DNA from: Thermoanaerobaculia bacterium
GTDB taxonomy: Bacteria > Acidobacteriota > Thermoanaerobaculia > UBA5066 > DATFVB01
Direction: 5' to 3'
DNA length: 36,404 nucleotides
Assembly: GCA_035717485.1 (NCBI GenBank)
Contig: DASTIQ010000206.1
Span: 1 to 36,404 of the forward strand
The number at the start of each line of letters is the position of its first letter. Position 1 is the stretch's first letter. Under the pieces are notes generated by a model. That model searched no databases. It was not told the DNA's origin and saw only the letters and a program-made list of their open reading frames with translations. The position numbers were made by a program, and so were the translations under genes. Below are positions 1 through 36,404 of this stretch, one piece after another.

Positions 1-1
1 G

Positions 2-49
2 GTCGTCGTCGCCGTGGGGCCCGAAGCCCACGGAATCTCGTTCGAGTAG
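2..49 (+). CDS. 3' end of an unidentified protein (partial)
   Basis: The first bases read in frame as VVVAVGPEAHGISFE followed by TAG. Nearly every codon ends in G or C (gtc gtc gtc gcc gtg ggg ccc), as in the confirmed genes of this window, which is the only reason to call it coding. Only 15 codons are visible, so the family cannot be named. It would converge on the M28 peptidase gene that ends at 96. It could equally be a chance open frame. Confidence 0.4.
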   Translation, partial: VVVAVGPEAHGISFE

Positions 50-54
50 CCGGG

Positions 55-95
55 CGAGGGGTCGGTTCGGGCCGGGTTCGGCCCTCGGCGCTTTT
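55..95 (+). terminator. weak GC-rich hairpin between convergent genes
   Basis: GGGCCG (69-74) and CGGCCC (79-84) form a 6-bp stem with a 4-base loop. A larger alternative pairs CGAGGG (55-60) with CCCTCG (82-87). CTTTTC follows at 91-96. It lies between the end of the partial plus-strand gene and the end of the minus-strand peptidase gene, so a terminator role is plausible, but the T-run is short and set back from the stem. Confidence 0.3.
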
Positions 96-2369
96 CTACA
101 GCGTCACCCGCTTCATGACGATCGTCCCGTCTCCCGACTGGCTCGGGACTGCCGTGGCGCCTCGGCGCGACGCGAGGAACCCGGCCGACGGAGGGAGAAC
201 GGCCGTCCGGTCGGCGAGGACGAACGAAAGGGGCCCGGGCGCGGCGACGATCTCGACCGGAATTCCCTCGGCGGGAACCGTGACGCAGGCGTAGCTCTTC
301 CATCCGGCGCCCCGCCGGAGCGCGGCGGGAGAGAGCGGGGGAACCGGCGTCCCGCCGATCGCGATCGACCGGAGCCGGGCCGCCGGGGGAAACGCGATCC
401 GCACGATCGTCGCCCCGCGGGGAGAGGCGAGCCGGCCGGTGATCCGGCGCGCGCCCGAAAGGGCCGTGTCGCTCTCGACGCGGAGCTCGGGAGGGGCGGC
501 GGCCAGAGACGGGGCGGGCGCGGCGAAGCCCGTCACGCCGGGCGCCCACGGATACGGGCTCTTCCGCTGGAAGGGCGCCGCGGCGGCGATGGGCGGGGGC
601 AGCCGGTCGGCGTCCGTCTCCACGATCCACCGCGACGCGTCCGAGTCCGCGTCGCGAAGCGCGACGATCGTCGCGCGCTGCGGAGCGTCGGGAGAAAACG
701 GCGCGGGCAGGAAGGAAGCCGCGGCGGAGAGCGCGAGTCCCGCGCCGAGGAGAGCCGCGACGCGATGCCGCGCGCGGGGAGGGAGCTCCTCCCAGCGCGC
801 GGCGAAAAGGGTCGAAACGAGTCCGAGAAGGGCGCCGATCGCGCCCGCTCCACGGAAACCGAGCACCTCGAGGAGCATCGCGGCGAGCGGCAGCAGGAAG
901 AATCCCCCGGCGGCATCGAGGAGCGTTTCCCCGGCGCCGGTCGGGGATGCCGCGAGCAGAATCGCCGCGATTGCGGCCGGAACGAGGAGAGGAAAGCTCG
1001 CTCCGGGAAGGAGACCGGCCGCGGCGAGGGAAGCCGCCGCCCATGCCGCGGCGATCCCGCTCCGGAGGGCGGAGGGTCCGGCGCGGCGGCCGAAGAACCC
1101 CCATGCCGTTCCGGACGCCAGGAAGGCGCCGAGCCAGATCGCGGAGGCCGCGGGCCCCGGATGCGCGATCCATCCCGCGGGGAGCGCCCCCATCCGACGG
1201 AGAGCGGCGCTGACGAGAGCCGCTCCCGCGATCCCCCCCAGAATCGCCGCCGGGAACGCCGCGAAGCCGAGCGCGAGACGTCCCGCCGAGGTCCGGCGCT
1301 TCCGGTTCTGGCGGACGATTCCGGCCGCCGCGAGGACCGCCACCGCGGCCGCGGCGGGCAGCGTCGCCGGGGCCGGCCATCCGACGACGGTCGCGCCGAA
1401 GAGGTCGAACCAGACGGCATCGCCGGGTTCGGGTTCGTCCGGCGCCCGGTCCAGCGCGCGCGCGATCTCGAGAGCGTTGTCGCCCTGATGCTGGAGCGTC
1501 GCGGGGTCGGCGTGGGCGACGTCGTCCTTCGGCGTGTGGTAGCGCGCGACGCCGTTCACGCACGCGAAGTTGACGCCCGCGATGCCGTGCGCCCGGAACA
1601 CCGTCAGGTCGGTGTCGTTCGGCATCGCGCGGTAGATCGAGGAGAAGAGCGAGCTCGTCGTCGGGCGGGAGAGGCGGGAAAAGAGGCGTGCGAGCCAGCG
1701 GTTCGCTCCGCTCGTCTCGAAGAGGAAGCTGGGTCCCGTGGTCCCGCGCGCCTCGAGATTCACGTCCGCGAGGATTCCGCGCCCGCCTCCGGCCGCGGCG
1801 AACGCCTGCGCCCCGAGGAGCCCCTGCTCTTCGCCGTCGTCGATCAGGAAGACCACGGGACGGCGAAGGGGCGCCGCCCGGAGGGCCCGCGCGACCTCCA
1901 GGATCGCGGCGACTCCCATTCCGTCGTCGGACGCGCCGGGACCCGCGCCGACGGAATCGAAATGGGCGGAGAGAAGAACGGCTTTCCGCCCCGCTTCGCC
2001 GGGGCGACGGGCGACGACGTTCGCGACGCTCCCGCAGACGCCGTTCCCTCCGCACGCGAAACCGGACTGGATCTCGGCGACGTCGCCGAGGCGCCGGAAC
2101 TCCGCGACGATCCGCCCCCGCACCGAGGCCGCCTCCGCGCTCCCTTCGGGGTGGGGAATTCCGTCGCCCGCGAGCTCCTCGAGGACGCGGCGGGCGCGCG
2201 CCGCCGAAAAATCGCGCGCGGGGGAAGTCGCCGGACGGGGTGCCGGGGGACGGAGGCGCACGAGGGCCGCCCCGCTCGCGACGGCGGTCGCGGCCACGCC
2301 GGCGAAGAACCTCCACAGCGCGCGCCGCGACGTTTCGCGCGGGATCGGCCGCGACGTCTCGAAGGTCAC
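96..2369 (-). CDS. M28-family membrane-bound zinc aminopeptidase
   Basis: Predicted metallopeptidase that removes N-terminal residues from peptides, probably with its catalytic domain outside the cytoplasmic membrane. The N-terminus (about residues 17-38) is a hydrophobic anchor. The M28 domain spans about residues 55-320 with zinc-site motifs AHFDSVGAGPGASDD (H136 and the Asp of SDD near 148), DDGEEQGLLGA (catalytic Glu/ligand Glu near 180-181), an NLEARGTTGP segment, and YHTPKDD carrying the last His ligand. After it come several Ala/Leu-rich membrane segments (roughly residues 335-570) and a C-terminal soluble domain. This is the layout of the Pff1/ERMP1-like branch of M28. It starts at GTG; the stop codon of the upstream SDR sits inside a GGTAGG sequence that can serve as its ribosome-binding site. 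The gap to the SDR is 4 bases, so the two genes form an operon. Family assignment is solid; the substrate is unknown. Confidence 0.88.
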   Translation of the reverse strand: MTFETSRPIPRETSRRALWRFFAGVAATAVASGAALVRLRPPAPRPATSPARDFSAARARRVLEELAGDGIPHPEGSAEAASVRGRIVAEFRRLGDVAEIQSGFACGGNGVCGSVANVVARRPGEAGRKAVLLSAHFDSVGAGPGASDDGMGVAAILEVARALRAAPLRRPVVFLIDDGEEQGLLGAQAFAAAGGGRGILADVNLEARGTTGPSFLFETSGANRWLARLFSRLSRPTTSSLFSSIYRAMPNDTDLTVFRAHGIAGVNFACVNGVARYHTPKDDVAHADPATLQHQGDNALEIARALDRAPDEPEPGDAVWFDLFGATVVGWPAPATLPAAAAVAVLAAAGIVRQNRKRRTSAGRLALGFAAFPAAILGGIAGAALVSAALRRMGALPAGWIAHPGPAASAIWLGAFLASGTAWGFFGRRAGPSALRSGIAAAWAAASLAAAGLLPGASFPLLVPAAIAAILLAASPTGAGETLLDAAGGFFLLPLAAMLLEVLGFRGAGAIGALLGLVSTLFAARWEELPPRARHRVAALLGAGLALSAAASFLPAPFSPDAPQRATIVALRDADSDASRWIVETDADRLPPPIAAAAPFQRKSPYPWAPGVTGFAAPAPSLAAAPPELRVESDTALSGARRITGRLASPRGATIVRIAFPPAARLRSIAIGGTPVPPLSPAALRRGAGWKSYACVTVPAEGIPVEIVAAPGPLSFVLADRTAVLPPSAGFLASRRGATAVPSQSGDGTIVMKRVTL

Positions 2370-2373
2370 GCGC

Positions 2374-3201
2374 CTACCGGAACTTCGAGCGCATCCCCAT
2401 ATCCATCACGGCGTCGGGGACGATTCTCTTCGCGAACGCGAACACCTTCGCGGGCCACGTCACCAGATAGCGCGCCCTCGGCCGGCGGCGGGTCGCGGCC
2501 GAAAGGACCACTCGCGCGACCGCCTCCGGCGGCAGCGAGCCGACCCGCGTCTCCCGTCGGAACCTCGCGAAGGCCTTCTCGTACCACGCGTGGTACGGCG
2601 AATCGGGGTCGTGGGAGAGCGGTTCGACTTCCGCCTCGACCCGCTCCCCGAAATGCGTCCGGATCGGGCCGGGCTCGACGAGCACGACGCGGATGCCGAA
2701 GCGCTCCACCTCGAGACGCAGCGCATCGCTGATCGCCTCGACCGCGAACTTCGAAGAGCAGTAGGCCGCCCCGAACGGGTAGGCGATCCGGCCGGCGATC
2801 GATCCGATGTTGATCACGCGCCCGGTGCGGCGCGCCCGCATGTGCGGGAGAACCGCCTGGGTGACCGCGATCAAGCCGAAGACGTTGACGTCGTACTCCG
2901 CCCGCCAGCGCGCGAGGGCGATGTCCTCGACGGTGCCCATCTGGCCGTAGCCGGCGTTGTTGACGAGGACGTCGATCCGGCCGGCGAGCGCGATCACGTC
3001 GGAGACGGCGCGGTGGATCGCGGCGTCGTCGGTCACGTCGAGCGCGAGGGTTTCGATCCCCCGGCCGAGATCCGCGATCGATTCGGGGCGGCGGCCCGTC
3101 GCGAAGACCCGGTGTCCGGCCTCGGCGGCGGCGATCGCCGTCGCCCGGCCGATGCCCGAGGAGCACCCCGTGACGAGGAAGACGAGAGGACCCGGCGTCA
3201 T
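2374..3201 (-). CDS. SDR-family short-chain dehydrogenase/reductase
   Basis: Classical short-chain dehydrogenase of 275 aa. Visible are the Rossmann glycine motif TGCSSGIG near the N-terminus, NNAG in the middle, the Ser of NIGSIAG, and the catalytic Tyr-x3-Lys in AYCSSKFAVE. The C-terminal part is longer than a minimal SDR and ends in a basic stretch, as in the DHRS-like/oxidoreductase group often annotated as SDR family NAD(P)-dependent oxidoreductase. The substrate cannot be read from sequence. It is the first gene of a two-gene unit with the M28 peptidase. The ATG start is supported by a -10 element ending 8 bases upstream, which implies a leaderless mRNA. Confidence 0.9.
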   Translation of the reverse strand: MTPGPLVFLVTGCSSGIGRATAIAAAEAGHRVFATGRRPESIADLGRGIETLALDVTDDAAIHRAVSDVIALAGRIDVLVNNAGYGQMGTVEDIALARWRAEYDVNVFGLIAVTQAVLPHMRARRTGRVINIGSIAGRIAYPFGAAYCSSKFAVEAISDALRLEVERFGIRVVLVEPGPIRTHFGERVEAEVEPLSHDPDSPYHAWYEKAFARFRRETRVGSLPPEAVARVVLSAATRRRPRARYLVTWPAKVFAFAKRIVPDAVMDMGMRSKFR

Positions 3202-3209
3202 CGGCCGGT

Positions 3210-3215
3210 AATGTA
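3210..3215 (-). promoter_or_regulatory. -10 element of the SDR-M28 operon, leaderless layout
   Basis: TACATT on the minus strand, followed by 8 bases and then the ATG at 3201. A start site 7-8 bases after the -10 falls on or next to the ATG. No convincing -35 hexamer is seen. It faces the -10 of the divergent PH-domain gene with 33 bp between them. Confidence 0.6.
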
Positions 3216-3248
3216 TCCCGAACGCGTCGGGGACCGGCGGGCCGGCGC

Positions 3249-3254
3249 TACAAT
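3249..3254 (+). promoter_or_regulatory. -10 element of the PH-domain gene, leaderless layout
   Basis: TACAAT is followed by 8 bases (ggcggaaa) and the ATG at 3263. The GGCGGA stretch is only a poor ribosome-binding site. The spacing places transcription start at about the initiator ATG. Confidence 0.6.
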
Positions 3255-3262
3255 GGCGGAAA

Positions 3263-3913
3263 ATGAAATACGCCGAAAAGCAGCTGGCTCCGGGCGAGCG
3301 GATCCTCTACCGGGCGCGCTACCACTGGATCTTCTACGGAAGGGCGATCGTGCTGCTCCTCTTCTCGATCGCGGCTTCCGCCGTGGCGCTCGTCTTCGAG
3401 GCCAAAGGCGCCGGGCCGACCCCGTCGAAGGTCGCGATGTGGGTCGCGGCGGCTCTCTTCCTCCTCTCGCTCGTCGTCTTCGCGATTCGCGGAATTCGCG
3501 CACGGACCGACGAGTTCGTCGTCACGGACCGCCGCATCCTGCACAAGATCGGAGTTTTCGCCCACGAGACGCGGCAGTGTCCTCTCGAGCGCATCCAGGA
3601 CGTCACGGTCGACCAGAGCTTCTGGGGGAGACTCCTCGGATACGGCGATCTCGCGATCGAAACGGCGTCCGAGCGGGGGCAGATCCTCTTCCCGACGATC
3701 GAACATCCCGAAGCGCTCCGGACGGCGATCTGGACGCACGTCGGGCCCGGCGGGGTCTCCGTTCCCTCTCCCGAGGCCGCGGCGTCTTCCCCGCCCGCGC
3801 GCTCCGCCGCGCCGGCGGACCGTCTCGCCGAGCTGAACGACCTGAAGAACCGCGGACTGATCACGCCGGAGGAATTCGAGGCCAAGCGCCGGGAGGCCGT
3901 ACGGGACCTGTGA
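3263..3913 (+). CDS. bacterial PH-domain membrane protein with SHOCT tail
   Basis: Protein of 216 aa. Two membrane segments (about residues 28-45 and 57-75) lead into a bacterial pleckstrin-homology-like domain (bPH2/YdbS type, about 80-160) with the usual DEFVVTDRRIL start, an ERIQDVTV core strand and FWGRLLGYGDLAIET. After a proline/alanine linker, residues about 187-216 match a SHOCT short helical motif (LAELNDLKNRGLITPEEFEAK). SHOCT segments are common C-terminal oligomerisation tails in bacterial membrane proteins. The protein is expected in the cytoplasmic membrane with the PH-like domain in the cytoplasm; no enzymatic function is implied. It lies 50 bp upstream of the ECF sigma gene and points the same way, but that gene has its own ribosome-binding site and possibly its own promoter. 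Confidence 0.85.
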   Translation: MKYAEKQLAPGERILYRARYHWIFYGRAIVLLLFSIAASAVALVFEAKGAGPTPSKVAMWVAAALFLLSLVVFAIRGIRARTDEFVVTDRRILHKIGVFAHETRQCPLERIQDVTVDQSFWGRLLGYGDLAIETASERGQILFPTIEHPEALRTAIWTHVGPGGVSVPSPEAAASSPPARSAAPADRLAELNDLKNRGLITPEEFEAKRREAVRDL

Positions 3914-3963
3914 GACCGTGTAAACCTCCCGCGCCCCCGATCGTCTGAGGAGGCGTGAGGGCC

Positions 3964-4566
3964 TTGAAGATCGTTTCTCCCGAAGGTGCCGAGCCGGTCG
4001 ACGAGAGCCGGCTGATCGAGCGGGTTCTGGCGGGCGACGCCGATGCGTACGGCCACTTCGTTCGAGCCTACCAGCGGGGCGTTTACGGGATGGCGCTGCG
4101 GATGCTGCGCGACGCCGCCGAGGCGGAATGCGTCGCGCAGGAGGCGTTCGTGCGCGCGTACCGGCGCCTCGCCGATTTCCGGGGGGGCGCGACCTTCGAG
4201 ACGTGGGTGACGAGAATCGCGGTGAACGCCTGCCGCGACCGGCTCAAGCGCAAACGCCTCGTCCTCTATTTCCACCAGCGGCCCCGCGCGGGCGAGAACG
4301 ACGATCCGCTCGAGGCGGTCCCGTCGGAGGAGCCATCTCCCGAGCGCCGGCTGCAGTCGAAAGAGATCAAGGCGATCCTGCGGCAGGCGCTCGACGCCCT
4401 CTCGCCGAGACAGCGCATCGTCTTCGCGTTGAAGCACTTCGAAGAGCGGTCGATTCCCGAGATCGCGGAGCTCCTCGGCGTCGACGGCGGAACCGTGAAG
4501 TCCCACCTTTTCCGCGCGGCGCAGAAGGTACGAGCGCGCCTCGACGGATTCCGGAGGTCCCGATGA
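3964..4566 (+). CDS. ECF-type RNA polymerase sigma factor
   Basis: Extracytoplasmic-function sigma-70 factor of about 200 aa, which directs RNA polymerase to a stress regulon. Region 2 runs from HFVRAYQRGVYGMALRML through AYRRLADFRGGATFETWVTRI, and region 4 is a helix-turn-helix around ALSPRQRIVFALKHFEERS and IPEIAELLGVDGGTVKSHL. Start choice: a GTG at 3955 is in frame, but the strong GAGGAGG (3947-3953) would be only one base away from it. The TTG at 3964 sits 10 bases after that site and gives MKIVSPEGAEPV, so I prefer it. The stop codon overlaps the ATG of the anti-sigma gene (ATGA), as is usual for sigma/anti-sigma pairs. Confidence 0.9.
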   Translation: MKIVSPEGAEPVDESRLIERVLAGDADAYGHFVRAYQRGVYGMALRMLRDAAEAECVAQEAFVRAYRRLADFRGGATFETWVTRIAVNACRDRLKRKRLVLYFHQRPRAGENDDPLEAVPSEEPSPERRLQSKEIKAILRQALDALSPRQRIVFALKHFEERSIPEIAELLGVDGGTVKSHLFRAAQKVRARLDGFRRSR

Positions 4567-5048
4567 AACCCGCCGATCCCGCCGAAGCTCATCTGACCGA
4601 CGGCGATCTCTTCCGGGTCGCCTTTCCGCCGTCCGGAGAGCCGGAGCCGCTTCCTCCGCACCTCTCCCGCTGCGGATCGTGCGCGCGCCGGTTCGCGGAG
4701 TGGGAGCGCGCCGCCCGGGAGATCGCGGGGCGCCCCGAGGCGTCGACCGAGGAATTCGAGCGCGCGGTGATGGCGAAAGTGCGCGCCCTCCCGCGCCCCC
4801 GGAAACGCCGATCGCGGGCCTGGGGAGCGGGCCTCGCCGCCGCCGCGGCTCTCGCCGGCGCATTCTGGCTCGGCTCCCGGACGGCGTCGCGTCCCGCGCC
4901 GGCGCCGCGGGCGGAGCCCGCGATGGAAGCGCGCGATCTCGCCGACGACGCCCTGCTCCGCGACGTCTCGCGGCTGGTCGACGGCGAGGAGGGGGCGGCG
5001 TGGAAACGGATGGCCCCGCTGCCGGACGAGAAGGAGGGAAGATCGTGA
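4563..5048 (+). CDS. zinc-binding anti-sigma factor (single-pass membrane)
   Basis: Protein of 161 aa that overlaps the sigma gene by four bases. Near the N-terminus H33-x3-C37-x2-C40 (HLSRCGSC) is the zinc anti-sigma (ZAS) signature. A basic stretch (RPRKRRSRAW) precedes one membrane helix at about residues 83-100, and the C-terminus, about 60 residues, would lie in the periplasm. By family knowledge the cytoplasmic ZAS domain holds the co-encoded sigma factor inactive until a signal reaches the outer domain. The next gene encodes a periplasmic sensor-like protein and overlaps this one by 4 bases (GTGA), so the three genes form one regulatory unit. Confidence 0.85.
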   Translation: MKPADPAEAHLTDGDLFRVAFPPSGEPEPLPPHLSRCGSCARRFAEWERAAREIAGRPEASTEEFERAVMAKVRALPRPRKRRSRAWGAGLAAAAALAGAFWLGSRTASRPAPAPRAEPAMEARDLADDALLRDVSRLVDGEEGAAWKRMAPLPDEKEGRS

Positions 5049-5476
5049 AGCGATGGTTCGCCGTTCTCGTGCTTCTCACGGCGGCGCGGGCGTGGGGCGC
5101 CCCGCTCGACGGCAAGTGGTGGAAGAACCCGCGGATCGTCCGGGAGCTCTCGTTGACGGAACCGCAGGTGGACCGGATCGAAGCGATCTTCCGGCAGGCC
5201 CGCCCGGAGCTGATCGATCTTCGCGCCGACCTCGAGAAGAAGCGGCTCCTCCAGGAATCGGCGATGGAGAAGCCGGAGGTCGACCCGAAAGAAGCCGAGC
5301 GGCGGATCGACGACGTCGAGCAGGCGCGGACACGGCTCGCGAAGGCCCGGATGGCGATGCTCCTCGAGATCCGCGGGGTCCTCACGCCCGGACAGCGCGA
5401 CCGCGCCCGCGAACTGTTCCAGGAGCGGCGCGAGGGGAGGACGCTTCGCCCGCGGCCGCGGTCGTCTTCCGATTAG
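5045..5476 (+). CDS. Spy/CpxP/CnrX-like periplasmic protein
   Basis: Small secreted protein of 143 aa. It has a signal peptide (MKRWFAVLVLLTAARAWGAP, cleavage around residues 16-19), then an almost all-helical, highly charged body with the two LTxxQ motifs that define the Spy/CpxP family: LTEPQ at 37-41 and LTPGQ near 113-117. Relatives include the periplasmic chaperone Spy, the Cpx inhibitor CpxP and the metal sensor CnrX. The GTG start is preceded by GGAGG (in gaaggagggaag) and overlaps the anti-sigma stop. The order sigma, anti-sigma, CpxP-like protein suggests it senses envelope or metal stress and signals through the anti-sigma factor. No clear metal-ligand cluster can be assigned by eye. 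Confidence 0.8.
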   Translation: MKRWFAVLVLLTAARAWGAPLDGKWWKNPRIVRELSLTEPQVDRIEAIFRQARPELIDLRADLEKKRLLQESAMEKPEVDPKEAERRIDDVEQARTRLAKARMAMLLEIRGVLTPGQRDRARELFQERREGRTLRPRPRSSSD

Positions 5477-5492
5477 CGAGGGTGCCGCGCGG

Positions 5493-5498
5493 TAAACT
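5493..5498 (+). promoter_or_regulatory. -10 element of the ABC exporter operon, leaderless layout
   Basis: TAAACT followed by six bases (tcccgg) and the GTG start at 5505. No ribosome-binding site fits between them, which supports leaderless initiation at GTG. Confidence 0.55.
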
Positions 5499-5504
5499 TC
5501 CCGG

Positions 5505-7241
5505 GTGAAGGACCGCGCCGCTTTCTTCGGATTCTTCCGGCCGTACGCCGGGCGCATCGCGGCGGGTACGCTCTGCATCGTCCTGTCGACCGGCGTCTCG
5601 CTCGCGGCGCCGGGCGTCGTCGGGAGGGCGATCGACGCGTTCAAGCGTTCGGTCTCCGCCGCCACCGTGATTCGCTTCGCCGCGGTCATCCTCGCGATCT
5701 CCGCGGTTTCCGGCGTCTTCCTCTTCTTCCAGCGCCGGATCCTCATCGGCGTTTCGCGCGACATGGAGTTCGACATCCGGAACGACTTCTTCGCGCACCT
5801 CACGCGGATGCCTCTCTCCTTCTACCGCGAACATCGGACCGGCGACCTGATGTCGCGCGCCGTGAACGATCTGACCGCGGTGCGCATGATGCTCGGGCCC
5901 GGCGTGATGCAGTCGTTCAACACGATCGTCACCGCATCGATCGCGATCGCTCTGATGGTGCGGGTCAACGGGAGGCTCACGCTCCTCGCTCTCGCGACGC
6001 TGCCGCTGACGGCGGGCGCGACGAAGATCGTCGGGCAGCGCATCCACGTCCTGTTCGAGAAGGTGCAGGAGTATTTCTCGGAAATGTCCGCTCGCGCCCA
6101 GGAGAACTTCGCGGGCGCGCGGGTCGTCCGGGCGTTCACCCAGGAAGAGGCGGAGATCGCGCTCTTCCGCGAGTCGAATCTCGGGTACATGATGCGCAAC
6201 CGCCGGATCATCAAGGTCTCCGCGCTCTTCTACCCGCTCCTCCAGACGCTCGTGGGCATCTCCTTCGTCGTCGTCCTCTGGCAGGGAGGGCGGCTCGTCA
6301 TCGACGGAAGGATCTCGCTCGGGAGGTTCGTCGAGTTCAACCTCTACCTCGTCGAGATGGTCTGGCCGATGATCGCGCTCGGCTGGGTCGTCAACCTGCT
6401 GCAGCGGGGAGCCGCGTCGTGGAACCGCATGCGCGAGATCCGCGACCTCGAGCCGTCGATCCGCGACACGCCGCCGCTCGTGACGGGGTTCTCCCCCCGC
6501 GGGGAGATCGAGTTTCGCGGGCTCTCCTGGTCCGCCGGAGGTCTCCCGGTCCTGCGCGACGTCCACCTGCGGATCCGCGCGGGATCCTTCGTCGGCATCG
6601 TCGGCCGCACCGGGGCGGGGAAGACGACGCTCGTCTCGCTGATCCCGCGGCTCCTCGACCCGCCGGAAGGAACGCTCTACATCGACGGGGTCGAGATCCA
6701 CCGGATTCCGCTCGCGGACCTGCGCGCGCAGATCGGAATGGTCACCCAGGACACGTTCCTCTTCTCGGAGTCGCTCGCCGGGAACCTCGCGTACGGCAAC
6801 CCCGACGCCGAGGCGGAGGCGATCGAGCACGCGGGGGAGGTCGCGGGACTCTCGCCGGACGTCGCGAGTTTCCCCGAGCGATGGAAGACGCAGATCGGCG
6901 AGCGGGGGATCACGCTTTCGGGCGGGCAGAAGCAGCGCGCGGCGATCGCCCGGGCGATCCTTCGCGCGCCCCGGATCCTCATTCTCGACGACTCCCTCTC
7001 CGCGGTGGATTCCGAAACGGAGGCCCGGATCCAGGAGCGCCTCCGCGACGTCGTGACCCGGCGCACCACGCTCCTGATCGCGCACCGACTGTCGTCTCTC
7101 CGGGACGCCGACGAGATCGTCGTGCTCGACGACGGACGGATCGTCGAGCGGGGCACCCACGCGGACCTCGTCGCCCGAGGAGGCGTCTACGCGGCGATGT
7201 GGGAAAGGCAGAAGCTCGAGGAGGAGGTCGAGTCGGCATGA
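5505..7241 (+). CDS. half-ABC exporter, degenerate-site partner (TM287-like)
   Basis: ABC exporter half-transporter of 578 aa with six membrane helices in the first ~310 residues and a C-terminal ATPase domain. Walker A is GRTGAGKT (about 366-373), the signature is the consensus LSGGQKQR, and the H-loop is in LLIAHRLSS. Walker B reads ILILDDS: the catalytic Glu that normally follows the Asp is replaced by Asp. In heterodimeric exporters such as TM287/288 and BmrC/BmrD, one subunit carries this same E-to-D change at the non-hydrolysing site. The second subunit with an intact Glu is encoded 1.1 kb downstream. Likely substrates are lipids, drugs or peptides; sequence alone cannot tell. The last four bases overlap the methyltransferase ATG. 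Confidence 0.9.
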   Translation: MKDRAAFFGFFRPYAGRIAAGTLCIVLSTGVSLAAPGVVGRAIDAFKRSVSAATVIRFAAVILAISAVSGVFLFFQRRILIGVSRDMEFDIRNDFFAHLTRMPLSFYREHRTGDLMSRAVNDLTAVRMMLGPGVMQSFNTIVTASIAIALMVRVNGRLTLLALATLPLTAGATKIVGQRIHVLFEKVQEYFSEMSARAQENFAGARVVRAFTQEEAEIALFRESNLGYMMRNRRIIKVSALFYPLLQTLVGISFVVVLWQGGRLVIDGRISLGRFVEFNLYLVEMVWPMIALGWVVNLLQRGAASWNRMREIRDLEPSIRDTPPLVTGFSPRGEIEFRGLSWSAGGLPVLRDVHLRIRAGSFVGIVGRTGAGKTTLVSLIPRLLDPPEGTLYIDGVEIHRIPLADLRAQIGMVTQDTFLFSESLAGNLAYGNPDAEAEAIEHAGEVAGLSPDVASFPERWKTQIGERGITLSGGQKQRAAIARAILRAPRILILDDSLSAVDSETEARIQERLRDVVTRRTTLLIAHRLSSLRDADEIVVLDDGRIVERGTHADLVARGGVYAAMWERQKLEEEVESA

Positions 7242-8248
7242 ATCCGGAAGGGCTGCTTTCCCGGACCGGCGCCGTCTCCCCCGACCGGCTCGCGCGACAG
7301 GTCCGCCGGATGTACGACATGGCGCCGGACGCGCCCTTCGAGTCTCTCTCGGAGCCTCTCGCCACCTGGGTCTCCTACGCCATGGACACCGTGAAGCGGG
7401 GCCGCGACGTGTTCGAGGAACTCCGGCCTCACGGCCTGCGGAGCGGCTTCCGGTTCCTCGACGCCGGATGCGCTTACGGCGGCGCCCTCGCCGCGGCCGC
7501 CGAGTTCGGCGCGCGGGAGATCGTCGGGATCGACCACGACGAAAAGCTCGTCTCCATCGCCCGCGATCTCCTCTCCTCGGCCGGCCTCCCCGTGCGCATC
7601 GAGGCCGGCAGCCTCTCGGACCTCGAGCTGTTCGCGGGCCTGGGGACCTTCGACGTCATCACCTGCGCGGACGTGGTCGAACACGTCGACGACGCCGCGA
7701 AGACGATCAACCATCTGGCGCGAGCGCTCGCGCCGGGCGGGCTGCTCTACCTGGCGACGCCCAACCCGCGGAATCCGGCCTGGGTGCTTCGCGATCCGCA
7801 CTTCCAGATTTTCGGGATCACGCTGCTCCCTCCGCCGCTCGCCCGCGAGTACGCCCGCGTCGTGCTGGGTCACAATTTCTACGATATCGGCGACTTCGGC
7901 TCTCTCGCGGGATACCGTTCGCTCCTCGAACGCGAAGGGCTTTCGGTGGAATTGATCAACGCTCCCGTGGATGCCGCCGCCGGGCTGCGCCAGCTGCATG
8001 CCGAGCTCGACGCCCTGGAAGCGGAGACGGACCGCTTCGCGGACGACCGGTTGGCGCCCGAGCTCGAGCGAGAGGTGCGCGGGCGGGCGCGCGGCCTCGC
8101 GACCGAGCTGCGCGCCCGGCTGCTCTCGGCCGAGGGAGGGCATCGCCGGTGGTGGAGCCGACGCCGCGGCGGGGAGAGCCGGGAGATCGCGCGCGTCGTC
8201 GCCGAGTATGGCGTCCAGACGTGGCATCTGCTCGGCAGGCGGGCATGA
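7238..8248 (+). CDS. SAM-dependent class I methyltransferase
   Basis: Protein of 336 aa. Motif I (FLDAGCAYGGALAAAAEFGA, from about residue 72) followed by the acidic VGIDHD strand binds SAM. FDVITCADVVEHVDD is motif II, and ALAPGGLLYLATPNPRNP is the motif III region typical of UbiG/COQ3-like small-molecule methyltransferases. About 140 C-terminal residues are rich in Glu/Arg/Ala and predicted helical (LHAELDALEAETDRF, then ARGLATELRARLLS), an extension beyond the basic fold. The gene starts at the ATGA overlap with the first exporter subunit and is followed after 106 bp by the second, so it is co-transcribed with an exporter. It may modify the exported compound or a lipid; that role is an inference. 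Confidence 0.85.
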   Translation: MNPEGLLSRTGAVSPDRLARQVRRMYDMAPDAPFESLSEPLATWVSYAMDTVKRGRDVFEELRPHGLRSGFRFLDAGCAYGGALAAAAEFGAREIVGIDHDEKLVSIARDLLSSAGLPVRIEAGSLSDLELFAGLGTFDVITCADVVEHVDDAAKTINHLARALAPGGLLYLATPNPRNPAWVLRDPHFQIFGITLLPPPLAREYARVVLGHNFYDIGDFGSLAGYRSLLEREGLSVELINAPVDAAAGLRQLHAELDALEAETDRFADDRLAPELEREVRGRARGLATELRARLLSAEGGHRRWWSRRRGGESREIARVVAEYGVQTWHLLGRRA

Positions 8249-8354
8249 GAGCAACCGTCGAGCCTGCGGGCCGGGGTCCGTTCGCCGATCTCCGGCGCCG
8301 GGCCCCTTCCCGGAAATTCGCCGGTTCCGGGGCGGGAACGGTGGCCGCGTCCCG

Positions 8355-10223
8355 ATGAGCGCCGCCTCCCCGCACGAAGAGGAGGTCCTCGGGAAGGCGT
8401 ACGACGCCCGTCTCGCGAGGCGCCTGCTCCGCTACGTGCGCCCCTACCGGGGGAGCCTCGTGGCCGGGGTGGTGCTCATCCTCCTCGGCTCGCTCTTCCA
8501 GCTGATGGGGCCGGCGCTCACGGCCGCGGCTCTCGACGTGTCGATCGCGCCGCGGCCCGGCGCGCGGCTCTCGATCGTCGGCCGCGCGGCGACGGCCGTC
8601 GCGACGCGGCTGCACGTGCCGCTCGCGGGTCGCGCCGGCGTCGACTTCTTCGCCGCCGCGTTCCTGGCCTCGCTTCTCCTCGCGTTCTTCCTCACCTACG
8701 CGCAGGTGTGGATCGTGAACTGGATGGGGCAGCGGATCATGTACGACCTCCGCGCCGAGATCTTCGAGAATCTCCAGAGGGCCGACGTCGCCTATCTCGA
8801 CCGCCATCCCGTGGGCCGGCTGATGACGCGCCTGACGAGCGACGTCGACGCCCTGAACGAGCTCTTCACGTCCGGGATCGTTTCGATGGTCGGGGACGTC
8901 TTCACGCTCGCGGGGATCGTCGTCGCGCTCTTCCTCCTGAATCCGCCGCTCGCGCTCGCGACGTTCCTGACGCTTCCGCTCATCGTCGCGTTCACCGGGT
9001 GGTTCCGAAAGCGGTCGCGGGAGACCTATCGCGACATCCGGGTGCGCCTGGCCCGCATCAACGCGTTCCTCCAGGAGCACATCACCGGGATGGCGGTCGT
9101 GCAGCTGTTCAACCGCGAGGAGCGGGCGTGCCGCGACTTCTCCGAGATCAACGACGCGCACCGGCAGGCCTACGTCCGCGCGATCTTCTATTACTCGGTC
9201 TTCTACCCCGGGGTCGAGTTCCTCTCCGCGCTCGGCCTCGCGCTCATCATCGGCTACGGCGGCAGCGAGGTCCTCCGCGGCGCGCTCTCGGTCGGCGTGC
9301 TGGTCGCGTTCATCCAGTACGCCCAGCGGTTCTTCCGGCCGATCTCGGACCTTTCGGACAAGTACAACATCCTGCAGGCGGCGATGGCCGCCTCCGAGCG
9401 CATCTTCCGGCTCCTCGACACCCGGCCGGCGATCGCCTCGCCGCGCGAACCGGTCCGCCCGCCGCGGCAAGGGAGCCTCGCCATGGAGCGGGTCTCGTTT
9501 TCCTATGCGCGCGGGGAAGGGGTGCTCAAGGACGTTTCGATCGCGGCCGCGCCCGGCGAGCGACTCGCGCTCGTCGGCCACACGGGGGCGGGGAAGACCA
9601 CGATCGCGTCGCTGTTCCTCCGCTTCTACGACGCGACGGAGGGAGCGGTGCGCGTGGACGGCGAAGACGTGCGCGGGTTCGATCTTCGCGATCTCCGTTC
9701 CCGGTTCGCGGTCGTCCTCCAGGACCCGTTCCTCTTCACGAGCTCGGTCGCCGACAACATCCGCCTCGGGAACCGCGGCATCACCGACGCGCAGGTGCGC
9801 CGGGCCGCCGAGGAGGCGAGGGCCGCGGGGTTCATCGAGCGGCTGCCTCGGGGATACGACACCGTCCTCCAGGAGCGCGGCGGCGGACTCTCGGCGGGGC
9901 AGAAGCAGCTCCTCTCGATCGCGCGGGCATTCGCGTTCGATCCCGAGTTCCTGATCCTCGACGAAGCGACCGCGAACATCGATACGGAGACCGAGATGGA
10001 GATCCGCGACGGGCTCTCGCGCCTCCTCGCGGGCCGGACGTCCCTCGTCATCGCGCACCGCCTCTCGACGATCCGGCAGGCCTCGCGAATCGTGGTGCTC
10101 CACAAGGGAGAGGTGCGGGAAACGGGAACCCACGCCGAACTGCTGACGAGGAACGGGCTGTACGCCAAGCTGTACCGGCTGCAGTACCGGGACCAGGAGC
10201 TGCTCGCGCGCTCCACGGGATAG
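8355..10223 (+). CDS. half-ABC exporter, catalytic-site partner (TM288-like)
   Basis: ABC exporter half-transporter of 622 aa: six membrane helices, then an ATPase domain with Walker A GHTGAGKT (about 408-415), Walker B FLILDEATA with the catalytic Glu present, and H-loop VIAHRLST. The signature is LSAGQKQL instead of LSGGQ. That pattern (intact Glu, altered signature) is the complement of the upstream subunit and matches the catalytic partner of TM287/288-type heterodimers. It has a longer first extracellular loop (about residues 55-95). The ATG at 8355 gives MSAASPHEEEVLGKAYD, a normal N-terminus; no strong ribosome-binding site or -10 is visible in the 106 bp before it. Confidence 0.9.
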   Translation: MSAASPHEEEVLGKAYDARLARRLLRYVRPYRGSLVAGVVLILLGSLFQLMGPALTAAALDVSIAPRPGARLSIVGRAATAVATRLHVPLAGRAGVDFFAAAFLASLLLAFFLTYAQVWIVNWMGQRIMYDLRAEIFENLQRADVAYLDRHPVGRLMTRLTSDVDALNELFTSGIVSMVGDVFTLAGIVVALFLLNPPLALATFLTLPLIVAFTGWFRKRSRETYRDIRVRLARINAFLQEHITGMAVVQLFNREERACRDFSEINDAHRQAYVRAIFYYSVFYPGVEFLSALGLALIIGYGGSEVLRGALSVGVLVAFIQYAQRFFRPISDLSDKYNILQAAMAASERIFRLLDTRPAIASPREPVRPPRQGSLAMERVSFSYARGEGVLKDVSIAAAPGERLALVGHTGAGKTTIASLFLRFYDATEGAVRVDGEDVRGFDLRDLRSRFAVVLQDPFLFTSSVADNIRLGNRGITDAQVRRAAEEARAAGFIERLPRGYDTVLQERGGGLSAGQKQLLSIARAFAFDPEFLILDEATANIDTETEMEIRDGLSRLLAGRTSLVIAHRLSTIRQASRIVVLHKGEVRETGTHAELLTRNGLYAKLYRLQYRDQELLARSTG

Positions 10224-10354
10224 CAGGAGCAGGCGCGCCGCATCGACCGGGCCGGCCCGCGCCTCGAGGCGCGGCAACGGGAGGATCTTCACGAGCCGTG
10301 CGCCCCGACGGCCGGGGCGCGGACTTCCCCTCGCGACTCGGGACGATTCTCGCC
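10224..10354. other. intergenic gap between convergent operons with two GC hairpins
   Basis: This 131-bp gap separates the ends of two convergent operons. It holds a perfect 18-bp palindrome at 10257-10274 (ccgcgcctcgaggcgcgg) and an 8-bp stem with a 5-base loop at 10300-10320 (GCGCCCCG/CGGGGCGC). Neither is followed by a T-run. Either could stop transcription in both directions or simply reflect GC bias. Confidence 0.35.
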
Positions 10355-11218
10355 CTACGTCTTCCCCAGATCGGCCGGCGCCCGACTCGTGCCGGCCCGC
10401 AGGGCCAGAGCGGCGAGCGACAGCACGTACGGCAACATCAGGAGCGCCTGCGGCGGAATTCCGAGCACGCCGCGCGCCTGCAGCTGGAACTGGATCGCCT
10501 GCAGGAGGCCGAAGCCGAGACAGGCCGCGGCGACGGGGAAGGGCTTCCACCGCCCGAACGCGACGAGCGCGAGCGCGACGAAGCCGCGCCCGGCCGTCAT
10601 CCCTTCGAGGAACGTGTCCGAGAGCTCCAGGGTCAGGGACGCGCCGGCGAGACCGGTCAAGGCGCCGCCCGCGATCGCCGCGGCCATCCGATAACGCTTC
10701 GTCGGCACCTTGAGGGCGTCGGCGTCGGCGAGCGACTCTCCGGTCGCCCGCAGGCGCAGTCCCCAGCTCGTGCGGAAGAGGAACAGGAAGACGAGCGGCA
10801 CCGAGGCGATCGCCGCCACGTCGATCGGGGTCAGGGGCCCGGCGGCGGGAGGAAGGAGGATGGACGGCCGGACGCCGCCGGCCTGCATCCGAAGGAGGAC
10901 GCCCGTCGCGCCGAGGACGACGAGATTCAGGGCGGTCCCGGCGACGATCGGGTCCGCCCGCCGTCCCACGACGAAGGAGCCGAACAGGGCGGCGAGCGCC
11001 ATTCCCGCCGCGGCGGCCGCCGCCGCTCCGACGAGCGCCGATCCCGAGGCGCCGGCGACCGCCCACGCCGCGAACGCGCCGGCGAGCATCTCTCCTTCGA
11101 TGCCGATGTCGAGCAGTCCCGCGCGCTCGCGAACCGTTTCCCCCATGGCGGCGAGAAGGAGCGGAGTCGCCGCCGTCAGACCGGAGAGGAGAATCGCCCC
11201 GAGCCACGGACCCGTCAT
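10355..11218 (-). CDS. ABC transporter permease, BMP/nucleoside type (second permease)
   Basis: Integral membrane protein of 287 aa, almost entirely hydrophobic helices, with the BPD_transp_2 family hallmark ERAGLLDIGIEGEMLAGAFAA and the cytoplasmic loop GLRLRATGES that contacts the ATPase. It corresponds to NupQ/YufQ of nucleoside uptake systems. The start ATG overlaps the stop of the other permease gene (ATGA). It is the last gene of the bmp operon. Confidence 0.88.
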   Translation of the reverse strand: MTGPWLGAILLSGLTAATPLLLAAMGETVRERAGLLDIGIEGEMLAGAFAAWAVAGASGSALVGAAAAAAAGMALAALFGSFVVGRRADPIVAGTALNLVVLGATGVLLRMQAGGVRPSILLPPAAGPLTPIDVAAIASVPLVFLFLFRTSWGLRLRATGESLADADALKVPTKRYRMAAAIAGGALTGLAGASLTLELSDTFLEGMTAGRGFVALALVAFGRWKPFPVAAACLGFGLLQAIQFQLQARGVLGIPPQALLMLPYVLSLAALALRAGTSRAPADLGKT

Positions 11219-12099
11219 GCCGCCGACGCCTCGCGGCGGCGCCGGCGCCGCAGACGGGGCGCGGCCAGGGCGGCGAGCACGAGCGCTCCCTCGATCGCGA
11301 GCGCGCTCGCGGCGGAGACGCCGGCGCGGCGTTGAAGGGCCGACGAGAGCACGTTGATGAGACCGAAAACGGCCGCGGCGGCGGCCGTGCCGAGAGCGGA
11401 GAGCTGGCCCACGACGGCGACCGCGAGGCCGAGATACCCGTAGCCCGGAGAGAACGCGTCGAACAGGCGCCCCGCGACGCCGAGGAGCTCGACCGCGCCG
11501 CCGATGCCCGCGGCCGCGCCCGCCGCGACGAAGGCGGCGCCTCGCACCCGGGGAACGTCGATCCCGGCGAATTCGGCGGCCCGCGGACCCGCTCCCGCCG
11601 CGAGGAGGCGGAAGCCGGCCTTCGTCCTCCGGAGGAAGACCGCGAGCACGACGGCGAGCGCCGCCGCGATCAGCACTCCGGCATGGAGCCGGGTTCCGGC
11701 GGCCAGGATCGGCAGGCGCGCCCCCTCCGGGACCGCGTCGCTCTGCGGAAACGTCCGCGTGCGCTCCTGGAGGAATCCGTGAACGGCGACCGAGACGAGG
11801 CCGGAGGCGACGAAGTTGAGCAGGATCGTCGCGAGGACGTCGAGGACTCCGCGGCGGCGAACGAGCCATGAGGCGAGGCCCGCCCAGAGGCCGCCGGCGG
11901 CCGCTCCGGCCGCGAGCGCCGCCGCGGCGACGAGGGCGCCGGGCGCCGCGAGCCGGGTCGCGACGGCGGCCGCGGCGAGAGCCCCCGCCAGGAACTGTCC
12001 TTCCGCGCCGACGTTGACGACTCCCGCCTTCCAGGCCACGAGGAAAGAGAGGGCGCAGAAGAGGAGGGGCGTCCCCTTCACGAGGAGCTCGGAAATCAT
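11215..12099 (-). CDS. ABC transporter permease, BMP/nucleoside type (first permease)
   Basis: Membrane protein of 294 aa of the BPD_transp_2 family, matching the NupP/YufP position. Visible hallmarks are WKAGVVNVGAEGQFLAGALAA near the N-terminus, VLDVLATILLNFVASGLV, and the coupling loop GFRLLAAGAGPRAAEFAGI. The C-terminus ends in an Arg-rich cytoplasmic tail. The ATG overlaps the ATPase stop codon by four bases, and its own stop overlaps the next permease in the same way. With its partner it should form the transmembrane pore for nucleosides or related small molecules. Confidence 0.88.
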   Translation of the reverse strand: MISELLVKGTPLLFCALSFLVAWKAGVVNVGAEGQFLAGALAAAAVATRLAAPGALVAAAALAAGAAAGGLWAGLASWLVRRRGVLDVLATILLNFVASGLVSVAVHGFLQERTRTFPQSDAVPEGARLPILAAGTRLHAGVLIAAALAVVLAVFLRRTKAGFRLLAAGAGPRAAEFAGIDVPRVRGAAFVAAGAAAGIGGAVELLGVAGRLFDAFSPGYGYLGLAVAVVGQLSALGTAAAAAVFGLINVLSSALQRRAGVSAASALAIEGALVLAALAAPRLRRRRRREASAA

Positions 12100-13505
12100 G
12101 CGGGCGGCAGACCGATCATCGCGCGCCCGATGCTCTCGAGCGGCGTGTCGGCGGGGAGCGCGGCGGAGAGCCGCCCGCGGTAGAGCACGCGGATCGTGTC
12201 CGCGACGGACCGTGCGTCGTCCAGGTCGGACGTGACGAGGAGCACCGAGCCCCCGCGGGCCGCGGCGGCCGAGAGCGCGGCGAGCGTCGCGCGCGAGGCG
12301 GCGAGGTCGAGGCCTCGCGTGGGCGAGACCGCCAGCAGGAAGGCGGGCTCGCGGCCCAGCTCGCGCGCGAGGATCGTCTTCTGCTGGTTGCCTCCCGAGA
12401 GAGCCCGCGCCCGCTGGCGGGACGAGGACGCGACGATGTGGGTCGCCGCGACCGCGCGCTCCGCCGCGTCCTCGTCGGCGTCGGGAATCGGCTCGGCGAG
12501 CCGGAGGTTGTCGGCGATCGAGAAGTCGAGGATCAGCCCTTCGCGCTGCCGGTCGCCCGGAACGACGGAGGCCCCGCTCCGGCGGAATCCGCCCCGGCCG
12601 ACCGCTTCGCCGCCGACCCGGACGGAGCCGGACGCCGGATCCCGCAAACCCGCCACGACCTCCGCGAGCTCGTCCTGGCCGTTCCCGTCGACGCCGACCA
12701 CCGCCGCGATTTCTCCCTCGCGCACGACCAGCGAGAGATCGTCGAGCGCCGTGGCGCCGGCGGAAGACGTCGTCGAAACGCCCTCGACGACGAGCACGGG
12801 CGGGCCGGGCTCGCGCCGCGTCCGGGGGGACGGTTCGGCGCCTTCGAGGAACAGCCGGGCGATTTCCTCCGGCGACGTCGATTCGCGAGCTTTCGTGAAG
12901 ACGCATCGGCCCCGCCGGAGGAGCGTGATCCGGTCGGAGATCGCGAACGCTTCCGGGAGCTTGTGGGTGATGAAGACGACCGCCGCGCCGCGGCGCGCGG
13001 CTCCGCGGACGGATTCGGCGAACGCGGCGATCTCGGCCGGCGCGAGGACCGCCGTCGGCTCGTCGAGGAGGAGGAGGTCCGGGCGGCGGAAAAGCGCGCG
13101 GGCGAGCTCCAGGCGCTGTCGCGCGCCGACGGGAAGACGGGCGGCTTCCGCCCCGGGATTTCCCAGCGCGATCCCGGTCTCCTCTTCGATTCGCCGGAAC
13201 CGGCGGGCGAGCGGCCGGGGAGCGAGCGGGCGAAAGCCGGAATCCTCGACGGCGAGGCACTCCGCCGCGGTCAGGCCCGGCGGGATCGCGAAATGCTGGT
13301 GGACATGACCCACGGTTCCGGGAACGGAGACCTCGCCGGAATCCGGGACGATCCGGCCGTCGAGGACGTTGGCGAGCGTCGATTTTCCGGCGCCGTTCTC
13401 CCCGAGCACGGCGTGAATCTCGCCGGGCCGGAAATCGATCGAGACCTCCGAGAGCGCCGTCGTCGCGCCGAACCGCACGGTGACGCGGCGGAGCGAGAAG
13501 GTCAG
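12096..13505 (-). CDS. ABC transporter ATPase, duplicated NBDs, BMP/nucleoside type
   Basis: Energy-coupling ATPase with two fused nucleotide-binding domains, about 469 aa (relatives are usually near 500). The first domain has Walker A GENGAGKST, a weakened signature LPVGARQR and Walker B LLLLDEPTAVL. The second has the degenerate Walker A GVDGNGQDEL that is normal in this family and the signature LSGGNQQK. Start: the homologous N-terminus begins at LTFSLRRVTVRFG. In frame before it there is no ATG, GTG or TTG for at least 20 codons, while a CTG at 13505-13503 overlaps the TGA of the bmp gene as CTGA, with GGGGAA a few bases upstream. I therefore place the start at CTG; the only nearby alternative is a GTG at 13478, which would cut into the first beta strand. 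Confidence 0.85.
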   Translation of the reverse strand: MTFSLRRVTVRFGATTALSEVSIDFRPGEIHAVLGENGAGKSTLANVLDGRIVPDSGEVSVPGTVGHVHQHFAIPPGLTAAECLAVEDSGFRPLAPRPLARRFRRIEEETGIALGNPGAEAARLPVGARQRLELARALFRRPDLLLLDEPTAVLAPAEIAAFAESVRGAARRGAAVVFITHKLPEAFAISDRITLLRRGRCVFTKARESTSPEEIARLFLEGAEPSPRTRREPGPPVLVVEGVSTTSSAGATALDDLSLVVREGEIAAVVGVDGNGQDELAEVVAGLRDPASGSVRVGGEAVGRGGFRRSGASVVPGDRQREGLILDFSIADNLRLAEPIPDADEDAAERAVAATHIVASSSRQRARALSGGNQQKTILARELGREPAFLLAVSPTRGLDLAASRATLAALSAAAARGGSVLLVTSDLDDARSVADTIRVLYRGRLSAALPADTPLESIGRAMIGLPPA

Positions 13506-14464
13506 AAGTTTCCCCGCGGAACGACGAGGGCGCCGGAGACGATCGCCGTCCGAGCCCGCTCGATTTCCCCGGGAAGACCGGCGGGAAGGCCGGCCTCCCG
13601 CTTCGGGTTCCACACGAACGAGATCACTCCGTCCCGGATGCCGAAGCGGATCGACCGCGCCTTGAACTTTCCGTCGCGGACCTCGCGCGCGACGGCGACG
13701 AACGCCTTCGGAATGTCGATCACCGCCGACGCGACGATCACGTCGGGCGCCAGGGCGTTCTGGTCCTTGTTCGTCCCGAACGCGAGGATCCTGCGCTCGC
13801 GCGCGGCCTGGAAGACGCCCGCCCCCGCGGCGTCGGCATTGTGGATCACGACGTCGCAGCCCTGGTCGGCGAGCGCGAGGGTGGCCTGGCGGGCGGCGGC
13901 CGCGTCGTCGAAGGAGCCGGTGTAGACGGTGCGGACGACGGCCTTCGGGTCGACGGAGCGCACGCCTCCCTCGAACGCCAGGAAGGTCGAGGCGACCGAA
14001 GGAATCTCGACGCCGCCGACGGCTCCGACGACTCCGGTCTTCGAGAGGCGCGCCGCGGCCATGCCGCAGAGGTAGGTGGCCTGCTCGAGCTCGAACACCA
14101 TGGGCGCGACGTTCGGCCGGATCGTCGACCCGGAGGTCGTGATGAAGACGGTCTTCGGGAAATCGCGGGCGACGCGGGCGGCCGCGTCCTGGAACTCGAA
14201 GCCGTGGCCGAACTCGAGCCAGGCGCCCCGGGCGGCGAAATCGCGGAACTGCTCTTCGAATTCGGACGGCGTCTTGACCTGGACGTGGGCGACGGGGACG
14301 GCGAGCTCCCGATGGATCTCCGCCAACCCCTCGTAGGCCGCGGCGTTCCATCCGTGGTCGGTGACGGGGCCCGGGGTGAGCAGCGCGACCCCGGCCTTCC
14401 CTCCGCCGCACCCGCCGAGGGCCGCCCCCGCCAGGACGACGATCGCGACGGGGAGCCGTTTCAC
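13502..14464 (-). CDS. BMP/PnrA-like substrate-binding lipoprotein
   Basis: Periplasmic binding lipoprotein of 320 aa for an ABC importer. The signal peptide ends in a lipobox with Cys19 (ALGGC). The mature part has the BMP/Med family features: VALLTPGPVTDHGWNAAAYEGL near the N-terminus, FITTSGSTIRPNVAPMVFELEQATYL, and the hinge region DVVIHNADAAGAG followed by AFGTNKDQ. Known members bind purine nucleosides (PnrA) or other small molecules. The GTG start at 14464 is backed by a -10 element ending seven bases upstream. It heads a four-gene operon (binding protein, ATPase, two permeases) in which all junctions overlap by four bases. Confidence 0.9.
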   Translation of the reverse strand: MKRLPVAIVVLAGAALGGCGGGKAGVALLTPGPVTDHGWNAAAYEGLAEIHRELAVPVAHVQVKTPSEFEEQFRDFAARGAWLEFGHGFEFQDAAARVARDFPKTVFITTSGSTIRPNVAPMVFELEQATYLCGMAAARLSKTGVVGAVGGVEIPSVASTFLAFEGGVRSVDPKAVVRTVYTGSFDDAAAARQATLALADQGCDVVIHNADAAGAGVFQAARERRILAFGTNKDQNALAPDVIVASAVIDIPKAFVAVAREVRDGKFKARSIRFGIRDGVISFVWNPKREAGLPAGLPGEIERARTAIVSGALVVPRGNF

Positions 14465-14471
14465 GGCCGCG

Positions 14472-14477
14472 AGTCTA
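14472..14477 (-). promoter_or_regulatory. -10 element of the bmp operon, leaderless layout
   Basis: TAGACT on the minus strand, followed by seven bases (cgcggcc) and the GTG at 14464. It faces the -10 of the divergent gene at 14525 with 35 bp between the two elements. No clear -35 is seen. Confidence 0.55.
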
Positions 14478-14512
14478 TCGCGAAGAGGCCGCCCTCGGCC
14501 GGGGCGGGGCGA

Positions 14513-14518
14513 TAAGAT
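14513..14518 (+). promoter_or_regulatory. -10 element of the 14525 gene, leaderless layout
   Basis: TAAGAT followed by six bases (gcgcgc) and the GTG at 14525. There is no purine-rich ribosome-binding site between them. Confidence 0.55.
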
Positions 14519-14524
14519 GCGCGC

Positions 14525-15043
14525 GTGTTTCGCTGGCTCTCGTCGATCGCCCGGCGGCTCGAGCTCGACAAGCTCTTCACGCGGACCGGGGGCGGCTTCT
14601 TCCTTCGCGAGGAGCCGCCGGGGGAACCGACGCCGCCGGACGCTCCGCACGAGCGGGAGATCCCTCCGTCCCTTTCCATCCACGTATCCGCGCCCCGCAT
14701 CGAGCCGCGGGTCAGCGCGGGCGACGGGGACGAGACGATGATCACCACGTTCGTCGCGGCGTGGCGGCCGAACCCGTCTCCGCCGGAGGAGTGGATCGAG
14801 CTGCTGCGTTCGGCGCCGTTCGGCACCACGTTCACCTCGGCGCGCGAGCTGCAATGGGACGGGAAGGACCTCACGATCGAGAGGGTGAACGCGTCGGAGA
14901 TCGAAGCGTTCGCCGGCAAGATGGACGAATGGGTGGACTACGCCAACAGCGAGCTCGCGAGCCGCCGCGCCACGCCCGAGGCGGTCGCCCGCTTCGAGGC
15001 CGGCAAGCGCGCGGCCGAGCTTCAGGATCGGTTTCGCCGCTGA
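14525..15043 (+). CDS. uncharacterised protein, 172 aa
   Basis: I do not recognise a family. The protein starts MFRWLSSIARRLELDKLFTR, an amphipathic helix without a signal peptide, then a proline-rich acidic stretch (EEPPGEPTPPDAPHERE), then a compact mixed domain (about residues 70-165). Conserved-looking features are WRPNPSPPEEWIELL, TFTSARELQWDGKDL and a C-terminal charged helix (MDEWVDYANSELASRR). Codon third positions are strongly GC, as in its neighbours, so it is very likely a real gene. It is divergent from the bmp operon and directly precedes the HD-like gene, probably in the same transcript. Confidence 0.75.
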   Translation: MFRWLSSIARRLELDKLFTRTGGGFFLREEPPGEPTPPDAPHEREIPPSLSIHVSAPRIEPRVSAGDGDETMITTFVAAWRPNPSPPEEWIELLRSAPFGTTFTSARELQWDGKDLTIERVNASEIEAFAGKMDEWVDYANSELASRRATPEAVARFEAGKRAAELQDRFRR

Positions 15044-15048
15044 CGCCG

Positions 15049-15600
15049 GTGAACGAGGAGGAGCGCCGCCGCGTCCTGGACTGGGTCAAGCCGCTCGCCG
15101 CCGGGATCGACGGCGTGACCAACTTCGGCGACGTCGAGCGGGTCCTGCGGGCGGCGGAGGAAGTCGCGGCCGGACGCTCCGACGTCGATTCCGACCGCCT
15201 GTTCCTGCTCGCCGTTTTCTCGGGACAGGAGAAGTGGGTTTCCGGATTCGCCCACGGGAGCCGGACGGAGCTCTTCCTCGGTTCGGTCGGAGTGCCCGCC
15301 CCGGCGTTCCGGGCCCTCCGCCGGTCGCTCGGCCGCTACGCGCGGTCCCCGGAGACTCCCGAAGAGGAGTGCGTGCACGACGCGCGACGGCTCGACGAGA
15401 TCGGCGCTTACGGCGTCGCGCGGCTCGCCGCGATCGGCGCGCGCGAGAGGATGGATCTCGCAGAGCTCGCCGCGGAGATCGAGGGGGAAGCGCGCGACGA
15501 CCTGCGGACGGAGCGCGGCCGCGCGCTCGCCGCTCCGCGGCTGGCCGTCATGCGCGAGTTCGCACGGTGCCTGAGGGAAGAGATCGCCGAGTTCGGGTAG
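15049..15600 (+). CDS. degenerate HD-domain-like protein
   Basis: Protein of 183 aa. The segment ECVHDARRLDEIGAYGVARL (about residues 105-125) closely resembles the conserved VQDADRLEALGAIGLAR block of YedJ/YpgQ-type HD phosphohydrolases. The other expected metal ligands are missing: the leading His of the HxxxHVxRV helix is replaced in TNFGDVERV (residues 23-31), the HD doublet position reads AVFSGQ, and the later AHS-type helix reads LGRYARS. It may therefore be a non-catalytic relative. Start: GTG at 15049 gives MNEEERRRVLDW; a CTG at 15040 overlapping the previous stop (CTGA) is the alternative. The homology is from memory and by eye. Confidence 0.65.
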   Translation: MNEEERRRVLDWVKPLAAGIDGVTNFGDVERVLRAAEEVAAGRSDVDSDRLFLLAVFSGQEKWVSGFAHGSRTELFLGSVGVPAPAFRALRRSLGRYARSPETPEEECVHDARRLDEIGAYGVARLAAIGARERMDLAELAAEIEGEARDDLRTERGRALAAPRLAVMREFARCLREEIAEFG

Positions 15601-15705
15601 CCGGCGCGCCTCTCCGGGCCGCTCGAAATCGCGGGGACCCTTCGGTTCAGGACGTGAAGGCGCGGCTGACACGCGCCCGTCCGGCTCGATGCATCGCCGC
15701 GCCGG

Positions 15706-16458
15706 CTAATAGAGGGAGCGGCCCCCGTCCACCGTGAGCACCTCTCCGGTCACGAACCCGGGTCCGTCGCAGAAGAACGCGACCGCGGCGGCGATCTCTT
15801 CCGGTGTCCCGCAGCGGCGGAGCGGAATCTCCGAGACGAGCTTGGCGACCGCGGCCTTCGGCATGTTCGTCGGCGGGAGGATCGTTCCCGGCGCGACCCC
15901 GTTGACGGAGACCTCCGGCGCGAGCTGCCGGGCGAGGACGCGGACGACCGCCTCGACCGCCGCCTTCGAGATCGCGTGCGCGGAGTAGCCTTTCCAGACC
16001 CGCCGCGCGGCGAGGTCCGAGATCAGGACGACGCGTCCGCGCCGGGACCGGAGTTCCTTCTCCGCGGCGCGCGCGAGGAGGAAGTTGGCGCGGGCGTTCA
16101 GGTCGATCGCCGCGTCCCAGATCTCCGCTCCGGTATCCGAAAACGGCACCTTCAGGAAGTTCGCGGCGGAGCCGACGAGGAGGTCGAGGCGCCCGAACGC
16201 GGAGATCGTCCGGCCGACCAGCCGTGAGCAGTCGGCGGGACGCGAGAGGTCCGCCCGGATGACCGTCGCCCGCACGCCGCCGGCGCGAGCCTCCGCGGCG
16301 ACGGCATCGGCTTCCTTCCGGGAGGCGTGGTAGTGGATCGCGACGTCGCATCCCGCGCGGGCGCGTTCGAGGGCGATCGCGCGTCCGAGGCGGACCGCGC
16401 CGCCGGTGACGAGCGCGACGCGGCGGGCCGAGGCCGCCCCCTTCACGCGCGCCGTCAT
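15706..16458 (-). CDS. SDR-family oxidoreductase, FolM/pteridine-reductase-like, altered active site
   Basis: Protein of 250 aa with the SDR fold: TGGAVRLGRAIAL for NADP binding, the FolM/PTR1-like RxG arrangement, ADLSRPADC after beta-3, and VTGEVLTVDGGRSLY at the C-terminus. The catalytic region reads GYSAHAISKAAVE. The usual Tyr four residues before Lys165 is His161; the only nearby Tyr is Tyr158, seven residues before the Lys, the spacing seen in FabI-type enoyl reductases. The Ser of the tetrad falls in VVLISDLAA. The gene overlaps the acyl-CoA dehydrogenase by four bases (ATGA) and is the last of a fatty-acid oxidation operon, so an acyl-CoA or acyl-ACP substrate is possible. The exact reaction is unknown. 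Confidence 0.82.
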   Translation of the reverse strand: MTARVKGAASARRVALVTGGAVRLGRAIALERARAGCDVAIHYHASRKEADAVAAEARAGGVRATVIRADLSRPADCSRLVGRTISAFGRLDLLVGSAANFLKVPFSDTGAEIWDAAIDLNARANFLLARAAEKELRSRRGRVVLISDLAARRVWKGYSAHAISKAAVEAVVRVLARQLAPEVSVNGVAPGTILPPTNMPKAAVAKLVSEIPLRRCGTPEEIAAAVAFFCDGPGFVTGEVLTVDGGRSLY

Positions 16459-18200
16459 TCCCAGTAGCTGAACGCGTAACCCTCCGCGCGATAGGCGGTT
16501 TCGGAGATCGCCGTCAGCTCGGCGTCGGGGCTGCGATCCATCTCCTTGAGATTCCCGACGATCCGGTGCCGCGCGTGCCGGATGAACGTCTTCGCGAGAC
16601 GGATCTCCTCGGCGGCCTTTTCGGCGCCGAGCCGGGCGATCGCGGCGCTGGCCCGGGAAAGCACGGCGAGCCCCGCGTACAGGTCGATCGTCGCGTTGGC
16701 CAGCCGCTCCTGCTGGTACTCCTTCTCGATGATTCCCTTGCCGTACTTCTGGAGGAGCGTCTCGACCGCGTTCGCCATCGCGCCGGTGTACTTCACGAGG
16801 TATTCCCCCTGCGGCGCGAGCTCGGGCGCGACGCCGGCCAGCCTGCCCGGGGCCACGGCGCGGCGGATCCGCTTTCCGGCGAAGCCCGAGAGGATCCCGA
16901 GCGAGGAGAGCGGCGCTTTGAGGGCCCGTCCGACGTCCTTCATGTACTCGGCGACGTCCCGCGCTCCCGAGAGCGCGACGAGCATGCGGAGGATCTCGTT
17001 CGTCCCCTCGAAGATCATGTTGATCCGCGAATCGCGGAGCGCCTTCTCGTACGGGTATTCCTCCATGAATCCGTTGCCGCCCGCGATCTGGAGCGCGTCG
17101 TTGATGTTCCTCCACACGACCTCGGTCCCGAAGACCTTGCAGCACGCGCCTTCGAGGGCGTAGTCCTCCGCGCCCGCATCGACCAGCCCGGTCGTGAGAT
17201 AGACCATCGACTCGAGCGCGTACGTCTCGACGACCATGCGCGCGAACTTCGCGCGGATCATCTCGAATTGCGCGATCGGAGTCTGGAACTGCTTGCGCTG
17301 CGTGGCATGGAGCGCCGCCGCGCGGATCATCGCCTTCGACCCGCCGACGCATCCGGCCCCGAGCGACGTGCGGCCGGTGTTCAGGACCTCGACGGCGATC
17401 TTGAATCCCTGGCCGCGCTCGCCGAGGACGTTCGCCGCCGGGACGCGCATGTTCTCGAAGTGGATCTGGCAGGTCGAGGACCCTTTCAACCCCAGCTTGT
17501 TCTCCTCCTTGCCGCGGGCGAGTCCCGGAAGGTCGGAGGTGACGACGAAGGCGGTGATCTTCCGGTGCGGCTCCGTCGCGGGCAGCGCCTCGTCGCGCGC
17601 GAAGACCGTGAAGAAGGAGGCGAAGCCCCCGTTGGAGATCCACTGTTTCGTGCCGTTGAGCACGAACGTGTCGGTGGCGGCGTCGTACACGGCCGTCGTC
17701 TTCTGGGCGGCCGCGTCGGATCCGGCTTCGGGCTCCGTCAGCGCGAACGCCCCGATGAGCTCACCCGCCGCGAGCTTCGGCAGCCAGCGGCGCTTCTGCT
17801 CGTCGGTACCGAAGAGGATCAGACCCTTGCAGCCGATCGACTGGTGCGCACCGACGACGATCGCGAGCGAGGCGTCGGCGGTGCCGACGTCTTCCATGAC
17901 GCGGCAGTACGCCGACGACGAGAATCCGAACCCGCCGTATTCCTCGGGGATCGCCATCCCCATGAGACCGAGCTCGGAGACGCCGCGGATGACGTCGGCG
18001 CCGACCGCGTGTTCCCGCTCGATCTTGGCCGGGTCGATCTTCGCGGCGGCGTACTGGCGGAAGGAGTCGAGGAACGTCGAGACGGTCTCGCGCTCGTCCT
18101 CGCGGACCTGCGGATACGGGAAGAGGGCGTCTTCGTCGATCTGTCCCGAGAAGAGCGATTTGACGAAGGGGTGACTGCGCGCGGGAGCTTCGATCGCCAT
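16455..18200 (-). CDS. acyl-CoA dehydrogenase
   Basis: FAD-dependent enzyme of about 581 aa that makes the alpha-beta double bond in the first step of fatty-acid beta-oxidation. The dehydrogenase core (about residues 40-420) shows the FAD/substrate motifs GAFALTEPEAGSDAAA and WISNGG, and MIFEGTNEILRM carrying the likely catalytic Glu near residue 398. About 160 residues follow the core, with a helical extension like that of VLCAD/ACAD9-type long-chain enzymes. Start: both GTG at 18206 and ATG at 18200 are in frame; ATG follows an AGG 6-8 bases upstream and is preferred. It lies 100 bp after fadJ and is followed by a 4-base overlap with the SDR gene. Confidence 0.92.
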   Translation of the reverse strand: MAIEAPARSHPFVKSLFSGQIDEDALFPYPQVREDERETVSTFLDSFRQYAAAKIDPAKIEREHAVGADVIRGVSELGLMGMAIPEEYGGFGFSSSAYCRVMEDVGTADASLAIVVGAHQSIGCKGLILFGTDEQKRRWLPKLAAGELIGAFALTEPEAGSDAAAQKTTAVYDAATDTFVLNGTKQWISNGGFASFFTVFARDEALPATEPHRKITAFVVTSDLPGLARGKEENKLGLKGSSTCQIHFENMRVPAANVLGERGQGFKIAVEVLNTGRTSLGAGCVGGSKAMIRAAALHATQRKQFQTPIAQFEMIRAKFARMVVETYALESMVYLTTGLVDAGAEDYALEGACCKVFGTEVVWRNINDALQIAGGNGFMEEYPYEKALRDSRINMIFEGTNEILRMLVALSGARDVAEYMKDVGRALKAPLSSLGILSGFAGKRIRRAVAPGRLAGVAPELAPQGEYLVKYTGAMANAVETLLQKYGKGIIEKEYQQERLANATIDLYAGLAVLSRASAAIARLGAEKAAEEIRLAKTFIRHARHRIVGNLKEMDRSPDAELTAISETAYRAEGYAFSYWE

Positions 18201-18220
18201 GGCCACCTCGCGAAAGAAAA

Positions 18221-18226
18221 AGTCTA
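18221..18226 (-). promoter_or_regulatory. possible internal promoter before the acyl-CoA dehydrogenase
   Basis: TAGACT on the minus strand lies 20 bases before the ATG at 18200, in the gap after fadJ. Unlike the first-gene promoters here it would give a short leader containing GCGAGG. The evidence is the -10 match alone, so read-through from fadJ remains the simpler source of transcript. Confidence 0.35.
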
Positions 18227-18300
18227 TCCCACCGCGCGCCGGATCGCGCGTCGTATGGGCCGTTTACGCCGGTCGGCGCGGTTTCTGCCGGCGCGGGCGA

Positions 18301-20439
18301 TCAGGCGGGGTGGAACGTTCGCCGTTCCGCGGCCATCTGCACGAGCAGGGCCGCGGGAGAGAAGCGCGGCCCGAGGCGCTCCGCGAGGTCCGAGAGCCGG
18401 TTGACGATCCGGTCCGCGCCGAGATCGTCCGCGTACTGCAGGAGCCCGCCGCGGAAGGGGGGAAAGCCCGTGCCGAAGATCATCGCGAGATCGAGCTTCT
18501 CCGCGGACTCCACGATGCGGTCTTCGAGACAGAAGGCCGCCTCGTTGATCATCGGCATCAGCAGGCGCGCCTCGATCACTTCCGGCGGCAGCGCCGGCTT
18601 CGAGGCCGGGCGAGCCCCGACGAGCGCATAGGCTTCCGGGTCCGGCTTCTCGCGTCGGGTTCCCCGGTAACGGTAGAAGCCCCTGCCCGTCTTCCTTCCG
18701 AGCCGCCCCCCCGCCGTGAAGGCTTCGAACCGCGCCGAGAGGGGGAGACGCTCCGGAAACGCGGCCGCCATCGTCTGCCCCCCCTTGGCGGCGACGTCGA
18801 TGCCCACGTCGTCCAGGAGCGCGAGGGGGCCGACCGGCATGCCGAAGGCGGTCAGCGCGCCGTCCACGTCCTCGATGCGGCAACCCTCCTCGAGCAGACG
18901 GACCGCCTCGGAGAGATAGGGAGCGAGGATCCGGTTGACGAGGAACCCCGGTGCGTCGCGCACGACGACCGGCGTCTTCCCCATCTTCCGCGCGAGATCG
19001 AAGATGGTCGCGATCGTTTCGTCGGACGACTTCTCGCCGCGGATCACCTCGACGAGCGGCATCCGGTGAACGGGATTGAAGAAGTGCATTCCCGCGACGC
19101 GCCGCGGCTGGCGGGCGGCGGCGGCGATGCGCGAGATCGGAAGCGTCGAGGTGTTCGACGCGAAGATCGCCTCGTCGCCGACCGCCTCTTCCCACTCGCG
19201 GAGCACGGCCTGCTTGATCTCGAGCTTCTCGACGACCGCCTCGATCGTGACCTCCGCCCGCGAGAAACCGGCGTAGTCGAGCCCGCCGGAGAGGAGCGCC
19301 ATCTTGCGGCGGAATTCCGCAGGCGACATCCGGTGCCGGTCGACCTTCTCCCTCCAGACGTCGGCGGCCGCGCGAAACCCGTGGGCGAGCGGCTCGGCCG
19401 CGATGTCCTTCATCCGGGCCGGAAAGCCCCGATCCGCGGCGAGCTGCGCGATTCCGCCGCCCATCACGCCCGCGCCGAGAATTCCCACCCGGTGGACGGG
19501 CCGGGGGGCGACGGTCGGGTTGATCGCGCCGGTCTCCTTCTTGACCTCTTCCGTCCAGAAGAAGATCCGCAGGAGCCGGCGCTGGACCGGCGTCCCGATC
19601 AGGCGGCCCAGCCGGGCGTTCTCGGCGGCGAGGCCGGCCTCGATCTTCCGCCCGAATCCTTCGCGGACCGCCTCGAGCGCCTCGATCGGGGCCGGGTACC
19701 GCCCGCGGGTCCGCGCGAGCACGGCGGCCCGGGCCTTGCGGAAGATCAGTGCCCGGCCGACGGGCGTCGCTTCGAGCGCGCGCGCGGCGAGCGGGAGGCG
19801 CGCCCGGCGACCGCGGGGCTTGCGCGCGCCGATCTTTCCGCGGGCGAAGGACTCGCTCCACGCGTCGAAGATCGCGTCGGGGACGACGGCGTCGGCGAGC
19901 CCGATCCGGGCCGCGCGCCGGCCGTCGATCGGCTTGCCCGTCAGGATGAGATCGAGGGCGGAAGCGAGTCCCGTCACACGGGGAAGACGCTGCGTGCCGC
20001 CCCATCCCGGGAGGATTCCGAGGTTGACTTCCGGAAGACCGATCCGGGTCTTCGACGAGTCGGAACACACGCGCCAGTCGCATGCGAGCGCCAGCTCCGT
20101 GCCTCCCCCCAGGCAGGCGCCCCGGATCGCCGCGACCGTCGGGAACGGGAGGCGCGCGAACCGGTCGAAGATGCGCTGGCCGACGGCCGATGCGGTTCTT
20201 CCTTCCTCGGGCGAGCGGACGTCCTCGATTTCCCGCACGTCCGCTCCGGCGATGAACACGTCCGCCTTTCCGGAGCGGAACAGGAGCGCACCGATGCCGT
20301 CCGCGGCCGAAAGCCGGTCGACGAGCGACGAGAGCTCTTCCATCACGGGCGTCGAGAACTTGTTCACCTTTTCGCCGGGAAGGTCGAACGTGACGAGGGC
20401 GAGTCCGTCGACGGTGTCGAGCCGGAAAGCGGAGCTCAT
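18301..20439 (-). CDS. fadJ: bifunctional enoyl-CoA hydratase/3-hydroxyacyl-CoA dehydrogenase (FadJ/FadB type)
   Basis: Protein of 712 aa, the usual length for FadB/FadJ. The N-terminal crotonase domain carries the oxyanion motif IAGADVREIE and both catalytic glutamates (in GACLGGGTELALACD and in GLPEVNLGILPGWGG). The C-terminal part is an NAD-binding 3-hydroxyacyl-CoA dehydrogenase with GILGAGVMGGGIAQ (about residue 318), SNTSTLPI and the catalytic His of MHFFNPVHRMPLVEV, then the two helical domains with GRKTGRGFY. It hydrates enoyl-CoA and oxidises the product to 3-ketoacyl-CoA. No thiolase (fadA/fadI) gene is in the window. It heads the operon with the acyl-CoA dehydrogenase; the ATG is 8 bases from a TATACT element. 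Confidence 0.93.
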   Translation of the reverse strand: MSSAFRLDTVDGLALVTFDLPGEKVNKFSTPVMEELSSLVDRLSAADGIGALLFRSGKADVFIAGADVREIEDVRSPEEGRTASAVGQRIFDRFARLPFPTVAAIRGACLGGGTELALACDWRVCSDSSKTRIGLPEVNLGILPGWGGTQRLPRVTGLASALDLILTGKPIDGRRAARIGLADAVVPDAIFDAWSESFARGKIGARKPRGRRARLPLAARALEATPVGRALIFRKARAAVLARTRGRYPAPIEALEAVREGFGRKIEAGLAAENARLGRLIGTPVQRRLLRIFFWTEEVKKETGAINPTVAPRPVHRVGILGAGVMGGGIAQLAADRGFPARMKDIAAEPLAHGFRAAADVWREKVDRHRMSPAEFRRKMALLSGGLDYAGFSRAEVTIEAVVEKLEIKQAVLREWEEAVGDEAIFASNTSTLPISRIAAAARQPRRVAGMHFFNPVHRMPLVEVIRGEKSSDETIATIFDLARKMGKTPVVVRDAPGFLVNRILAPYLSEAVRLLEEGCRIEDVDGALTAFGMPVGPLALLDDVGIDVAAKGGQTMAAAFPERLPLSARFEAFTAGGRLGRKTGRGFYRYRGTRREKPDPEAYALVGARPASKPALPPEVIEARLLMPMINEAAFCLEDRIVESAEKLDLAMIFGTGFPPFRGGLLQYADDLGADRIVNRLSDLAERLGPRFSPAALLVQMAAERRTFHPA

Positions 20440-20447
20440 TTCCGCGG

Positions 20448-20453
20448 AGTATA
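20448..20453 (-). promoter_or_regulatory. -10 element of the fadJ operon, leaderless layout
   Basis: TATACT on the minus strand followed by eight bases (ccgcggaa) and the ATG at 20439. No TTGACA-like -35 is seen at the right distance; the area about 17 bp upstream reads GGGAAC. Confidence 0.6.
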
Positions 20454-20696
20454 CGTCCCGGAAACCGGCCGTTCCCGACGCGGGACGAGGCGCGCGAGCG
20501 CGGCGACGGCGGTCTCCCCGTCCGGCGACTCCGATCGAACGGAATTCGCCGCGTCTCATCGGGACGGCCGCACGGGAGGCGGAGCGTCGGCGCGTCCGCT
20601 CCGCCGAACCGATCTTCGACGAGCGGCGTTGACGGAGGAAAAGTCTTCGAGCCCGCCTCCCCGGGGGTCCATGAGACCGGACGAGGATCGCGCGAC
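20454..20696. other. non-coding gap upstream of fadJ
   Basis: The 327-bp stretch from the fadJ start to the end of the DUF6600 gene contains the fadJ -10 element at one side and an intrinsic terminator at the other. In between I see no gene: the frame of fadJ stays open through it, but the translation is Arg-rich without recognisable motifs and would cross the terminator. Operators for a fatty-acid regulator could lie here, but I see no clear palindrome. Confidence 0.5.
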
Positions 20697-20730
20697 AAAA
20701 AAATTGCCCCTGCCTTCGTTCGGCAGGGGC
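20697..20730 (-). terminator. intrinsic terminator of the DUF6600 gene
   Basis: On the minus strand a perfect 9-bp stem (GCCCCTGCC/GGCAGGGGC, 20706-20714 with 20722-20730) with a 7-base loop is followed by AATTTTTTT. It begins 37 bp after the DUF6600 stop codon and points away from it, insulating the downstream fadJ operon. This is the clearest ordinary terminator in the window. Confidence 0.9.
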
Positions 20731-20766
20731 GGAGGAGATCAACGACGACGGTGGGTCAGGCCGCCG

Positions 20767-22992
20767 TCAGTGAGAACGACCGTGCGGCGGGCGGTATTCC
20801 CCGCCGCGCGGCGGCGGAGGGGGCGACGAACGCGGAGCCGGAGCGGGCGCCCGGTACTCTCGAGTCTGCGGGGGAGCCGACCGCGGCGGAGGCGCCGACC
20901 GCTCGTATCGCGGAGGGGCCGCCGAATACCGGGGCGAGGGCTCCGCCCGCCGGGCGTCCGGAGGCGCGAACCTCTCCGAACGCGACGGAGGCGCGGACTC
21001 CCGGAGGCCGTAGGCCGGCGGCGCGGAGCGCTGGTACCGCGGCATCGGCGCGATCTCTCGCGGCTCGAAGTTCCCCGACCGCCGCTCCGGCAGGGAGCGG
21101 ACGTACGGTTCGCTTCGCGGGGGAGGGACCGCCCGCCCGCGATCGATTCCCTCGATCACGCGCTGCGCGGGAGGAGTGTTGGCGCGAGTCCGCCACGACT
21201 CTGCCGGCGCGCCCCCGGAATTCCGGGAACGGGGCGTCGAGGCATACCCGCGCGGGGGGGCCGGGCGCTCCCGCCAGGATTCGCCGCCGCTCGGCGACCG
21301 CGGGGCGATCGACCGGGGAGAAATCGAGGACGGGCGGCGCCAGTCGTTCGACCGCTCGCCGGATCGGCTCGAGGGCGGCGGAACCGCGCGCGACGAGGAG
21401 CCGAAGGAGTTCCGCTGGGGCGCCCGCCACGATTCGGTGCGAGCCTGGCCCGGGTTCCGGAAGGCGCCTCCGGAGAGCGAACGGGAGCCGGACAAGGAGC
21501 CGGCGGTCTGTCGCGGGGACGCGACGAGCCGATCCGCGCCGGGCCCTTCCAGCCGCCGGGCCGAGGGATTCACCCGCGCGAGCTGGGTGTCCTGCAGGGT
21601 GCGCACCGTCGCGGCGGGAAGCTTCGCCTGCCGGCCCAGAAACGGTGTCAGCGCCGCGGATCGCTCGGGCGAGCTCTGCCGCGCGATCGTCGCGGGGGCG
21701 GTCCGAACGTAGGAACGGAGCGCCGTGGCGGCGGAGCCGCGGCCGGTAACGATCGGGACCCGGACCGGATCCGACGTGATCGCGACCCGGGCGCCGAGCC
21801 GCGAGGCGACCGCGGATCCCGGGAGCACGGACCGGTGGTCGAAATGCGATCCGAAGTGGTGCGAATCGACGAAATTCCAGCCATGGTGCCAGTCCACCCG
21901 TCCGGAGTCGAACAGGCCGGAAACGGAGAAGTAGAGTCCCGAGTGCCAGCCGCCGTACCCGCCCCAGTAGTTCGCATAGGGGCCGTAGTAGGCGTAGGAA
22001 CCGATCGGGCACCAGCCGACGAATCCGTTCGTGAATCCCCAGTACACCCACCCCGGCGAATAGACGAAGGCGGGCGACCAGCACCAGGAGCCGAACCCGG
22101 CGTCGAAGAACCAGTTTCCGAAGTGGTGGGGGAACCATCCCCACGGCTCGTACGGCACCCACGAGGCGCCGACGGGGGTGTAGTACCAGTACCCGTCCGA
22201 ATACGGAGACCAGTCGGCGCCCACGTTCGGACGCCAGACCTCGGTGTCGTACGTCGGCGAATAGTCCCAGCTCCCGTAATCGTCCAGAGCCGCGACGTCC
22301 TGGTCGTATTCGTCGCCGTCGACGTAGCGGGCCGAGACGGAGTTGTACGCGGAGAGCGCGGTTTCGGTGCGGTCGGCGACCCAGACGTCGAACCGATCGC
22401 GGGAGAACGACCCCCGGGCGAGCTCGGGCTGTTCGTCGCCGTGGACCAGCACGTACTGGCCCGCTTCGGCCGTGATCGAGCCGGAACGCGTCTGGACGTC
22501 GACCGAGCCCGCGCGGACGATCACCGTGGTGCCCCGGTTGGCGTCGAGGTTCACGCGCGCCCGTCCCTTCGCGGTCACGTACGCCGACGCGTCCGCGGTG
22601 TCGATCCGGAACGCGCGGGCGTCGTCGAAGGAAGCCGACTCGGCGGCGGCCGATCCCTCCAGGAGCGTGATCGCGGACTCATCGGCGTTGGATCCCTGCT
22701 CCCCGGCGAGCGCGTCGAGACGAAGGCGGCTCTCGCCGGCGATCTGGACGCGATTCCCGTCGGCGAGCTCGATTTCGGCGTGGGCGCCCGCGTCGGTGAC
22801 GATCGTGTCCCCTTCCGCGAGCGGAAGATTGACCTGGATTTCGGTCCGGCCGTTGGCGTCGGAAAGGATCGAGCCGGCGCCGTCGACGTCGGTGACGTGA
22901 GCGTAGCCCGACCGCTGGGCGCGCAGGGGAAGAGCCGCCAGGAAAAGGGCGGCCAACCCGAAAAACAACGATGGAAAAAACCTGGATTTCAT
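20767..22992 (-). CDS. secreted FecR-domain / DUF6600 protein
   Basis: Secreted protein of 741 aa. A signal peptide (residues 1-25, ending LPLRA) is followed by a FecR-like beta domain (about 40-185; motifs LPLAEGDTIVTDAGAHAEIEL and ITAEAGQYVLVHG). Next comes the aromatic- and glycine-rich DUF6600 block (about 235-365), dense in Tyr, Trp and Gly (SDGYWYYTPVGASWVPYEPWG, then GWVYWGFTNGFVGWCPIGS). The last 350 residues are low-complexity Ser/Pro/Arg, with repeated ESWR units and RSAPP units, and likely disordered. Function is unknown; such proteins are seen in the envelope of Acidobacteria-like and related bacteria. It has its own promoter region with an inverted repeat and its own terminator, so it is monocistronic. 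Confidence 0.82.
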   Translation of the reverse strand: MKSRFFPSLFFGLAALFLAALPLRAQRSGYAHVTDVDGAGSILSDANGRTEIQVNLPLAEGDTIVTDAGAHAEIELADGNRVQIAGESRLRLDALAGEQGSNADESAITLLEGSAAAESASFDDARAFRIDTADASAYVTAKGRARVNLDANRGTTVIVRAGSVDVQTRSGSITAEAGQYVLVHGDEQPELARGSFSRDRFDVWVADRTETALSAYNSVSARYVDGDEYDQDVAALDDYGSWDYSPTYDTEVWRPNVGADWSPYSDGYWYYTPVGASWVPYEPWGWFPHHFGNWFFDAGFGSWCWSPAFVYSPGWVYWGFTNGFVGWCPIGSYAYYGPYANYWGGYGGWHSGLYFSVSGLFDSGRVDWHHGWNFVDSHHFGSHFDHRSVLPGSAVASRLGARVAITSDPVRVPIVTGRGSAATALRSYVRTAPATIARQSSPERSAALTPFLGRQAKLPAATVRTLQDTQLARVNPSARRLEGPGADRLVASPRQTAGSLSGSRSLSGGAFRNPGQARTESWRAPQRNSFGSSSRAVPPPSSRSGERSNDWRRPSSISPRSIAPRSPSGGESWRERPAPPRGYASTPRSRNSGGAPAESWRTRANTPPAQRVIEGIDRGRAVPPPRSEPYVRSLPERRSGNFEPREIAPMPRYQRSAPPAYGLRESAPPSRSERFAPPDARRAEPSPRYSAAPPRYERSAPPPRSAPPQTREYRAPAPAPRSSPPPPPRGGEYRPPHGRSH

Positions 22993-22996
22993 GTTC

Positions 22997-23034
22997 CTAC
23001 TCCCGGGCGTTCGTCGCCCGACCACCGGGAGTAG
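22997..23034 (-). repeat. inverted repeat in the DUF6600 promoter/leader
   Basis: CTACTCCCGG and CCGGGAGTAG (22997-23006 and 23025-23034) form perfect 10-bp arms 18 bases apart. A second nested repeat CGGGCG/CGCCCG (23004-23009 and 23015-23020) overlaps the inner side. The arm next to the gene contains the purine-rich GGGAGTAGG that is the only candidate ribosome-binding site, ending three bases before the ATG. It could act as an RNA hairpin hiding that site or as a DNA operator. Confidence 0.6.
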
Positions 23035-23054
23035 CCAAGAGAGTGCCATGTCAA
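23028..23054 (-). promoter_or_regulatory. probable promoter of the DUF6600 gene
   Basis: On the minus strand a perfect TTGACA (23054-23049) is followed after 15 bp by TACTCC (23033-23028), which overlaps the outer arm of the inverted repeat. The short spacer and weak -10 suggest that activity depends on a regulator. This gene is the exception to the leaderless layout: the start codon is about 36 bases further on. Confidence 0.4.
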
Positions 23055-23133
23055 CGTCCTGAAAACAAAGGGCGCCCATGCCGTCATCCGTCCTCTCGCC
23101 GGGACATCGGGGGGGCCAAGATGACACTCTGGA

Positions 23134-23139
23134 TACAAT
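23134..23139 (+). promoter_or_regulatory. -10 element of the cNMP-binding/deformylase pair, leaderless layout
   Basis: TACAAT followed by seven bases (cgccgcg) and the ATG at 23147. The open frame extends upstream to 23078, but a start there would place the promoter inside the gene, so the ATG at 23147 is preferred. Confidence 0.6.
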
Positions 23140-23146
23140 CGCCGCG

Positions 23147-23833
23147 ATGACGCCCGACGAGCTCCGGGAGGACCGGGAGAAGCGGGCGGACGCCGCCCGC
23201 TCCGCCGGACGCGACGAGGAGGCGATCCGTCTCTACGAGGAGATCCTGGCGGCCGACCTCGCCGGGGGCCGCTTCGTCCCCGCCGTGGCCGTCTACCAGC
23301 GGGTGGTTCTCTGGAAGCCGGCGGACGACGAGCTCCACCGGCGGCTGGCTCGGCGGATCGCGGTCGCCCGCGAGTCGCTCCCGGCCGGCTCCGCGCTCGG
23401 CGCGCTGCCGGAAACGGCCCTCCTCGCCGGCATCCCGCCCGCGCAGCTCGCGGGGGCGCTGGAAAAAATGACGGCCCGGCGCTTTCCGGCCGGAACGACG
23501 GTCCTGCGGGAGGGGGAGCCGGGGGATTCGCTCTACCTCATCACCGAGGGGCGCGTCGAGGTCGAGACGCGGGACGACGCCGGAGAGCGCGTGGTCCTGG
23601 GGGCTCTCGGACCGGGCGATTTCTTCGGCGAGATCTCGCTGCTGACGTCCCGGCCCCGAACCGCGACCGTGACGGCCGTCAGCGGGCTCGAGACGCTCGA
23701 GCTCACCCGCGCCGCGCTCGTTTCCCTGCGCGCGGCGTACCCCGATCTCGAACGGGCGCTCGCCGAGGCCCAGCGGACCCGGGCGGAGCGCACGGCCGAA
23801 GCCCTGATCGAGCAGCGCCGCCGCCGCACGTGA
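23147..23833 (+). CDS. cyclic-nucleotide-binding domain protein with N-terminal TPR-like helices
   Basis: Protein of 228 aa. The first ~85 residues are helical and resemble TPR repeats (RSAGRDEEAIRLYEEILAAD, then FVPAVAVYQRVVLWKPADDEL). Residues about 100-215 are a CAP-type cNMP-binding fold: FPAGTTVLREGEPGDSLYLITEGRVEV, then the phosphate-binding cassette FFGEISLLTSRPRTATV with the conserved Glu and Arg. No DNA-binding helix-turn-helix or kinase domain follows, so it is a stand-alone sensor that probably works through protein contacts. Its stop overlaps the GTG of the deformylase gene (GTGA), so the two are co-transcribed. Confidence 0.87.
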   Translation: MTPDELREDREKRADAARSAGRDEEAIRLYEEILAADLAGGRFVPAVAVYQRVVLWKPADDELHRRLARRIAVARESLPAGSALGALPETALLAGIPPAQLAGALEKMTARRFPAGTTVLREGEPGDSLYLITEGRVEVETRDDAGERVVLGALGPGDFFGEISLLTSRPRTATVTAVSGLETLELTRAALVSLRAAYPDLERALAEAQRTRAERTAEALIEQRRRRT

Positions 23834-24333
23834 TCCGCGACATCGTCAAGTTCGGCGATCCCCGCCTCCTCGCGCCGAACGCCGAAGTCGGCGAGTTCGA
23901 CGGCCGGCTCGCCGAGCTCGTCGCCGATCTCGTGGAAACGTGTCACGCCGCCCCGGGGCTCGGGCTCGCGGCGCCGCAGGTCGGCGTCAACCTCCGGGTC
24001 GCCATCGTCGACCTTTCCGTGGGACAGGATCCGGCCGCGGTGACCGTGCTCGTCAATCCGAGGATTGTGCGCGAGGAGGGAGAAATCCGTTCGGACGAAG
24101 GCTGCCTGTCGATTCCCGGGCTCTCCGAGCCGCTCGCCCGCCCCGCGACGGTCGTCGTCGAAGCGGCGGATGCGGCGGGGCGCCGGCGGGCGATCGAGGC
24201 CACGGGGCTCTTCGCGCGGGCCCTCTGCCATGAGACCGACCATCTCGACCAGAAACTCTTCGTTCACCGTCTCCGGGGACTGAAAAAGGAGCTGGTGCTG
24301 CGGAAGGTCGCCCGCCGCTACGGCACTCGCTGA
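23830..24333 (+). CDS. def: peptide deformylase
   Basis: Metalloenzyme of 167 aa that removes the formyl group from the N-terminal Met of new proteins. All three defining motifs are present: GLGLAAPQVG (motif 1), EGCLSIPG with the metal-binding Cys (motif 2), and HETDHLDQ with the two His ligands and catalytic Glu (motif 3, HExxH). Length is normal. The GTG start overlaps the previous gene by four bases. The usual partner fmt (methionyl-tRNA formyltransferase) is not adjacent in this window. It converges on the response-regulator gene with 36 bp between the ends. Confidence 0.95.
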   Translation: MIRDIVKFGDPRLLAPNAEVGEFDGRLAELVADLVETCHAAPGLGLAAPQVGVNLRVAIVDLSVGQDPAAVTVLVNPRIVREEGEIRSDEGCLSIPGLSEPLARPATVVVEAADAAGRRRAIEATGLFARALCHETDHLDQKLFVHRLRGLKKELVLRKVARRYGTR

Positions 24334-24369
24334 GGGCGGGCACCGCGCCTTCGCCGAGCGGACAGGGGA

Positions 24370-25131
24370 TCAGCGCGGAACGGCCGGCGCCGTCCGAAGG
24401 CCGATTCCGTGGCGGGCCATCCCCCGCGCGACGATCGCCGAGATATCGGCGAGGCGCACGCGCTCTTCGGGGTCGGCCGGCGTGTCCCGCCAGAGCCGGA
24501 GCGTTCCCTCGACCCCCGAATGCTCGAACGGGATCTCCGTGGCGGGCGGACCCGAGGTGACGCCGGCCGAGAAGATCGAGCCCCCTCCCGACTCGATCGT
24601 CGCTCCGCGCGCGCCGAACCCCTCGACCACTCCCTCGAGCTCCCGCGTGATCGTTTGCGCGGTCTCGGCGGGAGTCCGCGCGGCCGCGAGACCGCGCCCG
24701 ACGCGGAGCACTCTCTCGTAGAAGCGCACCCGGAGCTTCATCTCCTCGAGGAGGCCGCGGAGGCGGATCGCGTTGGCGAGACGCGCGCGGAGCTCGCGGG
24801 GGCGATACGGCTTGACGAGGAAGTCGAACGCGAGGGACTGGAATCCTTCGAGGACGTCCTCGGCGCGGTTCCGCGTGGTGGCGAAGAGGATCGGGACGTC
24901 CGAGCTCTCCGGGTCCGCCTTGAGCGCCCGGCAGAGCTCGTAGCCCGAGTGGTCGTTCATCAGCACGTCGAGCAGGATCGCGTCGTAGTCGTGTTCCGCG
25001 ATCTCCCGGAGCGCGTCGTCGGCGTTGGTGCACCAGTCGCACTCCGCGGAAAGACTCTTCGCCGTCGCCAGGACGAGGTCGCGCTCGTCCTGGTCCGGAT
25101 CGACGACGAGGATGCGCGGATCGGATTTCAT
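24370..25131 (-). CDS. response regulator: receiver domain plus GAF-like C-terminus
   Basis: Protein of 253 aa. The receiver domain covers about residues 5-122 with the acidic pair D11/D13, phospho-acceptor D55 (AILLDVLMNDHSG), the conserved Thr in LFATTRNR and Lys in FLVKPYRP. A connecting helix (about 122-150) leads into a C-terminal domain of about 100 residues with a GAF-like look (PAETAQTITRELEGVVEGFGA, then a glycine-rich beta region). There is no helix-turn-helix and no GGDEF or HD-GYP motif, so it is not an obvious transcription factor. No histidine kinase is nearby. It is divergent from cysS and has a leaderless-type promoter. Confidence 0.85.
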   Translation of the reverse strand: MKSDPRILVVDPDQDERDLVLATAKSLSAECDWCTNADDALREIAEHDYDAILLDVLMNDHSGYELCRALKADPESSDVPILFATTRNRAEDVLEGFQSLAFDFLVKPYRPRELRARLANAIRLRGLLEEMKLRVRFYERVLRVGRGLAAARTPAETAQTITRELEGVVEGFGARGATIESGGGSIFSAGVTSGPPATEIPFEHSGVEGTLRLWRDTPADPEERVRLADISAIVARGMARHGIGLRTAPAVPR

Positions 25132-25138
25132 CGAAAAA

Positions 25139-25144
25139 ACGATA
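25139..25144 (-). promoter_or_regulatory. -10 element of the response-regulator gene, leaderless layout
   Basis: TATCGT on the minus strand, followed by seven bases (tttttcg) and the ATG at 25131. The only bases between are pyrimidine-rich, so there is no ribosome-binding site. Confidence 0.55.
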
Positions 25145-25197
25145 CCACGGCGGTTCCGGCGCGCCCGGGATGCCGCCGGCCGGGCGCCGGCCGAGGG

Positions 25198-25203
25198 TAT
25201 AGT
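25198..25203 (+). promoter_or_regulatory. -10 element of cysS, leaderless layout
   Basis: TATAGT followed by eight bases (tcggcgcc) and the ATG at 25212. No T-box-like or other leader fits in this space. Confidence 0.6.
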
Positions 25204-25211
25204 TCGGCGCC

Positions 25212-26603
25212 ATGCCGCTCCGGCTCTTCAACACGCTCGGGCGAACGCTCGAGCCGTTCACGTCGATCGAGCCGGGCCACGTCCGCATGTACACGTGCGG
25301 CCCCACGATCTACAACAAGGTCCACATCGGGAACCTCCGCACGTTCGTCTGGGAAGACGTCTTTCGCCGCTCGCTCGAGAGGCTCGGCTGGCGGGTGACC
25401 CAGGTGATGAACCTGACCGACGTCGACGACAAGACGATCCGCGGCGCCGCCGAGGCGGGGCTTCCCCTCCGCGAGTTCACGGAGAAGTACGCGGAGGCGT
25501 TCTTCCGCGATCTCGAAACGCTCGGGGTCGAGAAGGCCGAGCACTATCCGCGGGCCACGGACCACGTTGCGGAGATGATCGCGCTCATCGAGAAGCTCAA
25601 GGCGCGGGGCCACACCTACGAGAGCGAGGGCTCCGTCTGGTTCCGGATCTCCACCTTCCCCGAATACGGACGGTTGTCGGGAATCGATCTGTCGCAGGCG
25701 CGGCAGGGCGCCCGGGTCGCCGACGACGAGTACGAGAAGGACGACCCGAAGGACTTCGCGCTGTGGAAGGCGGCCAAGCCGGGGGAGCCGGCGTGGGATT
25801 CGCCGTATTCGAGCGGAAGGCCCGGATGGCACCTCGAATGCTCGGCGATGTCGATGCGCTATCTCGGCGAGACTTTCGACATCCACACGGGCGCCGTGGA
25901 CAACATCTTTCCACACCACGAGAACGAGATCGCCCAGAGCGAAGGCGCGACCGGGAAGAAATTCGTGCAGTATTGGCTGCATGCCGAGCACCTGATCGTC
26001 GACGGCGAGAAAATGTCGAAATCGAAGGGGAACTTCTTCCTCCTCGCGGACGTTCTCGCGCGCCGCAACGATCCCGCCGCCGTCCGCTACCTCTTCCTCT
26101 CGGTGCCGTACCGACAGAAGCTCAACTTCACGTTCGAGGCACTCGAAGCGGCGGCCGCGGCGGTCCAGCGGCTCCGCAACGTCGAGGCGAATCTCGCCGA
26201 CTACGCGCGCCGCCGGCCGGAGGGAGAGGAAACCGCGCCCGAGCTCACGGGGAAGCTCGGGGCGGCGTTCGACGAGGCGCTCGCGGACGACCTCAACACG
26301 GCCAAGGCGCTCGGCGCGCTCTTCGACTGGGTCCGCGACGTGAACGTCTCGCTCGAGCGGGGCGAGATCACGGGAGCGGACGCGCGGGCGGCGGCCGCCG
26401 CGCTCCGGAGCGCCGACCGGGTGCTGGGCGTGCTCCCGGCGCCGGAGATCCTCCCGGCCGAGATCGAAGCGCTCATCCAGGAACGGCTCGACGCGCGGCG
26501 CCGGAAAGATTTCGCGCGCTCCGACGCGATCCGCGTCGACCTCGCTGCGAAGGGGATCGTGCTCGAGGACACGGCGGCCGGGACCAGGTGGAAGAAGGCT
26601 TGA
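25212..26603 (+). CDS. cysS: cysteinyl-tRNA synthetase
   Basis: Class Ia aminoacyl-tRNA synthetase of 463 aa that charges tRNA-Cys in the cytoplasm. The N-terminus has YTCGPTIYNKVHIGNLRTF with the first zinc Cys and the HIGN (HIGH) signature near residue 38. The remaining zinc-site residues are in WHLECSAMS and FPHHENEIAQSE, and the KMSKS loop is intact (KMSKSKGN, near residue 267). The C-terminal helical DALR-like region binds the anticodon stem. Length matches the family. It is transcribed alone and converges on the fabH-like gene. Confidence 0.97.
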   Translation: MPLRLFNTLGRTLEPFTSIEPGHVRMYTCGPTIYNKVHIGNLRTFVWEDVFRRSLERLGWRVTQVMNLTDVDDKTIRGAAEAGLPLREFTEKYAEAFFRDLETLGVEKAEHYPRATDHVAEMIALIEKLKARGHTYESEGSVWFRISTFPEYGRLSGIDLSQARQGARVADDEYEKDDPKDFALWKAAKPGEPAWDSPYSSGRPGWHLECSAMSMRYLGETFDIHTGAVDNIFPHHENEIAQSEGATGKKFVQYWLHAEHLIVDGEKMSKSKGNFFLLADVLARRNDPAAVRYLFLSVPYRQKLNFTFEALEAAAAAVQRLRNVEANLADYARRRPEGEETAPELTGKLGAAFDEALADDLNTAKALGALFDWVRDVNVSLERGEITGADARAAAAALRSADRVLGVLPAPEILPAEIEALIQERLDARRRKDFARSDAIRVDLAAKGIVLEDTAAGTRWKKA

Positions 26604-26614
26604 CCCGGCGCGGC

Positions 26615-26636
26615 GGCGATTCCCAGAAAAATCGCC
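26615..26636. terminator. small hairpin after cysS
   Basis: GGCGATT (26615-26621) and AATCGCC (26630-26636) make a 7-bp stem with an 8-base loop, 12 bases after the cysS stop. No T-run follows on the plus strand. A terminator role between convergent cysS and the fabH-like gene is possible but not strong. Confidence 0.3.
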
Positions 26637-26743
26637 AGCGCTTTCCGTCGCAGGGAGTCGTCGAATCCGAGCCGTCGCGCCGACCGCTCGTCGATGGCTG
26701 GAGGTGACCCGGGTTTCCGAGCGATGGGGTGGTTTCCGCCGTG

Positions 26744-27817
26744 TCAGAGCCTCACCAGGCCCGCGCCCCAGTGGAGCCCCGCACCCAGGGCGGTGAAGCA
26801 GACGAGATCTCCGGGTTTCGCCTTCCCGGCCTGCTTCGCCTCGTGAAAGACGAGCGGGAGCGTCGCCGCCGTCGTGTTCCCGTAGTTCTGGATGTTGTTG
26901 AAGACCTTTTCGTCCGGCAGCCCGAGCGTCTTCTGCACCGACTCGTTGATCCGGAGATTCGCCTGGTGCATGAGAAGCAGCGAGAGGTCGTCGATGCCGA
27001 GACCGTAGGCCTCGAGGACCTCGCGCACGATCGCGGGCATCGCGGTCGTCGCGAGCTTGAAGACCTGCCGCCCCTCGACGATCGGAATCGTCGCCATGCT
27101 GGCGAACATCTCGGGCGCGAAATAGGGGAAGCACGACGAGCCTCCCGCCGGCACGTAGAGCTTGTCCCAGTGAGTGCCGTCCGTGCGCATCCGGAACCCG
27201 AGGAATCCGCGGCCGTCTCCCGTCCCGTTCGCCTCGAGGACGAAGGCCCCCGCGCCGTCGCCGAAGATGACCGCGCGGTCGCGGAGCGCCGTTCCGATCT
27301 TGAACATCTCCGGGGGAACGGCCTCGTCGGACTCTCCGAACATGACCCGCCATTCGAGGTCGGTCCACGGATAGAACGACGCATGGCATTCGGCGCCGAT
27401 CAGCAGGATCCGGCGGTACGTCCCCGAGCGGATGAACGCGTCGGCCACCTGGAGCCCGGACAGGAAGCCGGCGCACTGCATGCGGAGGTCGATCGCGTGC
27501 GTCCGCGTGAGGCCGAGTTTCGCCGCCGCGATCCCGCCGTTGCCCGGAAAGTAGTGGGCGGGCGTCATGGTCGCGAAGAGAATGAGGTCGACGTCCGATG
27601 CCTGGAGGCCCGCGTCGGCCAGGGCGGCCTTCGCCGCCTCGACGCCCAGGTCGGCCGAGGACGTTCCTTTCCGCGCGTACCGCCGCTCCCGGATCCCCGT
27701 CCGCTGCTGGATCCATTCGTCGGTCGTGTCCATCAGCCGCGACATCCGCTCGTTGGTGACGACGCCGTCGGGGAGGAACACCCCGGACCCGCGAATCACG
27801 CTCGTGGGGGAGGACAT
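26744..27817 (-). CDS. fabH: 3-oxoacyl-ACP synthase III (FabH-like)
   Basis: Thiolase-fold condensing enzyme of 357 aa. The FabH-type catalytic triad is present: Cys near residue 115 (MQCAGFLSG), His near 283 (LMHQANLRI) and Asn near 313 (NYGNTTAAT). The N-terminus (MDTTDEWIQQRTGIRERR) is typical. It is about 30-40 residues longer than E. coli FabH, with extra sequence around HASFYPWTDLEWRVMFGESD. It may start fatty-acid synthesis or serve a special acyl pathway. No other fab gene is adjacent. The ATG at 27817 is chosen because a perfect TATAAT ends six bases upstream; the frame is open further, through the trp leader region, where it is clearly not coding. Confidence 0.9.
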   Translation of the reverse strand: MSSPTSVIRGSGVFLPDGVVTNERMSRLMDTTDEWIQQRTGIRERRYARKGTSSADLGVEAAKAALADAGLQASDVDLILFATMTPAHYFPGNGGIAAAKLGLTRTHAIDLRMQCAGFLSGLQVADAFIRSGTYRRILLIGAECHASFYPWTDLEWRVMFGESDEAVPPEMFKIGTALRDRAVIFGDGAGAFVLEANGTGDGRGFLGFRMRTDGTHWDKLYVPAGGSSCFPYFAPEMFASMATIPIVEGRQVFKLATTAMPAIVREVLEAYGLGIDDLSLLLMHQANLRINESVQKTLGLPDEKVFNNIQNYGNTTAATLPLVFHEAKQAGKAKPGDLVCFTALGAGLHWGAGLVRL

Positions 27818-27823
27818 TTCGGG

Positions 27824-27829
27824 ATTATA
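27824..27829 (-). promoter_or_regulatory. -10 element of fabH, leaderless layout, facing the trp promoter
   Basis: Perfect TATAAT on the minus strand, then six bases (cccgaa) and the ATG. Its -35 region would fall around 27847-27852, inside the spacer of the trp promoter, so the two promoters overlap and should compete for polymerase. Confidence 0.7.
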
Positions 27830-27839
27830 TGAAGACGCC

Positions 27840-27868
27840 TTGACAGACCCGCGCCGCGCGTCTACAGT
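27840..27868 (+). promoter_or_regulatory. promoter of the aro-trp operon
   Basis: A perfect -35 TTGACA (27840-27845), a 17-bp spacer and -10 TACAGT (27863-27868). This is the best sigma-70 match in the window. The expected start site is at about 27875-27876, the first base of the leader-peptide GTG. No separate TrpR-type operator palindrome is obvious; control appears to lie in the leader. Confidence 0.88.
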
Positions 27869-27875
27869 CCGCTCC

Positions 27876-27929
27876 GTGAAGGTTTCCGCCTCGTCCTGCT
27901 GGTACTGGTACTGGAGCGACACCCGGTAG
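27876..27929 (+). CDS. trpL: trp leader peptide
   Basis: A short frame of 17 codons starting with GTG seven bases after the promoter -10: MKVSASSCWYWYWSDTR, stop TAG. It has three Trp codons (27900-27902, 27906-27908, 27912-27914) alternating with two Tyr codons just before a series of competing hairpins. Trp is normally the rarest residue, so three in five positions between a strong promoter and a trp operon mark a ribosome-stalling leader. The 5' leader before the GTG is at most a base or two, so it too looks leaderless. It acts in cis; the peptide itself probably has no function. Confidence 0.9.
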   Translation: MKVSASSCWYWYWSDTR

Positions 27930-28019
27930 GGCGAAGCTCGCCCTCCCGGAGGAATTCGGGCGGGGCGATCGACAGCGCGGAATGATCGAAACCCCCGGCC
28001 GACGGGGGTTTCGAATTTT
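27928..28019 (+). promoter_or_regulatory. trp attenuator: alternating hairpins after trpL
   Basis: Four stems, each excluding the next, can be drawn by eye. A: AGGGCGA with TCGCCCT (27928-27934, 27938-27944), starting on the leader stop codon. B: 27938-27948 with 27957-27968, ten pairs with one mismatch and one bulge. C, antiterminator: GGGGCGATC (27962-27970) with GATCG-aaa-CCCC (27984-27995), nine pairs. D: terminator. A ribosome stalled on the Trp codons leaves A free, so A and C form and transcription continues. A ribosome reaching the stop codon blocks A, so B and D form and transcription ends. The pairings are seen; the kinetics are inferred. Confidence 0.78.
27986..28019 (+). terminator. 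attenuator terminator hairpin
   Basis: TCGAAACCCCC (27986-27996) and GGGGGTTTCGA (28004-28014) form a perfect 11-bp stem with a 7-base loop (ggccgac), followed by ATTTTG. The T-run is short. It lies between the leader peptide and the probable aroDE start, exactly where a trp attenuator terminator belongs. Confidence 0.85.
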
Positions 28020-29511
28020 GGATCGGACTCTTCCCATCCCGGCGACGATCGCGACGCTGGCTCCCGCGAGCTTCGAGGACGCGCGCCGGCTCGCGGCTCT
28101 CGTTCCGCCGGAGGCGAACGCGATCGAGTGGCGCCTCGACCTCGCTCCGGGACGGATCTCCCCGCGCGCTCTCCTGGATCTCGATCCGCGATGCGCGATC
28201 GTGACGTATCGGACCGTGCGGGAGGGAGGCCGATTCGCCGGAAGCGCCGACGAATACCGCCGTTCCGTCGTCTCCGCCTACGAAGCGGGCGCCGTCGTCG
28301 ACGTGGAGCTCGAGAGTGGCCTCCTCGGCGACGCGGGGTTCCTTCCGGACCGGAGCCGCGTCATCGGCTCGCGCCACGGCCCGTCTCTCTCCGAAGGGCG
28401 GCTCCGGGCGTGCGTCGCGCACGACGTGGCGGCCGTGAAGCTCGTCTTGACGGACCCCGACACCGTGGCCGAGGCGATCGGGTGCGTCGAGCGCGCCCGC
28501 CGGCTCTCCCGCGAGAGACCGGTCGCCTGCTTCGCGACGGGGACCCGCGGCGCCGTGACCCGGGTGCTCGCGCCCCGGTTCGGAAGCGCTCTCACGTACG
28601 GCACCGTCGACGGCAGCGACGCGACCGGCGCCGGCCAGATCTCCCTGGGGGAGCTTCGCGCGGTGTATCGCGCGGGGGAAACGGCTCCGCCGGAGAGGCT
28701 CTTCGCGGTCTACGGGGGCGACGTCTCGGGTTCCCTTTCTCCCCGGATCCACAACGAGCTGTTTCGGCGGCGGGGACTCCCGTGGCTCTACGTTCCCCTG
28801 ACGGCGTCCCGGCGGGGCGCGGCGCGGGAGAGCCCGATCGCCGGGGACCTCATCGCGCTCGACGGGCTCTCGAGGAACCTCCACGGCGTTTCGGTGACGA
28901 ATCCGTTCAAGGGCGACTTCGCCGGCGTCGCCGAGCCCGACGCGGACACGTCGCGGATCGGGGCGGCGAACACGCTCGTCCGACGCAAGCCCGAGTGCCT
29001 CGATCTCTCGGCGCACAACACGGACCTTCGGGCGGCGCGCGAGGCCCTCGGGCGACTCGGGGGAGCGCGCGTGATGGTCGTCGGAACGGGGGGAGCGGCG
29101 CGGGCGGCGCTCGCCGCGGCGTCGTCGCTCGGCCGTGCGGCCGCGGTGGCCGGGCGCGATCGCACGAAAACCACGCTCCTCGCCGCGGAGTTCGAAGCCG
29201 ACGCCGTCGACATGAGCGAGCTCGCCTCGAAAGACGCGGACGTCTGGGTGAACGCGACGCCGCTCGGGTCCGGAGACGACGACCCGATGCCCGTGCCCGT
29301 CGGGGTTCTCCGTCCGGGAGCCGCGGTCGTCGATTTCGTTTACCGGCGCGACGGCGAAACGGCGCTCGCCCGCGAGACGCGGGCTCGCGGCGCCGCCCTC
29401 GTGGACGGACTCGAGCTCCTGGCCCGCCAGGCCGCCGGCCAGGCGGCGCTCTTCGGCGTCCCGGACGCGACGTTCGAGGAGATCGACGCGATCCTGCGAG
29501 GCGATTCGTGA
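28018..29511 (+). CDS. aroDE: bifunctional 3-dehydroquinate dehydratase / shikimate dehydrogenase
   Basis: Fusion of about 497 aa catalysing steps three and four of the shikimate pathway. The N-terminal ~215 residues are type I dehydroquinase: IEWRLD, IGSRHG with the catalytic His, VKLVLT with the Schiff-base Lys, and TGAGQIS. The C-terminal ~275 residues are AroE: SGSLSPRIHN for shikimate binding, VTNPFK with the catalytic Lys, GAANTL and HNTD (Asn/Asp), and the NADP loop VVGTGGAARAAL. Start: TTG at 28018 gives MDRTLPIPATIATL, just after the terminator. The ATG at 27982 is in frame but lies inside the attenuator and lacks a ribosome-binding site. GTGA overlap with trpE. Confidence 0.92.
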   Translation: MDRTLPIPATIATLAPASFEDARRLAALVPPEANAIEWRLDLAPGRISPRALLDLDPRCAIVTYRTVREGGRFAGSADEYRRSVVSAYEAGAVVDVELESGLLGDAGFLPDRSRVIGSRHGPSLSEGRLRACVAHDVAAVKLVLTDPDTVAEAIGCVERARRLSRERPVACFATGTRGAVTRVLAPRFGSALTYGTVDGSDATGAGQISLGELRAVYRAGETAPPERLFAVYGGDVSGSLSPRIHNELFRRRGLPWLYVPLTASRRGAARESPIAGDLIALDGLSRNLHGVSVTNPFKGDFAGVAEPDADTSRIGAANTLVRRKPECLDLSAHNTDLRAAREALGRLGGARVMVVGTGGAARAALAAASSLGRAAAVAGRDRTKTTLLAAEFEADAVDMSELASKDADVWVNATPLGSGDDDPMPVPVGVLRPGAAVVDFVYRRDGETALARETRARGAALVDGLELLARQAAGQAALFGVPDATFEEIDAILRGDS

Positions 29512-30908
29512 TCCGGGTCGCGACCCGATCGATCTCCGCGGACACGACGACCCCCGTCGCCGTGATGCGGAAGCTCCTCGCGGGCGGGGACGAGGCGTTC
29601 CTGCTCGAAAGCGTCGAGGGGGGCGCGCACCTCGCGCGCTGGTCGTTCCTCGGCGTCGCGCCGCGTGCCCGGTGCTCTTCGATCGGGGGAAGGGTGCGGC
29701 GGGAGGAAGACGGGCGCTCCGCGTGGCTCGACGAGCCTTTTCTCGACGCCGTCCAGGGGATGGCGGTCGATCCCGGATACGAGCGCGGGGAAGGCGCCCC
29801 GCCGTTCGCCGCGGGCGCGGTCGGCTACCTCGCCTACGACGCCGTACGGCTCTTCGAGAGGGTCCCGTCGCGGCACCCGCCGTCGACGGCGATGCCCGAG
29901 GCCCTCTTCCTCCTCTTCGATTCGACGATCGCCTTCGATCATGCCCGCGGCGTCATGGTCCTGCAGACCGCCGTCCGCGACGGGAAAGACGGTGCGGCGG
30001 AAGGGCGTCTCGCGGACCTCGAGCGCCGGGTCGCCGCTCCCGATCCTCCGCGTCCGAAAGGGAGTCCCGCCGCACCGCCGGCGTTCTCGGAAAGCGGCTC
30101 GCGCGACGGCTTTCTCTCCGCCGTGGCCGCGGCGAAGGAGGCGATCGCGGCCGGCGAGGTCTACCAGATCCAGATCTCGCGGCGCTGGACGTCGCCCCTC
30201 GGACTCGACGCCTTCGAGGTCTATCGCGCGCTCCGCCGGATCAACCCGTCGCCGTACCACTTCTTCCTCCGGACGCGGGAAGGGGACGTGCTCGGAGCGT
30301 CGCCGGAGATGCTCGTGCGCGTCCGCGGCGGCGCGATCGAAACGCGGCCGATCGCGGGCACCTACCCGCGCGGCGCCACGGCCGCCGAGGACCGCGCGCT
30401 CGAGGAGCGTTTCCTGGCCGACCCGAAGGAGCGCGCGGAGCACGTGATGCTCGTCGATCTCGCCCGCAACGACCTCGGGCGCGTCTGCGAGACGGGCTCC
30501 GTATCGGTCCCGGAGTTCTTCACCGTGGAAAAATACTCGCACGTGCAGCACCTCGTCTCCTCGGTCACGGGGCGCCTCCTCCCGGGGGTCTCCGCGCTCC
30601 GCGCGCTGGCGGCGTCCTTTCCGGCGGGCACCCTCACGGGAGCGCCGAAGATCCGCGCGATGGAGCTGATCGACGAGCTCGAGCCGTGGCGGCGCGGGAT
30701 CTACGGGGGGGCCGTCGGCTATCTCGACCTCTCCGGAGACCTCGATTCGGCGATCGCGATCCGGACGATGGTCGTCGAGAACGGGGTCGCGCGCGTCCAG
30801 GCGGCGGCGGGAATCGTCGCCGACTCGGATCCCGAGCGGGAAGCCCGGGAAACGGAGATCAAGTCGGGCGCCCTCTTCCGGGCGGCCGAAGCGGCGGGCC
30901 GGCCATGA
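29508..30908 (+). CDS. trpE: anthranilate synthase component I
   Basis: Chorismate-using subunit of 466 aa; with TrpG it makes anthranilate. The N-terminal LLES (residues 32-35) is the Trp-binding feedback motif, so allosteric inhibition by tryptophan is expected. The chorismate-binding domain shows EVYQIQISRRW, SPEMLVRV, TRPIAGTYPRGAT, LVDLARNDLGRVC, and PAGTLTGAPKIRAMELIDELE near the C-terminus. It is somewhat shorter than the usual 490-520 aa. The GTG start overlaps the aroDE stop, and its stop overlaps the trpG ATG. PabB is the alternative name, but the operon context and the LLES motif favour TrpE. Confidence 0.95.
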   Translation: MIRVATRSISADTTTPVAVMRKLLAGGDEAFLLESVEGGAHLARWSFLGVAPRARCSSIGGRVRREEDGRSAWLDEPFLDAVQGMAVDPGYERGEGAPPFAAGAVGYLAYDAVRLFERVPSRHPPSTAMPEALFLLFDSTIAFDHARGVMVLQTAVRDGKDGAAEGRLADLERRVAAPDPPRPKGSPAAPPAFSESGSRDGFLSAVAAAKEAIAAGEVYQIQISRRWTSPLGLDAFEVYRALRRINPSPYHFFLRTREGDVLGASPEMLVRVRGGAIETRPIAGTYPRGATAAEDRALEERFLADPKERAEHVMLVDLARNDLGRVCETGSVSVPEFFTVEKYSHVQHLVSSVTGRLLPGVSALRALAASFPAGTLTGAPKIRAMELIDELEPWRRGIYGGAVGYLDLSGDLDSAIAIRTMVVENGVARVQAAAGIVADSDPEREARETEIKSGALFRAAEAAGRP

Positions 30909-31477
30909 TCCTCGTCGTGGACAACTACGACTCCTTCACCTGGAATCTCGTCCAGGCGATCGCCGCCTTCGATCCTGACGTCCGGGTGGTGAGAAACGAC
31001 GCGTTCGACCCGGCGGAAGAGCTCGCGCGGGGGCCGGCGGGCGTCGTCGTCTCGCCGGGACCCGGAACGCCCGAGAAGGCGGGCCGATCGATCGAGACGA
31101 TCCGGGCCGCGGAGGAGCGCGGGATCCCGATCCTCGGCGTCTGCCTCGGGCACCAGGCGATCGCGGTCGCGCACGGCGCCGTCGTCGATCGCGCGCCCGT
31201 CCTCATGCACGGCAAGACGTCGCGCATCTCCCACGAATCGGCCGGCATCTTCCGGGGACTCTCGCGCCCGTTCGAGGCCACGCGGTACCACTCGCTCGCG
31301 GTGCGCGAAGAGACGCTCCCGCCGGAGCTCGAAGTCGTCGCCCGGTCGGAGGACGGGATCGTGATGGGGCTTCGCCACCGATCCCTTCCGGTCTGGGGCG
31401 TGCAGTTCCATCCCGAATCGATCCTCTCCGTCGAAGGACCGAAGCTGATCGAGAACTTCGTGCGGGGCGCGGCGTGA
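30905..31477 (+). CDS. trpG: anthranilate synthase component II (glutamine amidotransferase)
   Basis: Class I glutamine amidotransferase of 190 aa that supplies ammonia to TrpE. It has the N-terminal VVDNYDSFTWNLVQ, the oxyanion strand SPGPGTPEKAG, the nucleophile Cys80 in GVCLGHQ, and the catalytic His-Glu pair in VQFHPES. It is a free-standing subunit, not fused to TrpE or TrpD. ATGA overlap with trpE and GTGA overlap with trpD. Confidence 0.95.
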   Translation: MILVVDNYDSFTWNLVQAIAAFDPDVRVVRNDAFDPAEELARGPAGVVVSPGPGTPEKAGRSIETIRAAEERGIPILGVCLGHQAIAVAHGAVVDRAPVLMHGKTSRISHESAGIFRGLSRPFEATRYHSLAVREETLPPELEVVARSEDGIVMGLRHRSLPVWGVQFHPESILSVEGPKLIENFVRGAA

Positions 31478-32487
31478 GCGTCGCCGAGGCCCTCCGCCGG
31501 CTCGCCGACCGACGTCCGATCTCGGCGGCCGAGGCGCGCGACGCGTTCTTCGAACTGATGGAAGGGCGGGCGACCGAATCGCAGAAGGGCGCCCTGCTCC
31601 TCGGTCTCGCCTCGCGCGGCGAGACGCCGGAGGAGCTCGCCGGCGCGGTCGGAGCGGTGCGGGAGAAGATGCGGCGCGTCGAGGCGCGGCGGCGCCCCCT
31701 CCTCGATACGTGCGGGACGGGAGGGCACGGCCGAAGAACGGTCAACGTGTCGACGGCGGCCGCCTTCGCGTGCGCCGGCGCGGGAACCGCCGTCGCCAAG
31801 CACGGCAATCGCTCGGCGACCCGCTGCGGCTCCGCGGACGTCCTCGAGGCGCTCGGGGTCCCGATCGACAAGTCCCCCGGGGACGCGGGCGCGGAGCTCG
31901 ACCGGACCGGCTTCACTTTCCTGTTCGCGCCGGCGTTCCATCCCGCCATGCGCGAGGTCGCTCCGGCCCGGCGGGAGCTCGGCGTGCGGACCATCTTCAA
32001 CCTGATCGGTCCTCTCGCCAATCCCGCGGGCGCGACGCGGCAACTGATCGGCGTGAGCCGCTTCGACGTCGCCCGCCTCCTCGCGGAGGCGCTGGCGATG
32101 CTCGGCACGGAACGGGCGATCGTCTTCCATTCGGAAAACGGCCTCGACGAGCTCACCCCGGGGGTCGCCGCGATCGGCTTCGAGGTGCGGCCGGGACGGG
32201 CGATCTCGTGGCGGTTCGATGCCGGCGTCCTCGCGCAGCGGCCGGTGACGGTCGAGGAGCTCTCCGGCGGGGGGGCGGCGGAGAACGCGGAGGTCCTCCG
32301 GCGGGTGCTCGCGGGCGCGCGCGGCCCCGTCCGGGAAACCGTGCTCCTGAACGCCGCGATGGCTCTCTGGATCGCCGAGTCGGCGCCGACGCTGCACGAG
32401 GCCTACGATCTGGCGGCGTCCTCGATCGACTCGGGCCGGGCCGCGTCGATTCTCGAGGGGGCGCGGTCCTCCGGAGGAGCCGCGTGA
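31474..32487 (+). CDS. trpD: anthranilate phosphoribosyltransferase
   Basis: Enzyme of 337 aa that joins anthranilate to PRPP. The family motifs are intact: DTCGTGGHG for the PRPP pyrophosphate loop, NVSTAAAF, KHGNRSATRCGSADVLEALG for the anthranilate/metal region, NLIGPLANPA, and a DELTP motif (LDELTPG). Length is standard. The GTG start lies in a GTGA overlap with trpG, and the end overlaps trpC in the same way. Confidence 0.96.
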   Translation: MSVAEALRRLADRRPISAAEARDAFFELMEGRATESQKGALLLGLASRGETPEELAGAVGAVREKMRRVEARRRPLLDTCGTGGHGRRTVNVSTAAAFACAGAGTAVAKHGNRSATRCGSADVLEALGVPIDKSPGDAGAELDRTGFTFLFAPAFHPAMREVAPARRELGVRTIFNLIGPLANPAGATRQLIGVSRFDVARLLAEALAMLGTERAIVFHSENGLDELTPGVAAIGFEVRPGRAISWRFDAGVLAQRPVTVEELSGGGAAENAEVLRRVLAGARGPVRETVLLNAAMALWIAESAPTLHEAYDLAASSIDSGRAASILEGARSSGGAA

Positions 32488-33257
32488 GCGGGATCCTCGG
32501 GGAGATCGCGGCGTCCGTCCGCTCCCGGCTCGCGGCGGGCGCCTACCGGCCCGCGGAAGGCCGCGGCCCCGGCCCGAACGGCAGCCGGTTCGCGGCCTCT
32601 CTCCGGGAACCGGGAACGCGCGTGATCGCCGAGCTCAAGCAACGCTCGCCGTCGGCCGGGGAGATCTGCCCGCACCTCGACCGGAAGGTCGAGACGCTCG
32701 CCCTCGCCTATCGGCGCGGCCACGCCGCCGCGATCTCGGTCGTCACGGAACCGGAGTTCTTCGGAGGGAAAGCCGAGTGGATCGCGAGAGCGAAGCGGAT
32801 GTCCGGCCTTCCCGTGCTGATGAAGGACTTCGTCCTGGCCGAGGAGCAGCTCGATTTCGCGGCGTCGTCGGGCGCGGACGCGGTGCTCCTCATCGCGGCG
32901 CTCCTCGACGGCCCGGCGCTCGCGCGGCTTCGTTCCGCGGCGGAAGCGCGGGGTCTCGCGGCCCTCGTCGAGGTCCACGACGCCGGCGAAATCGCGCGCG
33001 CCGCCGCCGCCGGCGCGTCGATCGTCGGGGTGAACGCCCGGGACCTCCGCTCCTTCGAGGTCGATCGGGAAGGCGCCGCAGAGCTCGCGGCGGCGATCCC
33101 GGCCGGCGTCCTGCGCGTGGCGGAGAGCGGAATCCGGACGCGGGAGGACGTCGAGCGCCTCTCGGCCGCCGGGTTCACCGCGTTTCTCGTCGGCGAGACG
33201 CTTCTTCGCTCCGAGGATCCGGAGGAAACGCTTCGCTCGCTCCGGGGGACGGCGTGA
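32484..33257 (+). CDS. trpC: indole-3-glycerol-phosphate synthase
   Basis: TIM-barrel enzyme of 257 aa that closes the indole ring. Catalytic and binding residues are visible: IAELKQRSPSAG (Lys and the SPS loop), VLMKDFVL (Lys), ALVEVHD (Glu), VGVNARDL (Asn) and RVAESGIRT (Ser, phosphate site). It is not fused to TrpF. The GTG start overlaps the trpD stop by four bases. Confidence 0.95.
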   Translation: MSGILGEIAASVRSRLAAGAYRPAEGRGPGPNGSRFAASLREPGTRVIAELKQRSPSAGEICPHLDRKVETLALAYRRGHAAAISVVTEPEFFGGKAEWIARAKRMSGLPVLMKDFVLAEEQLDFAASSGADAVLLIAALLDGPALARLRSAAEARGLAALVEVHDAGEIARAAAAGASIVGVNARDLRSFEVDREGAAELAAAIPAGVLRVAESGIRTREDVERLSAAGFTAFLVGETLLRSEDPEETLRSLRGTA

Positions 33258-33865
33258 CGCGCATCAAGATCTGCGGACTCACCCGGAGCGAGGACGTCGC
33301 GCTCTGCGTCGCGCTCGGGGCGGATTACCTGGGGTTCAACTTCTCGCCGCGAAGCCCGCGTCGCGCGGCGGTCGAGGACGGGCCGAAGCTCCTCGCCGCG
33401 TCGGAGGGGCGCCCCCGGGTCGGGGTCTTCGTGGAGGAAGGCCCCGAAGCGGTTCGGCGCGCGATCGACGCGCTGGACCTCGACTTCCTGCAGTTCCATC
33501 GGCCGCTCCGGGACGACGACTTCGCCTTCGGTCTCCCGGTGATCGCGGTCGAGCGCGTGTTCGGCCGGATCCCGGCCCCGCGGACGCCTTTCGCGCGCTG
33601 CCACGCCGTTCTCTACGACACGGGTCACCCGGCGCTCGACGGCGGGACGGGCATGACGTTCGACTCGAACGGGCTCGCCGCGCGGGACCGCGGGATCCCC
33701 GTCGGTCTCGCGGGCGGGCTTCGTCCGGAGAACGTCGCCGAAGCGATCCGGGCGGCTCGTCCGTTCCTCGTCGACGTCGCGAGCGGAGTGGAGTCGTCGC
33801 CGGGGGTGAAGGATCCGTCCCGGCTCCGCGCGTTCTTCGCGGCCGTCCGGAGGGCGGATGGCTGA
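33254..33865 (+). CDS. trpF: phosphoribosylanthranilate isomerase
   Basis: TIM-barrel isomerase of 203 aa. The catalytic Cys is in IKICGLTR at the N-terminus and the catalytic Asp in LYDTG; the phosphate site is [14 protein letters not shown] near the C-terminus. The substrate arrives from TrpD and the product goes to TrpC. GTG start in a GTGA overlap with trpC. Its last eight bases overlap the start of trpB. Confidence 0.94.
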
Positions 33866-35033
33866 GCGCGCGTACTTCGGCGCGTACGGCGGCACGTTCG
33901 CCCCCGAGACGCTCATGGCGCCCCTCGTCGAGCTCGCCGAAGCCTTCGACGAGGCGCGGCGGGATTCGGGATTCCGCGCGGAGCTGGACGGCGCGCTCCG
34001 GGACTACGCCGGACGCCCGACGGCCCTTTTCTTCGCGCGCCGGCTCTCGGAGGACGCGGGAGGGGCGCGAATCCTCTTCAAGCGCGAGGATCTCCTGCAC
34101 ACCGGAGCCCACAAGATCAACAACGCGATCGGCCAGGGGCTGCTGGCGCGCCGGATGGGGAAGACGCGTCTCATCGCCGAGACGGGAGCGGGGCAGCACG
34201 GCGTCGCGACGGCGACCGTCGCGGCGTGGCTCGGGTTCGAGAGCGTCGTGTACATGGGATCGGAGGATGCGCGGCGCCAGGCGGTCAACGTCGCGCGAAT
34301 GCGGCGGCTGGGAGCGGACGTCCGGACCGTCGATGCCGGATCGCGGACGCTGAAGGACGCGATCAACGAGGCGATGCGGGACTGGTCGGCGACCTCCGCG
34401 ACGTCGCACTACGTCCTCGGCTCGGCTCTCGGCCCGCATCCGTATCCCACGATGGTCGCCTGGTTCCACCGGGCGATCGGCCGCGAGGCGCGAGCCCAGA
34501 CCCTGCGCCGGTGGAAGAAGCTCCCGAAGGCGGTCGTCGCGTGCGTCGGCGGCGGGTCGAACGCGATCGGGATCTTCCAGGCTTTCCTGCGGGACCGCGT
34601 TCGCCTCGTCGGCGTCGAGGCGGGGGGGCGCGGGACCGCGCTCGGCGACCACGCCGCCCGGTTCGCGGGCGGGAAGGTCGGGATCCTCCACGGAACGAAG
34701 ACCTGGGTCCTCCAGGATCGGGAAGGGCAGATCGCGGCGACCCATTCCGTCTCCGCGGGACTCGACTATCCCGCCGTCGGCCCGCAGCATGCGGCGCTGC
34801 GCGACGCGCGGCGCGTCGAATACGTGTCGGCCTCGGACTCGGAGGCGCTCGACGCGTTCGACCGGACGACGCGGCTGGAGGGGATCGTCCCCGCGCTCGA
34901 GTCCGCGCACGCGATCGCGTTCGCGCGGAAGCTCGCGCCCTCGCTTCGAAAGAGCGATCTGATCCTCGTCAATCTCTCCGGGAGGGGGGACAAGGACCTG
35001 CCGGAGGTCGAGCGGATCGAGAGGGGATCGTGA
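33858..35033 (+). CDS. trpB: tryptophan synthase beta chain
   Basis: PLP enzyme of 391 aa that condenses indole with serine. It is the TrpB1 type: N-terminal [15 protein letters not shown], the PLP Lys in [13 protein letters not shown], the catalytic Glu in [13 protein letters not shown], and the phosphate loop GGGSNAIG. C-terminal LSGRGDKD is typical. The ATG is inside trpF (8-base overlap); the stop overlaps the trpA GTG. Confidence 0.97.
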
Positions 35034-35854
35034 AGTCGAGCGGGCGAGTCGCCGCGGCCTTCGCTCGGGCCGAGGGGGAGGAACGCGCCGCGTTCGTCGC
35101 CTATCTCACGGCCGGAGATCCCGACCTCCGCGCGACCGTCGAGCTCGCGCGCGCGGTCGAGGCCGCCGGAGCCGACGTCCTCGAGCTCGGCGTTCCCTTC
35201 TCCGATCCGATCGCGGACGGGGCGACGCTCCAGCGCGCGGCCGCCCGAGCGCTCGCCTCCGGGACGACGCTCGACGGCGTCTTCGCCGCCGCCGCCGAGA
35301 TCCGGGCGAAGACCGACCTCCCGCTCCTCCTGTTCTCGTACGCCAACCCGCTCTGCGCGCGAGGGTTCGGGCGCGCCTTCCGGGAAGCGGCCTCCGCGGG
35401 GTTCGACGCCCTTCTCCTGACGGACGTGCCGGCGGAGGAGTCGGACGCGGTGCTCCCGGATGTCGCCCGGGCGGGGCTCGATCCCGTTCTGCTCGTCTCG
35501 CCGACCTCGGACGCGGGAAGGATGCGCGCCGCGGCGGAACGGTCGCGCGGGTTCCTCTACGTCGTCTCGCGAACCGGCACGACCGGGGAACGCGCCCGCC
35601 TCGCGGAGGATCTCCAGCGGACCGTCGCGCGCGCGCGCCGCGCGGCGGACGCGGAGCGCGGGGACCGCGGAACGCTTCCCATCGCGGTGGGATTCGGGAT
35701 CGCTTCCGCGGAGGACGCCCGCCGCGTCGCGGCGATCGCCGACGGCGTCGTCGTGGGCTCGGCCCTCGTCGCCTGCGCGGAAAGCGGGGGCGCCCGGGCC
35801 GCCTCCGCCGTCGAAACGCTCGCGCGTTCCCTCGCGGAGGCCTGTCGGCGATGA
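35030..35854 (+). CDS. trpA: tryptophan synthase alpha chain
   Basis: TIM-barrel subunit of 274 aa that releases indole from indole-glycerol phosphate. The catalytic Glu and Asp are in [14 protein letters not shown], and the loop-6 region reads [11 protein letters not shown]. The segment [21 protein letters not shown] suggests a slightly longer loop before the last strands. The GTG start overlaps the trpB stop, and the end overlaps the chorismate mutase ATG. Confidence 0.95.
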
Positions 35855-36129
35855 ACGAGCTCGAGCGGCTCCGCGTCTCGATCGACGAGCTCGACCGCGT
35901 GCTGGTGAAGCTCCTGAACCAGCGCGCGAAGTACGCGCTGGAGATTGGGCGGGCCAAGAGCGCCACGGGGCTTCCGGTCTATTCGCCCGAGCGGGAGCGC
36001 GAGGTCCTCGCGCACGTCGAAACCGAGAACCGGGGCCCGCTTTCCGTCGACGCGCTCCGGCGTCTCTACGAACGCATCATCGACGAGTCCCGCCGTCTCG
36101 AGCGGGAAGCCCAGGAGGGGAAATGCTGA
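35851..36129 (+). CDS. aroQ: chorismate mutase, AroQ class
   Basis: Small all-helical enzyme of 92 aa that turns chorismate into prephenate, the branch towards Phe and Tyr. AroQ features are visible: N-terminal LRVSIDELDRVLVKLLNQRA (Arg and Asp of helix 1), the Lys in IGRAKSATG, the VYSPEREREVL block, and RIIDESRRLE at the C-terminus. It is free-standing, not fused to prephenate dehydratase or DAHP synthase, although the DAHP synthase gene overlaps its end by seven bases. Its place at the end of a trp operon ties the Trp and Phe/Tyr branches to the same transcript. Confidence 0.9.
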   Translation: MNELERLRVSIDELDRVLVKLLNQRAKYALEIGRAKSATGLPVYSPEREREVLAHVETENRGPLSVDALRRLYERIIDESRRLEREAQEGKC

Positions 36130-36404
36130 TCGTGATGAGCCCGGCCGCGACCGAGCAGGAGCTGGATGCGGTGGTCGCGCGTCTCGTCGAGAAGGGCTTC
36201 GACGTCCATCGTTCGACGGGCGCCGAGCGCACGGTCCTCGGCGCCGTCGGCCACGTGCAGAACAGCGATCCCCGGTTCTTCGAGGACATGGCCGGCGTCT
36301 CGGGAGTCGTGCGGATCACCGAGCCCTTCAAGCTCGCCGGCCGGACGTTCCAGCCGCGGGACTCCGTCGTCCCGGTGCGCGGCGTGCCGGTCGGCGGAGA
36401 CGAG
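36123..36404 (+). CDS. aroF: DAHP synthase, type I-beta (partial, runs off the window)
   Basis: The first 94 residues of 3-deoxy-7-phosphoheptulonate synthase, the entry step of the shikimate pathway. The visible part is the N-terminal ferredoxin-like (ACT-like) domain found in Thermotoga-type enzymes: MLIVMSPAATEQELDAVV, then ERTVLGAVGHVQ, VVRITEPFKLAGRTF and VVPVRGVPVGG. In relatives this domain mediates feedback control by Tyr or Phe. The catalytic barrel lies beyond the window. The ATG is inside the chorismate mutase gene. Confidence 0.85.
   Translation, partial: MLIVMSPAATEQELDAVVARLVEKGFDVHRSTGAERTVLGAVGHVQNSDPRFFEDMAGVSGVVRITEPFKLAGRTFQPRDSVVPVRGVPVGGDE

Follow-up and report, generated by a model that had tools for sequence, protein, structure and literature searches.

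The window analyzed here is a 36,404 nt stretch that makes up contig C206 of a Thermoanaerobaculia bacterium assembly (3.8 Mb in 339 contigs). It carries an operon in the order aroDE-trpE-trpG-trpD-trpC-trpF-trpB-trpA, preceded by a promoter, a short Trp-rich ORF and a succession of overlapping predicted helices:

27840-27868, plus strand: sigma-70-type promoter TTGACA-17-TACAGT (TTGACA at 27840-27845, TACAGT at 27863-27868)
27876-27929, plus strand: leader peptide ORF by direct reading, VKVSASSCWYWYWSDTR and a stop codon
27891-27934, plus strand: helix 0, 27891-27902 pairing with 27923-27934 in the unconstrained MFE fold; resembles the classic 1:2 type
27923-27949, plus strand: stem A (core 27928-27944), starting at the leader stop codon
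27938-27968, plus strand: stem B, excluding A and C; in the MFE fold and the fold of the stop-codon state
27962-27996, plus strand: stem C, predicted antiterminator (GGGGC..CCCC plus GATC/GATC); in the fold of the stalled state
27986-28019, plus strand: stem D, predicted intrinsic terminator with U-run; GGGGG in its 3′ arm (28004-28008) is the likely aroDE ribosome-binding site
28018-29511, plus strand: aroDE fusion (3-dehydroquinate dehydratase/shikimate dehydrogenase), with a conserved TTG start at 28018 directly 3′ of the terminator
29508-30908, plus strand: trpE
30905-31477, plus strand: trpG
31474-32487, plus strand: trpD
32480-33257, plus strand: trpC (approximate start)
33250-33865, plus strand: trpF (approximate start)
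33858-35033, plus strand: trpB
35030-35854, plus strand: trpA (approximate start)

The promoter is the sole sigma-70-type match between 27700 and 28100, where shuffled sequences are expected to give 0.1. As 7 nt separate its −10 element from the leader GTG, and the spacing is about 7-9 nt in the homologous leaders inspected, the leader mRNA is probably leaderless. The leader comprises 17 codons from GTG 27876 to TAG 27927-27929, with Trp at codons 9, 11 and 13 (27900-27902, 27906-27908 and 27912-27914) and Tyr at codons 10 and 12. An earlier note on this DNA had described the promoter, a 17-codon peptide with three Trp codons, and stems A to D with successive ones sharing bases; we found the promoter and the ORF where it had placed them, and the stems as it had described. 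A fabH-type ketoacyl synthase gene lies on the minus strand at 26744-27832, between cysS and the leader, and looks like an insertion at this locus because, in several relatives of families f2 and f3, the leader follows cysS with no gene in between. In the congener G192, the fabH contig diverges ahead of the leader, and a trpE fragment is found at the edge of another contig. Downstream of trpA, 36130-36404 was assigned by eye as the DAHP-synthase-like start of another aromatic-pathway gene, which is ended by the contig edge.

Leader homologues stand directly before aroDE-trp in three other genera of the same order, which belong to family f3 (G278, G297 and G298). Their peptides, MILRQSVSNWRWREATR, MIGRSVLCWREGNR and MTTSLSSFSWWRLEKRR, contain 1-2 Trp codons each, and all three leaders share the TAG in stem A, the A-D layout and the TTG start of aroDE. 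The block GGTAGGGCG..CGCCCT.CC..CGG.CGGGGCG, which contains the leader stop, is near-invariant in the four genera, and the f3 terminators end in GGGGGTTTT(T). The aroDE TTG is located 8-9 nt 3′ of GGGGG in all four genera. It is the earliest start available to two of the three relatives, which have no in-frame start codon ahead of it; on these grounds, an alternative aroDE start at ATG 27982, within stem C, was rejected. When 149 genomes of the class were searched with the covariance model R1, strong matches (E≤1e-12) were restricted to the window and the three f3 genomes, the next match being at 0.014. Therefore, sequence homology alone misses the wider family, which was found by scanning upstream of aroDE. 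The AroDE scan of named genomes returned none with one query and only the three f3 relatives with four queries.

In the sister family f2, 13 genomes carry a leader with both His and Trp codons ahead of aroDE, e.g., MIFISRHWHVHHS, MTFAPVLWHWHHA and MFLTSWHWHWHHG. The operon of one of them (G055) reads aroDE-hisZ-hisG-hisD-hisC-hisB-hisH-hisA-hisF-hisIE-trpE-trpG. Despite the different sequence, the f2 layout is that of the window: a hairpin at the stop codon, two overlapping helices and a terminator. In eight f2 relatives, 90% of the cells in stem A are paired versus 21-59% when the stem is slid, and two pairs show two-sided changes; these counts were made from eight leaders as the alignment of all 13 was misaligned at stem A. 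According to the earlier note, homologous leaders that lacked Trp codons or compensatory changes would speak against attenuation. Trp codons are present in the three f3 genera and compensatory changes in stem A of f2, leaving the proposal unrefuted.

The whole leader of the window folds with z = −3.7, and none of 200 dinucleotide shuffles was equally stable. The predicted antiterminator and intrinsic terminator are mutually exclusive and lie ahead of the first gene. Across leaders, the full A-B-C-D chain is present in 45 of 58 and reaches p≤0.05 in 22, versus about 3 expected, although these p-values are not independent because the leaders are related by descent; the chain was not found in G303. 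We then folded the RNA with the ribosome masked, setting its edge 12 nt beyond the first base of the A-site codon; this calculation represents thermodynamics alone, with cotranscriptional folding outside the model. When the ribosome is placed at the last Trp codon (edge at about 27923), the rest of the RNA adopts stems A and C. Moving the ribosome to the stop codon gives B, and the 5′ arm of the terminator stays free. In the window, the 5′ arm of D is sequestered to 0.74 in the stalled state versus 0.34 at the stop, a difference of 0.41 (p=0.03 against shuffles). The mean change over 17 leaders is 0.249 versus 0.012 in shuffles, a value reached by none of 200 shuffled sets, while G303 and several other leaders give no clear predicted switch. 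Thus, the dependence of the fold on ribosome position anticipated by the earlier note, antitermination at the Trp codons and termination at the stop, is predicted in silico by masked folding.

These results suggest the following sequence of events. Transcription would begin at or beside GTG 27876 and yield a leaderless mRNA. A ribosome awaiting Trp-tRNA at codons 9-13 would reach to about nt 27923, just 5′ of stem A, so that A could form and exclude B; C would then capture the 5′ arm of D, and RNA polymerase would read through. A ribosome at the stop codon would break A, so that B and D could form and transcription would end. Helix 0 joins the Trp-codon region to the 5′ arm of stem A, and in an untranslated leader it should likewise favor B and D. 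This helix is predicted in the window only, and the predicted folds of the three f3 relatives have none. The note had set the first stem at the stop codon rather than in the Trp codons; stem A is indeed so placed, but the fifth helix predicted in the window lies partly in the Trp-codon region.

Stem D may have a second role. A purine block (GGGGG, GGAGG or similar, often the full GGAGG) is present in the 3′ arm of the terminator in about 36 of 44 leaders, mostly 6-10 nt ahead of an in-frame start. Because this arm carries the likely aroDE ribosome-binding site, hairpin D probably also stops translation from TTG 28018 on transcripts that escape termination, and termination and aroDE translation are probably shut off together. 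This arrangement, together with the short U-run of the window (ATTTT) and a report of regulation by SD sequestration in actinobacterial T-boxes (PMC1262725), favors a mainly translational control in which leader stalling gates aroDE through the buried ribosome-binding site and termination is weak. We consider this improbable, as the relatives have strong GGGGGTTTTT terminator tails and a U-run after the stem is unneeded for such control.

The scan of the phylum extends the comparison beyond the order. Short Trp/His-rich ORFs, picked by their Trp/His content, precede 43 of 93 aroDE genes on the sense strand versus 2 of 93 on the antisense strand. In most of the sampled relatives, the leader heads an aroDE-his-trp superoperon and mixes His and Trp codons. 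To relate codons to operon content, we chose leaders by Trp codons alone, blind to His: at least two His codons occur at 24 of 26 loci where three or more his genes follow versus 2 of 20 where fewer do (Fisher P=1e-8, with related loci taken as independent). This choice supersedes an earlier hand-picked table (25/25 versus 0/17), which omitted exceptions. The exceptions are G313, with His codons and no his genes on its contig, and G397, with HHHH and one hisD-like gene. G262, G405 and G067 have one His codon and partial his sets, and start codons are uncertain in G314, G313, G361 and G152. At two loci, L251 (G262, about 2326) and L281 (G405, about 2358), a lone hisD-like gene separates aroDE from trpE, with no other his genes.

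The Trp-only leader of the window fits a lineage seemingly devoid of histidine synthesis, because hisD and hisF were not found there. The f3 leaders are Trp-only as well. The hisD profile had no match in the window genome (G000) or in G192, G278, G297 and G298, whereas both f2 controls matched. The hisF profile gave nothing above the cut-off and at most weak partial matches in the same five genomes, and hisF is present in two f2 genomes. As these five genomes, from families f1 and f3, are 92-97% complete, loss of histidine synthesis in both families is probable. In a separate group of Acidobacteriota, aroDE-trp is preceded by NWWWFFYFTNLSEEAAVRA-like leaders that contain Trp, Phe and Tyr codons (L276 in G041, L277 in G253, L273, L274 and L278-L280). 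The stop-codon hairpin chain was not found in this group, whose leaders perhaps sense all three aromatic amino acids through another layout.

The leader might instead be a constitutive terminator accompanied by an incidental short ORF, with the operon controlled by other means. The weak U-run of the window is compatible with this, as is its A-B-C-D chain, which by itself reaches p=0.06 (100 dinucleotide shuffles, stop codon to terminator). This explanation is very unlikely, given that peptide and stems are conserved in several genera, that codons match operon content and that sense ORFs exceed antisense ORFs. The chance that a T-box, a riboswitch or another element of the Rfam type stands in place of a leader peptide is negligible, since no Rfam family reaches its gathering score in the window, and the Rfam models, including the Trp and His leaders, gave no credible match in the window leader (E≤10) or in seven related loci (E≤5).

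We therefore interpret the region as a ribosome-mediated attenuator that governs transcription of the aroDE-trpEGDCFBA operon, very probably turning it off when Trp is abundant, and assign this reading a probability of about 0.88 from sequence and modeling. The scheme of the earlier note, Trp attenuation by four exclusive hairpins of which the first lies at the leader stop, is supported by the homologous leaders, the f2 leaders that keep the layout in a different sequence, the compensatory changes in stem A of f2 and masked folding, with comparison among leaders carrying most of the weight. The note made no mention of helix 0, the buried ribosome-binding site, the probable leaderless start or the His/Trp family. 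It also seems fairly likely that, in the wider family, one leader peptide senses both His and Trp to control an aroDE-his-trp superoperon of 16 to 17 genes, by way of a chain of four helices in which the terminator also sequesters the ribosome-binding site of the first gene, and that lineages losing histidine synthesis, such as that of the window, shed the His codons while retaining a switch for Trp only. A leader-peptide attenuator can be traced across much of Acidobacteriota with regulatory codons that follow the controlled genes, His codons having been lost in lineages that lack histidine genes. How a regulatory peptide evolves can therefore be put to a direct test. The comparison further suggests that a single switch responds to two amino acids, perhaps acting on transcription and translation together.

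Ribosome-mediated attenuation is a classic mechanism. Like the E. coli trp leader, the leader described here combines a short peptide containing Trp codons with mutually exclusive hairpins and, as predicted, read-through upon stalling. It differs in having two more exclusive helices, a first conserved stem at the stop codon, a probable leaderless GTG start and a terminator that contains the putative ribosome-binding site of a TTG-started aroDE, and it matches no Rfam model. The earlier note had stressed an extra switch element relative to E. coli; extra helices are present, but they are not unprecedented. The enteric his leader likewise has an extra hairpin, between the pause hairpin and the terminator, which was proposed to lower basal read-through (PMC1183508); that leader has His codons only, and the Rfam search gave no match to it here. 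Among attenuator variants, 'chains of RNA helices' are also mentioned, as is an overlap with the ribosome-binding site (PMC4833913). The probably leaderless layout resembles that of Sinorhizobium meliloti trpL (rnTrpL), whose RNA starts at the ATG of a 14-codon peptide (PMC7298713); this alphaproteobacterial system controls trpE(G), and the part of the report available describes two exclusive structures and no four-stem chain. Outside Proteobacteria, Corynebacterium and Streptomyces trp attenuators also pair a Trp leader peptide with a terminator (PMC1262725), in another phylum and operon and, in the portion of that report consulted, with no His codons reported. The open-access literature, to which our search was confined, yielded no report of a leader that mixes His and Trp codons, nor of such a system in Acidobacteria. 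The attenuator is thus known in kind; its phylum, its codon mix and its operon are new, as is a terminator that overlaps the putative ribosome-binding site.
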